From NCBI GenBank assembly GCA_014799405.1, contig JAAVIA010000001.1, positions 60,717 through 113,993 on the forward strand: 53,277 nt of DNA, in the 5' to 3' direction. The notes under the pieces were generated by a model. It was not told the origin of the DNA, ran no database searches, and saw only the letters and a list, made by a program, of their open reading frames with translations. Position 1 is the stretch's first letter; every line of letters begins with the position of its first letter. A program made the position numbers and the translations under genes. Positions 1 to 53,277 of this stretch are shown in pieces. The stretch is from Lachnospiraceae bacterium (GTDB lineage: Bacteria; Bacillota; Clostridia; Lachnospirales; Lachnospiraceae).

Positions 1-378
1 TTAAAGCTGAAGGAAATTTCCTATGTACATGCGGAGGCTTATGCAGCAGGAGAGCTTAAGCATGGTACCATTGCACTCATAACGGAAAATGTTCCTGTAA
101 TAGCGCTTGCAACTCAGGAGGATGTATACAGCAAGGTTATATCCAACATAAGAGAGGTAAAGGCGAGGGGTGCATACGTTGTACTTGTCAGCATGGATGA
201 GGAGGTAAATGACCCTTCAATATGCGATAAGCACATCCGAATACCAAGGCTTGAGCCGGAATTTACTGCCTTTGCAACTGCGGTGATTTTGCAGCTTATA
301 GCATATTATACATCTGAGGCAAAGGGGCTTGACGTTGACAAGCCGAGAAACCTTGCCAAATCAGTAACGGTAGAATAA
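1..378 (+). CDS. glmS: GlmS C-terminal fragment (glutamine-fructose-6-phosphate aminotransferase, isomerising)
   Basis: The reading frame is open from the first base and encodes the last 125 residues of GlmS, which makes glucosamine-6-phosphate from fructose-6-phosphate and glutamine in the cytoplasm for cell-wall and amino-sugar synthesis. The second SIS (sugar isomerase) domain is visible, including the [18 protein letters not shown] stretch that lines the sugar site, and the protein ends in the almost invariant [11 protein letters not shown] tail. The 5' part lies outside the window. A hairpin terminator follows 14 bases after the stop, so the gene is probably not co-transcribed with what follows. 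It is the ordinary housekeeping enzyme and not a PtmF-type paralogue, judged by the tail, although only one fifth of the protein can be seen. Confidence 0.95.
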
Positions 379-392
379 AAGAACAAAATAAA

Positions 393-433
393 GGATGCGG
401 CACTTTGGTTGTATTGTGTCGCATCCACTTTTT
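393..433 (+). terminator. Rho-independent terminator after glmS
   Basis: An 11-bp stem (GGATGCGGCAC paired with GTGTCGCATCC, one G-T pair) with a 12-nt loop is followed by a run of five T at 429-433. It separates glmS from the LXG-like island. Confidence 0.85.
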
Positions 434-472
434 GTTTATGTGGATATTTTACTACAAAAATCGCCATTTTAA

Positions 473-500
473 TGAAAATTAAAAAAACATATGCTATAAT
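473..500 (+). promoter_or_regulatory. Probable sigma-A promoter of the LXG-like island
   Basis: An extended -10 box TGCTATAAT (TATAAT at 495-500) lies 36 bases upstream of the start of the 587-aa gene. A weak -35 candidate TGAAAA at 473-478 is spaced by 16 bases. The -35 is poor, so the extended -10 would have to carry recognition. Confidence 0.4.
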
Positions 501-535
501 GAAATACAAATTACATTCCAAAGGGGAGAGATAAT

Positions 536-2299
536 ATGGAACTTGGGGAAATAGACGGAAAAATAATTAATCCGGTAAAATTGAAGGAACAGTGTGCATT
601 GATTACACAAAATTATGATTATCAAAATGCGTCGTATATTCTTTTGTCAGATCGTGTTAATAGGTTGTGCCAGGAAAATGGATTAAATGGTAACGCCATT
701 GCAGGCTTTAAATCCCAGATGAGTAACTACAAGTCAGTCTTTGATGCATTATGTTATGCAAATGAATTGGATAAACATGATATCAATACACTTAATGCAA
801 TCCTTGATTCCGAACTTGGAAGCAGTATTTTGGATGGAACGGAGATATTGGATAGGATAAAACAGGCGGAGGCGGATTATGAGAGAAATTCTTGGCAGAG
901 AGGATACTGGCATTCTGAGTATATGAATGCCAAGCCGCATCAGATAATATATATTGATTTATGTTATTATACATATAAACACTATGAAAATCTTGCTGAT
1001 GATGCCGTTGAAGATAAAGCGTATTGGGAAAGGCGTGGCGAGCTGTTGCTTAGTATAGCTTCAAAGTTGAGTGGATTATTTGTAAATGGTAATGAATTCA
1101 GAGACCATGCAAATAAAGGAATAAATCAAATTGCTACGGCTTTTAATGCTGATACAAATACATATAATGAAGGAAATGCATCATGGAAAGATGAATTGTT
1201 ATCTTTTATAGGTGACAGTGTTTATAAGGAATCAGGAGAAATTAACTGGGATTTGGTTAGACAGATTCTTTCAAAGGATGCAGATTTTATTTCTGATACG
1301 GAATATATGCTTGCAGCATATGCATATATGAATGCGGACGAGAATGAAATGAATGATTTTTTTATGATGTGCAGAGTTCCTGAAAATGTAGACCGGCTTG
1401 CATGGCAAAAATTGTTTAATGCTAACAAAGTAGATAATTTGACTTTTGGTAATAAACGTATGCTAACACTGGATTCGGCAAAAGTAGATGGAGTTTGCAG
1501 ACAGGCAAATGTTTATCAGACAAATCTGCTTGCCATGCTTCGATATGGAAATTTGGATGACGCATCAAGAGGTGCTTTAAGGGATGAAAGAGACAATATT
1601 ATTCAAAAAATAACCATGGCTCAAACATTGAATGAAATACATTCCTTTTATGGCTCGCGGGATGAAAACGATTTTTTTAATCTTGAGTATTGTAGTGTGG
1701 ACTTTGGTCCTGCTGCTGAGTTGAAAGCTACATACAATTCCCTTATGTGTGCCACTGATGCTTCTTTGGCATCTTTTGAGTCTCATACAGTAATGGTCAG
1801 TAATACACTTAGATGCAATGACCTTAATGCAAGTTTAATTGAAACATTGAAGTATGCTTCATTTAAGGAATTAACATCATATTCTACGGCTATTGTAGGA
1901 GACAATGTTGGAACGCAAGCCGTTGATGTTGCCTTTGGAAGTATACCCGGCGTCAGTTTTGCAGTATTCGGATTGGGGCTTGTGGAGGATATTTATAAAA
2001 ATGAAAGAAATTACGTGTTTATCAATGATACGTTTGAAAGCCTTGAAATAGGGCATGCTGCATATATATTTGACTGTTGTGGGAGCATAGTTTTGTATGA
2101 TGATAACAAGATGAGTGTTTCAATATATGAAGATACAGATACCGCTAGAATAACAAAAGATATTGGAAATTTAATGGGTAACAGTAATCTGGATTCGAAG
2201 TATTTGCTTGAGCATCCGCTGGAAGTATTTCAGGAGTATTATGCGTACGATTTGGAACATGGAGGCAATGATATTCATGAAATTATACATGGTAATTAA
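536..2299 (+). CDS. LXG-like helical protein, possible type VII secretion effector (587 aa)
   Basis: I do not recognise a named family with certainty. Residues 1-200 are predicted helical and acidic, with a segment around residues 45-75 (LNGNAIAGFKSQMSNYKSVF) that resembles the helical hairpin of LXG effector domains. No signal peptide or lipobox is present. Around residues 460-490 there is a Gly/Ala/Phe-rich hydrophobic stretch (VAFGSIPGVSFAVFGLGLVE) that could insert in membranes, and the C-terminal 90 residues are acidic. The start has a good RBS (AAGGGGAGA). Downstream are two duplicated membrane-anchored proteins and two small helical proteins, the usual company of LXG toxins, their immunity proteins and their Lap chaperones. 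The toxin activity is inference; no known nuclease or ADP-ribosyltransferase motif is visible. No EssC-type ATPase is in the window. Confidence 0.5.
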   Translation: MELGEIDGKIINPVKLKEQCALITQNYDYQNASYILLSDRVNRLCQENGLNGNAIAGFKSQMSNYKSVFDALCYANELDKHDINTLNAILDSELGSSILDGTEILDRIKQAEADYERNSWQRGYWHSEYMNAKPHQIIYIDLCYYTYKHYENLADDAVEDKAYWERRGELLLSIASKLSGLFVNGNEFRDHANKGINQIATAFNADTNTYNEGNASWKDELLSFIGDSVYKESGEINWDLVRQILSKDADFISDTEYMLAAYAYMNADENEMNDFFMMCRVPENVDRLAWQKLFNANKVDNLTFGNKRMLTLDSAKVDGVCRQANVYQTNLLAMLRYGNLDDASRGALRDERDNIIQKITMAQTLNEIHSFYGSRDENDFFNLEYCSVDFGPAAELKATYNSLMCATDASLASFESHTVMVSNTLRCNDLNASLIETLKYASFKELTSYSTAIVGDNVGTQAVDVAFGSIPGVSFAVFGLGLVEDIYKNERNYVFINDTFESLEIGHAAYIFDCCGSIVLYDDNKMSVSIYEDTDTARITKDIGNLMGNSNLDSKYLLEHPLEVFQEYYAYDLEHGGNDIHEIIHGN

Positions 2300-2322
2300 T
2301 ATTAGTTGGGGAGATTGAAAAT

Positions 2323-3087
2323 ATGAGCGAAGAAAAAAATAAAAAGAAAATCTGCAAAACATCCGTGCGTAAGTATCTGATATTAATTGGTGCCCTGATA
2401 TTGCTACTGATTTATGTAGTGATACCCCGTGTGATGGATTTGAGGCGGAGAATTAATATAGCAAAGGATTTGGAAAGCGTCTACCCGGGTTGTAAAATTG
2501 TTGAAGTAGAATGTGAGAAGAAGCCGACTTACAAGTCGGATTTAAGAAAAAATGGCTATTTGTTTAATAACGCTTTTCCGGAAGAGGGTTTGTATCATTT
2601 TTGGGTTTTGGGTGCAGAAAATCCTCATATGTCAGATGGATATGCAACAAAGGATGGAACGGTCGTTTATGACTCATATGCCGACCTGTACTATAAGGAT
2701 GCGAGCGTTTCGTATTTTGAAGCCATTGTAGATTTTGAACATAATTTTCCCGGACTTGACTATTATATTTCGAAAAAAAATTTGAACCAACTCATGTATG
2801 TACAGACACATGAATGCACAACCTTTGAGGAATATAGAAATGCAACATCTGAAAATGAAAAATTGGGAGGGTATGTGTTTGCCCGTGTGCGCACTTGCGG
2901 ATATCCGGCATTATATGTAGGTATTGTTGATGGAAATGAGGAAACTGTTGAAGAAATAAAGAAAATACTTCAGGATGCGGATTTTGATATGTATGTTGAC
3001 TTTCTAGATATGCGTGCTAACGCTGAAGGCGAATATGATGAATATTCTTTCGAGGATCGTTTGGGAGATTATATCCCCTTTGAGTAA
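2323..3087 (+). CDS. Membrane-anchored protein, copy 1 of a tandem duplicate (possible immunity protein)
   Basis: This 254-aa protein has a short basic N-terminus, one membrane helix at about residues 18-37 (YLILIGALILLLIYVVIPRV) and an acidic C-terminal domain that should lie outside the cell because of the positive-inside rule. It is paralogous to the next gene along its whole length: the first 50 residues are almost identical, and both share YKSDL, DGT, VDFEHNFP, VQTHECTTFE and KKILQDADFDMYV. The gene starts 23 bases after the LXG-like gene with an RBS (GGGGAGA), so it is probably in the same operon. One-helix proteins with an external domain right after an LXG effector are often immunity proteins (for example the TipC group). 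That role is inferred from position, not from a recognised domain. Confidence 0.65.
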   Translation: MSEEKNKKKICKTSVRKYLILIGALILLLIYVVIPRVMDLRRRINIAKDLESVYPGCKIVEVECEKKPTYKSDLRKNGYLFNNAFPEEGLYHFWVLGAENPHMSDGYATKDGTVVYDSYADLYYKDASVSYFEAIVDFEHNFPGLDYYISKKNLNQLMYVQTHECTTFEEYRNATSENEKLGGYVFARVRTCGYPALYVGIVDGNEETVEEIKKILQDADFDMYVDFLDMRANAEGEYDEYSFEDRLGDYIPFE

Positions 3088-3149
3088 GTAAGGGGTAGAA
3101 ATTATGATTTAGGAAACGGTGATTAACATTATTGGGGGAAATTGAAAAA

Positions 3150-4007
3150 ATGAGTGAAGAAAAGAATAAAAAGAAAATCTGCAAAACATCCGTGCGTAAG
3201 TATCTGATATTAATTGGAGCCCTGATATTGGTTCTGATTTATGTAGTGATACCGCGAGTAATGGATTTGAGACGGAGAATTAATATAGCAAAGGATTTGG
3301 AAAGTGTCTACACGGGTATTGACATTGTCGAAGTAACATGTGATAAGAAGCCTACTTACAAGTCGGATTTGGAAGAACGTGGTGAGTTCTTTGGCGATGC
3401 TTTTCCTGAAGAGGGTTTATATTATTTTTATGTTTATGGTTCAGAAGATGATTATCCTTGGATGCAGGGATATGGAACAATGGATACAAAAACTTTTCTT
3501 TTTGCACAGGGATATGCAGCAAAAGATGGAACGGTTATTTATGACACATATGCCGGTCTGTACTATGCTGACGAGAGTGCTTCGTATTTTGAATCCGTGG
3601 TTGATTTTGAACATAATTTTCCTGAGCTTGATTATTATATCAAGCAAGGAAATAGTAATATATCCAGATTTGTACAGACACATGAATGCACAACCTTTGA
3701 GGGGTATCGAAATGCAAAAGTGGGAAGGAATATGATAACTACTGTTTTCACTTATGGATATCCGGAATTACGGGTAGGTATAGATGGTGAAAACAAGGAG
3801 AGGGTTGAGGCGATGAAGGCAATAAAGAAAATACTTCAAGATGCGGATTTTGATATGTATGTATCTTTTTACGACTTGAGGTCGAATGCTTCAGGTAAAT
3901 ATGATTTTTTTTCTTTGCAGTATAAAGAGATAGTATATGAACCCTTTGAGGATGGATTTGGGGGAGATATATTGGAAGATAGATTGGAGGAAAAATTAAA
4001 TGAGTGA
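3150..4007 (+). CDS. Membrane-anchored protein, copy 2 of a tandem duplicate (possible immunity protein)
   Basis: This 285-aa paralogue of the preceding gene has the same N-terminal anchor (MSEEKNKKKICKTSVRKYL) and the same order of conserved segments, but a longer loop in the middle (about residues 80-105) and an extended acidic tail. The ATG at 3150 is chosen because it aligns with the start of copy 1 and follows TTGGGGGAAATTG, which duplicates the leader of copy 1. The nucleotide identity is highest in the first 150 bases and falls afterwards, so the external domains have diverged faster than the anchor, as expected if they bind different partners. It overlaps the next gene by 8 bases. Confidence 0.65.
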   Translation: MSEEKNKKKICKTSVRKYLILIGALILVLIYVVIPRVMDLRRRINIAKDLESVYTGIDIVEVTCDKKPTYKSDLEERGEFFGDAFPEEGLYYFYVYGSEDDYPWMQGYGTMDTKTFLFAQGYAAKDGTVIYDTYAGLYYADESASYFESVVDFEHNFPELDYYIKQGNSNISRFVQTHECTTFEGYRNAKVGRNMITTVFTYGYPELRVGIDGENKERVEAMKAIKKILQDADFDMYVSFYDLRSNASGKYDFFSLQYKEIVYEPFEDGFGGDILEDRLEEKLNE

Positions 4008-4290
4008 TGAAATTTCTTTAGATGCAGGTCTTATCGAACAACATTATGAAAGTCTTGTTTCGGGAGTGGAGCAATGCTTGGACCCTATATCGGTTGTGTA
4101 TGATGATGAAACGAATATATCGGTCAGGGATAATTCAAAAAGTGCATATGAAAGAGCAGTAAATATGGAAAAGCTTATTGAGCAATGCATTGATACCGAT
4201 GCAGAGCATTTGAAAAAGCTTGGAGAGACCTTTTTTACTATGGACGATAATTTATCTGCAGATATAAATAATTTATTGTCTTTTAATTAG
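4000..4290 (+). CDS. Small helical protein, TIGR04197/DUF3130-like type VII secretion partner
   Basis: The 96-aa acidic protein has no signal peptide and no Cys pair. Its pattern of a TNISVRDNSKSAY segment, a long helix with LIEQCIDTD, and a C-terminal FFTMDDNLSADI resembles the small WXG100-like partners (TIGR04197, DUF3130, also called Lap1) encoded beside LXG effectors, which bind the LXG domain and target it for export. The start overlaps the end of copy 2 of the membrane-anchored protein, and an RBS (TTGGAGGAAAA) lies 5-12 bases upstream. Assignment rests on motif recognition by eye. In characterised LXG operons such genes lie upstream of the effector, whereas here the gene is downstream. 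Confidence 0.55.
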   Translation: MSDEISLDAGLIEQHYESLVSGVEQCLDPISVVYDDETNISVRDNSKSAYERAVNMEKLIEQCIDTDAEHLKKLGETFFTMDDNLSADINNLLSFN

Positions 4291-4298
4291 GGGGAAAA

Positions 4299-4664
4299 AT
4301 GGAAAAGAAGAATGAATTGGAACAGAGGCTTTACGATGCAAAAAAGGAACGAGACAGAAATTATGATTTAAGAAATGAATTATCAAGAAAAGCCAATATC
4401 CTTGGTGAGGATTTGGAAGAAAGAATCAGACGAATTGATCAGTATCTTTCTTCCAAAAGTATGCCTGAAAAAGACAAACTTGTGTATGCTGAAAAAAGGC
4501 TGACAGCACGAAACAGGTGTATGGATTTTGAAGACCTGATGGATGATTTAAAAAAACGCATTAATAAGCAATGTGAAGAATCCGATTATAAAGTACACAA
4601 GCTTGAGTATATGGTCAGGGAAATGAGTGAAAACGATGAAGAAATGGATGAAACAAGCATATAA
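4299..4664 (+). CDS. Coiled-coil protein, possible second LXG partner (DUF3958/YwqH-like)
   Basis: The 121-aa protein is highly charged and almost entirely heptad-like helix (LEQRLYDAKKERDRNYDLR onwards). Size and composition resemble the second small helical partner found next to LXG effectors (DUF3958/Lap2 or the YwqH type), but no diagnostic motif settles the family. It starts 8 bases after the previous stop with RBS TAGGGGGAAAA and is the last gene of the plus-strand island. The next gene converges on it with 35 bases between the two stops. Confidence 0.5.
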   Translation: MEKKNELEQRLYDAKKERDRNYDLRNELSRKANILGEDLEERIRRIDQYLSSKSMPEKDKLVYAEKRLTARNRCMDFEDLMDDLKKRINKQCEESDYKVHKLEYMVREMSENDEEMDETSI

Positions 4665-4699
4665 CGCGTTTTCACAAATGTAAGTTTTTGTCCCCTGTT

Positions 4700-5416
4700 T
4701 TATTCCTCTGCGTCCGTGTCTGTAGCAATACCTCCGTCAACAATCGTTGCGGTAGAAATCATTGCCGCATCAATTGCCATGAAATCATGTTCGCCTATGT
4801 AAAAGGTGTTGTCCTCCGTAATAATTGTAACGGTAATCGTCACAGGCTCTCCATAGGTCATGTTCATACAGCCGTCATTTAAGATGTCAAGCATACCGGA
4901 AGAAAATTCGGTTTCGTATTCATTCATTGTATAATTGTTATATATTCCGTTTGCAACCTCGTGATTAAAATGATCTACATATGCAACCACATCGTAGGAG
5001 GTTTGTGCAAAGATATTCATGGGATATACCGTAACGTCGACAAAATACTGCGTTCCTGACTTGTACGCCTTTGAAACCTTATAGTTTGCCTTACTGTAAA
5101 TGTTTTTTGCAAGCTCCACATATTTCGGATACATATCAGGGGCTTCTGATATTTCTATGCTGTAGTAGGAAAGAATGCTGTCGGCAAGATATTCTGCATT
5201 CGCCTCATAAAGAGCTTCTGCATCCGCCTTGTTTGCGCCTGTGGCTTTTATATAATCCTCTGTAGCTCCAAGATAGTTGATGGCAATAAGGCTCTTAACA
5301 TAATTTTGGTAACGCTTTTCTTGCCTGTTTTCACATCCTGTCAGGGATAAAATTAAAATCAGAGAAAGGAAAAGCGACATGTATTTTTTAAAATGATTTC
5401 TAAAAGCTGATTTCAT
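4700..5416 (-). CDS. Lipoprotein of unknown function (238 aa)
   Basis: The protein starts MKSAFRNHFKKY, has a hydrophobic core (about residues 13-24) and a lipobox LTGC with the lipidated cysteine at residue 28, so it should be anchored to the outer face of the membrane. The mature part has no domain that I recognise; it is rich in Tyr, Asp and Ala, and a region with alternating hydrophobic residues (TQYFVDVTVYPMNIF, VTITVTIITEDNTFYIG) suggests a small beta-rich fold, as in DUF5105-like lipoproteins. The ATG at 5416 is chosen because GGAGG lies 10 bases upstream and the signal peptide begins there. The frame stays open upstream to 5620, but that part encodes an AT-rich, signal-free extension. 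Transcription is divergent from the DivIVA-domain gene. Confidence 0.75.
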   Translation of the reverse strand: MKSAFRNHFKKYMSLFLSLILILSLTGCENRQEKRYQNYVKSLIAINYLGATEDYIKATGANKADAEALYEANAEYLADSILSYYSIEISEAPDMYPKYVELAKNIYSKANYKVSKAYKSGTQYFVDVTVYPMNIFAQTSYDVVAYVDHFNHEVANGIYNNYTMNEYETEFSSGMLDILNDGCMNMTYGEPVTITVTIITEDNTFYIGEHDFMAIDAAMISTATIVDGGIATDTDAEE

Positions 5417-5576
5417 AAATGAAAAACCTCCGGTTGTAATAAGAATATTTATTATGCAGTTATTATCATATAAAGAAATATAACACAAATAAGTAATAAA
5501 TGCGATATAAAATATACCATATTTTATGAAAAAATAATTTAGAAGAAAGTTACAGTCAAATAAAGAAAAAAATAAG

Positions 5577-5604
5577 TGCATACTGTCGTTATATGTGGTA
5601 TAAT
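5577..5604 (+). promoter_or_regulatory. Possible sigma-A promoter of the DivIVA-domain gene
   Basis: TATAAT at 5599-5604 is preceded by a weak TGCATA at 5577-5582 with 16 bases between. A second TATAAT is at 5631-5636. The 267-bp divergent region between the lipoprotein and the DivIVA-domain gene is very AT-rich, and I see nothing else in it. Confidence 0.35.
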
Positions 5605-5683
5605 ATGCAAAAAAGTACATTATAATTTGCTATAATATAATTATCATGATTTATTGTGAAAAGTATTATGAAAGGGGATAATT

Positions 5684-6529
5684 ATGGAACCACAGTTTAA
5701 AACAGCCTCATTTGGCGGATATGATAAAAAGGCAGTTGACGTATATATAGAGGACATAAGGTCAAGACATGAAAAAGAGGTATCAGAGCTCAAGGCAAAT
5801 ATTTTAAAGCTCAGCGAGACGGTCAAAAACCTAAATACCATGAGGGAGGTAAACCTTAACGAATCATCAAGTACCATAGATAACCTCAAGAAGGTAAATG
5901 ATGAGCTGCAAATGGAAATTACCCAATTCAAAAATCAGCTGGAAACCTACAGAACGAGAGAGGATGAATCTGCAAGCAGATATGAGTCCATTTCAAGAAC
6001 ACTTCTTGAGGCAAGGGAAAGTGCAGACATTCTTATCAATGATACAAATGCAAAATGTGAGCGACAGCTTGCAGATACACAGGCAGAGTGTGAGAGAATG
6101 AAGCAGGAGACAGAAGAATACTGTACGAGTCTTCATAATGAAACGGAAAATGAGTGTCAGCGGCTTGCAACGGAGACCACTGCAAATTGCGAGAGAATGC
6201 GTGTGGAAACTACAAGTGCATGTCAGGAGATGAAAGACACCACATATGCAAACTGTGAGGACCTTAGAAGAAGAACAACGGAGGAAACAGATTCATTACG
6301 CACACAGACACAGGAATACTGTGATAATTTGAGAAAACAGACCGAGGATGAGTGCGAGGAAATTCGCAGTCAGGCAAGGCTTGACGCATACAATGCCCGT
6401 ATGGCGGTTAAGAGAGAGTGTGAGAATTTAGGAAGCTTCATGACAGAGCTTATTTCATCTGTGGATAATGTCGTAAAGGCATGTGATCAGACCAAGACGA
6501 TTGCGGCACAGCAGTTTCCGGATCTGTAA
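5684..6529 (+). CDS. DivIVA-domain protein with cysteine-studded 11-residue coiled-coil repeats
   Basis: Residues 1-50 match the DivIVA lipid-binding domain: FGGYDKKAVDVYI at 10-22, where DivIVA/GpsB proteins have GY-x-x-x-x-VD-x-Y/F, followed by a coiled coil. DivIVA proteins sit at curved membrane and recruit division, cell-wall or polar factors. From about residue 114 the coiled coil is built of 11-residue repeats. Cysteines lie at 125, 136, 147, 158, 169, 180, 191, 213, 224 and 246, all in one register; Thr202 and Ala235 occupy the two skipped places. The C-terminal 30 residues leave the repeat. The gene stands alone between its upstream promoter region and a large hairpin terminator. Total length, 281 aa, is normal for the family, but the cysteine pattern is not. 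The role in division or polar organisation is inferred from the domain only. Confidence 0.8.
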   Translation: MEPQFKTASFGGYDKKAVDVYIEDIRSRHEKEVSELKANILKLSETVKNLNTMREVNLNESSSTIDNLKKVNDELQMEITQFKNQLETYRTREDESASRYESISRTLLEARESADILINDTNAKCERQLADTQAECERMKQETEEYCTSLHNETENECQRLATETTANCERMRVETTSACQEMKDTTYANCEDLRRRTTEETDSLRTQTQEYCDNLRKQTEDECEEIRSQARLDAYNARMAVKRECENLGSFMTELISSVDNVVKACDQTKTIAAQQFPDL

Positions 6530-6534
6530 TACAT

Positions 6535-6643
6535 GGTTGTCGATTCAGAAGGTTTAATATGCACATAATGAAACTGTTTTACATGTTTTAAGCAGTTTGT
6601 TATTTGCATATTGCGCATTTTGAACCGACAGCCTTCTTTTTTT
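6535..6643 (+). terminator. Long imperfect hairpin ending in a T run
   Basis: The arms 6535-6550 and 6618-6633 pair over 16 bp with three mismatches or G-T pairs. Inner arms 6556-6563 with 6605-6612 (AATATGCA/TGCATATT) and 6571-6576 with 6593-6598 (AAACTG/CAGTTT) pair perfectly. The outer arm is followed by TTCTTTTTTT. It sits just after the DivIVA-domain gene and can end its transcript, although about 100 nt is long for a simple terminator. Confidence 0.7.
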
Positions 6644-6671
6644 CAATGATGGTGTATAAGGGGGTGTTTTT

Positions 6672-8447
6672 ATGGTATTGGAGAATATTTATCTGAAAAA
6701 AGCCTTAGCTAAGGTTGGTTGCGTTGTAATTGTAAAAACATGTGGGAAGCAGGACAGAAAAAGTAAATTGGAATATATTTCTCCAAATGCATCCACAATA
6801 GGTATGAATGTTGAGCTTATCAATAAGGGATTGAAGCTTACTGAGGACTATATCCATCCTGAGGACAGAGAAAAGGTTATAACGACGGTAATGGAGGCGG
6901 CAAAGGCAAAGGTGGAAAGCTATGTCCATGAGCACAGGATGGTTGGAGACGATGGCAGCCTTTTTAATGTGTCAAATGACATATGTATTACTGAGGAAAC
7001 GGATGAGTCATTTAAGGTTGAAATGTACATTATGCCCGTCCAAAATAAAAACGAAGCCGGGGATGATGTGCCGGAGGCAAAATCACATGACTTTGAAAAA
7101 AAGGATTACAGCATTATGGGTGAAAATAAAATCCTTGAATCCTCCATTAATATGTTTGCTAAGCTTACACAGCTTTATTCCACATTTGTAAATTTGGAGG
7201 GGAAGGTTGTAGTTCCTCCTGTAGGACCGGATACAAATTTAGGGGATTTTTATGATTTATTTGAAAAGCCCGCATATAAGGAATACTATAAATCGATTGA
7301 ACACAATGCACTGTCCAGTGAGAGCCCGGTTATTATGGACAGGGAGGAAGGCGGATTGGGCAAACTGTGCGCCGCTCCAATTTATGTTAATGGAGAAGCG
7401 GTAGGGCTTTGGATTTTGGGTTCATACACAAAGGAAGAAACGGAAAAATTAAAAAGTGTGTATAAACTGCAATGGTCTTTGGCGGGCATGATAACGGATT
7501 ATATCGAAAAGGATATGTGCAGCACGGTGGAATCTGCAAAGGCGAGAGGAGCAGGAGTAAGGCTTAGAGAGGAACTTGCAAGGCAGAATATAATTAATGA
7601 AGCACTTTCTAAGGTCAACAGCAATCTTATGGATTCAGTGGATCAGGTTATATCAGAGACTATGCGTGACGTCGGAGTAAATATGGACGTTGAGAAGGTA
7701 ATGCTTTACTTTGCCCCAAAAGGGAATCCGGACAAGTATATGCTTAATAATTATTGGGATGCAGGCGGAGCTGTGCCGGGAAATGAGCTTAAGGTCGGTG
7801 TTTCAAGAGGAAGCTATATTGTGCAGAATGAATTTAGAAATGGAAAAGAGAATTTTGTTATAGATAGTACCAACATGACAGCAGAATACAAGTTGGGGCT
7901 CATGCATTACGGAATGAGGGCGATTATTGTTCAACCCATATTTATGAATAATGAAATACGGGGTATACTTTTATTTGCGGAATGCAAATCGGAACGTGTA
8001 TGGACGAAGGAGGAGCTTAGATTTTCAAAGAGTATTACACTTGTAATTCAGAATATGCTGGATATTGCATATGGTGATGACAATGTAAGAAATGTAAATA
8101 AACAGCTTATAGAGATATATAATACCTTCAAAGTGGGAATATTTGTAAGAGATACACATACAGGAGAGGTGCTTTTCTCAAATAAGGTAATGAACGAAAT
8201 GTTGGGATATGACTTCAAGGGAAAGGACAGCAGGGGACTGATTATGGATTTGCATGACAGGTTTGACAGCATTTCTGGAATGAGAAAACCATTTCTTACA
8301 AAAAATAAGGAAACCAGTTGGCGGTGTTATATTCAAAAGCTTGACGCAATCATGGATATAAATGAGATAAAGATGGAGTGGCTCAATGGTCGGTCAGCAT
8401 CCTTTGTTGTGCTTCGAAAGGCAAAAGACGGACAAATTGACAACTAG
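6672..8447 (+). CDS. PAS-(PocR-like)-GAF-PAS sensor protein without an output domain
   Basis: The 591-aa soluble protein has a PAS-like fold at about residues 20-125 (EDYIHPEDREKV, HRMVGDDGSLF), a second sensory block at about 155-285 that resembles the PocR ligand-binding type (FAKLTQLYSTFVNLEGKVV, CAAPIYVNGEAVGLWILG), a GAF domain at about 315-475 (AIIVQPIFMNNEIRGILLF) and a C-terminal PAS domain at about 485-585 (FKVGIFVRDTHTGEVLFSNK). No histidine kinase, GGDEF, EAL, HTH or methyl-accepting domain and no membrane helix is seen. It may act by protein contact or have lost its effector domain. It precedes mbl by 55 bases, a gap that holds a sigma-28-like promoter. Ligand unknown. Confidence 0.7.
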   Translation: MVLENIYLKKALAKVGCVVIVKTCGKQDRKSKLEYISPNASTIGMNVELINKGLKLTEDYIHPEDREKVITTVMEAAKAKVESYVHEHRMVGDDGSLFNVSNDICITEETDESFKVEMYIMPVQNKNEAGDDVPEAKSHDFEKKDYSIMGENKILESSINMFAKLTQLYSTFVNLEGKVVVPPVGPDTNLGDFYDLFEKPAYKEYYKSIEHNALSSESPVIMDREEGGLGKLCAAPIYVNGEAVGLWILGSYTKEETEKLKSVYKLQWSLAGMITDYIEKDMCSTVESAKARGAGVRLREELARQNIINEALSKVNSNLMDSVDQVISETMRDVGVNMDVEKVMLYFAPKGNPDKYMLNNYWDAGGAVPGNELKVGVSRGSYIVQNEFRNGKENFVIDSTNMTAEYKLGLMHYGMRAIIVQPIFMNNEIRGILLFAECKSERVWTKEELRFSKSITLVIQNMLDIAYGDDNVRNVNKQLIEIYNTFKVGIFVRDTHTGEVLFSNKVMNEMLGYDFKGKDSRGLIMDLHDRFDSISGMRKPFLTKNKETSWRCYIQKLDAIMDINEIKMEWLNGRSASFVVLRKAKDGQIDN

Positions 8448-8450
8448 TGT

Positions 8451-8477
8451 TAAGTTAAAATAATTAAATGACGATAT
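8451..8477 (+). promoter_or_regulatory. Sigma-28-like (flagellar) promoter before mbl-flgF-flgG
   Basis: TAAG at 8451-8454, 15 bases, then GACGATAT at 8470-8477 fits the sigma-28 pattern TAAA-N15-GCCGATAT with one change in each box. The same TAAG occurs in the flagellin promoter of this window. A TATAAT overlaps at 8475-8480 but has no good -35, so a sigma-A alternative is weaker. Confidence 0.5.
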
Positions 8478-8502
8478 AATTTGTAACGGGAAAGGAGACG
8501 TT

Positions 8503-9492
8503 ATGGCAGGTTCGGATATAGGCATAGATTTGGGAACAGCCAGTATATTAGTTTATGTTAAAGGCAAGGGAGTAGTTTTAAAGGAACCTTCCGTTGTAGC
8601 ATACGATAGAGATACAAGTACAATAAAAGCGATTGGGGAGGAGGCAAGGCTGATGCTTGGCAGGACGCCGGGCAACATCGTTGCAATAAGACCCCTGAGG
8701 CAGGGAGTTATCTCCGATTATAAAATAACGGAAAAAATGCTTAAATATTTCATAGAAAAAGCAGTTGGAAAAAGCTTTTTCGGCAGAAGACCAAGAATAA
8801 GCGTATGTGTTCCTTCCGGTGTTACCGAGGTAGAGAAAAAGGCGGTTGAGGACGCTACCTATCAGGCAGGAGCAAGAGATGTTTATATTATTGAGGAACC
8901 GGTGGCTGCCGCTATCGGTGCAGGCATTGACATTTCAAGACCGTGTGGTAACATGATAGTTGATATAGGCGGTGGAACTACTGACATTGCAGTTATATCC
9001 TTAGACGGAATCGTAGTTAATTCTTCCCTAAAGGTGGCAGGAGATGATTTTGACGACGCCATCGTAAGATTTATGAGAAAGAGACATAACCTTCTCATAG
9101 GAGAAAGAACTGCTGAGGAGATAAAGATAAACATAGGAACCTGTTATAAAAGACCGGAAAACATTACAATGGATATACGTGGACGTAACCTTGTAACCGG
9201 ACTTCCGAAAACTGTTACGGTATCCTCGGATGAGACCGAGGAGGCTTTAAGAGAGGTCACCGCACAGATTGTTGATGCAGTTCATTCTGTTTTGGAGCGC
9301 ACACCGCCGGAGCTTTCGGCGGATATTGCCGACAGGGGAATTGTTCTTACAGGAGGCGGAGCGCTTCTTCACGGCTTAGAGGACCTTATTGAGGAAAATA
9401 CCGGAATTACAACCATGACAGCGGAGCAGCCACTTACGGCAGTCGCAGTAGGTACAGGAAAATATATTGAATTTTTAAGCGAAAAGAGTTAG
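8503..9492 (+). CDS. mbl: MreB/Mbl-family bacterial actin
   Basis: This 329-aa actin homologue polymerises along the inner membrane and guides lateral wall synthesis. Phosphate-1 motif DIGIDLGTASILVY is at residues 5-18, phosphate-2 VDIGGGTTDIAVI at about 152-164, and the adenosine motif TGGGALLHGL at about 284-293. The length equals that of Mbl/MreBH (333-335 aa). The gene is followed at 11 bases by flgF and then flgG; mbl-flhO-flhP is the order in Bacillus, which favours mbl over mreB (mreB is normally followed by mreC). RBS AAAGGAG lies 7 bases before the ATG. Co-transcription with rod genes from a sigma-28-like promoter is suggested by spacing. Confidence 0.92.
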   Translation: MAGSDIGIDLGTASILVYVKGKGVVLKEPSVVAYDRDTSTIKAIGEEARLMLGRTPGNIVAIRPLRQGVISDYKITEKMLKYFIEKAVGKSFFGRRPRISVCVPSGVTEVEKKAVEDATYQAGARDVYIIEEPVAAAIGAGIDISRPCGNMIVDIGGGTTDIAVISLDGIVVNSSLKVAGDDFDDAIVRFMRKRHNLLIGERTAEEIKINIGTCYKRPENITMDIRGRNLVTGLPKTVTVSSDETEEALREVTAQIVDAVHSVLERTPPELSADIADRGIVLTGGGALLHGLEDLIEENTGITTMTAEQPLTAVAVGTGKYIEFLSEKS

Positions 9493-9503
9493 GAGAAAAG
9501 AAA

Positions 9504-10286
9504 ATGGTAAGAGCTTTGTTTACAGCATGGACAGGAATGCGCAACGAGCAGAGGCGTATGGACGTTGTCACAAACAATATGGCAAATGCAGATACAACAG
9601 GCTTTAAGAAGATTGATGTAACGGCACAGTCCTTTGACAGACAGCTTGCCGTAAAAATCAATGACGCTACCGAGGGTTTGGACGTTATTCGAGGCATAGG
9701 CGGAATGACGCTTGGCGTTAAAATAGGTGAAACGTATTTTGACATGAGTCCGGGTAACTTCAGGGAAACGGGAAGCCAGTACAATTTTGCATTATCTGAC
9801 AGAGGCTTTTTTACCATCAGCACAACTGACAAGGGTGGAACCGAGCATATACGTTATACGCGTGACGGAGATTTCACTATAACCAGGGACGGTTTTCTTG
9901 TAACAAAGGATGGAGATTTTGTGTTAGGTGATGGTGGGAACCGTATTCAGATTCCCGGAGGAAACACAGTTGAGATAAATGTCAATGAGCTTGGAGAGAT
10001 TTATGTGGGTGAAAATTATGTTTCCACATTACAGGTAGTGGATTTTGATAATTATGATGCCCTCTCAAGTTATGGCGAGAACATGTATGAGCCGGTGGCA
10101 GGAGCAAATATTATTGCTTCAAATGCAACGGTAACACAAGGGTATATAGAGATGTCCAACGTAAATATGGTAACCGAGATGGTTGACCTTATAGCGATTA
10201 CAAGGGCGTATGAAACAAACCAAAAGATGATTCAGACGGTTGACAGGTCGCTTGATAAGGCTGTCAACGAAATAGGCAGAGTATAA
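9504..10286 (+). CDS. flgF: Flagellar proximal-rod protein FlgF/FlhO
   Basis: The 260-aa protein belongs to the flagellar rod/hook family. The N-terminal helix MVRALFTAWTGMRNEQRRMD with VTNNMANADTTGFKK (about residues 20-36) and the C-terminal helix NVNMVTEMVDLIAITRAYE are the conserved coiled-coil ends that pack in the rod core; the middle carries the FlgE/F/G domain with RYTRDGDFTI. It builds the rod that crosses the cell wall. It starts 11 bases after mbl, with RBS AGGAG. It corresponds to FlhO of Bacillus; FlgF is the enterobacterial name, and a FlgG assignment cannot be excluded by eye. Confidence 0.93.
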   Translation: MVRALFTAWTGMRNEQRRMDVVTNNMANADTTGFKKIDVTAQSFDRQLAVKINDATEGLDVIRGIGGMTLGVKIGETYFDMSPGNFRETGSQYNFALSDRGFFTISTTDKGGTEHIRYTRDGDFTITRDGFLVTKDGDFVLGDGGNRIQIPGGNTVEINVNELGEIYVGENYVSTLQVVDFDNYDALSSYGENMYEPVAGANIIASNATVTQGYIEMSNVNMVTEMVDLIAITRAYETNQKMIQTVDRSLDKAVNEIGRV

Positions 10287-10303
10287 ATTGGAGGTACATT
10301 ATT

Positions 10304-11146
10304 ATGATGCGTTCATTATGGACTGCTGCTTCGGGTATGAGGGCACAGCAGACAAATGTAGACACAATAGCAAACAATCTTGCAAATGTTAATACGATAG
10401 GCTACAAAACACAGGAAGCGACCTTTAAATCGCTTCTCTATCAAAATCTTCAGTCAACCTCAACAAACAATGCAGGTGAGAATAAACCTGTTGCGGCAGA
10501 GGTAGGACTTGGTACGAGAGTTGCCGCAATTACGGCAGATTTTCATCAGGGTAATCTTACTGCATCAGAGCTGCCGTTTGATATGGCTATAGAGGGAGAT
10601 GGATTCTTTCAGGTGAGAACGCCTTCAGGAGAAATACAGTACACAAGAGATGGAAGCTTCAACATTTCTCCTATGGCTACAGGAAATCTTTTTTGTACGT
10701 CTGACGGATATCCTGTACTTGACCAGTTTGGAAACAACATTGTACTTCCGTTAGATCAGGTTGCAACAAATTTGCAGGTTTCTAAGGAGGGAGTATTCGG
10801 ATTCCCGGGTGAGGACGGAAACATTGTGCCTATTATGGGAACGAATGCGCAGGGAGTACAGTATCAGGTGACGTTTGGACTTGTACAGTTTAACAATCCG
10901 GCAGGACTTGGCAAGGAGGGCGGCAATAACTATTCAGCAACAGTGGCCTCCGGAGCTCCGGTACCTGAGGGAACAGGAAATGCAGAACCAAGCATGGTAC
11001 ATCAAAAATACATAGAAGCATCAAATGTTAATGTCGCAGATGAAATTGTAAATCTTATCGTAGCACAGAGAGCATACGAGATGAACTCAAAGGCAATACA
11101 GGCATCAGATGAAATGATGCAACAAGCGAATAACTTGCGAGGCTAA
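10304..11146 (+). CDS. flgG: Flagellar distal-rod protein FlgG/FlhP
   Basis: The 280-aa protein is the second member of the rod pair. MMRSLWTAASGMRAQQTNVD and IANNLANVNTIGYK (about residues 22-35) form the conserved N-terminus, QYTRDGSFNI the middle domain, and NVNVADEIVNLIVAQRAYE with the C-terminal NSKAIQASDEMMQ helix the other end of the coiled coil. It polymerises as the distal rod beneath the hook. It follows flgF by 17 bases with RBS GGAGG and is the last gene before a 337-bp repeat-filled gap. It corresponds to FlhP of Bacillus. Confidence 0.93.
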   Translation: MMRSLWTAASGMRAQQTNVDTIANNLANVNTIGYKTQEATFKSLLYQNLQSTSTNNAGENKPVAAEVGLGTRVAAITADFHQGNLTASELPFDMAIEGDGFFQVRTPSGEIQYTRDGSFNISPMATGNLFCTSDGYPVLDQFGNNIVLPLDQVATNLQVSKEGVFGFPGEDGNIVPIMGTNAQGVQYQVTFGLVQFNNPAGLGKEGGNNYSATVASGAPVPEGTGNAEPSMVHQKYIEASNVNVADEIVNLIVAQRAYEMNSKAIQASDEMMQQANNLRG

Positions 11147-11152
11147 AGCAAT

Positions 11153-11221
11153 GCACAATATTTTAAATATGTAAATGCAAGCTTGCTTGCACATTTGCAT
11201 ATTTGAAATATTGTATAGTGC
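11153..11221 (+). repeat. Long hairpin after flgG
   Basis: The two arms, GCAC-AATATTTTAAATATG.. and its partner ..GCATATTTGAAATATTG-TATA-GTGC, pair over about 28 bp with a short loop at CAAGCTTGCTTG. Both differences within the arms are of the T/G kind that keeps G-U pairs in RNA. No T run follows, so it is not a standard terminator. It may protect the upstream mRNA 3' end or partly block read-through. Confidence 0.7.
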
Positions 11222-11253
11222 GCAGCACGACACCGAGCCGGCAGGCGAGGTGA

Positions 11254-11417
11254 CATTGCTTAAAGCAATGTAAGCTTTGGTGGCATTGCTTAAAGCAATG
11301 TAAAGCTTTGGTGGCATTGCTTAAAGCAATGTAAGCTCTGGTGGCATTGCTTAAAGCAATGTAAAGCTTTGGTGGCATTGCTTAAAGCAATGTAAGCTCT
11401 GGTGGCATTGCTTTAAC
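11254..11417 (+). repeat. Tandem array of a 30/31-bp palindromic unit (about 5.4 copies)
   Basis: The palindrome CATTGCTTAAAGCAATG occurs in full five times, starting at 11254, 11284, 11315, 11345 and 11376, and a sixth, broken copy starts at 11406. The spacing alternates 30, 31, 30, 31, 30 because the linker is TAAGCTYTGGTGG or TAAAGCTTTGGTGG. Together with the preceding hairpin and the following palindrome it fills most of the 337-bp gap between flgG and the flgJ-like gene. No gene is seen there: the alternating spacing breaks every frame. Confidence 0.9.
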
Positions 11418-11420
11418 GAA

Positions 11421-11457
11421 CGTCCGTTGTATGATATTATCTATATCGTACAACTAG
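11421..11457 (+). repeat. Palindromic copy of an inverted-repeat element end, upstream of flgJ-like gene
   Basis: GTTGT at 11426-11430 and its complement ACAAC at 11450-11454 bound an imperfect palindrome. Positions 11431-11454 match 14333-14356 in the recD2-comF gap at 22 of 24 bases in the same orientation, and both copies lie 30-45 bases upstream of a start codon. Confidence 0.7.
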
Positions 11458-11483
11458 GTTCTGTAAAAAAAGGAGGATTAAAT

Positions 11484-11840
11484 ATGGACATGTCTATAAG
11501 CGGCGGTATAAACGGTTCGGATTACGCATCGGTTATACAACAAACACAGAACTCGGCCCTTGAAAATAAATTAAACAACAGCAAAGATAAAATGACAGAT
11601 GTGGAGGCTATGGCAGCATGTAAAGAATTTGAGGCATACATGCTTGAGCAGATATATAAATCTATGGAAAAAACTGTCATGAAGGCTGACGAAAAGGAAA
11701 ACCTTTATGAGGATTATTTCGGTGGCATGATGATTCAGGAATACTCCAAAATTGCTGTGGATCAAGGCGGTATAGGTCTTGCAGAGTATCTCTATGAATC
11801 TATGAAAAACAACAATCAGATAAAAATAACTGGTGAATAA
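11484..11840 (+). CDS. flgJ: FlgJ-like rod-cap/scaffold protein (N-terminal domain only)
   Basis: The 118-aa protein matches the rod-binding domain of FlgJ: AACKEFEAYMLEQIYKSMEK at about residues 43-62, GGMMIQEYSKIAVDQGG at about 81-97, and IGLAEYLYESM at the end. The muramidase domain of enterobacterial FlgJ is absent, as in most Firmicutes. FlgJ caps the growing rod in the cell wall. The ATG at 11484 follows AGGAGG by 7 bases; the frame is open further upstream to 11427, but that part lies inside the palindromic element. It ends 4 bases before the likely start of recD2. Confidence 0.85.
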   Translation: MDMSISGGINGSDYASVIQQTQNSALENKLNNSKDKMTDVEAMAACKEFEAYMLEQIYKSMEKTVMKADEKENLYEDYFGGMMIQEYSKIAVDQGGIGLAEYLYESMKNNNQIKITGE

Positions 11841-11844
11841 TGAT

Positions 11845-14166
11845 ATGACGCGAGAAGGCTACATAGAAAAAATTATATACAAAAATGAAGAAAACGGCTA
11901 TGCCGTTTTTTCTGTTGAAGGAATAGATGGAGAAGAAATATTTGTTGGAAATATTTTTGGTGTTGGGGAAGGGCTTTATATAATTGCCGAGGGGGATTAT
12001 GTAAACCATCCTCAATATGATATACAGTTCAAATTTACATCATGCGAGATAAAAATGCCGGAGGATATAATAGGCATAGAAAGGTATCTCGGTTCAGGTA
12101 TCATCAAAGGAATCGGCCCGGTTCTTGCAAAAAAAATAGTCAAAAAATTCAAATCCGAAACTCTTACAATAATTGAAAATGAGCCTGAAAGACTGGCAGA
12201 AATAAGTGGAATTTCCGAGCGTAAGGCAAGGGCCATAGCTACGTCTTATGCCGAAAAAAGAGAATTTCAGGAAGTAGTTATATTCCTGTCACAGTACGGC
12301 ATTTCCGTCAATATGGCAATGAAGATATACGAGGAATACGGCGACAGAGTCTATGAGATTATAAAGGGTAATCCGTATAAAATAGCGGAGGACGTATCGG
12401 GAATAGGCTTTAAAATAGCCGATGAAATTGCAAGGAAAATGGGTATAAATCCGGATTCCGAATACAGATTAAGGTCCGTGCTTATATATGTGCTTACAAT
12501 GGCTGTGGGGGAGGGACATATGTACCTGCCAAGGGATATATTGATAAAAAAATCTATTGAACTTATAAGAAGTACATCTGACAATGAATACGGGCAAAGC
12601 TACGGATATGCGGAATATGAAAGTGCAGACAGTGTAAGCTCTGTTTATGAGCAGTACATGGAAAAGCTTGAGGAGCAGCTTATGGAGCTTTCCATAGAGA
12701 GTAAATGCATTATAAAAGAACATGAGGGAGAGGTTATCGTTTACAGTGCCGTAAATTATTTTACGGAGCTTAACATAGCAAAACAGCTTACGGATTTGCA
12801 ATTAAGATATGAAATGCCCGAAAATGAGCTTGAAGCTGCCATAGGCACTATAGAAAAAGATGAGAATTTTGTTTTAGATGAGCAGCAACGAAATGCGGTA
12901 CGGGCTGCCATAACTGCGGGGGTTGCCGTGGTTACAGGAGGTCCGGGTACGGGAAAAACAACAATTATAGATACAATAATTAAATATTTTACCGCTCAGG
13001 GTATGGAAGTAAAGCTCTGCGCTCCTACGGGACGTGCGGCAAAAAGAATGACTGAACAGACGGGATGGCCTGCACAGACGATACACAGGCTTCTGGAATT
13101 TTCGGGAGTGCCTTCCGATGAACGGGGTAATCAGGTGTTAAAATTTGGCAGAAATGCAGAAAATCCCTTGGAATGTGACGCAGTAATAGTAGACGAGATG
13201 TCTATGGTTGACTGCTTTATTTTCAATTCGCTTCTTCAGGCTGTTGTATATGGCACAAGACTTGTTTTGGTTGGGGACATAAACCAGCTTCCCTCTGTAG
13301 GACCGGGAAATGTTTTAAAGGACATAATCGCTTCCGACTGCTTCCCTGTTTCGGTGCTTACAAAAATATACCGTCAGGAGGATGGCAGTGACATTATAAT
13401 GAATGCCCACAAAATAAATAGGGGTGAGCATTTGGAGATAATGAACAAAAGCAAAGATTTCTTTTTTATACCGAGAAATAACTCTTCTGCCATAATTTCG
13501 GAAGTTAAGGAGCTTATACTTAATAATCTTCCGAATTATCTTTCCATAAATCCTTTGGATATACAGGTGCTTACGCCAATGCGCAAATATGACGTGGGAG
13601 TTGAAAATTTAAACAGAAGTCTTCAGAGCCTTCTCAATCCTTATAGCAGTGAAAAGTCGGAAAAGGAGAAAAATGAAATCATCTTCAGGGAAGGCGATAA
13701 GGTGATGCAGATAAAAAACAATTACAGGCGGGAGTGGAAAATTTATTCAGATACCGAGAAAGCGAAAAACGGACAGGGCTATGTAATTGATGAGGGCGTG
13801 GGGATTTTTAACGGCGACATGGGTATCATAGAGGAAATAAGCCATTATGACGAGGAGCTGAAGGTGCTGTTTGACGATGGCAGAATGGCGGTATATACAT
13901 TTGCTAATCTTGATGAATTAGAGCATGCGTTTGCGGTTACAATACACAAATCACAGGGAAGTGAGTATCCTGCTGTTGTAGTACCGCTGCTTACAGGAAC
14001 AAAAAAGCTCTTAAACAGAAATCTCCTGTATACGGCAATTACAAGAGCGAAAAGAATGGTTGTCATAGTAGGAAATATCGGACTTGTAAACCAGATGATT
14101 GACAACATGGAGGAGCAGAAAAGGTATACGACGCTTGCATACAGAATACAGGAGCTTTACGGATAA
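11845..14166 (+). CDS. recD2: RecD2-type ATP-dependent DNA helicase
   Basis: The protein (773 aa) has the RecD2 layout: an N-terminal OB-like part (GYIEKIIYKNEENGYAVFSV), tandem helix-hairpin-helix segments at about residues 75-190 (GSGIIKGIGPVLAKKIV, VSGIGFKIADEIA), then superfamily 1B helicase motifs: Walker A VTGGPGTGKTTI near 363-374, Walker B VIVDEMSMVD near 447-456, and the C-terminal FAVTIHKSQGSEYPAVV and LLYTAITRAK. It unwinds DNA 5' to 3' and acts in repair and replication stress without RecBC. The ATG at 11845 is preferred; a GTG at 11833 in the same frame overlaps the flgJ-like end. It has no role in flagella that is known; its place between flgJ and comF is probably historical. 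Confidence 0.93.
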   Translation: MTREGYIEKIIYKNEENGYAVFSVEGIDGEEIFVGNIFGVGEGLYIIAEGDYVNHPQYDIQFKFTSCEIKMPEDIIGIERYLGSGIIKGIGPVLAKKIVKKFKSETLTIIENEPERLAEISGISERKARAIATSYAEKREFQEVVIFLSQYGISVNMAMKIYEEYGDRVYEIIKGNPYKIAEDVSGIGFKIADEIARKMGINPDSEYRLRSVLIYVLTMAVGEGHMYLPRDILIKKSIELIRSTSDNEYGQSYGYAEYESADSVSSVYEQYMEKLEEQLMELSIESKCIIKEHEGEVIVYSAVNYFTELNIAKQLTDLQLRYEMPENELEAAIGTIEKDENFVLDEQQRNAVRAAITAGVAVVTGGPGTGKTTIIDTIIKYFTAQGMEVKLCAPTGRAAKRMTEQTGWPAQTIHRLLEFSGVPSDERGNQVLKFGRNAENPLECDAVIVDEMSMVDCFIFNSLLQAVVYGTRLVLVGDINQLPSVGPGNVLKDIIASDCFPVSVLTKIYRQEDGSDIIMNAHKINRGEHLEIMNKSKDFFFIPRNNSSAIISEVKELILNNLPNYLSINPLDIQVLTPMRKYDVGVENLNRSLQSLLNPYSSEKSEKEKNEIIFREGDKVMQIKNNYRREWKIYSDTEKAKNGQGYVIDEGVGIFNGDMGIIEEISHYDEELKVLFDDGRMAVYTFANLDELEHAFAVTIHKSQGSEYPAVVVPLLTGTKKLLNRNLLYTAITRAKRMVVIVGNIGLVNQMIDNMEEQKRYTTLAYRIQELYG

Positions 14167-14190
14167 GCTTTACAATATTCTCAGACATCC

Positions 14191-14356
14191 GTTGTACAAT
14201 ATAGACAAATCATCGCAAGGCACGCTTTTGCTATGCGTCGCTCGTAACGGTCTATATCATTATTTTGCGGAGCAAAATGATGATCAAAAAGCGAAGCTTT
14301 TTAAGTACCGACGGCTCCCCAATGCCTTGCTTATGATATTGTCTATATTGTACAAC
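14191..14356 (+). repeat. 166-bp inverted-repeat element between recD2 and comF (MITE-like or structured RNA)
   Basis: The left arm 14191-14222 begins GTTGTACAATATAGACAA and the right arm 14323-14356 is its complement with few gaps, over about 32 bp. Inside are smaller hairpins: ATCATTATTTTGC with GCAAAATGATGAT around 14257-14284, and AAAAAGC/GCTTTTT near 14286-14302. There is no coding frame of note. The right end also occurs upstream of the flgJ-like gene. No flanking duplication can be confirmed by eye. Confidence 0.7.
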
Positions 14357-14397
14357 TGCATTTTGCTCATCTTTATTAAGAAAAAAGGAGAATGTAA

Positions 14398-15126
14398 TTG
14401 GAACATAGATTAAAAGGTATAATTGATAAAGCTTTAGGTTTTATATATCCTCCCACATGTGCCCTGTGCGGCGATTTACTCAGCAAGAATGAGAGGTATA
14501 TATGTGCATCTTGTGACGTGTTGCTGCCGCGTGTAACGGAGCCGGCATGCTTTAAATGCGGCAAGGAAATTTCGGATAATGAAGCTGAACTCTGCGAGGA
14601 TTGTTCAAGATATGAAAGAAGCTTCGTGTTGGGCTTCCCTGCAATGAATTATGACGAGACGTTTAAGGAAAGCATAGCAGCATTCAAATATCATGGCAAA
14701 AAGGACTATGGAAAATATTTTGCCTATGAGATTGCAAGAAGCCGAGGTAAGGATATTATAGAGGCAGATCCTGAGGTTCTTATCCCTGTACCACTGCATA
14801 AAAAGAAACTTAGAAAAAGAGGCTACAATCAGGCGGAGGTTATTGCAAGGGAGCTTGGGATGCGGCTTGATATACCTGTGGATGACAAAATTCTCATAAG
14901 AACCGTTAATACTCTCCCTCAAAAAAAATTAAGCGGCATTGAAAGGGAGAATAATATAAAAAAGGCTTTTCATTCTCAAGAAAAGCGTGTAAAATATAAT
15001 AAAATAATGCTGGTAGACGATATATATACTACAGGTGCTACCGTAGAAGCGTGTACAAAGGTATTGCATGATATTGGAGTAAACGATATTCACTACACAA
15101 GCATATGCATAGGAAGGGGATGTTAA
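14398..15126 (+). CDS. comFC: ComF-family phosphoribosyltransferase-like protein (ComFC)
   Basis: The 242-aa protein starts with TTG, preceded by AAAAAAGGAG at a good distance. Residues 20-70 hold four Cys pairs (CALC, CASC, CFKC, CEDC) that should bind zinc. The rest is a type I phosphoribosyltransferase fold with VLIPVPLHKKKLRKRGYNQA at about 121-140 and the PRPP loop MLVDDIYTTGATVEAC near 203-218. ComFC acts in DNA uptake and recombination with the ComFA helicase; here comFA is not adjacent. The comF-yvyF-flgM-flgN-flgK order is the same as in Bacillus. It overlaps no gene and ends 3 bases before the next start. Confidence 0.92.
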   Translation: MEHRLKGIIDKALGFIYPPTCALCGDLLSKNERYICASCDVLLPRVTEPACFKCGKEISDNEAELCEDCSRYERSFVLGFPAMNYDETFKESIAAFKYHGKKDYGKYFAYEIARSRGKDIIEADPEVLIPVPLHKKKLRKRGYNQAEVIARELGMRLDIPVDDKILIRTVNTLPQKKLSGIERENNIKKAFHSQEKRVKYNKIMLVDDIYTTGATVEACTKVLHDIGVNDIHYTSICIGRGC

Positions 15127-15128
15127 AA

Positions 15129-15533
15129 ATGGAACTTAGAAATTGCAAAAGCTGTAAAAGACTATTTAACTATATGGGGGGAGACCCTATTTGCCCTAAA
15201 TGTAACGAGGCTCTTGAAGAAAAATTTCAGGAAGTAAAAAAATATATATATGATAATCCTGGTCAATCAGCACCTGTGGTCGCTGAGGAATGTGAGGTTT
15301 CATTGAAACAGCTTAAAAAATGGGTGCGTGAGGAGAGGCTTTCCTTTACAGATGATTCTCTTGTTGGACTTGAGTGTGAGAGATGCGGCAAGATGATACA
15401 CAGCGGAAGATTTTGCAGTGAATGCTCTAGTGGACTTGCAAACTCGATGAACGATGCATTTAAAAAGCCGCAGGTAACCTCAGTCAAAAAACCGCAAACC
15501 TCTGCTACCGGTAAGATGAGGTTCCTGGAATAA
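15129..15533 (+). CDS. yvyF: Flagellar operon zinc-ribbon protein (YvyF, TIGR03826 type)
   Basis: The 134-aa protein has a zinc ribbon at the N-terminus (CKSCKRLF, CPKC at about residues 5-28), a short HTH-like segment (APVVAEECEVSLKQLKKWVREE at about 48-69), a second Cys cluster (CERCGKMIHSGRFCSEC near 82-98) and a disordered Lys/Thr/Ser tail. This is the layout of YvyF, which lies between comFC and flgM in Bacillus and is an anti-FlgM-like or regulatory factor of uncertain function. ATG at 15129 has GGAAGGGG 9 bases upstream; a frame open from 15105 overlaps comF and lacks an RBS. Confidence 0.85.
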   Translation: MELRNCKSCKRLFNYMGGDPICPKCNEALEEKFQEVKKYIYDNPGQSAPVVAEECEVSLKQLKKWVREERLSFTDDSLVGLECERCGKMIHSGRFCSECSSGLANSMNDAFKKPQVTSVKKPQTSATGKMRFLE

Positions 15534-15654
15534 TGACAAGTTGAAAGTTAAAAATTGAATTTAGGAATAAACAGGAGGCTGTTGTACTAAGAATTGCCTG
15601 TACAGATACAGCCTATACAGTAACGAAAAACCGTTTGAGGACATCGGTACTTAC

Positions 15655-15707
15655 ATTGCCGGTCTGGGAATCCTTATATTGGACTATCTCAGGTCGGCAA
15701 TTTTTTT
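15655..15707 (+). terminator. Terminator-like hairpin upstream of flgM
   Basis: ATTGCCG (15655-15661) pairs with CGGCAAT (15695-15701), extended imperfectly inward by GTCTGG/CTCAGG, and runs into TTTTTTT. It separates the comF-yvyF transcript from flgM. The rest of the 249-bp gap has a weaker GGCTGT...ACAGCC hairpin near 15577-15613 and no gene. Confidence 0.7.
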
Positions 15708-15719
15708 CCCGTTTAAGTG

Positions 15720-15746
15720 TTATGTTATTTCCAAAACAACCGATAA
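15720..15746 (+). promoter_or_regulatory. Possible sigma-28 promoter of flgM
   Basis: ACCGATAA at 15739-15746 matches the sigma-28 -10 box (GCCGATAA) at 7 of 8 bases and lies downstream of the terminator hairpin, 37 bases before the flgM start. The base stretch 15 bases further upstream, TTAT, is a poor -35, so the call is tentative. Confidence 0.4.
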
Positions 15747-15782
15747 AATAATTGAACAAATATTTTTCAAGGAGGGATTATT

Positions 15783-16070
15783 ATGCGAATTGGTACTTAT
15801 AACATGGTTAACCAGATATATGGAAATAGTTCGGCAAAGAAATCAAATACAGCAAATGGTACCAGCTATGCAAACTTCAAGGATGAAGTATCTTTTTCCG
15901 CTACAGGTAAAGATATGCAGGTAGCTAAAAACGCTCTTGCGGCTACACCGGATGTAAGGGAAGCACGTGTAAACGATATTAAGTCAAGACTTGAGAACGG
16001 TACTTATGAAGTTAGCGTTGCAGACTTTGCTGCGAAGCTTATGGACACATTTTCTGCAAAAGCATTATAA
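15783..16070 (+). CDS. flgM: Anti-sigma-28 factor FlgM
   Basis: The 95-aa protein has the FlgM layout: a disordered Ser/Asn-rich N-terminal half and a C-terminal helical half with VREARVNDIKSRLENGTYEV (about residues 59-78) and SVADFAAKLMDTF, which wraps sigma-28. It holds sigma-28 inactive until the hook is finished and FlgM is exported. The start follows AAGGAGGGA by 6 bases. It opens the flgM-flgN-flgK-flgK-flgL transcript. Confidence 0.93.
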   Translation: MRIGTYNMVNQIYGNSSAKKSNTANGTSYANFKDEVSFSATGKDMQVAKNALAATPDVREARVNDIKSRLENGTYEVSVADFAAKLMDTFSAKAL

Positions 16071-16096
16071 GCAGGTAGTACATTAGGAGATTGTTT

Positions 16097-16624
16097 ATGG
16101 CAAGCTTGATTGAGAATTTGATAACCGAGATGAATGAGGAATATGCAGTGTACGAGAAACTCCTTGCTACGTCACAGGAGAAAACATCCGCCATAGTTTC
16201 TAACGATTTGGACAGACTGCGGGAGGTTACCGACAGGGAACAGCTTTTGGTCGATACAATTACCGGTATATCAGTAAAAAGACATGAAACTATGGATAAC
16301 ATTGCTGTTGTTCTTAACATGAAAAAGGATGACCTTAAGATAATTGACATTGTTAATTTCCTTGAGCCGCAGCCGGAGTTCAGAGAACCTTTGGCACGTA
16401 TAAATGAGAAGCTTTCCAAGCTTGCAAAAAGACTTAAGGAAGTTAATATGCACAATCAAAATCTTCTTCAGGAATCTCTTTCTATGTTGGAATACAACAT
16501 TAATTTATTGCAGAATCTTAACAGAGCGCCAGAGACGGCGGAATATTCAAAGGATATGTTTAAGGGGCATGACGGATATGCCGGAGCAGGCGAAACGTCA
16601 GGCAAATTTGACGCAAAACAGTAG
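16097..16624 (+). CDS. flgN: FlgN-type export chaperone for hook-associated proteins
   Basis: The 175-aa protein is nearly all helix: LIENLITEMNEEYAVYEKLLATSQEKTSAIV, then VTDREQLLVDTITGISVKRHETM, as in FlgN, which binds FlgK and FlgL before export. A flexible acidic/Gly tail follows from residue 150. The ATG at 16097 has TAGGAGA 6 bases upstream; a TTG two codons earlier is not needed. It follows flgM by 26 bases and precedes flgK by 14. Confidence 0.88.
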   Translation: MASLIENLITEMNEEYAVYEKLLATSQEKTSAIVSNDLDRLREVTDREQLLVDTITGISVKRHETMDNIAVVLNMKKDDLKIIDIVNFLEPQPEFREPLARINEKLSKLAKRLKEVNMHNQNLLQESLSMLEYNINLLQNLNRAPETAEYSKDMFKGHDGYAGAGETSGKFDAKQ

Positions 16625-16638
16625 GAAAGGATAAGCTT

Positions 16639-18456
16639 ATGGCTGGAACAATGGGAAGGTTGACAGTTGGTGTTTCGGGCTTACAGACAAGTCAGTATTC
16701 GATCAACACCACGGCTCACAACCTTATGAATACACAGACGAACGGATATAGCAGACAGCAGGTTATGCTCACTGACCTTATGTATAACAAGGTTGTAAGA
16801 GATAATGGAGTAACCTATAAGGCAGGACTTGGTGTTGTTACTGCAGAGCTTAAGCAGGCAAGAGATAATTTTGCGGATGTGTCATATAGAGAGGAATACG
16901 GACGCTTAAATTATTACAAGGCACAGTATGAAACCGTTGAAGAAGTAGAGGGTTATTTTGGAGAGACTGAGGGAGAAGATTTTAATACTACCTTGGATGC
17001 TTTTTGGCATGCACTTCAGGAATTGCAAAAGGAATCAAACAGTATTGTTACAAGAAGTTCTTTTATATCTACAGCCCAGTCTTTCTTGGATCGTGTTCAG
17101 GGGATAAGAAGGAGTCTTGTTAATTATCAGAGAAACTTAAATAGTGAAATACAGAAGCATGTGGATAGAATCAATGAATTATCAAAGACGATATTGGAAT
17201 TGAATGGTGACATTCTTATGGCGGAGGCATCCGGCATAGAGAATGCTAATGATTATAGAGATGCCAGAAATATGGCTATAGACGAGCTTTCCGGCATAGT
17301 CAATACAGAGATTGTACCAAATAAGGATGGTACGGTTGAGGTTTACATAGAAGGTAGAATTCTTGTTACGGGAGGAAAAGCATATCAACTTGCCTCCATG
17401 AAGGTAATCGATAACGAGAAATATGAGCAGCAGTTTGATTTTACGGGGGATGCCACTGATTTTGAGATGCCTGTATGGGCAGATGATGAAGCTCCGCTGT
17501 TTGACATCAAAAAGCTTCCATCCACAGAGACGGATACTGATATAGGAGCACTTAAAGGGCTGCTTATGTCAAGGGGATATTTTATAAGCAATTATACAGA
17601 TATGCCTATTAAGCCTACGAAGCCGATTGCTTCTGACTTTGCAAATGATGCAGACTATCAGACAGCACTTACAGCCTATGAAACGGCTTCAAATCAGTAT
17701 ATGCAGGAAGTTGAATATTACAATAAGTATGTGGAGCCATACACGATTACAAACTTAAATGCACAGTTTGATACTCTCGTGCATGCCATTATGGTAGGCA
17801 TGAATGATATTTTGTGCCCTAATAAGGAGGTTACCCTTAACGATGGCACCACAATTAAGATATTGGATGAGGAAGCAGCCGGTATCGGTATGGGAAATGG
17901 AAATGAATATGCAGGAACGGAGTTATTTGTAAGAGGAACAATGCCGAGATATACAACACAGACAATAACTCTTGCAGACGGCACTACGATGCAGGCAAAG
18001 GTTTATAATGAGGAAAATCCGGATGATTACTATACACTGTATACTATAGGTACAGTTACGGTAAATGCGGAACTTGCCCAAAATCCATCACTTCTTCCAT
18101 TGTCACGTGTTTCAGGCGAGGAGGCACAGATAGTAGCCGACAAGCTCCTTGATTTGTGGAACAGTAAGTTTGCGGCAGTGAGTCCGAACTCCCTTGTTGA
18201 TTGTAATTTCAAAGACTTTTATGCAGGAATGATTGATGACCTTGCAGACAGAGGCTATATGTACAACGGCATGGTGGAGACCCAGCAGCAGACAGTGGTC
18301 GATATTGATATATATAGACAGGAGGTTGCAGGTGTATCCTCTGATGAGGAGCTTTCAAATCTGATAAGGTTTCAGCACGCATACAATGCTGCGTCAAGAT
18401 ATATTACTACTGTTTCGGAAATGATAGAGCATCTTATAGAGAGGCTTGGAGCTTAA
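16639..18456 (+). CDS. flgK: Hook-associated protein FlgK, copy 1
   Basis: The 605-aa protein is a first hook-filament junction protein. N-terminal MGRLTVGVSGLQTSQYSINT with AHNLMNTQTNGYSRQQV (about residues 28-44) and C-terminal GVSSDEELSNLIRFQHAYNAASRYI are the conserved ends of FlgK. The middle domain is 100 residues longer than in Bacillus (507 aa) and acidic. RBS AGGAAAGGA is 8 bases before the ATG. It is followed by a different FlgK. Confidence 0.93.
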   Translation: MAGTMGRLTVGVSGLQTSQYSINTTAHNLMNTQTNGYSRQQVMLTDLMYNKVVRDNGVTYKAGLGVVTAELKQARDNFADVSYREEYGRLNYYKAQYETVEEVEGYFGETEGEDFNTTLDAFWHALQELQKESNSIVTRSSFISTAQSFLDRVQGIRRSLVNYQRNLNSEIQKHVDRINELSKTILELNGDILMAEASGIENANDYRDARNMAIDELSGIVNTEIVPNKDGTVEVYIEGRILVTGGKAYQLASMKVIDNEKYEQQFDFTGDATDFEMPVWADDEAPLFDIKKLPSTETDTDIGALKGLLMSRGYFISNYTDMPIKPTKPIASDFANDADYQTALTAYETASNQYMQEVEYYNKYVEPYTITNLNAQFDTLVHAIMVGMNDILCPNKEVTLNDGTTIKILDEEAAGIGMGNGNEYAGTELFVRGTMPRYTTQTITLADGTTMQAKVYNEENPDDYYTLYTIGTVTVNAELAQNPSLLPLSRVSGEEAQIVADKLLDLWNSKFAAVSPNSLVDCNFKDFYAGMIDDLADRGYMYNGMVETQQQTVVDIDIYRQEVAGVSSDEELSNLIRFQHAYNAASRYITTVSEMIEHLIERLGA

Positions 18457-18518
18457 GGCTTTATAGAAAAGTGCAAAAAACTTTCCTATAAAACAAAAAA
18501 GAGAAAAGGAGTGGTTAC

Positions 18519-20387
18519 ATGCCATCAACATTTTTAGGATTAAATACAGGATTATCGGGACTTAATTATTTTCAGTCGGCACTTAATACAACCTCACACA
18601 ATATATCCAATTCAAACACAAAGGGATACAGCAGACAGCAGATTTTGGCCACTGCTTCAAATCCTATCAGATATAACCGTACATACGGAATGATGGGTAC
18701 AGGAGTAAAGGGAGTGTCCATTGACAGACAGAGAGAGGTTTTCTACGACAACAAATATTGGCAGGCAAGCAGCAGATGCAGCCAGTACGAGGCACAGTAT
18801 GACAGTCTTTCAAATCTTCAGATGTACATGGATGAGATTGGAAGTGAATCGGGATATACAAAATGGATTTCACAGATATCCAATGCGCTTCAGGATATAG
18901 CGGATAAGCCTGAGGATTATACTACAAGAATTTCATTTGCTCTTGTAACAGATGGCTTTACAGATGTTGTAAATGAGCTTTCAACCAGCTTCCAAAATGA
19001 ACAGAAATCATTAAATGACCAGATTGAACTTGTGGTCAGTGACATTAATACGCTTTCAAAGCAGATATTTGAGCTCACAAAGCAGATAATAAACGTGGAG
19101 CTTAAGGGTGGCGCTGCAAATGACCTGAGAGACATGAGGGATGTGTGCATAGACAGACTTTCCGAGTACTGTACGGTTGAGGTAAATGAGCGTTCCATTA
19201 TGTATGGAAACGGAGTTGAATCGGTTCCTGCAAATGCAACGACCTTGTCAGTATATATAAATGGTGAGCTTTTAGTTGACGAGATGGGATATAAGGAACT
19301 TATGGTATCTCCGAGACGTGAAAAAATAAATCAAAATGATGTTGACGGACTTGTGGATATATATTGGATGTGCGCAGATGGAACGGCAGGCGAAGAATTT
19401 TACACTGCAAGATATAACGGAAAGCTTACAGGACTTCTCAATGTGAGAGACGGAAACAATGGAGAGGTATTTTCCGGAACCATAACCTCTGTGAGTGAGA
19501 ATCCGTCATCCGCAAAGGTAGAGTTGGCGAAGTCCATACATGTAGATAAATTAAACATACCGGAACAGGGAACAATCACATTAAACGGACGTGATTACCT
19601 CTATGATGGATGGACGGCAGAATATGATGCTGACGGCAATCTTAACAATTTTGAATTTCTTAACATGACAATGATAAATAGCAATAATGTTGAGGTGCCT
19701 GCAATGTTTCCTATGGGTATGGAAGGCCGTACGGCTAAAATCGGTGAGAGTAATATGGTAAAGGGTATACCATATTATCAGGCAAGACTGAATGAGTTTG
19801 TAAGAACCTTATCAAAATACATGAACGATATAACAACATCGGGAGTAGATGAGAATGGTGACCCTGGTCTTGATATGTTTACTGCATTACAGGCAACCGG
19901 TGGTGACTATGTATTAAAGGGAACGATGCAGGGAACAGGCAGCATAATGTCAGCGGATTCAAGCTACTACAAGCTGACGGCAATGAACTGGGAGCTTAAC
20001 AGCAGTTGGAAGACGGATCCTGCAAAGGTAGTTGTTTCTTATGACAGGGACGTTGAGCAGGGTAATGTGGCTGCAAAGCCTATAATAGATAGAATTATGT
20101 ATGGAATGACAGACCAGACCATGTTCCAGCAAGGAAGCTTATCACAGTTTTTACAGGCTATGACTACAAATCTTGCAGTTGATATTAAAAAGATGGAAAT
20201 ATTTACGGCAAATCAGGATGACATAAAATACACCATAGACACACAAAGAAAATCAATATCAGGAGTAGATGAAAACGAGGAGGCATCCGATCTTGTAAAG
20301 TTTGAGAATCTTTACAATCTTGCATCCAAGGTCATATCAGTTTTAAATGAGGTATATGATAAGCTTATAAATGAAACAGGATTATGA
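18519..20387 (+). CDS. flgK: Hook-associated protein FlgK, copy 2
   Basis: The 622-aa protein has the same FlgK ends, FLGLNTGLSGLNYFQSALNT with SHNISNSNTKGYSRQQI (about residues 27-43) and GVDENEEASDLVKFENLYNLASKVI, but the middle differs from copy 1 almost entirely. A 62-bp gap with a weak hairpin (TTTATAG/CTATAAA, 18460-18492) and RBS AAAAGGAG lies between the copies. Both genes look intact. It may form part of the same junction with copy 1 (as FlgK does with FlgL), or the two may be used alternately; the sequence does not tell. Confidence 0.92.
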   Translation: MPSTFLGLNTGLSGLNYFQSALNTTSHNISNSNTKGYSRQQILATASNPIRYNRTYGMMGTGVKGVSIDRQREVFYDNKYWQASSRCSQYEAQYDSLSNLQMYMDEIGSESGYTKWISQISNALQDIADKPEDYTTRISFALVTDGFTDVVNELSTSFQNEQKSLNDQIELVVSDINTLSKQIFELTKQIINVELKGGAANDLRDMRDVCIDRLSEYCTVEVNERSIMYGNGVESVPANATTLSVYINGELLVDEMGYKELMVSPRREKINQNDVDGLVDIYWMCADGTAGEEFYTARYNGKLTGLLNVRDGNNGEVFSGTITSVSENPSSAKVELAKSIHVDKLNIPEQGTITLNGRDYLYDGWTAEYDADGNLNNFEFLNMTMINSNNVEVPAMFPMGMEGRTAKIGESNMVKGIPYYQARLNEFVRTLSKYMNDITTSGVDENGDPGLDMFTALQATGGDYVLKGTMQGTGSIMSADSSYYKLTAMNWELNSSWKTDPAKVVVSYDRDVEQGNVAAKPIIDRIMYGMTDQTMFQQGSLSQFLQAMTTNLAVDIKKMEIFTANQDDIKYTIDTQRKSISGVDENEEASDLVKFENLYNLASKVISVLNEVYDKLINETGL

Positions 20388-20433
20388 TATGTTCGGTGAC
20401 GAAGTCGCCAGGACTTGAAGGAGGTAACCGAAA

Positions 20434-21963
20434 ATGAGAATAACGAATCAGATTGTATCAGGCAATTCACTTAGAAATATGCAGAAAAGTATGCAGGAGG
20501 TAAATAAAAGAACCCAGCAGCTCACAACGGGAAAGAAGATTTCCAGAGCTTCCGAGGACCCTGTTATAGCCATAAGGGCGCTTAAGCTTAGGACTACTGT
20601 AACCCAGCTTGAGCAGTATAAGGGTAAGAACATACCTGATGCAACCTCATGGTATGAGATTACACAGACTTCCCTTGACACTATAACAGACAAAATTAAA
20701 GGAATAAACGATTACTGTGTTCAGGGTTCTACGGATTCTTTCGGCACCTCGGACAGAAGTGCAATTATTGACGGATTAAGGCAGCTTCGGGATATGATAT
20801 TTGCGGAGGGCAATGCAACCTATGCCGGAAGATATATCTTTTCAGGCTACAAGACTGACAGAAGTCTTGTGTTTGTTACTACGGAGGACAATAAAAAATA
20901 TTCCTACGATATAACGCAGCATTTTACTGCTGATGATTTGGATACTAAAAACACCGTGTGGAATGAGATTGATTACACAAGGGTGGATGGATACATTGAC
21001 GGTACGGACACTTATGTGCAACCGAACCCTGAAACCGTGTACAGACTTAACCTTGGATATGACCGCATAGAACAGTTTAACAATGACGGCGCTAATGTAC
21101 TTTCTCTTAAAGCAAAGGATGCGGCGGGAGCTGATATTGATTTGTCAGCATTTTCTATAACGGTGAAAGAGACTAGTGACATTGATACATACTATGAGGT
21201 TGGACCTGATGATATAAATATTATAAAGGAAACAGGAGAAATTATTTTCGGTGAAAATGTATACAATACGTTAAAGACGGCAGATGATATAGAGGTGACA
21301 TATTCAAGAAAGGATTTCAAGGCAGATGAGTTAAGACCTGAGCATTTCTTTGACTGTATCCAGTACACTGAGCAGTCGGACGGTACGGTAAAGACCGTGC
21401 AATATGAGCAGCCACCAGAGGGACAGGCGATATATTATGAGGTAAACTTTAATCAGAGCGTTCAGGTAAACACCGAAGGCAATAAGATTATAAACACTAA
21501 GGTTGGCAATGACATAAACGACCTTATATATGCACTTCAGGATATGGAGGATGCAGAAAAGGCCCAGAAACAGCTCAAGGCCATGCTTGAGGACCCGCAG
21601 TATGCAAATGATGATGCGGCAGTAAACAGGATTAATCAAATGCTTTCTGACCTTGATGTTGAGCTTGCAGTTAAGAAGGAAAACATGCAGAAGAAGTTTT
21701 CGCAGAATATAAAGAACTTCCAGGATTATATGAATCAGATTACAGCGGTTCAGTCGGATTTAGGAAGTCGTATGACTAAGCTTTCAATGATTGAGGTAAG
21801 GGTTAAGGAACAGTATGCATCTTTTAAGGAACTTAAGAGCATTAATGAGGATACAGAGACAGATTCGACAATCATCGACTTTAACGAGGCGGGACTTGTG
21901 TATGAATCTGCGCTTGCGGCAACAAGTAACATTATGAGAAAGACTTTGCTTGACTATATCTAA
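20434..21963 (+). CDS. flgL: Hook-associated protein FlgL (long form)
   Basis: Ends are typical FlgL: MRITNQIVSGNSLRNMQKSM with LTTGKKISRASEDPVIAI (about residues 31-48), and the C-terminal EAGLVYESALAATSNIMRKTLLDYI. Residues about 150-400 form an inserted acidic beta-rich region, so the protein has 509 aa instead of about 300. FlgL joins FlgK to the filament. It starts 46 bases after copy 2 of flgK, with AAGGAGGTAA as RBS in a small hairpin (CGGTGAC...GTCGCC, 20392-20409). Confidence 0.92.
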   Translation: MRITNQIVSGNSLRNMQKSMQEVNKRTQQLTTGKKISRASEDPVIAIRALKLRTTVTQLEQYKGKNIPDATSWYEITQTSLDTITDKIKGINDYCVQGSTDSFGTSDRSAIIDGLRQLRDMIFAEGNATYAGRYIFSGYKTDRSLVFVTTEDNKKYSYDITQHFTADDLDTKNTVWNEIDYTRVDGYIDGTDTYVQPNPETVYRLNLGYDRIEQFNNDGANVLSLKAKDAAGADIDLSAFSITVKETSDIDTYYEVGPDDINIIKETGEIIFGENVYNTLKTADDIEVTYSRKDFKADELRPEHFFDCIQYTEQSDGTVKTVQYEQPPEGQAIYYEVNFNQSVQVNTEGNKIINTKVGNDINDLIYALQDMEDAEKAQKQLKAMLEDPQYANDDAAVNRINQMLSDLDVELAVKKENMQKKFSQNIKNFQDYMNQITAVQSDLGSRMTKLSMIEVRVKEQYASFKELKSINEDTETDSTIIDFNEAGLVYESALAATSNIMRKTLLDYI

Positions 21964-21980
21964 AAAATTGTTCATAATAT

Positions 21981-22022
21981 ATCCTAAGGAGGGGCTCACG
22001 AAGTGGGAGGATTCCTTAGGAT
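21981..22022 (+). promoter_or_regulatory. Hairpin with GGA-rich loop upstream of fliW-csrA
   Basis: ATCCTAAGGA (21981-21990) and TCCTTAGGAT (22013-22022) pair perfectly over 10 bp. The 22-nt loop holds GGGGCTCAC and GTGGGAGGA, so several GGA triplets, the core of CsrA sites, are exposed or near the stem. No T run follows directly. A role in feedback on fliW-csrA is possible but not shown. Confidence 0.6.
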
Positions 22023-22064
22023 AGAAGATAAAAAGAGTATTGCTTAGAAAAGGAAGGTGCATAT

Positions 22065-22529
22065 ATGAAAGCGGAAACAAAATTTTTTGGAACAATAGAT
22101 ATTGAGGATGATAAAATAATCCATTTTCCAAATGGAATAATTGGATTCGAAAATCTTAAAAACTTTGCTTTGATATATGATTCGGAGAGGGAAGAACGCT
22201 CGAATATAAGCTGGCTACAGTCTATGGAAGAGCCGCTTATGGTGTTGCCTGTTATAAATCCTATTGATATAACAGAAAGCTACAATCCGCTTATTGAAGA
22301 TGAGCTGATGAAAAATATCGGTGATCCGGCAGATGCGGATATACTTATACTTGTTTCCATGTCCATTCCGTCAGACCTCACAAAGATGACTGCAAACCTT
22401 AAGGGTCCATTTATCATAAATACGGTTGAACGTAAAGCCATGCAGGTTATAGTTGAAAATGAAGATTATAGCGTAAAATATAACGTGTATGATGCTATCG
22501 AGAGACTTAAGGCAAAGGAGGGTGAGTAA
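22065..22529 (+). CDS. fliW: Flagellar assembly factor FliW
   Basis: The 154-aa protein matches FliW throughout: FFGTIDIEDDKIIHFPNGIIGFE at residues 6-28, and the VMSIP-like DILILVSMSIPSDLTKMTANLKGPFIIN at about 92-119. FliW binds CsrA (and flagellin), so that CsrA is set free to repress flagellin translation when flagellin accumulates inside the cell. RBS AAGGAAGG is 6 bases before the ATG. One base separates its stop from csrA. Confidence 0.96.
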   Translation: MKAETKFFGTIDIEDDKIIHFPNGIIGFENLKNFALIYDSEREERSNISWLQSMEEPLMVLPVINPIDITESYNPLIEDELMKNIGDPADADILILVSMSIPSDLTKMTANLKGPFIINTVERKAMQVIVENEDYSVKYNVYDAIERLKAKEGE

Positions 22530-22530
22530 C

Positions 22531-22746
22531 ATGCTGGCACTTTCAAGAAAACAAGGCGAATCCATTATGGTTGGAGGCAATATAGAACTCACAATCCTTG
22601 AAGTAAAGGGTGAACAGGTGAAGGTTGGCATATCTGCACCGAAAAGTGTTCCTGTGTACAGAAAGGAAATATATATGCAGATTCGAGAAGAAAATAAAGA
22701 AGCTGCACAAAATATTGATATAGAAAGCTTGAAGAAATTGCTTTAA
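22531..22746 (+). CDS. csrA: CsrA, carbon storage/flagellin translation regulator
   Basis: The 71-aa RNA-binding dimer protein starts MLALSRKQGESIMVG and keeps the RNA-contact residues (Leu4, Ser5, Arg6; VPVYRKEIY near 47-55, Arg51 equivalent to Arg44 of other CsrA). It blocks the ribosome site of flagellin mRNA in Bacillus. The start is set by the ATG one base after fliW with AAAGGAGGG 9 bases upstream; the frame also runs upstream into fliW. Confidence 0.96.
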   Translation: MLALSRKQGESIMVGGNIELTILEVKGEQVKVGISAPKSVPVYRKEIYMQIREENKEAAQNIDIESLKKLL

Positions 22747-22802
22747 AGGTGTAAACTATTTGTATCGATTTGACGATACACTAAATAGAGTATAAGCATT
22801 TG

Positions 22803-22844
22803 GCGTCCATAAGGTTAGTGTAGTTATATACTCGGACGCTTTTT
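22803..22844 (+). terminator. Terminator after csrA
   Basis: GCGTCC (22803-22808) pairs with GGACGC (22834-22839) and is followed by TTTTT. A second hairpin, CTATTTGTATCG with CGATACACTAAATAG, lies at 22756-22788. Within that stretch, TAAA (22752-22755) and GACGATAC (22772-22779) look like a sigma-28 promoter with a 16-base spacer, but the terminator downstream makes this doubtful. Confidence 0.65.
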
Positions 22845-22890
22845 GCAGTTGTTTACTAAATGTTTTAAAATCACATGGAGGTGTATGAAC

Positions 22891-23331
22891 ATGGCAAGAA
22901 TTGATGGAATTTCTGGCGGTGCAGCAAGCACTGTGAGCCAGACAACAAGCAGACCACAGAATAAGGAGATTCGTGTGTCTGATGCAGTACCAAGGGAGCA
23001 GATTAAGTTAGAAACTCCTGTTGTTACTGCGCCGGAAGGAAAGAGCGGTTCCCAGACAAATGATAGGGATGATGAACTTTTCGGACAAAACGTCTCTCCT
23101 GAGCGTGCAAAAGCAGCTGTTGAGGATTTGAACAGGCAGGTTAGCCAACCGAAAATAATCAAACACACACAGCTGAGCTTTAAGTATCACGAGGAAACAA
23201 ACAGAATCAGCATTACTGTGACAGACAGTGATACAGATGAGGTTATCAGAGAGATACCACCTGAGAAAGCGCTTGATATGCTTGCAAAGGCATGGGAGAT
23301 AGCAGGTCTTTTGGTGGATGAGAAGAGATAG
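22891..23331 (+). CDS. flaG: FlaG-family flagellar protein
   Basis: Residues 85-146 form the FlaG domain: TQLSFKYHEETNRISITVTD and VIREIPPEKALDMLAKAWE. The first 80 residues are low-complexity and probably unfolded. FlaG influences filament length and lies next to fliD in many species. ATG at 22891 is 9 bases after GGAGG; an ATG at 22885 is too close. fliD follows at 12 bases. Confidence 0.9.
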   Translation: MARIDGISGGAASTVSQTTSRPQNKEIRVSDAVPREQIKLETPVVTAPEGKSGSQTNDRDDELFGQNVSPERAKAAVEDLNRQVSQPKIIKHTQLSFKYHEETNRISITVTDSDTDEVIREIPPEKALDMLAKAWEIAGLLVDEKR

Positions 23332-23343
23332 GAGGGAAATTAA

Positions 23344-25305
23344 ATGGGAATGAGAATGACAGGTCTCATATCCGGTATGGATACTGAGAGTATGGTTAAG
23401 GAATTAGTTAGTGCTAGTTCTGGTAAGGTAGATAAAGTAAAAAAGGAAAAGCAGATTCTTCAGTGGAAGCAGGAGGCATGGCAGGGTTTAAATACTAAGC
23501 TGTATAATTTCTTTAAGACAGAGGTTTCATCCCTGCGTCTTGCAACGTCTTTCAAGGCAAAGAAGGCAAGCTCGAGTGATGAGTCTAAGGTTACAATCAA
23601 AGCAGGAAGTGCATCGGCAAGCGGTTCACACCGTGTATCTGTTAAGCAGATTGCGTCATCTGCGTATCTTACAGGTGTAAATATTAAGTCTCGTGGAAAT
23701 AGCTTTACTACATATGCTGAAGCTACAGCAAGCACGAAGTTTGCTGATATGACGGATGATTTAGGAAACAATCTTGGCCTTACAGGACAGACGATAACAA
23801 TAAAGGCTGGAAATGATACGATATCTGATTTGACATTTGAGATTGGTGGAACAGGCGATAATGGTGTTGCAAGTCTTGAGGAGCTTAATCGTAAGCTTGC
23901 AGCTACACCGGGATATGAAAAGCTTACAGCAAGCTTTTCAGAGGGAAAGCTTACATTTACCAATTCGTCAGCATCTACAGATGATGATGGAAATACTGTA
24001 GGAGAAATTTATACGGTAGAAAGTACTGCATTTGGAATATCAGGAGAGGTTGGATTTAAGTCTGACGAGACTACAGGAGATAAAAATACTCTGGAAGGTA
24101 GTTTAGAACTTCGTTATGAGAAGAACTTTACAAGCAGCGATATTACTAAATTTACAAAGCTTGCAGATATTGGTATCAATGTGGGAACAAGCTTTACAGT
24201 AAATGGCAAGGATTTTGTTGTAGATAAAGAAACTTCGATTTCTGATTTTGTTAGTGGACTTTCCAAATTGGGAGTTTCAGCAAGCTTTGATGAAAATCAG
24301 GGTAGGTTCTATATCAATTCTGCAGAAACTGGCTTAGATTATAATTTTGAGTTAACTTCTTCAGACAGCAATGCTCTTGATATACTCGGACTCAGTGCTG
24401 CTGCAGGAGCAACAAAGGTTGAAGCACAGGATGCCATTATTGATTACAATGGAGTTGAGTATATTGGAAGCAGTAATACGTTCGAGTTAAACGGACTTAC
24501 CATTACTGCAAGAGGTGTTACGGGAACATATGATGCAGCAACAGGCAAGCTTACAAATGATTCTCCTATCAACATTGAAGTGGAGAATGATGTAGATAGT
24601 ATATATGATACTATCAAGAACTTTGTAACGAAGTACAATGAGCTTATAGATGAGATGAATACTCTCTACAATGAAAAGAAACCAGAGTATGAGCCTCTTA
24701 CAGACGAGGAAAAGAACTCACTTTCAGATACGGAGATAGAAAAGTGGGAAAAGAAAGCTAAGGTAGGTCTTCTTAGAAGAGATGACACAATAAACAGTCT
24801 CCTTACTTCTATGAGAAGTATACTGAATAAGGCTGTAACTGTAACTGATAAGGATGGAAATGAAAAAACTTATTCTCTTGCCTCACTTGGAATTGTGACA
24901 GGCGATTATTCAGAGAGAGGCAAGCTCCATATTATGGGTGATCCTGATGACCCTGATTATGCAGCAGAGGACAATAAGCTTAAGGCTGCACTTTCAGCTA
25001 ATCCTGAGATATTCTCCCAGGTGTTTGTAGGTGATAAGGAAAATCCAGGAATTGGTTCACAGCTTTACAGTTCATTACAGACTGCTATGAAGCGTACAGA
25101 AACAAGCCGTTCACTGACATTCTACAATGATATTACTATGGAAGAAGAGTTGGAAGATAAGGATGACGAGATTGATAAGTGGGCTCAGAAGTTGCAGGAT
25201 TTAGAGGATAAATATTATAAACAGTTTGCAGCTATGGAGAAAGCTATGGCTTCCCTTCAGTCACAGCAGTCATATCTTGCACAGCTTATGGGTTCTGCTT
25301 CATAG
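23344..25305 (+). CDS. fliD: Filament cap protein FliD (HAP2)
   Basis: The 653-aa protein has the FliD N-terminus (MRMTGLISGMDTESMVKELV, EKQILQWKQEAWQGLNTKLY at about residues 37-56) and the C-terminal FliD domain from about residue 385 with IYDTIKNFVTKYNELIDEMNTLY and a final coiled coil AQKLQDLEDKYYKQFAAMEKAM. The cap sits at the filament tip and folds flagellin. At 653 aa it is longer than in Bacillus (498), because of the middle domains, which are Ser/Thr/Gly-rich. RBS AGGAGGGAAATTAA. Confidence 0.95.
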   Translation: MGMRMTGLISGMDTESMVKELVSASSGKVDKVKKEKQILQWKQEAWQGLNTKLYNFFKTEVSSLRLATSFKAKKASSSDESKVTIKAGSASASGSHRVSVKQIASSAYLTGVNIKSRGNSFTTYAEATASTKFADMTDDLGNNLGLTGQTITIKAGNDTISDLTFEIGGTGDNGVASLEELNRKLAATPGYEKLTASFSEGKLTFTNSSASTDDDGNTVGEIYTVESTAFGISGEVGFKSDETTGDKNTLEGSLELRYEKNFTSSDITKFTKLADIGINVGTSFTVNGKDFVVDKETSISDFVSGLSKLGVSASFDENQGRFYINSAETGLDYNFELTSSDSNALDILGLSAAAGATKVEAQDAIIDYNGVEYIGSSNTFELNGLTITARGVTGTYDAATGKLTNDSPINIEVENDVDSIYDTIKNFVTKYNELIDEMNTLYNEKKPEYEPLTDEEKNSLSDTEIEKWEKKAKVGLLRRDDTINSLLTSMRSILNKAVTVTDKDGNEKTYSLASLGIVTGDYSERGKLHIMGDPDDPDYAAEDNKLKAALSANPEIFSQVFVGDKENPGIGSQLYSSLQTAMKRTETSRSLTFYNDITMEEELEDKDDEIDKWAQKLQDLEDKYYKQFAAMEKAMASLQSQQSYLAQLMGSAS

Positions 25306-25331
25306 ACAAGAGATTAGGAGGCTAATTTGTT

Positions 25332-25712
25332 ATGGCATATAATAATGCGGCAAAGGCATATGGTGTTAATAGGATTGCCACAGCATCACCTGCTGAGCTT
25401 ACGCTTATGCTTTATGATGGTGCAGTTAAATTTTGCAATATAGCGGTCGCTTCATTGGAAAAGCAAGATTTTGAAACTACAAATGTTAACATTCAGAAAA
25501 GCCGGAACATTATTGTGGAATTAAATACAACATTGGATCATAAGTATGCTGTGGCAGAAGATTTTAAGCGTATGTATGATTATATATATGCCCTTCTCGT
25601 TGAGGCAAATATGAAGAAGGACATGGAAATGTTACAGAGAGCACTTGATGAGATACGCGGCATGCGTGACTTGTGGAAGGAAGTCATGACAAAGGCAAAG
25701 GAACAAAAGTAG
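25332..25712 (+). CDS. fliS: Flagellin export chaperone FliS
   Basis: The 126-aa helical protein has the FliS signatures YGVNRIATASPAELTLMLYDGAVKF (about residues 10-34) and the C-terminal LDEIRGMRDLWKEVM. FliS binds the flagellin C-terminus and prevents early polymerisation. RBS TAGGAGG is 12 bases before the ATG, and fliD ends 26 bases upstream. Confidence 0.95.
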   Translation: MAYNNAAKAYGVNRIATASPAELTLMLYDGAVKFCNIAVASLEKQDFETTNVNIQKSRNIIVELNTTLDHKYAVAEDFKRMYDYIYALLVEANMKKDMEMLQRALDEIRGMRDLWKEVMTKAKEQK

Positions 25713-25748
25713 ATTTAATGTAAGTATGTGTGGAGAGCGAGGGGCATT

Positions 25749-26231
25749 ATGAATCAGACCGGTACGTATGTGAATATTATGCAGGAGTCATTAATTCGCA
25801 AGAAAAAGTACCTCCTGGAAATTTTGGAGTTGACAAAACAACAGGAGCAGCTCGCAAAGGCAAAAAAGTTTGATGAGGATGCCTTTGGTGACACAATTGA
25901 CAAAAAAGAAGTACTTATAAATAATGTTGAAGAGATTGACAAAGGCTTTACTTCTGTGTATGATAGAGTCAGGACAGAGATTATTGAGGAAAAGGATTCT
26001 TATAACGATGAGCTTCTTAGCATGCAGACTCTCATTAAAGAATGCGTTGACTTAGGTATGCAGATAGAAGCCTTGGAGGAGAGGAACAGGGCGAGCCTTG
26101 AGCGAGCTTTCTCTACCGGCTTCAAGGGTATAAAGCGTGCAAAGCAATCAAAACAGGTGGCAAATAAGTATTACAAGTCTATGTCAAATGGTGTAGTTAA
26201 CGACTCTATGCTGTATGACAGAAAAAAATAA
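25749..26231 (+). CDS. fliT: FliT-like flagellar chaperone (coiled coil)
   Basis: The 160-aa protein lies directly after fliS, where Bacillus has fliT. It is helical, with LIRKKKYLLEILELTKQQEQLAK (about residues 13-35), FGDTIDKKEVLINNVEEIDKGF and a basic tail KGIKRAKQSKQVANKYYK. That is the FlgN/FliT chaperone type, though sequence similarity is weak by eye. ATG 25749 follows GAGGGG; seven further codons upstream lack an RBS. It ends 30 bases before the sigma-28 promoter of flagellin. Confidence 0.65.
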   Translation: MNQTGTYVNIMQESLIRKKKYLLEILELTKQQEQLAKAKKFDEDAFGDTIDKKEVLINNVEEIDKGFTSVYDRVRTEIIEEKDSYNDELLSMQTLIKECVDLGMQIEALEERNRASLERAFSTGFKGIKRAKQSKQVANKYYKSMSNGVVNDSMLYDRKK

Positions 26232-26261
26232 AAATTTTTTAAAAAAAATAAAAAATAGGGT

Positions 26262-26287
26262 TAAGTATTGGAAATGAATTCCGATAT
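26262..26287 (+). promoter_or_regulatory. Sigma-28 promoter of the flagellin gene
   Basis: TAAG (26262-26265) and TCCGATAT (26280-26287) are separated by 14 bases, close to the sigma-28 consensus TAAA-N15-GCCGATAT. It lies 145 bases upstream of the flagellin start, giving a leader of about 135 nt. An A/T-rich tract (26225-26257) directly upstream may act as an UP element. Confidence 0.8.
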
Positions 26288-26294
26288 ATAAAAT

Positions 26295-26423
26295 GTAAGC
26301 AACAAGGAAAGAGTTACTTACAGTAAACATGGTAATATCTCTTCGGAGAATTACATAAATCAAAATAACGCCGGCATGACCGGTAGTACATCTTGCAAGG
26401 ACGCAAGATTATATTCAAGGAGG
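26295..26423 (+). promoter_or_regulatory. Flagellin mRNA leader with CsrA-type AAGGA hairpins
   Basis: Stem 26295-26303 (GTAAGCAAC) pairs with 26313-26321 (GTTACTTAC; one mismatch) and exposes AAGGAAAGA. Stem 26390-26396 (ATCTTGC) pairs perfectly with 26403-26409 (GCAAGAT) and exposes AAGGAC. The ribosome site AAGGAGG (26417-26423) lies 7 bases downstream of the second stem. CsrA is known to bind A-R-GGA in hairpin loops, with one site covering the Shine-Dalgarno. Further small hairpins are TCTC-TTCG-GAGA (26338-26349) and CCGG-CATGA-CCGG (26371-26383). Confidence 0.75.
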
Positions 26424-26431
26424 AATTTATT

Positions 26432-27244
26432 ATGGTAGTACAACACAACATGCAGTCTATCAACACTAACAGAATGTTAGGACAGAACGTTAAGGCAGTT
26501 AGAAAGTCAACTGAGAAGTTATCATCAGGATATGGTGTTAACAGAGCAGCAGATGATGCAGCAGGACTTTCAATCAGTGAGAAGATGAGAAACCAGATCA
26601 GAGGACTTAACCAGGCTGTTAAGAACGCTGAGGATGGTGTATCACTTATCCAGACAGCAGAAGGTAACATGAATGAGATTCATAGCATCCTTCAGCGTAT
26701 GGGCGAGCTTGCTACTAAGGCAGCTAACGACCCTAACGCAGATGAGGATCGTACAACAATCTCTGATGAGATTACTGAGCTTACAGCAGAGATCGATTCT
26801 ATCGCTAAGAAGGCATCATTCAATGGTACTAAGCTTTTAACTGGTTCTTTCACTGGCAAGAATCTTCAGGTTGGTGCGGTTGCAGGAGAGAACATGGTAA
26901 TAAGCATTCAGAGTATGTCAGCTTCAACACTTGGTGTTAGTAACCTTTTGGTTAGCTCACACTCTGCAGCTTCAAACTCAATGTCTCTTATTACTTCAGC
27001 AATCAAGCAGGTTTCTGCAGCTAGATCACTTCTTGGTGCTAAGCAGAACAGACTTGATTACACAATCAACAACCTTGAGAACTACGCAGAGAACTTAACT
27101 TCAGCTGAGTCACAGATCAGAGACACTAACATGGCTACTGAGATGACTAACTACACTAAGAATAACATTCTTCAGCAGGCTGCACAGTCAATGCTTGCAC
27201 AGGCTAACCAGTCTACTCAGGCTGTACTTTCATTACTTCAGTAA
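26432..27244 (+). CDS. hag: Flagellin (short, D0-D1 type)
   Basis: The 270-aa filament protein has complete N- (MVVQHNMQSINTNRMLG to about residue 140) and C-terminal (from about 200, SLLGAKQNRLDYTINNLENY to AQANQSTQAVLSLLQ) flagellin domains and only a short middle, so D2/D3 are missing as in Bacillus Hag. Residues 150-205 are Ser-rich (VSNLLVSSHSAASNSMSLIT) and are likely places for O-linked nonulosonate sugar, in line with the glycosylation genes that follow. The ATG at 26432 follows AAGGAGG by 8 bases. Codons are of the highly expressed kind (AAC, ATC, GAG, few ATA or AAT), unlike neighbouring genes. Secreted by the flagellar type III apparatus with FliS. Confidence 0.97.
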   Translation: MVVQHNMQSINTNRMLGQNVKAVRKSTEKLSSGYGVNRAADDAAGLSISEKMRNQIRGLNQAVKNAEDGVSLIQTAEGNMNEIHSILQRMGELATKAANDPNADEDRTTISDEITELTAEIDSIAKKASFNGTKLLTGSFTGKNLQVGAVAGENMVISIQSMSASTLGVSNLLVSSHSAASNSMSLITSAIKQVSAARSLLGAKQNRLDYTINNLENYAENLTSAESQIRDTNMATEMTNYTKNNILQQAAQSMLAQANQSTQAVLSLLQ

Positions 27245-27260
27245 TCTAATTATTGACAAG

Positions 27261-27297
27261 ATAAGTCGGTTCCATTGCGGACCGGCTTATTTTGTTT
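27261..27297 (+). terminator. Terminator after flagellin
   Basis: ATAAGTCGGTTCC pairs with GGACCGGCTTAT around the loop ATTGC and is followed by TTTGTTT. Confidence 0.85.
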
Positions 27298-27315
27298 AAT
27301 AGGGAAGAAAAATCG

Positions 27316-27344
27316 TTGTATAAAGCTTAGTTTTTTGCTATTAT
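27316..27344 (+). promoter_or_regulatory. Sigma-A promoter upstream of the 88-aa gene and Maf genes
   Basis: TTGTAT (27316-27321), 17 bases, TATTAT (27339-27344). It lies after the flagellin terminator and could drive the 88-aa gene and the start of the glycosylation island. Confidence 0.55.
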
Positions 27345-27424
27345 ATAATTAATTATTGTTACATCAACCCATATACTTAAAGCAAATTGGCAATGGATTG
27401 CCGTACAATGAAAAGGAGGGTAAT

Positions 27425-27691
27425 ATGGATAAAGAAATTTTAGATGGTTTGAAAAAAAACTTAAATGATATTGCAGATATTCTTTACAAGGGAGATACTA
27501 TAGAAGGTATTGCCCATATGAGTAACGTGATTCCTGATATAGCGACTATTGCATCGGACATGCCTGACGAGGAAGCAAGACAGGAAATGATTGACAATGC
27601 ACTTATACCGCTTCTTGATGCTATGGAGCAGGAGGATGGAACACTTATGGCGGATATTATCAGCTATGAGCTTATTCCTTTGTTAGACTAA
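27425..27691 (+). CDS. Small acidic protein of unknown function (88 aa)
   Basis: I do not recognise this protein. It is helical and very acidic, has no signal peptide or Cys, and shows MDKEILDGLKKNLNDIADIL at the start and ALIPLLDAMEQEDGTLMADI near the end; ALIPLLDAM and YELIPLLD look like a repeated motif. ATG at 27425 has AAAGGAGGG 6 bases upstream. It lies 40 bases before the first Maf gene and probably shares its transcript, so a role linked to flagellin modification or to Maf is possible. Confidence 0.75.
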   Translation: MDKEILDGLKKNLNDIADILYKGDTIEGIAHMSNVIPDIATIASDMPDEEARQEMIDNALIPLLDAMEQEDGTLMADIISYELIPLLD

Positions 27692-27731
27692 TTTTATTAA
27701 TTTGTCACATATGGTATTTAGGAGCAGGACA

Positions 27732-29561
27732 ATGAGTATATATAATAAAAATTTAGAAGCACTTTCAATTAATAATCAATTTCTATATGAATATTTACAT
27801 AGTGGCAAATCAACAGACGTTGATCATGTAAAGGTTGAATTTGCTAAAAATGGAGACATTATAATAAACTCGCATAATGTATATCTTAATTCCAGATATA
27901 ATCCATCAGCAGAAGCTGAAAAATATATGCAGGACATGGAAAAGCTTCCAGATGAAGCGATTCTTGTTATGTTTGGCCTGGCAAATGGAGCATTTGCTAA
28001 GGCTTTTTTGCAAATGAACAAAAAGAATACTCATTGTCTTGTTGTGGAACCGGATATAGAAATTTTTGTGCAGGTCATGAAAAATATAGATATAACAGAT
28101 TTACTGACAGATAACAGATTTCAGCTTATAGTCTATGGAATTAATGACAGAAATCTTGAACAGGTTATGTCTGGACTTCTTAAATCCTATAATAAAAATA
28201 CCAATCAACATATTGCAGCGCCTAAGTATGGGCAGTTATATCCAGATAAGCTTAATGCAATGATTACTGTTCTGAATGAACAGTATGACAGACAAAAAAT
28301 AGAATATAACACTTTAATTCAGAATGGAATAAAAGGTTGTAAAAATAGCTTTTACAATGCCAGATTTTTTGAGAATTGCAGGAGTTCAGATGATTTGATT
28401 GGTAGAATTCCTGTGGATATGCCGGCCATTGTTGTGTCAGCAGGCCCATCATTAGCAAAGAATGTACATTTACTTGAAAAGGCAAAAGGGAAAGCATTTA
28501 TTATATGTACAGATACAGCAATTAATGCAGTTCTTGCAACAGGAATAAAGCCAGACATGGTTATCGGTGTGGATTATGAAAAACCTTTGGAATTATTTAT
28601 GGCACAGGGATTAAGTGATATTCCTTTTTTGGCAGATACAGATTTTAATACAGAGGTTTTAGAATATGTACAGCCTAAAAATCTGTTTTTTTCCACCAGT
28701 GATGAGAGAACATGGCAGAAGCTTTTCCTAAAGGTGGGCAGTAGTTTTACAAGTATTGATGCAGGAGGGTCCGTAGCTACGGCGGCAATAAGCAGTCTTG
28801 TTAAATGGGGAATAAAAAAAATAATACTTATAGGGCAGGATTTGGCATTAACCGGAAACAAAGAACATGTTGGCGATGTGGAGGAAGTAACCGAGTTTGA
28901 CGAAAGACATTATAAATTTATAGAGGGAATAGACGGCGATATACTGCCGGTACGATTTGATTTTTTAATTTATCTCAGATGGATAGAGGAGCTTGCTTTT
29001 AACAATAAAGACATAGAGATAATCGATGCAACAGAAGGTGGAATAAAAAAGAGAAATACTTCCATTATGTCATTGGAAGCTGCTATAGATAAATTTTGTG
29101 GGAACATTTATGATATAGATGGAATATTGGAATCAGTTCCAAGGTTGTTTACAGGAGAATCAAGTAGGCTCATTGTTGATGAATTGCAGCAGATGAAAAA
29201 TAATCTGAAACGCTTTATAGATGATTTTAGTAAAGTAGTCGAATACTGCAAAGAAGGAAGTGATATGCTTACCAGAGGTTGCTATGACATAAAGAGGTTA
29301 AAGGAAATTAATGCATTTATGGGGGAAGTCGATGACTTCTTTGTGAATTCTGACGAAGCACTTTTTGTCAATAAATTTATGGGGCAGGCAGAGGAACAAA
29401 TGGCTGATGATTTTTATATTGAAGAAGAAAATGAAATTGATGAGGCTGTTCGAATGTATAATAAGTCAGCATCCTATTATAAAATGCTGGCGGACGCAAT
29501 ACCTGAGCTTGTAAGTATATTAGAGGAAACTGAGAAATATTTAACGGATAAGAAGGAGTAG
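27732..29561 (+). CDS. Maf-type flagellin nonulosonate transferase, copy 1
   Basis: The 609-aa protein is a motility-associated factor (Maf; MptE-like DUF115). Its N-terminal domain has LVMFGLANGAFAKAFLQ at about residues 76-92. The central MAF_flag10 domain has PAIVVSAGPSLAKNVHLL at about 231-248, then GVDYEKP, GGSVATAAISSLVKWG, LIGQDLALTGNKEHVGD and DATEGGIKKR. The C-terminal part is a helical bundle. Maf proteins transfer CMP-pseudaminic or CMP-legionaminic acid to Ser/Thr of flagellin in the cytoplasm. It is the most divergent copy at the N-terminus. The ATG at 27732 follows TAGGAG; the next Maf gene starts 7 bases after its stop. Confidence 0.9.
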   Translation: MSIYNKNLEALSINNQFLYEYLHSGKSTDVDHVKVEFAKNGDIIINSHNVYLNSRYNPSAEAEKYMQDMEKLPDEAILVMFGLANGAFAKAFLQMNKKNTHCLVVEPDIEIFVQVMKNIDITDLLTDNRFQLIVYGINDRNLEQVMSGLLKSYNKNTNQHIAAPKYGQLYPDKLNAMITVLNEQYDRQKIEYNTLIQNGIKGCKNSFYNARFFENCRSSDDLIGRIPVDMPAIVVSAGPSLAKNVHLLEKAKGKAFIICTDTAINAVLATGIKPDMVIGVDYEKPLELFMAQGLSDIPFLADTDFNTEVLEYVQPKNLFFSTSDERTWQKLFLKVGSSFTSIDAGGSVATAAISSLVKWGIKKIILIGQDLALTGNKEHVGDVEEVTEFDERHYKFIEGIDGDILPVRFDFLIYLRWIEELAFNNKDIEIIDATEGGIKKRNTSIMSLEAAIDKFCGNIYDIDGILESVPRLFTGESSRLIVDELQQMKNNLKRFIDDFSKVVEYCKEGSDMLTRGCYDIKRLKEINAFMGEVDDFFVNSDEALFVNKFMGQAEEQMADDFYIEEENEIDEAVRMYNKSASYYKMLADAIPELVSILEETEKYLTDKKE

Positions 29562-29568
29562 CCCTTAC

Positions 29569-31416
29569 ATGTTGTATGAAGACAATTTATCAGTGCTCAA
29601 AAGTAAATATAAGAGAGTTTATGATGCGATAGGTATGGGATTAGATGTTTCTATATCGGATAAAATATCTGTTGAAGATGCTCGTAAAGCTGGACAGGTA
29701 GTAGTGTTTCATATACGGGGTAGGGATATTTATTTAAACTCAAAATATGATTCTGAAAATGAAGCAAATAAATATATGGCGGAATACTTTGATATGCCTG
29801 ATGAGTCAATTCTTTTTATGTATGGGCTTTCAAATGGCAGTTATGTAAGGGAATTTATTCGAAATACAAAAAAAAATGTTAAATGCATTGTATATGAACC
29901 GTGTGTTGAAGTGTTCATGCAGGTGATTAAGAATATAAATATTAAAGATATACTTGAGTCGGATAGAGTGCATATTGTAGTTAAAGGCATTAATGATGAG
30001 GATTTTTCCCTTACTGTAGGACAGTGGCTGCAGTTTTATAATAAAGATACGAATAAGATTATAGAAGCGCCTAAATATATAGATTTATTTAATGAAAAAT
30101 ATACATTATTTATACAGGAAATAAAAGAACTGTATGAAAAATTCTATATTTGTTCCTATACGGATATCGAATTTGGGAAAACATATGTAACGAATGGTTT
30201 GCGCAATATGGAATTTCTTGCAGGCTGCCGCAGTGGAATGGTATTAAAGGGAAAATTTCCTGAAGATATGACAGCTGTTGTTGTGTCGTCTGGACCATCT
30301 CTTGAGAAAAATGTTGCCCTTCTTAAAGATATAAAGGGAAAGGCATTTATATTTGCTACTGATTCGGCTGTACAGCAGATACTCAATATAGGAATAAAAC
30401 CGGATGCAATGATATCTATTGACCCTAATAAATCTGTTAATCTCTTCAAAGCTGATGGGATAGAAGATATACCATTTTTTGTGGAAATGTATGCAAATAC
30501 GGAAGTGTTGAAATATGTTAAAGCGAGGAATTTGTATTTTTTCTCATCAGATTCGGTTGTATGGAGTCGTTTATTTGAAAAAGCGGGAAGCGAAATTTTA
30601 AGCATTGGAACAGGAGGCTCTGTAGCAACAGCGGCAATTGCTAATTTAATTTTATGGGGGTTTAAAAGAATTGTTTTGATTGGTCAGGATCTTGCTTTTA
30701 CGGGGAATCGTATGCATGCAGGGGAAGATGCCATTGAAATTAGCGAAGATGATAATCGGTTTATGACAATAACAGATATCAATGGAAATGACGTTTGGAT
30801 AAAAAAGGATTATTATGTATATCTTAAATGGATAGAAAATGTTGCACTCAGATATAGTGATATTGAATTTATAGATGCCACAGAAGGTGGTGCACGCAAA
30901 AAAAATCTTAAACAAATGACATTTAGGGAGGTTATAGATAAATATTGCACATCTGAGTATGGTAATATTTTAGATATTTTATTATCTTCACCTCGGTTAT
31001 TTATGAGGAAAGATATACAATTAGTTTGGGATGCTCTTGAAAATATGAAGCACAATTTTGAAAATATGCAAGAACGTCTTTTGGCTTGCAGGGATGATTG
31101 TGTAAAAGGAAAAGCAATTTTAGAATCTGGGAAATTTGATATTGATGAACTTAAACGTATTAATACAAACATAAAAAACACAGATGAGCTTATTGAGGAT
31201 TCTGATGAGATAGCGTATTTAAAAAAATATATAGCGGAATCTGAGGCAGATATGATGTCAGATATGTATCAAGAGGAAAAGGACGATATAAAAGAATCTA
31301 TTCGTATGTATGAAAAAAGTAGGAAATACTATGATTCTTTAATAAAAGTATTACCGGAACTGATAGATTTGGTAGGGGATATTATTTTACAGGTAAAAGG
31401 AGAAAGAGTATGCTAA
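29569..31416 (+). CDS. Maf-type flagellin nonulosonate transferase, copy 2
   Basis: The 615-aa paralogue has the same domain order: LFMYGLSNGSYVREFI at about residues 82-97, TAVVVSSGPSLEKNVALL at about 234-251, GTGGSVATAAIANLILWG, LIGQDLAFTGNRMHAGED and DATEGGARKKNLKQMTF. The N-terminus (ISVEDARKAGQVVVFHIRGR) is shared with copies 3 and 4 and not with copy 1. It follows copy 1 by 7 bases and overlaps the ATG of pseB by 7, so it is probably translated with the pseudaminic acid genes. Confidence 0.9.
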   Translation: MLYEDNLSVLKSKYKRVYDAIGMGLDVSISDKISVEDARKAGQVVVFHIRGRDIYLNSKYDSENEANKYMAEYFDMPDESILFMYGLSNGSYVREFIRNTKKNVKCIVYEPCVEVFMQVIKNINIKDILESDRVHIVVKGINDEDFSLTVGQWLQFYNKDTNKIIEAPKYIDLFNEKYTLFIQEIKELYEKFYICSYTDIEFGKTYVTNGLRNMEFLAGCRSGMVLKGKFPEDMTAVVVSSGPSLEKNVALLKDIKGKAFIFATDSAVQQILNIGIKPDAMISIDPNKSVNLFKADGIEDIPFFVEMYANTEVLKYVKARNLYFFSSDSVVWSRLFEKAGSEILSIGTGGSVATAAIANLILWGFKRIVLIGQDLAFTGNRMHAGEDAIEISEDDNRFMTITDINGNDVWIKKDYYVYLKWIENVALRYSDIEFIDATEGGARKKNLKQMTFREVIDKYCTSEYGNILDILLSSPRLFMRKDIQLVWDALENMKHNFENMQERLLACRDDCVKGKAILESGKFDIDELKRINTNIKNTDELIEDSDEIAYLKKYIAESEADMMSDMYQEEKDDIKESIRMYEKSRKYYDSLIKVLPELIDLVGDIILQVKGERVC

Positions 31417-32402
31417 ACGATAAATCAATATTGATAACCGGTGGAACAGGATCCTTTGGTAATCATTTTGTTAATTATATTTTTAAACACTATAATCCAA
31501 AAAAGGTAATTATATATTCGAGGGACGAATATAAGCAATTTGTGATGGCAAACAAATATAAGGAGCATGCAAAGAAATTGCGATTTTTTATTGGGGATGT
31601 CCGTGATAAGGAGCGCCTTAGCAGAGCATGCAGTGACGTGGATTATGTTATACATGCTGCTGCAATGAAGCAGGTTCCTGCATGTGAATATAATCCGATT
31701 GAGGCTATAAAGACTAACATAAACGGGGCAATGAATATTATCGATGCAGTATTGGATTCTGCGTCTGTGAAACGTGTTGTGGCCCTTTCCACAGATAAGG
31801 CGGTAAATCCTATAAATCTTTATGGTGGCACGAAACTTGTATCCGACAAGCTGTTTGTTGCAGCAAATGCATATGTGGGCAGCAGGGATTTAAATTTTTC
31901 TGTTGTCAGGTATGGAAATGTAGCGGGCAGTCGTGGTTCGGTTATTCCTTTTTTCCAAAATATTATAGATGGTGGCGGCAAAACTCTGCCAATTACTGAT
32001 TATAGGATGACTAGATTTTGGATTGATTTGGAACAGGGGGTTGAGCTTGTTATAAAGGCACTTGCTGAAGCGAGGGGTGGTGAAACCTTTATATCAAAAA
32101 TACCATCTTTTAAGATAACAGATCTCGCCCGTGCTATGCTTCCCGATTGTGATATGCCTGAGGTAGGGATACGTGAGGGTGAAAAGCTGCATGAGGTCAT
32201 GATTACCCGTGAGGACTCGTTAACTACATATGAATACGAAAAGCACTATATTATTTACCCACACTTTGAGTGGTGGAATAAAGAAATTATTCCTGGAGGA
32301 AAACGGGTTGAACAGGAATTTGAGTACAGTTCGCAAAACAATACGAAATGGCTTGGAGTAGAGGACTTGCAGAATAGATTATCTAAAATGAACAAAGCTT
32401 AG
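31410..32402 (+). CDS. pseB: PseB, UDP-GlcNAc 4,6-dehydratase (inverting)
   Basis: The 330-aa extended SDR enzyme makes UDP-2-acetamido-2,6-dideoxy-beta-L-arabino-hex-4-ulose, the first step to pseudaminic acid. GGTGSFG at 11-17 binds NADP; HAAAMKQVPACEYNP at 82-96 and STDKAVNP at 127-134 are typical of PseB/FlaA1 dehydratases; Tyr138 and Lys142 form the YxxxK pair. A retaining LegB would be an alternative, but the next sugar gene is clearly pseC. Starts within the end of Maf copy 2, with RBS AAAGGAGAAAG. Confidence 0.93.
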   Translation: MLNDKSILITGGTGSFGNHFVNYIFKHYNPKKVIIYSRDEYKQFVMANKYKEHAKKLRFFIGDVRDKERLSRACSDVDYVIHAAAMKQVPACEYNPIEAIKTNINGAMNIIDAVLDSASVKRVVALSTDKAVNPINLYGGTKLVSDKLFVAANAYVGSRDLNFSVVRYGNVAGSRGSVIPFFQNIIDGGGKTLPITDYRMTRFWIDLEQGVELVIKALAEARGGETFISKIPSFKITDLARAMLPDCDMPEVGIREGEKLHEVMITREDSLTTYEYEKHYIIYPHFEWWNKEIIPGGKRVEQEFEYSSQNNTKWLGVEDLQNRLSKMNKA

Positions 32403-32413
32403 GAGGATGGCAA

Positions 32414-33043
32414 ATGTTTAAAACAGAGCAGGAGCAATTTTGGGCAGGAAAATTTGGTGACGATTATATTGAAAGAAATAAGTCTTATTCAATTATTTCC
32501 TCCAACATTGCACTCTTTTCTGAAATATTCGGAAAAAATATGTCAAGAAAGGATGTAAACAGTCTTATAGAGTTTGGCTCTAATATTGGTATGAATCTTA
32601 GGGCAATCAATCTGATAAGACCGGAAATGAGCCTTGCTGCAATTGAGATAAATGAGAAAGCAGTGGGTATACTGAAGGAGCATTTTAAGGATAATGTTAA
32701 GGTGTATCAAAACTCCATATTGGAGTGTGAAATAGAGGAAAAATATGATATAGCACTGATTAGCGGTGTGCTCATACATATCAATCCTGATGAGCTGGAT
32801 ACCGTATATCGAAAGCTTTATGAATGTTCCAATAAATATATTATTATTTCAGAATATTATAATCCAAAGCCTACAGTTATAGAATATAGGGGAGAAAAAA
32901 ATAAATTATTTAAAAGAGATTTTGCAGGTGATATGCTGGACAAGTATCCGGATTTAAAACTGGTAGATTATGGCTTTAAATATCACAGGGACAATATGTT
33001 CCCAATGGATGATTCAACGTGGTTTTTGTTAGAAAAGTGTTAG
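32414..33043 (+). CDS. Pseudaminic acid biosynthesis-associated methyltransferase (TIGR03587 type)
   Basis: The 209-aa protein starts KTEQEQFWAGKFGDDYIERN, a signature of the methylases that occur between pseB and pseC. The SAM site is LIEFGSNIGMNLRAI at 51-65, and ALISGVLIHINPDEL near 114-128 is the motif IV region. It probably methylates the sugar, an intermediate or its acyl group; the substrate is unknown. RBS AGGAGG is 8 bases before the ATG. Unrelated in detail to the other two methyltransferases of the window. Confidence 0.85.
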   Translation: MFKTEQEQFWAGKFGDDYIERNKSYSIISSNIALFSEIFGKNMSRKDVNSLIEFGSNIGMNLRAINLIRPEMSLAAIEINEKAVGILKEHFKDNVKVYQNSILECEIEEKYDIALISGVLIHINPDELDTVYRKLYECSNKYIIISEYYNPKPTVIEYRGEKNKLFKRDFAGDMLDKYPDLKLVDYGFKYHRDNMFPMDDSTWFLLEKC

Positions 33044-33064
33044 GATAATGAGGAGATAATATTT

Positions 33065-34201
33065 ATGTATATCCCATATGGCAGACAATCAATAGATGAA
33101 AAAGATATACAGGCAGTTGTTGATGTTCTCCGTTCAGACTATCTTACAACAGGACCTAGGATTACGGAATTTGAAAACCGTGTGGCAGAATATGTGGGAG
33201 CCAAATATGCAGTTGCGGTAAACAGTGGTACGTCAGCACTTCACATAGCGTGCCTTGCGGCAGGAATAAAAGAAGGTGAGGAGGTTATTACATCACCGAT
33301 TACATTTGCTGCTTCCTCAAACTGTGTCCTTTATTGTGGGGGAACTCCTGTATTTGCCGATATAGATGAGCATACATATAATATTTCACCTACAGAGATT
33401 GAAAAGGCTGTAACGGAGCATACAAAAGCAATTATTCCTGTACATTATGCCGGCCAACCTTGTGATATGGATGCAATAATGGATATTGCAAAGAAATATA
33501 ACTTATTGGTCATAGAAGATAGTGCACACGCGTTAGGAGCATCATATAAGGGACGAAAAATAGGCAGTATAGCAGATATGACCTGCTTCAGTTTTCATCC
33601 TGTCAAACCAATCACCACGGGAGAAGGTGGTATGGTGGTGACAAATAGTGAAGAGTTATATAAGAAGCTTGTTTTATTTAGAAGTCATGGCATAACAAGA
33701 GACGAGTCTGTAATGACAGAACAGCAGGGAGATTGGTATTACCAGCAGTTGGAGCTTGGATACAATTACCGGATAACTGATATTTCCTGTGCTTTGGGTA
33801 TTAGTCAAATGGATAAGCTTGATAAATTTATTGATAGACGCAGACAGATTGCCAATCGGTATAATGAGGCATTTAAGGATATCGATGAGATAAAAATACC
33901 TACACAATTAAGTGGTTGTGAAAGTGGATGGCATTTATATATGATTCAGGTTCCGGCTGATTGCAGAAAGATAATATTTGACAGTCTGAGAAAAAGTGGA
34001 ATAGGAGTTAATGTACATTATATTCCGGTTTATAAGCATCCATATTACCAAAAAAATGGTTTTGATGGAGTGTGCTGCAAAAACGGAGAGGCATTTTACA
34101 GCAGAGCTATAAGCCTGCCTATTTTCCCACTTTTGACGGATGAACAGCAGAATTATGTGATTGAGCAGGTGTTGAGGATAGTAAAAGAAAGTACATTGTA
34201 G
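33065..34201 (+). CDS. pseC: PseC, UDP-4-keto-6-deoxy-AltNAc C4 aminotransferase
   Basis: The 378-aa DegT/DnrJ-type PLP enzyme converts the PseB product (after C5 inversion) to UDP-4-amino-4,6-dideoxy-beta-L-AltNAc with glutamate as donor. VNSGTSALHIACLAAGI at 52-68, EDSAHALGASYKGRKIG at 151-167 and FSFHPVKPITTGEGGM with the PLP lysine at 181 are typical for PseC. C-terminal HYIPVYKHPYYQ also fits. RBS GAGGAGATAA. Confidence 0.95.
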   Translation: MYIPYGRQSIDEKDIQAVVDVLRSDYLTTGPRITEFENRVAEYVGAKYAVAVNSGTSALHIACLAAGIKEGEEVITSPITFAASSNCVLYCGGTPVFADIDEHTYNISPTEIEKAVTEHTKAIIPVHYAGQPCDMDAIMDIAKKYNLLVIEDSAHALGASYKGRKIGSIADMTCFSFHPVKPITTGEGGMVVTNSEELYKKLVLFRSHGITRDESVMTEQQGDWYYQQLELGYNYRITDISCALGISQMDKLDKFIDRRRQIANRYNEAFKDIDEIKIPTQLSGCESGWHLYMIQVPADCRKIIFDSLRKSGIGVNVHYIPVYKHPYYQKNGFDGVCCKNGEAFYSRAISLPIFPLLTDEQQNYVIEQVLRIVKESTL

Positions 34202-34218
34202 ATGGGGGATTCTGTACT

Positions 34219-35751
34219 ATGTGGGAAAAAATGTGCAAAAAGCTGTTGCAGAAATTATCTGAGGGGATTCTTGATTTTAAATTATTTGAAGATTTGTTTG
34301 AACTTGCAAAAGATGAGTCTGAGGCTGAAAAAAGTGAGCTTATTGAACACCTATTTTCTTATATCGGAATAAATATCTGGCAGGACATTTTTATATATTC
34401 ATTTGCTTTGAAGCTTAGTCCTAAAGAAAAAATTTTATCTGATTTTTTATATCTTTTATTATCTGACAATTGCCTTGATTGGAAACAGATGAATTTCCTG
34501 TATTGGCAAATTGGTACGGCTATTTTTATGACCCCCGAGATAAATAATATCAATACTGTTAAATTAAGTTGGAAGCTTCTCCAAAAAGTATTTTGTATGT
34601 GTAAAAAAGCATTGGAATTAGACTTGAATCCAATTCCAAAGGAGGAAAGAAACAAAGAACTTGCAGTTGTAATTACGGGACAGTTTTTAGGAGAGGAACA
34701 TGGACCTACAAAAACAGCCTTGGACAGATGTTATGTATTACAAAAACAATTAGGAAAAAGGGTATTACTTATAAATACAGCAGAATTATTAACCATGCAG
34801 GGAAGGCTTCCTTTTTTTGGAACAATGGAGGGAAACTATATTCCGCAGTTACTTGAAGAACAGACGGTAAATTGGAAAGGGGAAACCTTTCAGTATTATC
34901 AATGCGAAAATATAATGCCGAACGAAGATGAAATTATTAGCTTGATAAATGCGGTTAAAAGACTAAAACCATCTGTGGTTGTGGAGATAGGAGGAAGCAG
35001 TTTAGTAGTAGGGTTAATTAATGAAATGATACCAGTGTTAGATGTTGGAACCATTCAGTCCGGGTGTTCCCAGACATTAGCGAAGTATCAGATTATTAAC
35101 GATAATATGTTGGAGTATGCCAATAGCCTCATAGAAGCTATGAATAAGGACAAATCTCATATTATTCAGGGAAGATTTACATTTTCTTTGAAAAAACAAA
35201 CTGAAATTGTTAAACGTGAGGATTTTGGAATAAGTGAGGATGCATTTGTTATGGCAGTTGTAGGAGCACGGCTGGATGAGGAAATGGATGAAAGCTTTAT
35301 GCAATTTCTTGATGATACTCTAAGAGATAATATGCTTATAGCAGTTATTGGCAAGTGTGATTCTTTTGAAAATAAGCTGTCAAGGCATCAAAGATTAAAA
35401 AATTATATGTTTAATATGGGATTTTGTTCTGATATTTTGTCCCGGCTTGAACTTTGTGATTTGTACATTAATCCTACGAGACGAGGCGGAGGAACCAGTG
35501 TAGTGGAGGCGATGTTTAAAGGGAAACCTGCAATTACTGTTAACTTCGGAGATGTTGCAGGGATAGTAGGAGATAGATTTTCTTGTAAAGATTACAATGA
35601 AATGGGAAAACTGATTGAAAGATATTATGAAGATAAGGAATTTTATGAGGAACAATCAGGGTATGCACGTCAGTTGGCCTATACTTACTTAGATTCTGAC
35701 AACGAGTTTGTACGGATTGTCAGGGAGTATGAAAGCAGAATAAAAAGTTAA
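34219..35751 (+). CDS. GT-B-fold glycosyltransferase (510 aa)
   Basis: Residues 1-140 are helical and without a family I recognise; from about 150 a two-domain GT-B enzyme follows: VVITGQFLGEEHGPTKTALD, AVKRLKPSVVVEIGGSSLV, then the second domain with DAFVMAVVGARLDEE and, near residues 415-445, LCDLYINPTRRGGGTSVVEAM, the nucleotide-binding motif of GT4/GT41-like enzymes. It may add a further sugar to the flagellin glycan or a lipid/protein acceptor. No signal peptide. It lies 17 bases after pseC in the same direction and precedes a methyltransferase. Confidence 0.75.
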   Translation: MWEKMCKKLLQKLSEGILDFKLFEDLFELAKDESEAEKSELIEHLFSYIGINIWQDIFIYSFALKLSPKEKILSDFLYLLLSDNCLDWKQMNFLYWQIGTAIFMTPEINNINTVKLSWKLLQKVFCMCKKALELDLNPIPKEERNKELAVVITGQFLGEEHGPTKTALDRCYVLQKQLGKRVLLINTAELLTMQGRLPFFGTMEGNYIPQLLEEQTVNWKGETFQYYQCENIMPNEDEIISLINAVKRLKPSVVVEIGGSSLVVGLINEMIPVLDVGTIQSGCSQTLAKYQIINDNMLEYANSLIEAMNKDKSHIIQGRFTFSLKKQTEIVKREDFGISEDAFVMAVVGARLDEEMDESFMQFLDDTLRDNMLIAVIGKCDSFENKLSRHQRLKNYMFNMGFCSDILSRLELCDLYINPTRRGGGTSVVEAMFKGKPAITVNFGDVAGIVGDRFSCKDYNEMGKLIERYYEDKEFYEEQSGYARQLAYTYLDSDNEFVRIVREYESRIKS

Positions 35752-35768
35752 TATTAAGGAGATTATAT

Positions 35769-36458
35769 ATGCTGTCAGAAAGAAATAAAGAGGAAATGAG
35801 ATTGTGGTCTGAACATAAAGAAGTAAATGAAATTAAATATCCCAGTGAGCCTGTGATAAGATATTTACATAATAATTTTCCTATAGGAAAAGACAATAAA
35901 ATTTTGGATTTTGGATGTGGGACAGGGAGAAATACACTTGTGATGGCAGATATGCAGTTTGACATATATGCTGCAGATTACAACGAGATATGTCTGGAAC
36001 GTACAAAAGAGAAATTGGAAAAAATTAATTATCAAAATGTAATATATATAAAAAATGACAGGACAAGTATTCCTATTGAATCAAGCATTTTAGATTGTAT
36101 TGTGGCATGGGGTGCTTTATTTTATTGTAATGCCGCAGACAGAAATCTTTTATTTTCGGAGCTAAACCGTATATTGAAAATAGGGGGATGCTTTTTAAGC
36201 GATTTTAGAACAAAGGAAGATTATTTATATGGGAAGGGAAAGGAAATAGAAAAAGATTACTTTATTTTAGAGGAATATTTACCGGGAATGAACTATTGGT
36301 TTTGTGATGAGAAAGCAATTAGAGAGTTATATAGAGAGCATGGATTTGAAATTGTAAATCTGGAGAAGGCGGACTTTTACAGAGATAATATGGAAAAAAA
36401 GGTGTCACATTATCACGTTTGGGCGAAAAAGGAGAGAGAACAGTGTGTAAAAATATAG
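35769..36458 (+). CDS. SAM-dependent methyltransferase
   Basis: The 229-aa class I methyltransferase has motif I ILDFGCGTGRNTLVMA at 45-60 and AADYNEICLERTKEKLEK as motif II. It resembles the methyltransferase at 51200-51856: both have KYPSE-V-R before the SAM site and a YG-G-EIEKD-F segment near residue 150, so the two are paralogues. Sugar O-methylation is likely from context. Its end overlaps the pseF start by 16 bases. Confidence 0.8.
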   Translation: MLSERNKEEMRLWSEHKEVNEIKYPSEPVIRYLHNNFPIGKDNKILDFGCGTGRNTLVMADMQFDIYAADYNEICLERTKEKLEKINYQNVIYIKNDRTSIPIESSILDCIVAWGALFYCNAADRNLLFSELNRILKIGGCFLSDFRTKEDYLYGKGKEIEKDYFILEEYLPGMNYWFCDEKAIRELYREHGFEIVNLEKADFYRDNMEKKVSHYHVWAKKEREQCVKI

Positions 36459-37153
36459 CAATTATTCCGGCAAGAGGCGGAAGTAAACGTATACCAAAGA
36501 AAAATATAAAAGCTTTTTGTGGAAAGCCAATTATTTCATATTCAATACAGGCTGCTATAAATAGTAACATATTTGATGAAGTAATGGTTTCTACAGATAG
36601 TGAGGAAATTGCCAATATTGCCATGACCTATGGTGCAAGAGTTCCTTTTTATAGAAGTGAAGAAACATCTGATGATTTTGCAACAACGAGTGATGTATTG
36701 TTAGAGGTTTTGAATGGATATGAAAGGATGGGAAAAACCTACAAATATGCATTTTGCATATATCCTACGGCTCCATTTTTAACGACAGATTTGATTTTGG
36801 AAGCAGAGGCATTGATGAAAGCTAAACAACCGGATGAAGTTGTAACGGTAGTTGAATTTTCTTACCCACCGCAAAGGAGTTATATTATTACGGAAGAAGG
36901 GACACTAAAATATAAATATACGGAATATATTAATTCACGTTCACAGGATTTAGAAAAATGGTATCATGATGTTGGGCAGTTGTATGTTTACAATGTTGAG
37001 AATTTTCGTAAAAATAAAGGCAGTATTAAAGGGAAAGTTATGCCAATTATAGTGTCTCCGCTTGTTGCGCAGGATATTGACACGGAGAATGATTGGATTT
37101 TAGCGGAAGAGAAGTACAAGCTGATGAATAAAATTGGTGGAGGGGTATCATAG
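36443..37153 (+). CDS. pseF: PseF, CMP-pseudaminic acid synthetase (pseudaminate cytidylyltransferase)
   Basis: The 236-aa protein activates pseudaminic acid with CTP. IIPARGGSKRIPKKNIKAF at 6-24 binds CTP; VMVSTDSEEIA near 46-56 and the C-terminal LVAQDIDTENDWILAE are typical for PseF. The GTG at 36443 is chosen because AAGGAGA is 8 bases upstream and the IPARGGSKR motif is then at its usual place. An 8-codon longer frame lacks an RBS. Ends 5 bases before pseI. Confidence 0.93.
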   Translation: MCKNIAIIPARGGSKRIPKKNIKAFCGKPIISYSIQAAINSNIFDEVMVSTDSEEIANIAMTYGARVPFYRSEETSDDFATTSDVLLEVLNGYERMGKTYKYAFCIYPTAPFLTTDLILEAEALMKAKQPDEVVTVVEFSYPPQRSYIITEEGTLKYKYTEYINSRSQDLEKWYHDVGQLYVYNVENFRKNKGSIKGKVMPIIVSPLVAQDIDTENDWILAEEKYKLMNKIGGGVS

Positions 37154-37158
37154 GTAAT

Positions 37159-38205
37159 ATGAAATCAAATGACTATAGTATCATAGACAAAAATCATGTA
37201 TTTATCATTGCGGAAATGTCGGCAAATCACATGCAGGATATAGAACGTGCTAAAAAGATAATTTCAGCGGCAAAAAACTCGGGCGCCGATGCTGTAAAAA
37301 TACAGACATACCGACCTGACACCATAACGGTAGACTGTTATGGCGATGAGTTTTTATGTACTCCGGGTAGTCCATGGGAGGGAATGAATCTATTTGAATT
37401 ATATAAAAGTGCATATACACCATGGGAGTGGCATGAGGAGTTGTTTGATTATGCAAATAAAATTGAAATTCCAATGTTTTCCACACCATTTGATTTAACA
37501 GCAGTAGATTTTTTGCGTAAGTTTGATATGCCTGCATATAAAATTGCATCATTTGAAATAAATGATATACCATTAATAAAAAAGGTTGCCACAGAAATGA
37601 AGCCCATTATTATGTCCACAGGGCTGGCAACTTTAAGTGATATTGAACTTGCAGTTAATACATGTAGGGATGTTGGAAATAATCAGATTATATTATTAAA
37701 ATGCGTATCAGAGTACCCTACCCCATATGAGGATATAAATCTTAGAACCATGGCTAATATGAAGGAAACCTTTGAATGTGAAGTTGGTTTATCTGATCAC
37801 TCTTTGGGTAGCAGTGTGACTGTTGCAGCAGTCGCATTAGGTGCTAAAGTTATTGAAAAGCACTTTACACTTAGCAGGGCAGAAGGAGGTGCAGATGCTG
37901 CGTTTTCGATGGAACCTGAAGAATTCAAAAAAATGGTCGAAGATGTAAGAAACGTGGAAAAAGCACTTGGAAATATAACATATTCTTTAACAGAAGGACA
38001 ACAAAAAAGTAAAGAACGTTCCAGGTCTTTATACATTGTTGAAGATATAAAAATGGGAGAAGAGTTAAACGAACATAATATGAAATCAATCAGACCGGGT
38101 TATGGATTACATACAAAGTATTATGAAGGCCTTTTGGGAAGAAAAGTAAAAAAAGATTTAAAAAAGGGAACGGCCTTGGATTGGAGCTATATTGAAGATG
38201 AATAG
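37159..38205 (+). CDS. pseI: PseI, pseudaminic acid synthase
   Basis: The 348-aa NeuB-family protein condenses phosphoenolpyruvate with 6-deoxy-AltdiNAc. The barrel starts FIIAEMSANHMQDIERA (about 15-31) and has AVKIQTYRPDTIT, the metal/sugar-site STPFD, CVSEYPTPYEDINL and GLSDHSLG; the SAF (antifreeze-like) domain at about 287-345 has RSRSLYIVEDIKMGE and IRPGYGLH, diagnostic for PseI versus LegI. It overlaps the next gene. Confidence 0.95.
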   Translation: MKSNDYSIIDKNHVFIIAEMSANHMQDIERAKKIISAAKNSGADAVKIQTYRPDTITVDCYGDEFLCTPGSPWEGMNLFELYKSAYTPWEWHEELFDYANKIEIPMFSTPFDLTAVDFLRKFDMPAYKIASFEINDIPLIKKVATEMKPIIMSTGLATLSDIELAVNTCRDVGNNQIILLKCVSEYPTPYEDINLRTMANMKETFECEVGLSDHSLGSSVTVAAVALGAKVIEKHFTLSRAEGGADAAFSMEPEEFKKMVEDVRNVEKALGNITYSLTEGQQKSKERSRSLYIVEDIKMGEELNEHNMKSIRPGYGLHTKYYEGLLGRKVKKDLKKGTALDWSYIEDE

Positions 38206-39184
38206 TAGCATGAATATACTGATATTAAGTGTAGGGACAAAGTGTAAGCTGGTAGAGTATTTTAAAAATGAAGGTGCATTTGACAAGATAGTAACAACAG
38301 ATTGTGCCGAACACGTGCCGGCAGCATATATTTCTGATATGCATTACCTTGTTCCACCAATAAAGTCTGCGGATTACAGAACAACAATAAACGAAATATG
38401 CGAAAAAGAAAATATAAATGTTATCTTACCGTTATATGAGGATGAGTTAGAACTTATAGCTACATATAAATCTGAGTTTGAAGATAGAGGTATATTAGCT
38501 GTTATATCTGATGCTGCTATAATACGAATGTGCAGGGATAAGTATGCCTTATATAAAAACCTTGTGAAACATGGTATTTCTTGTATCGACACATATGATT
38601 TTGACACAGAGCAGGATTTAATATCAAGGTTACCGCTTCCTGTGATTGTAAAACAGCGAAAAGGCGCAGGCAGTGTCGGAATGTTTAAAATTTGTGATGA
38701 AAGCCTTATGGATTATCTTACAAAAAAAGAGAAAAATTTAATTGTTCAGCCATATATTGAAGCGGAAGAATATGGCATAGATGTATACGTGGATTTAATA
38801 GGAGGTCATATTGTTGAAATATTTGCAAAGAAAAAGCTTCGTATGAGGGATGGTGAAACAGAAATATCAAGGGCAATAAAGGATGATGCCCTTTTTGAAT
38901 TGGTAGAAAAAATAGTGAGAGTTATGAATTTCGCAGGGCCAATAGATATGGATATTTTTAAATATAACGGAGAGTATTATTTGCTTGAAATTAATCCACG
39001 TTTTGGAGGAGGGTATCCGCATGCTTATGAATGTGGGGTTAATTTTATGAAGTATATTGCCAACAATGCACAGGGCAAAATGAATCCTCCTCAAATTGGA
39101 AACTACAAAACCGGTAATATATTGCTAAAATACAAGGAGGTAATGCTGCTTAATGAGGAGGAATCAAATGAAAAGATTTCTTAG
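38198..39184 (+). CDS. ATP-grasp ligase (carbamoyl-phosphate-synthase-like)
   Basis: The 328-aa protein has a pre-ATP-grasp domain (ILILSVGTKCKLVEYF, NVILPLYEDELELIA) and an ATP-grasp domain: LPVIVKQRKGAGSVGMFK (about 148-165) for ATP, LIVQPYIEAEEYGIDVYVD and the metal-binding PIDMDIFKY with LLEINPRFGGGYPHA. Such ligases form amide or ester bonds between a carboxylate and an amine. Its position after pseI suggests attachment of a small acid or amino acid to the nonulosonate or to its precursor, which is inference. The start may be ATG 38198 or 38210, or TTG 38192; GGAG at 38183 fits the first two poorly and the last best. The stop shares bases with the convergent gene. Confidence 0.75.
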   Translation: MNSSMNILILSVGTKCKLVEYFKNEGAFDKIVTTDCAEHVPAAYISDMHYLVPPIKSADYRTTINEICEKENINVILPLYEDELELIATYKSEFEDRGILAVISDAAIIRMCRDKYALYKNLVKHGISCIDTYDFDTEQDLISRLPLPVIVKQRKGAGSVGMFKICDESLMDYLTKKEKNLIVQPYIEAEEYGIDVYVDLIGGHIVEIFAKKKLRMRDGETEISRAIKDDALFELVEKIVRVMNFAGPIDMDIFKYNGEYYLLEINPRFGGGYPHAYECGVNFMKYIANNAQGKMNPPQIGNYKTGNILLKYKEVMLLNEEESNEKIS

Positions 39185-40251
39185 CCTTTCCAATCCTGAA
39201 TACGTTCAACAATGTACTGAAGCTGTTTTTTGGTATACCTTTGATCACATGGAATTGACAGCAAATGTTCTGACAGGTAATTGACATTTTTTTTGTCAGT
39301 CAAAAGCCGCCAATGAACGCTACAATAAATATCATGCTCAATAAGGTATTTTAGTAAGTCATCACGTTTGTCACATTTTATAACAAGCATCATAGGTGTA
39401 GTATTCTTGCTACGTGGACAAAGACACATGCTCTTGTCTATATCGGAAATTTGGTTATATAAAAAGTCGTAGTTTTGCTGCCGTATTTCCCGTATTTTTG
39501 ATATGTCGATATTAGCCAGATAAACCCTACTTATATGGGACATAGTTCTAATTGTATAATCAGTAAAAATATCTTTTATGGAGAGATTATAGTACTCAAG
39601 ATATAGTTTTTTTAATTCAGAATCCCTGTATCCATTTTGAATATATTCACGTTTTAAAGTTTGCGTTAATAAGTAATAGCTTGTATATATGCTGGTATCT
39701 TTTGATTCTTCTATGTTAAGTTCATTTGCTGAAAATAAAAATGCGCCATCAGGGATTGCAAACCATTTTCTCAGACTACCGATGATATAGTTTCCGAAAC
39801 CTATTCTGTCAGTACCAAGAAGATTTAAGGTTACATCTTCAATTATGGTAATGCCGTTTTTTTTCCAAGTTTCAAAAATAATTATGTCATCGTCGTTGAA
39901 ACGACTATCAAATAAATGTGCAATGTAAACGTATTTGAGATTTAATTCCGTGATTTTTTTGTTTATTTCACGTGTGTTGATTTTCATATCTTCATATACA
40001 GTGTATTCAATATATTCCCAACCAGCTCTGAGAATGGAATCTTTGACAGTTTCGCATATAAAGTCAGGTACAAAAATAACAGCATGTTTATTATGCAACA
40101 AAAGCATTAATGCCTCAATTGCATTGCGACCGCTCTGAAAAAAATACTTTTTAAAAAAAGTGCCATATGCCAAATCAATATTATGAATTGATTTGCCACA
40201 ATCTATATAATATTTATTTTTGTCCAGCTCAATAACACTACCAAATTCCAT
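39181..40251 (-). CDS. PLP-dependent aminotransferase-like protein (DegT-like fold)
   Basis: The 356-aa protein is the only minus-strand gene in the glycosylation island. SGRNAIEALMLLL at 40-52, VPDFICETVK at 61-70, ITIIEDVTLNLLG at 134-146 and GSLRKWFAIPDGAFLF at 158-173 fit fold-type-I enzymes of the DegT family, with Lys162 as the probable PLP lysine and Asp139 the pyridine-N partner. The usual SFHPxK motif is replaced by SLRKW, so the substrate is not predictable. GGAGA lies 7 bases upstream of the start. Its TAA overlaps the TAG of the ATP-grasp gene in the shared TTAG at 39181-39184. A sugar or amino-acid transaminase with a role in the same glycan is inferred. Confidence 0.7.
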   Translation of the reverse strand: MEFGSVIELDKNKYYIDCGKSIHNIDLAYGTFFKKYFFQSGRNAIEALMLLLHNKHAVIFVPDFICETVKDSILRAGWEYIEYTVYEDMKINTREINKKITELNLKYVYIAHLFDSRFNDDDIIIFETWKKNGITIIEDVTLNLLGTDRIGFGNYIIGSLRKWFAIPDGAFLFSANELNIEESKDTSIYTSYYLLTQTLKREYIQNGYRDSELKKLYLEYYNLSIKDIFTDYTIRTMSHISRVYLANIDISKIREIRQQNYDFLYNQISDIDKSMCLCPRSKNTTPMMLVIKCDKRDDLLKYLIEHDIYCSVHWRLLTDKKNVNYLSEHLLSIPCDQRYTKKQLQYIVERIQDWKG

Positions 40252-40331
40252 TATATTTCTCCTGCCATCATAATTATATTTATGATAAAAGAATAAAGCT
40301 TTTGTGGATAAATTTCAAGAGACAAAGTTTC

Positions 40332-40360
40332 TTGATGTTACAAAAGGGTTAGTGTATAAT
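40332..40360 (+). promoter_or_regulatory. Sigma-A promoter of pseG and downstream genes
   Basis: TTGATG (40332-40337), 17 bases, TATAAT (40355-40360), with TG one base before the -10 box (extended type). It is the only clear promoter in the island after 27344 and restarts transcription beyond the minus-strand gene. Confidence 0.7.
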
Positions 40361-40400
40361 GTTAAATAGGGGCAGTATCTAGCTGAGATGGTGGTGTATT

Positions 40401-41420
40401 ATGATAGGATTTCGACTTGATGCAAATGAACAAATTGCAACAGGGCATATGATGAGGTGTATAGCTATTGCAAAGCAGTGCCGATTGTTGGGGGAAGATT
40501 GTATATTTCTGTTAGCAGAAAATAAAAATACAGCATTTTTGGAAGAAAATCAACTTGAATACCATGTATTAAATATTGATTGGCAAGACTGGGATAGCAG
40601 TATTCCCAAAGTAATTGAGGCAATTAATAAATACCGAATTCGTTGTTTGGTTGTGGATTCTTATCAGGTAACCTCGGAATTTTTTAAAGAATTAAATACT
40701 ATTACAAAGCTTTTTTATATGGATGATTTGTGTAGAGAAACATATGCGGTACATATGGTATTACATTATTCCCAATGGGGGGATGAAAGAACAATTGAGG
40801 ATTTGTATTGCAAAACAGATACGGTTACATATTCAGGATTGAAGTATGTACCTTTAAGGACTGAATTCTTACAAATAACAGAGAAACGAAAAAAAAAGCA
40901 GATTCTAATTGCAACAGGTGGAACGGATCCGTTACATTTCACATTAAGACTTTGCAAACAGTTGTTGAATGACGCAGCATTTGATATATATGATATATGT
41001 GTTGTACTAGGTAAAATGAATGGTGATAAAGATGAAATTGATATGCTTGCAAAGAATAATAAAAGACTGAAGGTGTATCAGAACATAAAAAACATGAGTA
41101 CGGTGATGGCGGAAAGCGTGATTAGTGTTTCAGCGGGAGGTATGACAGTTTATGAACTGCTTGCCTGTGGTGTGCCGGTTGTATGCTTTGGATTTTCTGA
41201 CGATCAGGTTGTTATGGGAGAAAAAATGGATAAATCTGGGATGGTCATATGGGCTGGGGATGCCAGAACAGACATTAATAATGTAATTGTAAATACAATA
41301 GATGGTTTAAAAAAATACATGATTGAGGATACAAGAAATTTGTCATTAAAGCTAAAAAGTATGGTGGATGGCAAAGGATGCGAAAGAATAGCAAAAATTC
41401 TAAGGGAGAGTACCATATGA
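40401..41420 (+). CDS. pseG: PseG, UDP-6-deoxy-AltdiNAc hydrolase
   Basis: The 339-aa GT-B-like hydrolase removes UDP to give 2,4-diacetamido-2,4,6-trideoxy-L-altrose. FRLDANEQIATGHMMRCIAI at 4-23 has the catalytic histidine (His16) in the GHxMRC motif; ILIATGGTDP near 168-177 and SAGGMTVYELLACGVPVVCF near 245-264 form the UDP site. There is no fused PseH domain. It starts with ATG 40401 after GAGATGGTGG, a weak RBS, and overlaps Maf copy 3 by ATGA. Confidence 0.93.
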   Translation: MIGFRLDANEQIATGHMMRCIAIAKQCRLLGEDCIFLLAENKNTAFLEENQLEYHVLNIDWQDWDSSIPKVIEAINKYRIRCLVVDSYQVTSEFFKELNTITKLFYMDDLCRETYAVHMVLHYSQWGDERTIEDLYCKTDTVTYSGLKYVPLRTEFLQITEKRKKKQILIATGGTDPLHFTLRLCKQLLNDAAFDIYDICVVLGKMNGDKDEIDMLAKNNKRLKVYQNIKNMSTVMAESVISVSAGGMTVYELLACGVPVVCFGFSDDQVVMGEKMDKSGMVIWAGDARTDINNVIVNTIDGLKKYMIEDTRNLSLKLKSMVDGKGCERIAKILRESTI

Positions 41421-43249
41421 CATTGTATGAAAAAAACATGCAGGAATTAGAAAATAAATATCCGGTAATATATGATGCAATAAAAGCTGTTGGTACAGAT
41501 GATATATCTGATATTGTGCGTATTGAGGATGCACGTAAAGGCGGTCAGGTTGTCGTGTATCATGATAATGGAAACGACGCATATTTAAATTCAAAATATG
41601 ACCCTGAAAATGAAGCATTCAAATATATGGAGGATACATTTGAAATGCAGGATGGTGCACTGCTTATTATGTATGGTTTTTCCAATGGATATTATGTCAG
41701 GGAGCATATTAAGCATGCAAAAAATAATACAAGATGTATTGTGTTTGAGCCGAGCAAGGCTGTTTTCCTTCAGGTTCTTTCAAATATTGATATATCGGAG
41801 CTTATTAAATCGGATCGGGTTTTCTTTATAGTGAAGGACGTGAATACGGAGGACTTTTCTGCAATTGCCGGCGAGTGGCTTGATATGGCAAATAAAGATG
41901 CAAATAAGATAATGGTAGCACCTAAGTATACAGATTTGTTTCGTGATGGTTATGAGGATTTCAAGCAAAATTGTATTGATATGTATGAAAAGCTGCACGT
42001 AATTGCAAATATTGCAGAGGAGTATGGGGAAAAGGAAGTAAAAAATGAAATACACAATATGAAATATCTTGCAGGATGCCGTTTAGGAACAGAGCTTAAG
42101 GGGATGTTTCCTGATGATATGACTGCAATCATTGTGTCTGCAGGTCCATCCCTGCAAAAAAATGTTGAACTTCTAAGGGAAGCAAAGGGGAAGGCATTAA
42201 TATTTGTGGTTGACTCTGCTATCCCAAAGGTAATGGAGCAGGGAATAAAACCGGATGCAATAATATCTATAGATTGTATTAAGGGAATAGAGTCATTTGA
42301 CTTTGATGGAATAAGTGAGGTGCCTTTTTTTGCACATACAAATTCAAATATAGAGGTTTTTAATTTTGTCAATCCACAAAATTTATTTTTCTTTTCCTCA
42401 GATTCCGCAGTGTGGAGCAGCCTGTTTAAAAAGCTGGGAAAGGATATACCTGCCATGAATATGGGAGGCTCTGTGGCAACAGCAGCAATGGCTAACCTGA
42501 TTTCGTGGGGGATAAAAAGAATAATTTTAATCGGGCAGGATTTATCTTTAACCGACAATCGTGTGCATGTGGGAGAAGATGCCATTGAGATTAACGAGGA
42601 AAACAACCAATATAAGGTGGTAAAAGATATCAATGGTGACGATGTTATTACAAGAAAGGATTTTTATTATATTCAGAAATGGATGGAGGAGGCTGCACTC
42701 CACCATAGTGATATTGAATTCATAGATGCTACAGAGGGCGGTGCTTTAAAGAAGAATTTTATAAATATGACTTTTAGAGAGGTAATAGATAAATATTGTA
42801 AGAAAGAGTATGATGTTGAAAAAATTATGCTGTCTGTTTCACGTATGTTTGAGGGAGAAGAGCGTCAATTTATAATTGATGCACTTGAAAAAATGAAAAT
42901 AGATTTCGGAAACATGAGAAGGCAGCTTCTCAACTGTAAAACTGATTGTATAAGATTGAAAAAACTAATTGAAAGCGGTGCAGGTAATGTAAAGGAGCTT
43001 AAACGTATAAATAATAACATTGTTAAAACCGTTAGTATGATAAAAAATTCAGATGAAAGCACCTGTATATATAAATGGACGGCAGAGGCAGAATTTAACA
43101 TGTTAAAGAAAGATGCAGACGGAAGAAACAGCGAAGAGTCAGCAATTGCTCAATGCGACAGAAATGTAAAATATTTTGAGGAATTAGCAGATGCCATGCC
43201 GAAGCTTATGGTTATAGTTGAGGAATGTCTTTTGAAGTTGGAATTATAA
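41417..43249 (+). CDS. Maf-type flagellin nonulosonate transferase, copy 3
   Basis: The 610-aa protein is closest to copies 2 and 4. Motifs: IEDARKGGQVVVYHDNGND (about 37-55), LIMYGFSNGYYVREHI (near 80), TAIIVSAGPSLQKNVELL (near 235), NMGGSVATAAMANLISWG, LIGQDLSLTDNRVHVGED and DATEGGALKKNFINMTF. All motifs of the MAF_flag10 core are kept. The ATGA overlap with pseG suggests coupled translation. Confidence 0.9.
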   Translation: MTLYEKNMQELENKYPVIYDAIKAVGTDDISDIVRIEDARKGGQVVVYHDNGNDAYLNSKYDPENEAFKYMEDTFEMQDGALLIMYGFSNGYYVREHIKHAKNNTRCIVFEPSKAVFLQVLSNIDISELIKSDRVFFIVKDVNTEDFSAIAGEWLDMANKDANKIMVAPKYTDLFRDGYEDFKQNCIDMYEKLHVIANIAEEYGEKEVKNEIHNMKYLAGCRLGTELKGMFPDDMTAIIVSAGPSLQKNVELLREAKGKALIFVVDSAIPKVMEQGIKPDAIISIDCIKGIESFDFDGISEVPFFAHTNSNIEVFNFVNPQNLFFFSSDSAVWSSLFKKLGKDIPAMNMGGSVATAAMANLISWGIKRIILIGQDLSLTDNRVHVGEDAIEINEENNQYKVVKDINGDDVITRKDFYYIQKWMEEAALHHSDIEFIDATEGGALKKNFINMTFREVIDKYCKKEYDVEKIMLSVSRMFEGEERQFIIDALEKMKIDFGNMRRQLLNCKTDCIRLKKLIESGAGNVKELKRINNNIVKTVSMIKNSDESTCIYKWTAEAEFNMLKKDADGRNSEESAIAQCDRNVKYFEELADAMPKLMVIVEECLLKLEL

Positions 43250-43282
43250 CGGCAGATGTGCAATGTGTGGGAGGATAGCAGT

Positions 43283-45091
43283 ATGACCATATATGAGAAA
43301 AATATGGAGGCCTTAAAAGAAAACTATTCAGTGATATATGAAGTTCTAAAGAATATTCGTGAGGATGAATTATCGGATATTGTACATATTGAGGATGCCC
43401 GTAAGGGTGGTCAGGTTGTTGTATATAATGATAACGGAAAAAGTATTTATTTTAATTCAAAATATGACCCTGAAAATGAAGCTTCAAAGTATATGGCTGA
43501 TACCTTTGAGATGCAAAATAATTCATTGTTAATTATGTATGGTCTTTCAAATGGCTATTATGTGAAAGAACATATCAAGTATGCGAAAAATACAAAATGT
43601 ATTGTTTTTGAGCCAAGTATGGATATTTTTATGCAGGTTATTTTGCATATTGATATATCGGAGCTTATTCAATCGGAGCGTTTTTGTCTTGTAATAAGGG
43701 GAGTTAACACAGAAGAATTTCTCATCACCATTGAAAAATGGCTTGATATGGCAAATAAGGATGCAAATAAAATAATGGCAGCTCCCAAATATACAGAACT
43801 GTTTCAGGATGGTTATGAAGAATTTAGAACGAGCTGTATGGATATGTATAAAAAACTGCAGGCAGTTACATATGCCGGTCTTGACATGGGGAAAAACGTA
43901 GCAAAAAATGAGATTTATAACATGTTGTTTCTCGAGGGCTGCCGGAGTGGGGATTGCCTGAAAAATAAATTTCCAAAAGATATGCCTGCCATTATTGTAG
44001 CAGCGGGACCATCACTTGAAAAAAACATGGACCTTATAAATGAAGCAAAGGGAAAGGCATTTATCATAGTTGTTGACACGGCTGTTGCAAGGGTCGTAAA
44101 AAAAGGCATAAAGCCTGATGTAATAATATCTATGGATGGGGAAAAGCCAGTAGATATGTTTAAAATCGATGGAATCGGAGAATTCCCATTTTTGGCAGAG
44201 GTAGGTACAAACAGAGAGGTTTTAGAACATGTCAGACCAAAGGATTTGTTTTTCATATCATCTAATTCTGGTATATGGAAGGAAATGTTTAAAAAAGCAG
44301 GGAGTGGAATTTCTGATCTTGAATCGGGACTTTCTGTTGCAACAGAGTCTATAGCTGCTGTAATATCATGGGGGTTTAAAAGAATTATTTTTATCGGGCA
44401 GGATCTTGCCTTTACAGGCAGCGATGTAAATATGGCTGATGATGAAAGTGGAAATTATTTATGCGTTAAAGATATTAACGGGGAAGATATTCTCACACGA
44501 AGAGATTACTACATATATCTGAAATGGATGGAGAATGTGGCATTTACAAATAAGGATGTTGAATTTATAGATGCCACCGAGGGTGGTGCCGCAAAGAAGA
44601 ATTTTACGCGTATGACTTTTAGGGAAGCAATTGATAAATATTGCACTGAGGAATGTGATGTTGAGGATATTTTGTTATCTGTTCCAAAGCTGTTTGATGG
44701 CGATGACAGAAAGATTATATCTGAAACTCTTGGAAAGGTAAAAAGAAATCTCAGAAATTTAAAAAAGCAGCTTGTAAGCTGCAAGGCGGATTGCCTGCGT
44801 GGTAAACGAATACTGGAAAGTGGAGAGGGCAATGTAAAAGAGCTTGGACGAATTGGCACTAATATTGATAAGCTTATAAAAGTCATAGAAAGCTGTGATG
44901 AAAGGGCACTTATATATAAATGGACAGTAGCTTCAGAAATGGGTGTTTATGAGAATATAAACAGAGAAGATGATGTGATAACGGCAGGAATACGTGCATT
45001 TGAAACCAATGCGAAATATTTTGAGGAAATTGGAAATGCGATTCCGGAGCTTATAGAGATAATTGACGATTGTCTTTCAAAGATCATATAG
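43283..45091 (+). CDS. Maf-type flagellin nonulosonate transferase, copy 4 (divergent core)
   Basis: The 602-aa protein shares over most of its length the sequence of copy 3 (IEDARKGGQVVVYNDNGKS, GLSNGYYVKEHI, IIVAAGPSLEKNMDLI, DATEGGAAKKNFTRMTF). Its core departs at two points kept in the other three copies: GGSVATAA is here SGLSVATESI, and the NRxHxGED loop after GQDL is GSDVNMADDES, shortened and without the histidine. It may have another donor sugar or acceptor, or reduced activity. ATG 43283 has GGGAGGA 7-13 bases upstream. Confidence 0.88.
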   Translation: MTIYEKNMEALKENYSVIYEVLKNIREDELSDIVHIEDARKGGQVVVYNDNGKSIYFNSKYDPENEASKYMADTFEMQNNSLLIMYGLSNGYYVKEHIKYAKNTKCIVFEPSMDIFMQVILHIDISELIQSERFCLVIRGVNTEEFLITIEKWLDMANKDANKIMAAPKYTELFQDGYEEFRTSCMDMYKKLQAVTYAGLDMGKNVAKNEIYNMLFLEGCRSGDCLKNKFPKDMPAIIVAAGPSLEKNMDLINEAKGKAFIIVVDTAVARVVKKGIKPDVIISMDGEKPVDMFKIDGIGEFPFLAEVGTNREVLEHVRPKDLFFISSNSGIWKEMFKKAGSGISDLESGLSVATESIAAVISWGFKRIIFIGQDLAFTGSDVNMADDESGNYLCVKDINGEDILTRRDYYIYLKWMENVAFTNKDVEFIDATEGGAAKKNFTRMTFREAIDKYCTEECDVEDILLSVPKLFDGDDRKIISETLGKVKRNLRNLKKQLVSCKADCLRGKRILESGEGNVKELGRIGTNIDKLIKVIESCDERALIYKWTVASEMGVYENINREDDVITAGIRAFETNAKYFEEIGNAIPELIEIIDDCLSKII

Positions 45092-45104
45092 TGAGGTGGA
45101 GTGT

Positions 45105-46142
45105 ATGAGTTACACGGATTATTGCATAGATGTGTCCTTCACAATAAAGGATGCAATGAAGTGTATTGAAATGGTAAAACCTAAAATTGTATTTATTATT
45201 GAAGACAAGAAACTTAAGGCATCCCTTACGGATGGAGATGTCAGAAGATTTCTGCTTGCGGGAGGGGCATTATCCGATTTTGCAATTGATGCAGGAAATA
45301 AAAATACCCTTTATGCAGAAAATATGGCTGGGGCAATGGAGCTTTACCACCAAAAGAATTATGTTGCCATACCAATATTAAATGACGAGAGAGAGCTTGT
45401 CGATATTTATATTGGTGAAAAAAACCGCGTAGGAAAACAGGAGCCGTTAAATATTCCGGTTGTAATAAATGCAGGAGGCAAGGGAACCCGTCTTGAGCCG
45501 TATACAAAAATATTGCCAAAGCCTTTGATTCCTGTAGGTGAGATGCCGATTGTTGAGCATATTATGCAAAACTTTATGGAATACGACTGTGAACAGTTTA
45601 GCATTATTGTAAATTATAAAAAGGATTTAATGAAGGCATATTTTTCTGATTGTGATAAGAAATATGATATTACATGGTATGATGAGGACAAGCCACTAGG
45701 AACAGGGGGCGGACTCTGCTATTTAAAGGGGAAAATAGACACAACGTTTTTCTTTACAAACTGTGATAATCTTCTTCTTTCAAATTATGGAAGTATGCTT
45801 CGGTTTCATAAAGAGAATAAAAATGTGATTACAATGGTTTGTGCATATAAAAATATAGTGATTCCATATGGCGTAGTTGATATGGGAATCAATGGCTCAA
45901 TCAATTCTATGGAGGAAAAGCCAGAGCTCTCTTTTCTGACAAACACAGGTGTCTATATTGTCGAGCCTGAGGTTCTTTCTGATATAGAGGATGAAACGCC
46001 CATCGGCTTCCCTGATATTGTCAAAAACCAAATGGAAAAGGGACGGAAGGTTTCCATTTATCCGGTCAGTGAAAATGAATGGTTGGATATGGGACAGCTG
46101 TCAGAACTGGATAAAATGAGAGAACGATTGTATGGAGAATAG
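45105..46142 (+). CDS. ptmE: PtmE-like sugar-phosphate nucleotidyltransferase with CBS domains
   Basis: The 345-aa protein has two CBS-like motifs at about residues 10-115 (IEDKKLKASLTDGDVRRFLL, VAIPILNDERELVDIYI) and a nucleotidyltransferase domain from 118: VINAGGKGTRLEPYTKILPK, FFFTNCDNLLLSNYG, and GTGGGLCYLKG. In Campylobacter the PtmE of this layout forms GDP-GlcN from glucosamine-1-phosphate on the way to legionaminic acid. Function by homology; GDP specificity is not visible. ATG 45105 has GAGGTGGA upstream. Confidence 0.8.
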   Translation: MSYTDYCIDVSFTIKDAMKCIEMVKPKIVFIIEDKKLKASLTDGDVRRFLLAGGALSDFAIDAGNKNTLYAENMAGAMELYHQKNYVAIPILNDERELVDIYIGEKNRVGKQEPLNIPVVINAGGKGTRLEPYTKILPKPLIPVGEMPIVEHIMQNFMEYDCEQFSIIVNYKKDLMKAYFSDCDKKYDITWYDEDKPLGTGGGLCYLKGKIDTTFFFTNCDNLLLSNYGSMLRFHKENKNVITMVCAYKNIVIPYGVVDMGINGSINSMEEKPELSFLTNTGVYIVEPEVLSDIEDETPIGFPDIVKNQMEKGRKVSIYPVSENEWLDMGQLSELDKMRERLYGE

Positions 46143-46144
46143 AG

Positions 46145-47206
46145 GTGGCGGCTATTTTAAAAATATATGATAAGCATGATGCAGTAGCTTGGAATGACTG
46201 TGTAAAATCCTTTGAAAATTGGGATATTTACTATTTGTATGAGTATGCATATTCCTTTATGCTGCATGGTGATGGAGATATTTTTCTCATTTACTTTGAA
46301 AACGGAGAAGAAAGATTTTGCTATGTAGTTATGCAGCAGGATATTGCAGCGTTTAATAAGTTTGAGGGTAAGCTAGAAAAGGGAAAGCTGTTTGATTGGG
46401 AAACTCCATATGGCTATGGTGGTCCATTGGCGGACATGACAATATCAACGGAAACCCAAAGGCTGTTTATGAAAGAAATATCATCCTACTGTAAAGAGAG
46501 TAATGTTGTTTCCCAGTTTGTAAGGTTCCATCCGCTATTGGGTAATCATGCGACCTTGCCTGAAGTTTTTGAAACGCAATATTTAAGGGATACGATTTAC
46601 ATAGATACATTGGACAAAGAGCTGATTATGAGCAACATGGATAGCAAAAACCGAAATATGGTGCGTAAGGCAAAGAAAAGTAATGTTGTTGTCGTACGGA
46701 AAGATATAAACGAAATAGATGATTTCATTTCCATGTATAATGAGACCATGAAAAAAAATGAGGCAGAGGAATATTATATTTTTGACAGAAAGTATTTTGA
46801 TTACCTTACAGCTTTAAAAGAAAATGCAGGTATATTCTATGCAGTTTATGATGGACAACCAATCAGTGGAGCCATTATGTACTATAACGCTAACTATATG
46901 CACTATCACCTGGCAGGGTCAAATACGGAATACAGAAAATACGCTCCAAATAATTTGCTTTTATATGAAGCGGCACGCTGGGCGTGTGAACATGGAATTA
47001 AAAAACTCCATCTGGGTGGAGGAATGTCGCCGGATGACAGCTTGTTTGGATTTAAAAAGCAGTTTAACCTACATGGCAGATGTCCGTTTGTGGTAGGACG
47101 GACGATTTTTAACCTTGAGGGATACAATAAATTACTTCAAATACGAAAACAGATAAATTCGGAATTTGATATAAATAACGGACTTATGATTCAATATCGG
47201 AGGTAA
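46145..47206 (+). CDS. FemAB/GNAT-like N-acyl or aminoacyl transferase
   Basis: The 353-aa protein has two GNAT-like halves: GKLFDWETPYGYGGPLAD (about 82-99), FVRFHPLLGN, RNMVRKAKKSNVVV near 175-188 and the C-terminal AIMYYNANYMHYHLAGS, ASxxxPNNLLLYEA-like KYAPNNLLLYEAARWACEHG, HLGGGMSPDDSLFGFKKQF. This is the BioF2/FemAB layout seen in aminoacyl-tRNA or acyl-CoA transferases that modify amino sugars and peptides. It sits among legionaminic acid genes, so N-acylation of an amino sugar is likely. Start GTG 46145 lies 2 bases after the ptmE-like stop. Confidence 0.75.
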   Translation: MAAILKIYDKHDAVAWNDCVKSFENWDIYYLYEYAYSFMLHGDGDIFLIYFENGEERFCYVVMQQDIAAFNKFEGKLEKGKLFDWETPYGYGGPLADMTISTETQRLFMKEISSYCKESNVVSQFVRFHPLLGNHATLPEVFETQYLRDTIYIDTLDKELIMSNMDSKNRNMVRKAKKSNVVVVRKDINEIDDFISMYNETMKKNEAEEYYIFDRKYFDYLTALKENAGIFYAVYDGQPISGAIMYYNANYMHYHLAGSNTEYRKYAPNNLLLYEAARWACEHGIKKLHLGGGMSPDDSLFGFKKQFNLHGRCPFVVGRTIFNLEGYNKLLQIRKQINSEFDINNGLMIQYRR

Positions 47207-47210
47207 TGAA

Positions 47211-48206
47211 ATGGGTGTATATATAATTGCAGAAGCAGGAGTAAACCACAATGGAAGTGTGGAGATAGCAAAGAAGCTGTGCCTAGCAGCAAAAGAGGCA
47301 GGAGCAGATGCAGTTAAGTTTCAGACATGGGTTACCGAAAAAATAATAACAAAAACTGTTAAACAGGCTGATTATCAAAGCCAAAATACAGGCAGTGAGC
47401 AGTCCCAGTTTGATATGCTTAAGGAGCTTGAGCTCTCTTATGATGATTTCAGGGAAATAAAAGGCTACTGTGATGAAATAGGCATTTGCTTTGCCTCAAC
47501 AGCAGATGAGCCGGATAGTCTTGATTTTTTGGTGGAGCTTGGAATTCCGTTTATAAAAATAGGTTCGGGTGAGATAGGAAATCTGCCCTTTTTACGGTAT
47601 ATTGGCAGTAAGAAAATGCCTGTCATTCTTAGTACGGGAATGAGTACGCTGGCTGATGTGGAAGAGTCATTAAGAGCTCTCCGACAAGGGGGAGCAAAGG
47701 ATATATCGCTGTTACACTGTACCACAAGCTACCCATGTCCGTATGATAAGGTTAATTTAAATGCTATGGACACACTCCGCAGGGCATTTGGTGTAGAGGT
47801 TGGTTACTCTGACCATACGATGGGGATAGAGGTTCCTATAGCAGCAGTGGCACGTAATGCAACGATTATTGAAAAGCATTTTACACTTGACAGAAGCATG
47901 GAAGGACCTGATCATTTGGCCAGTACGGAACCGAATGATTTTAAAAAGATGGTTGATTCAATCCGAAATATAGAAAAAGCATTGGGAAGCGAAACCAAAC
48001 AGCCGACAGATGAAGAAATAGAAATATCACAGGTGGTATTGAAGCGTATTGTGGCAAGGCGGGTGATTCCGGAAGGAAAGGTTATTGATGAGCAAGACCT
48101 GATTGTTAAACGAAATGATTTGGGAATTCCTGCGAAATTTTGGGATTTGGTAGTAGGAACAACAGCGAGAAAAAATTATGAAATTGATGAGGCGGTAGAA
48201 TTTTAA
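47211..48206 (+). CDS. legI: LegI, N,N'-diacetyllegionaminic acid synthase
   Basis: The 331-aa NeuB-family protein condenses PEP with 2,4-diacetamido-2,4,6-trideoxymannose. IIAEAGVNHNGSVEIAKKL at 5-23, AVKFQTWVTEKI, STADEPDSLDFL, GSGEIGNLPFL, CTTSYPCPYDKVNL, GYSDHTMG and HFTLDRSMEGPDH form the barrel, and the SAF domain follows at about 275-331 (VVLKRIVARRVIPEGK). The motif HFTLDRSMEGPDH is the LegI/NeuB type and differs from the PseI sequence at 37159-38205. Confidence 0.95.
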   Translation: MGVYIIAEAGVNHNGSVEIAKKLCLAAKEAGADAVKFQTWVTEKIITKTVKQADYQSQNTGSEQSQFDMLKELELSYDDFREIKGYCDEIGICFASTADEPDSLDFLVELGIPFIKIGSGEIGNLPFLRYIGSKKMPVILSTGMSTLADVEESLRALRQGGAKDISLLHCTTSYPCPYDKVNLNAMDTLRRAFGVEVGYSDHTMGIEVPIAAVARNATIIEKHFTLDRSMEGPDHLASTEPNDFKKMVDSIRNIEKALGSETKQPTDEEIEISQVVLKRIVARRVIPEGKVIDEQDLIVKRNDLGIPAKFWDLVVGTTARKNYEIDEAVEF

Positions 48207-49399
48207 TGGAAGGTAGGAGTGACAGCAAATATCAGATATGTGTAATAACAGGGACCAGGGCAGAATACGGTTTGCTGAGGGAACTGTTGTTTAAATTGCG
48301 TGATGATAGAAGATTAGAACTTACGCTAGTCGTTACAGGCAGTCATCTTATTGAAAAATTCGGGAATACACAAAAGGAGATAATGGAAGATGGTTTTGCG
48401 GACTATATTAAGGTTCCGATTCCATTGGAGGATGACAGTAAACCGGGGATGGCAAGGGCAGCAGGAATAGCCATGGAAAAATTCGGTGAGTTTTTTAACG
48501 GTTACAGACCTGATATATGTATTGTTTTGGGAGACAGATTTGAAATTTTTGCGGCGGTATCTGCTGCACACCTTATAGGAATACCTGTGGCACATATATC
48601 GGGAGGTGATGTGACGGAAGGTGCGGTAGATGATGCCATGCGACATTGTATTACGAAGCTGAGTAGTCTGCATTTTCCGGGATGCGAACAATCGGCAAGG
48701 CGAATTGTTCAGATGGGAGAATCACCCGACAGGGTTTTCAATGTCGGAGACCCCGGAGTGGAAAATTGCCTTAAGGTTAAATGCTTATCACGTAACGAGC
48801 TTGCACAGGATATAAATTTTGATGCCATAATGGGTGATTATGCGGTTGTAACTTTCCATCCTGTTACGATGGAGAACAATACTGCAATTTCACAGTTGCA
48901 TGAATTGATTCATGCGATGGATGAGTTTCCAAATATGTCATACATCATTACAATGGCAAATGCAGACGCAGACGGAAGAAAAATAAATGATGTATGGGTA
49001 ATCGAAAATGAAAACCACAGCAATTGGAAGCTGGTTTCTTCATTAGGTGTAGTGAGATATTTATCAGCAGTGAAGTATGCAAAAATGGTTATTGGGAACT
49101 CGTCAAGTGGTATATATGAGGCACCACCAATGGGAACTCCAACAGTAAATATTGGGGATCGTCAAAAGGGAAGAATGATGGCAGAAAGTATCGTGTGCTG
49201 TCTGCCAGAAAGAGAAAGTATTATAAATGCTATTAGGACTGTTTTAAAGGATGACTTTCAATGCAAATCCCCAAATATTGTTTCACCATTTGGTGATGGG
49301 ACAACATCTGAGCAGATTGTAGAACATGTTATAAAATATTTAAATCAAAATCATGAAACTATAAAAAAAGGCTTTTACGATATTGATTTTGTTTTGTGA
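48206..49399 (+). CDS. legG: LegG, UDP-diacetylbacillosamine 2-epimerase (hydrolysing)
   Basis: The 397-aa NeuC-type enzyme removes UDP and inverts C2 to yield 2,4-diacetamido-2,4,6-trideoxymannose. ICVITGTRAEYGLLRELL at about 11-28, VLGDRFEIFAAVSAAHLIGI, HISGGDVTEGAVDDAMRH and GNSSSGIYEAPPMGTPTVNIG are characteristic. The first base of its ATG is the last of the legI TAA. A plain GlcNAc-type NeuC is an alternative, but neighbours favour LegG. Confidence 0.92.
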   Translation: MEGRSDSKYQICVITGTRAEYGLLRELLFKLRDDRRLELTLVVTGSHLIEKFGNTQKEIMEDGFADYIKVPIPLEDDSKPGMARAAGIAMEKFGEFFNGYRPDICIVLGDRFEIFAAVSAAHLIGIPVAHISGGDVTEGAVDDAMRHCITKLSSLHFPGCEQSARRIVQMGESPDRVFNVGDPGVENCLKVKCLSRNELAQDINFDAIMGDYAVVTFHPVTMENNTAISQLHELIHAMDEFPNMSYIITMANADADGRKINDVWVIENENHSNWKLVSSLGVVRYLSAVKYAKMVIGNSSSGIYEAPPMGTPTVNIGDRQKGRMMAESIVCCLPERESIINAIRTVLKDDFQCKSPNIVSPFGDGTTSEQIVEHVIKYLNQNHETIKKGFYDIDFVL

Positions 49400-49407
49400 G
49401 GTGGAAA

Positions 49408-50106
49408 ATGAAAAGTATTGCTGTTATTCCGGCAAGGAGCGGTTCGAAAGGACTTCCGGATAAAAATATCATGGACTTAAACGGACAACCCTTGATGGCA
49501 TATACAATTGATGCTGCATTGAAATCAGGTTGTTTTGATGAGGTTATGGTATCAACAGACTCGGATTACTATGCGGAAATTGCAAAGAACTGTGGGGCAA
49601 CTGTTCCTTTTTTGAGAGATAAGGCTACCTCGGGTGATAATGCGGGCTCATGGGACGTTGTAAGAGAGGTTCTTTCAAGGTATGCGGATGATAACAGGGA
49701 GTTTGACTATGTGGCACTTCTTCAGCCAACATCACCTCTAAGGAATGAACAGGATATTTTAGGGGCTTTTGATATGCTGAAAAATGAGGATGTACATAAT
49801 GTTGTAACGGTAACTGAGGTTGATCATCCGGTACAGCAGTGCTTCAAAATGCCATCAAATGGTTCAATGAAGGAAATGGCAGAGTCGCCCTACAGTTATG
49901 CCAGAAGACAGGATTTGGAGCCATACTATAGAGAAAATGGTGCAATTTATCTGGTTGATGCAAAAAAAATAATGGACAAGGATTATAATTTTTATGCAGA
50001 TGCCTGTCATGGGTATATTATGCCACGTGAAAGGTCTGTGGACATAGATACAAGAATAGATTTGGAAGTTGCTGAGGTTATCTTGAAATCATATATAAAA
50101 AAATAA
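49408..50106 (+). CDS. legF: LegF, CMP-legionaminic acid synthetase
   Basis: The 232-aa cytidylyltransferase activates legionaminic acid. AVIPARSGSKGLPDKNIMDL at 5-24 binds CTP; LLQPTSPLRNEQDI near 108-121 and RREDLEP-like ARRQDLEPYYRENGAIYL near 165-182 are typical for NeuA/LegF. ATG 49408 lies after GAGGTGG; four extra codons upstream are in frame but overlap legG. Second cytidylyltransferase of the window, different from PseF. Confidence 0.93.
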   Translation: MKSIAVIPARSGSKGLPDKNIMDLNGQPLMAYTIDAALKSGCFDEVMVSTDSDYYAEIAKNCGATVPFLRDKATSGDNAGSWDVVREVLSRYADDNREFDYVALLQPTSPLRNEQDILGAFDMLKNEDVHNVVTVTEVDHPVQQCFKMPSNGSMKEMAESPYSYARRQDLEPYYRENGAIYLVDAKKIMDKDYNFYADACHGYIMPRERSVDIDTRIDLEVAEVILKSYIKK

Positions 50107-50121
50107 AGAGGAGGTAAATAC

Positions 50122-50772
50122 GTGGGTAAGGAGAAAATTGTACTTGTAGGAAATGGTCAGCATGCCAGAGTTGTTTTATACAATTTAAAAATGCAGGGTT
50201 TGTATGATGTGGCGTGCTTCACAACCCATGATTCTGAATTGGTCGGAAGTGTTTATGAAGGTTATGAAATAGGCGGCACAGATGCTGATATAGATATGCT
50301 ACGGGAAAAATATCATACAAATAAATTTTTTATTGCTTTTGGAGACATGAAAAAAAGAAAAAAGGTTTATGAATATTATGTTTCCAAAGGATGGGAAGCA
50401 GTGAATATTATTCATCCTGATGCTGTGGTGTCAGATGAGGCATTATTGGGAAAAGGTGTATTAATTGAATGTGGTTGTCTGATTACACCAAATCCTGTAA
50501 TTGGAAATAATGTTGTAGTAAACACAGGATCTCAGGTTAATCATGATAACATAATCGAAGATCATGTGTATATAGCATCGGGAGTAATCCTGTCCGGGGG
50601 AGTAACCATAAGAGAAAATACACTTTTGGACGATGGAGTTATAGTGACGTTGGGGCATACGGTAGAAAAGAATTGTTTGATTGGAGCCGGAGCCGTTGTT
50701 ACCAAGGATATTCCTGAAAATGTAATAGCATATGGAAGTCCGGCAAAAATGATAAGGGATAATGACTATTAA
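50122..50772 (+). CDS. LegH/PglD-type left-handed beta-helix acetyltransferase
   Basis: The 216-aa protein has a Rossmann-like N-terminal domain ([17 protein letters not shown]) and hexapeptide repeats from about 100 ([54 protein letters not shown]). Family members acetylate the 4-amino group of UDP-4-amino-4,6-dideoxy-GlcNAc. His137 of the VNHDNII segment is the likely base. It starts with GTG at 50122 after GAGGAGGTAA. It may be LegH or PglD; the substrate cannot be read from the sequence. Confidence 0.85.
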
Positions 50773-50783
50773 GGAGAGAAAAT

Positions 50784-51173
50784 ATGGAAAAAATAACTTC
50801 AACAATTAGATTAAGAATGTCTGCGAAGGATGCACATTATGGTGGTAATTTGGTGGATGGGGCACACATGGTTCATTTGTTTGGAGATGTAGCGACAGAA
50901 TTATTGATAAAAGCAGATGGTGATGAAGGGTTATTTTGTGCATATGATGAAGTCACTTTCCTAGCACCAGTGTATGCCGGAGACTACATAGAGGCATATG
51001 GGGAAATCACTGATTTTGGTAATACATCAAGAAAGATGAAATTTGTGGCAAAAAAGGTGATTGCTGCGAGACCCGACATAAGTCCGTCAGCAGCAGATTT
51101 CTTAGATGAACCTATAATTGTCTGTACTGCAAGCGGAACTTGCGTTACGCCTAAGGATTGTAAGCGCAAATAA
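50784..51173 (+). CDS. 3-aminobutyryl-CoA ammonia-lyase-like hotdog protein (Kal-like)
   Basis: The 129-aa protein closely matches the lysine-fermentation Kal enzyme: [30 protein letters not shown] at about residues 13-42, [21 protein letters not shown] near 53-73, [20 protein letters not shown], and [13 protein letters not shown] at the end. Kal adds or removes ammonia between 3-aminobutyryl-CoA and crotonyl-CoA. The rest of the lysine pathway is not nearby. It lies between an amino-sugar acetyltransferase and a methyltransferase, so it may supply an amino-acyl-CoA for glycan N-acylation. RBS AAGGAGAG is present. Confidence 0.8.
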
Positions 51174-51199
51174 AAGCCAAAAAAGGAGGATTTATATAT

Positions 51200-51856
51200 A
51201 TGAAATCTTTTCATGAAGGATGGGAAAAAATTCACGCAGAAAATGAATGGGGAAAGTACCCTTCCGAGCATGTTGTACGATTTGTAGCAAGAAATTATTA
51301 TAAAAAAGACAGGAAAACGGTTAAAATATTGGATTTTGGTTGTGGTGCCGGGGCACATACATGGTTTCTTGCCAGAGAAGGTTTTGATACATATGCCTTT
51401 GATGGCTCAAAAAGTGCTGTGGAAAAGGCGGAGAAGTACCTTGAAAACGAGGGGCTTAAGGCTGATTTTAAGGTAATGGATGCATTGGAACAGGGATATG
51501 ACAATAATTTTTTCGATTGTGTAATCGATAACGTCACCATATATGCAAATAAGCTTGATGCCATAAAGCAGATGTATCAAAATATATATAATATGTTAAA
51601 GGATGGCGGAAATATACTAACTGTTGTATTTTCAAAAAATACACAAGGGTATGGTGAAGGTGAGGAAATAGAGAAGGATACATTTATCGGTGTGGAGTTA
51701 AGCAAGACTATGACGCCTCTGGCACATTATTTCGATGAAAGCAGCCTTATCGATATACTTTCTGAAATTGGATTTAAAGACATCTGTAGTTCCATGAGCC
51801 GTTATACAGATAGGGGAAATACAGTTGAGCACATTATTGTTTCGGCGCAGAAGTAA
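51200..51856 (+). CDS. SAM-dependent methyltransferase, paralogue of the one at 35769
   Basis: The 218-aa class I enzyme has ILDFGCGAGAHTWFLA at 43-58 as SAM site, FDGSKSAVEKAEKYLE as motif II and NNFFDCVIDNVTIYANKLD as motif IV. It shares KYPSE-V-R and GEGEEIEKDTF with the methyltransferase at 35769-36458. It starts after AAAAAGGAGG and follows the Kal-like gene by 26 bases; methylation of the acyl group or sugar is possible. Confidence 0.8.
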   Translation: MKSFHEGWEKIHAENEWGKYPSEHVVRFVARNYYKKDRKTVKILDFGCGAGAHTWFLAREGFDTYAFDGSKSAVEKAEKYLENEGLKADFKVMDALEQGYDNNFFDCVIDNVTIYANKLDAIKQMYQNIYNMLKDGGNILTVVFSKNTQGYGEGEEIEKDTFIGVELSKTMTPLAHYFDESSLIDILSEIGFKDICSSMSRYTDRGNTVEHIIVSAQK

Positions 51857-51899
51857 TAATTTTGTAAATTACAGAAAAAGATAAGCCAAGGAGGGTTAT

Positions 51900-52679
51900 A
51901 TGAAGGTCGTAATTTTAGCGGGTGGTTTTGGAACAAGAATATCCGAGGAGTCAGAATATAAACCGAAGCCTATGATTGAGATAGGCGGAATGCCCATTTT
52001 GTGGCATATTATGAAAGAGTATTCTGCATATGGCTTTCATGAATTTATAATTTGTGCAGGGTATAAACAGCATATGATTAAAAAATGGTTTGCGGATTAT
52101 TTTCTTTATACGTCTGACATGACCTTTGATTTCACGCAGGGAAATAAAATGACGATTCATAATCAAAAATCGGAACCGTGGAAGGTAACAGTTGTCAATA
52201 CAGGACTGCACACGATGACAGGCGGACGTATAAAGCGAATAAGACCTTATGTAGAGAATGAGACATTTCTTATGACATATGGAGACGGTGTGTGTGATGT
52301 TAATGTTTCTAAGCTGGTTGAATTTCATAACAATCATGGAAAAATTGCAACCCTTACATCAGTTATGATGAGGCAGGAAAAAGGCGTGCTTGATATCGGT
52401 GGAGATAATGCTGTACGTTCATTCAGGGAGAAAAGTATAACTGACGGAGCTCCTATTAATGCAGGGTATATGGTTTTAAATCCGGAAATTTTTGATTACA
52501 TCAAGGATGACAATACTGTCTTTGAGCAGGAACCTTTAAGAAAACTGGCAGAGCAGGGAGAATTAATGTCATATTTACATAAGGGATATTGGCAGTGTAT
52601 GGACACAAAACGTGAAATGGATATATTAGAACGATTATGGGAAACAAATCAGGCACCATGGAAGAAATGGGAGGATTAA
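51900..52679 (+). CDS. rfbF: RfbF, glucose-1-phosphate cytidylyltransferase
   Basis: The 259-aa enzyme makes CDP-glucose, the precursor of CDP-3,6-dideoxyhexoses. VVILAGGFGTRISEESEYKP at 3-22 and PMIEIGGMPILWHIMKEYS are the nucleotide-binding region, LMTYGDGVCDVNV the Mg2+ Asp region, and the C-terminal YWQCMDTKREMDILE is typical of RfbF. RBS AAGGAGGG. It is followed at 2 bases by rfbH. Confidence 0.95.
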   Translation: MKVVILAGGFGTRISEESEYKPKPMIEIGGMPILWHIMKEYSAYGFHEFIICAGYKQHMIKKWFADYFLYTSDMTFDFTQGNKMTIHNQKSEPWKVTVVNTGLHTMTGGRIKRIRPYVENETFLMTYGDGVCDVNVSKLVEFHNNHGKIATLTSVMMRQEKGVLDIGGDNAVRSFREKSITDGAPINAGYMVLNPEIFDYIKDDNTVFEQEPLRKLAEQGELMSYLHKGYWQCMDTKREMDILERLWETNQAPWKKWED

Positions 52680-52681
52680 TT

Positions 52682-53277
52682 ATGTTTCAGGATAAGACAG
52701 AACAGCAGGTAAAGGATGAAATATTGAATATGGTAAAAGCGTATTGTGATACCTTCCATAATCAAAAAAAGACGTTTAAGCCGGGGGATAGAATTGCGTA
52801 TGCTTCAAGAGTGTATGATTCGGACGAAATGTGCAATTTGGTTGATTCTGCTCTAGAGTTCTGGCTGACCTCCGGCAGATATACAAATGAATTTGAGAAA
52901 AAGTTTTCTGAATATTTAGGAGTAAAGTATTGTTCATTGGTTAATTCCGGTTCTTCAGCAAATTTAATTGCGTTTATGGCACTGACATCACCACTTTTGG
53001 GAGAAAGACAAATACGTCCGGGTGATGAAATGATTACGGTAGCGGCAGGATTTCCGACTACAGTGACTCCTGCCATACAATATGGTGTAATTCCTGTTTT
53101 TATTGATGTTACAATTCCACAATATAATATGGATGTGAGTATGCTTGAGGCCGCATTGTCTGATAAGACAAAGCTTGTGATGGCGGCGCATACGTTGGGA
53201 AATCCGTTTGACTTGAAGGTGGTTAGGGAATTTTGTGATAAGCATGGACTTTGGCTGATTGAGGACAATTGTGATGC
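52682..53277 (+). CDS. rfbH: RfbH N-terminal part (CDP-4-keto-6-deoxyglucose 3-dehydrase)
   Basis: The frame runs off the window end with 198 codons. FKPGDRIAYASRVYDSDEM at about 31-49, FWLTSGRYTNEFEKKFSEYLG at 60-80, SLVNSGSSANLIAFMALTSP at about 85-104, ITVAAGFPTTVTPAIQYGVIP and AAHTLGNPFDLKVVREF match RfbH, the PMP/[2Fe-2S] enzyme that prepares C3 deoxygenation. The iron-sulfur cysteines and the histidine that replaces the PLP lysine lie outside the window. Starts two bases after rfbF. Confidence 0.93.
   Translation, partial: MFQDKTEQQVKDEILNMVKAYCDTFHNQKKTFKPGDRIAYASRVYDSDEMCNLVDSALEFWLTSGRYTNEFEKKFSEYLGVKYCSLVNSGSSANLIAFMALTSPLLGERQIRPGDEMITVAAGFPTTVTPAIQYGVIPVFIDVTIPQYNMDVSMLEAALSDKTKLVMAAHTLGNPFDLKVVREFCDKHGLWLIEDNCD

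Follow-up and report, generated by a model that had tools for sequence, protein, structure and literature searches.

A cysteine stripe in hendecad register in DivIVA-like proteins of Lachnospiraceae

The stripe and its conservation

Cysteines spaced every 11 residues in a DivIVA-like protein of a Lachnospiraceae bacterium form a stripe that, judged from sequence comparison, is real, selected and more widespread than this one protein. The gene lies in the window, by which we mean the whole stretch of 53,277 nucleotides analysed here, at 5684..6529 on the plus strand, with an ATG start and a product of 281 amino acids. Cysteines 125, 136, 147, 158, 169, 180, 191, 213, 224 and 246 fall in a single class modulo 11, placing 10 of the 11 cysteines of the protein on one position of the repeat. 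The stripe spans 12 hendecad slots (residues 125-246, 6056..6421, plus strand, pattern CCCCCCCTCCAC), with Thr at slot 202 and Ala at slot 235. The 11th cysteine, Cys267, is off register by one residue and belongs to a conserved C-terminal segment (residues 247-281, 6422..6526, plus strand); a late cysteine matching it is also present in orthologues whose stripe is made of serine. Ten cysteines in one register were seen in none of 200,000 random placements of 11 cysteines across residues 110-281 and in none of 100,000 shuffles of residues 120-257, and the register is therefore not due to chance. An earlier note had described ten cysteines on one hendecad position, skipped by one Thr and one Ala, and the residue numbering shows this description to be exact; the 11-residue helical repeat that it proposed is supported by the residue pattern at hendecad positions a, d and h. 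Tandem Repeats Finder reported no array at the stripe of the window gene, and because DNA identity among the first ten hendecads averages only 45% (range 27-58%), the stripe is not a fresh tandem repeat.

With the window protein as query there was one match in its own genome, and an orthologue was present in 34 of the 37 genomes of the genus, its own genome counted. Our first set comprised 34 distinct proteins, namely 33 of the 34 genus genes together with L039, the gene of G203 from another genus (G012 was left out, G005 is represented by the identical L037, and G021 by L040, matched by contig coordinates). Counting slots from the first to the last stripe cysteine, 334 of 409 are Cys, the rest being Ala (33), Thr (32), Val (7), Leu (2) and Ser (1); nearly all of the alanines sit at one late slot preceding the last cysteine. 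There are 12 slots in 17 proteins, 11 in 10, 13 in five and 15 in two, so that stripe length varies by whole hendecads. Across 375 hendecads of the 34 proteins, small or hydrophobic residues stand at a, d and h, the residue pattern of a hendecad coiled coil, with Cys at position 0 (0.80), Leu/Met at position 3 (0.79) and Thr/Ala/Val at position 7 (0.98). A further 23 Cys-type rows gave 220 Cys in 266 slots (one row, L105, duplicates L039), and with the duplicate dropped the Cys type totals 56 distinct proteins with Cys at 544 of 663 slots. Four pairs that align without gaps keep 9 or 10 of 10 cysteines, their other repeat positions being 0.45-0.52 identical and their four-fold sites 0.31-0.50, near saturation. 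Maintenance of the stripe by selection, not drift, is thus a reading that the Cys clade supports. The earlier note had held that free replacement of the cysteines by Ala, Ser or Thr among homologues would speak against its interpretation; within the Cys clade such swaps are not free, as the non-Cys slots are mostly at two fixed places, while one related genus does carry a serine stripe.

Orthologues, the serine stripe and other protein families

A profile built from the 34 proteins matched 16 of 299 family genomes at 1e-5. Two of these belong to the window's own genus and four, from four further genera, hold Cys-stripe orthologues (L105-L108). The remainder are the Ser-stripe protein L109, the unstriped orthologue L111, L116, which is DivIVA-like with the stripe absent, L117, which looks unrelated, and six genomes whose proteins start with a different N-terminus or head and have Cys every 11 residues. 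Of the 37 genomes in the genus of L108, 36 carry the gene, and all 20 proteins fetched, L108 included, are of the Cys type. The genus of L109 has the gene in 24 of 26 genomes; 20 distinct proteins were read, one of them L109 itself, and 19 of the 20 are labelled Ser type, with L178 carrying a Cys and a His between its serines. The register in this genus holds Ser at 119 of 134 slots and Cys at six, and not every lineage, therefore, needs thiols to retain the gene. Since nearly all slots are Ser and at least one member of the genus, L161, retains the same neighbour genes, neither disulfides nor metals can be essential in this genus. We regard the Ser genus as the strongest result against an essential thiol chemistry; what speaks most strongly for a role specific to thiols is how seldom Ala and Ser appear in the Cys clade apart from the set slots.

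All 57 Cys rows fall on one side of a single branch (100/97) in a maximum-likelihood tree of 78 rows; the outgroup L111, the most distant syntenic orthologue and one in which the stripe is absent, sits on a very long branch, and the direction of change between Cys and Ser is not readable from this tree. In Ser hendecads, position 3 is Met/Leu, position 4 is Leu/Ile/Val/Met, and position 7 is either Ala (0.72) or Ser (0.23). In Cys hendecads, Leu/Met predominate at position 3 and polar residues at position 4, with Thr at position 7 (0.92 and 0.91 in the two Cys genera compared). On these residue frequencies the hendecad core is seen to shift as one unit between the two types. A protein of G038 first considered as an orthologue was rejected as a different DivIVA-like protein.

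Of 295 order-level genomes, 17 gave a match at 1e-5, 14 of them outside the family and weak, the best of these (6.2e-9, 35.8 bits) containing an internal stop. The 13 of these 14 that were read (L209 was left out) have 0-2 cysteines each. There was no tblastn match at 1e-5 to phage or plasmid relatives in 50,697 phage and 72,556 plasmid records.

Cysteines every 11 residues also occur behind other N-termini, in L110, L112 and L121, L113, L114 (two proteins), L115 and L118, from six genomes. L110, L112, L113, L114 and L118 have in common an N-terminal region, with an 'LSRxELLEML' N-terminus, that defines a second family; this region alone, used as query, detected the second family in 40 of 299 family genomes. 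Of the 35 distinct second-family proteins read, 11 show two or more Cys-x10-Cys steps, although six of the 11 are seeds chosen for their cysteines and the fair figure is five of 29, with L121, one of the five, having already come up with the first profile. The remaining members have Ala-type hendecads (e.g., L140, L149) or no long helix. In 66 Cys hendecads of the 11 proteins, Leu/Met stands at +3 (0.74) and Thr (0.59) or Ala (0.18) at +7, and a hendecad of the form C-x2-L/M-x3-T-x3 is common to the stripe protein, the second family and one further protein. L112, L113 and L114 gave no Pfam hit to DivIVA at 0.01, and the second family is apparently unrelated to the stripe protein. L115 has by eye a DivIVA-type start with no Pfam DivIVA hit, and may stand for a third family or be distantly related to the stripe protein. 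A profile of the Cys hendecad itself matched 14 of 299 family genomes, and among 291 class-level genomes it gave two matches, both in the window's own genus and none beyond it, a result to be read with the bias of this profile to its source sequences, which leaves wider occurrence possible. As a side observation, second-family Cys-hendecad genes adjoin, by eye, a signal peptidase I-like gene in L167 (5320-7735) and L165 (6478-8000), and a large surface-protein-like gene lies near the one in L167.

Gene neighbourhood and the DivIVA-like head

The stripe gene is followed on the plus strand by a gene at 6672..8447, in whose product a domain search found PAS, PocR-like (under the cut-off), GAF and a weak second PAS domain and no output domain, and then by a third gene of the conserved block, at 8503..9492, which encodes an MreB/Mbl family actin-like protein (PF06723, 473 bits). 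Directly behind the stripe gene, at 6535..6633 on the plus strand, RNA folding gives a long hairpin and then a T run, a probable terminator; the hairpin has 99 bases, -42.7 kcal/mol and z -7.3 and is bigger than an ordinary terminator. A simple terminator scan of 5400-6800 returned no sites, its loop limit being 3-8 bases. Because of this strong hairpin and T run, the stripe gene is probably transcribed as a single gene.

Stripe gene, PAS/GAF gene and mreB follow one another in 16 of 16 loci that extend far enough to show the order, comprising L031-L041 (11 of 11) together with L157, L158, L160, L161 and L162, where L157 is the same gene as L039; L159 stops inside the PAS/GAF gene. Six genomes from three genera do not have the stripe gene, and four of these do not have the PAS/GAF gene either. 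The clearest case is G006, from the window's own genus, a single contig at 99% completeness with both genes absent; both are likewise absent from G004, G378 and G379, weaker evidence at 80-91% completeness. In G034 and G410 the PAS/GAF gene reaches a contig end, or comes to within about 250 bases of it, in the direction where the stripe gene would be expected. Neither gene is present in G037 and G038, which belong to other genera. This sharing of presence and absence suggests, from few cases, that the stripe gene and the PAS/GAF gene may be one functional unit.

In the window, in nine of the 11 named loci (L038 ends earlier), in L161 and in L162, mreB is followed by flgF. A flagellar function was nonetheless rejected, as recD2 and comF rather than flgF follow mreB in L157, L158 and L160, and the lasting link is therefore with the PAS/GAF gene and MreB. 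The PAS/GAF protein was also rejected as a redox-active partner, having no cysteine conserved across all 15 aligned sequences. Other features of the neighbourhood are recorded here for completeness. Two small helical proteins are encoded upstream at 4000-4664, the first weakly DUF3130-like (below cut-off), and this pair recurs in two of the 11 named loci (L031 and L033). Two adjacent, similar membrane-anchored proteins at 2323-4007 are apparently a tandem duplication. The gap between flgG and the flgJ-like gene (11249-11413) holds a tandem repeat of 2.7 copies of a 61-base unit with 98% match, in which the palindrome-like GCATTGCTTAAAGCAATG is found.

DivIVA family proteins carry an N-terminal F-x-GYD motif. 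The window protein has a DivIVA-like motif at residues 4-55 (5693..5848, plus strand, ..SFGGYDKKAVDVYI..), scored by Pfam PF05103 at 29.3 bits, a marginal 1.3 bits above the cut-off of 28, and by TIGR03544 (DivI1A domain) at 17.6 bits, under the cut-off of 22. In a six-frame PF05103 search of its own genome the stripe stretch scored 20.2 bits, below the cut-off. Orthologues score higher, with 30.4 bits for L106 and a clearer 44.3 bits for the Ser-stripe L109. F10, G11, G12, Y13, D14 and K15 are invariant across the 34 proteins, and with the marginal Pfam score they bear out the DivIVA-like N-terminus that the earlier note had proposed. Residues 1-125 align in the 34 proteins without gaps, apart from a single added residue in two, and close with ESASRYESISRTLLEARESAD (residues 95-115, 5966..6028, plus strand), a segment that hardly varies and precedes the stripe; no cysteine occurs in residues 1-100 in any of the 78 rows, whether Cys, Ser or unstriped. 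The best NCBIfam E-value of the window protein was to Scy (NF041483, 1.8e-10), yet at 39.1 bits against a cut-off of 1040.

Core geometry, alternative explanations and meaning

The spacing of Cys, Leu/Met and Thr is 3-4-4, matching the a/d/h core spacing given for hendecads in the excerpted text of PMC9858780. The same excerpt describes one core residue as pointing to the axis, where the clash is eased by a small side chain, above all Ala, as in FilP and Scy, and an N-terminal motif common to DivIVA, GpsB, FilP and Scy; cysteine is not mentioned in this excerpt. The stripe protein resembles DivIVA/GpsB (PF05103) in its F-x-GGYDK region and the helical part after it. It differs from the stronger 380-aa and the shorter 219-aa DivIVA proteins of its own genome, which are without a stripe, the genome having five DivIVA matches and stripe status being taken from those among the three matches listed. 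With FilP and Scy of actinobacteria it has in common a DivIVA-like motif, a long hendecad rod and small core residues, whereas their core is Ala-rich, as far as the excerpt of PMC9858780 describes it, and that of the stripe protein is Cys and Thr. The right-handed hendecad stalks of ATP synthase b-type subunits are likened by description, in the excerpted part of PMC6131620, through an 11-residue pattern and paired helices; a title in its reference list concerns the b-subunit stalk, a related hendecad rod, and calls it offset. Unlike the stripe protein, that stalk is the membrane-anchored stalk of an enzyme. The second family is alike in that part of it repeats Cys at 11-residue intervals, followed by Leu/Met at +3 and Thr/Ala at +7, and unlike in having few Cys steps in most members, as well as in the missing DivIVA hits already noted.

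We propose that the stripe protein may be a DivIVA/FilP-like cytoskeletal rod in a cell-shape module with the PAS/GAF protein and MreB, the placing of the rod in this module being itself inferred. The DivIVA-like head would dock or cluster the rod. The C-terminal part would be a hendecad coiled coil with core Cys at a, Leu/Met at d and Thr at h, in which Cys would fill the small, axis-pointing position that is commonly Ala in hendecads. If the chains run parallel and in register, cysteines would lie face to face every ~16.5 Å, or 11 residues, in about ten thiol layers. The rod would be reduced in the anaerobic cytosol, and oxidation of its thiols, for example on contact with oxygen, could lock it by interchain disulfides, which we take to be the likeliest use of the thiols. 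In a toy Crick model of a parallel in-register oligomer, which is not a structure prediction, the Cb-Cb distance of the cysteines in a dimer is 2.7-5.4 Å at phases within 16 degrees of the axis and 6.0-7.4 Å at offsets of 24-33 degrees; modelled in this way, the geometry permits interchain disulfides. The structural part, a morphogenetic rod with inward cysteines, we consider probable by our own estimate. The full statement, in which oxidation also locks the rod through disulfides, is tentative, and we would place it a little short of an even chance.

A rival explanation is that packing alone accounts for the stripe, Cys being the best small, weakly hydrophobic filler of a next to a polar e and a Thr at h, with thiol chemistry irrelevant. 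Hendecad cores are expected to hold small residues (PMC9858780), several second-family members (L140 and L149) use Ala hendecads, and the Ser genus uses another small residue with Leu/Ile/Val/Met at e and Ala at h, the core changing together. However, the usual filler Ala is rare in the Cys clade and nearly confined to its one late slot, 9-10 of 10 cysteines are kept despite near-saturated divergence, and the pairing of Cys with Thr at +7 recurs in the second family. We judge the packing explanation possible, if on balance doubtful.

Designed coiled coils lined with cysteine are known to bind metals. A natural counterpart would have two to four thiolates per layer, from a parallel dimer, trimer or tetramer, binding a soft metal or an iron-sulfur cluster in each hendecad. 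This would suit the regular thiol layers, a host from an anaerobic family and the Cb-Cb distances of 4.7-6.5 Å in toy trimers and tetramers at phases within 16 degrees. Such a ladder nevertheless seems improbable to us, given that the window protein has no Cys-x2-Cys pair, that Ser substitutes for the stripe in one genus and that the neighbours are a sensor-like protein and MreB, without metal genes.

We would give about as little credence to an amphipathic 11-mer helix lying on a membrane as in apolipoproteins, with Cys, Leu and Thr as a weak lipid-facing side. Apolipoprotein (PF01442) did give the best Pfam E-value of the window protein (5.8e-9), and 13 of the 14 matches of the profile to PDB sequences (<=0.01) were apolipoproteins A-I or A-IV, as were 13 of 13 in a further search, the 14th being the uncharacterised chain 6h9l. 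The likeness to the 11-mer helices of apolipoproteins A1, A4 and E lies in their periodicity; the score of 36.3 bits is far under the family cut-off of 90, and the match probably comes from 11-residue periodicity and composition. A DivIVA-like head on a hendecad rod also has precedent in FilP and Scy (PMC9858780, as excerpted). Finally, copying of hendecads within the gene, instead of selection on Cys, could keep the stripe uniform and would fit both the gain or loss of whole hendecads between species and stripes that are mostly Cys or mostly Ser by lineage, but we find it very hard to credit when the hendecads of the window gene, the sole gene compared, have diverged so far in DNA and the four pairs retain Cys slot by slot across species.

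The reading that we prefer, a cell-shape rod with inward cysteines that oxidation may lock, has a broader and less likely extension. The Cys/Thr hendecad (C-x2-L/M-x3-T-x3) might be a distinct natural coiled-coil core of Lachnospiraceae that has arisen in at least two and perhaps three families and forms, within cytoskeletal rods, a one-dimensional ladder of evenly spaced thiols, switching cell shape collectively in response to redox state or metal; we offer this as speculation, unlikely as it stands. In a full-text literature search, subscription papers and preprints being outside its scope, no paper dealt with bacterial Cys stripes as judged by its title or the opening of its abstract. Unless the thiol ladder is shown to act, the stripe protein is a variant of hendecad, DivIVA-like rods and not a new type of system. 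Taken at the level of protein sequence, the stripe is one pointing to an undescribed type of thiol-lined helical rod. A stripe of some 8-13 cysteines that is selected, recurs in a second family and is Ser in a related genus amounts to a natural experiment on core thiols in filaments. If only packing is at work, it would add a new core type to the hendecad rules; if the redox lock is true, it would tie oxygen exposure directly to the cell-shape machinery of these anaerobes.
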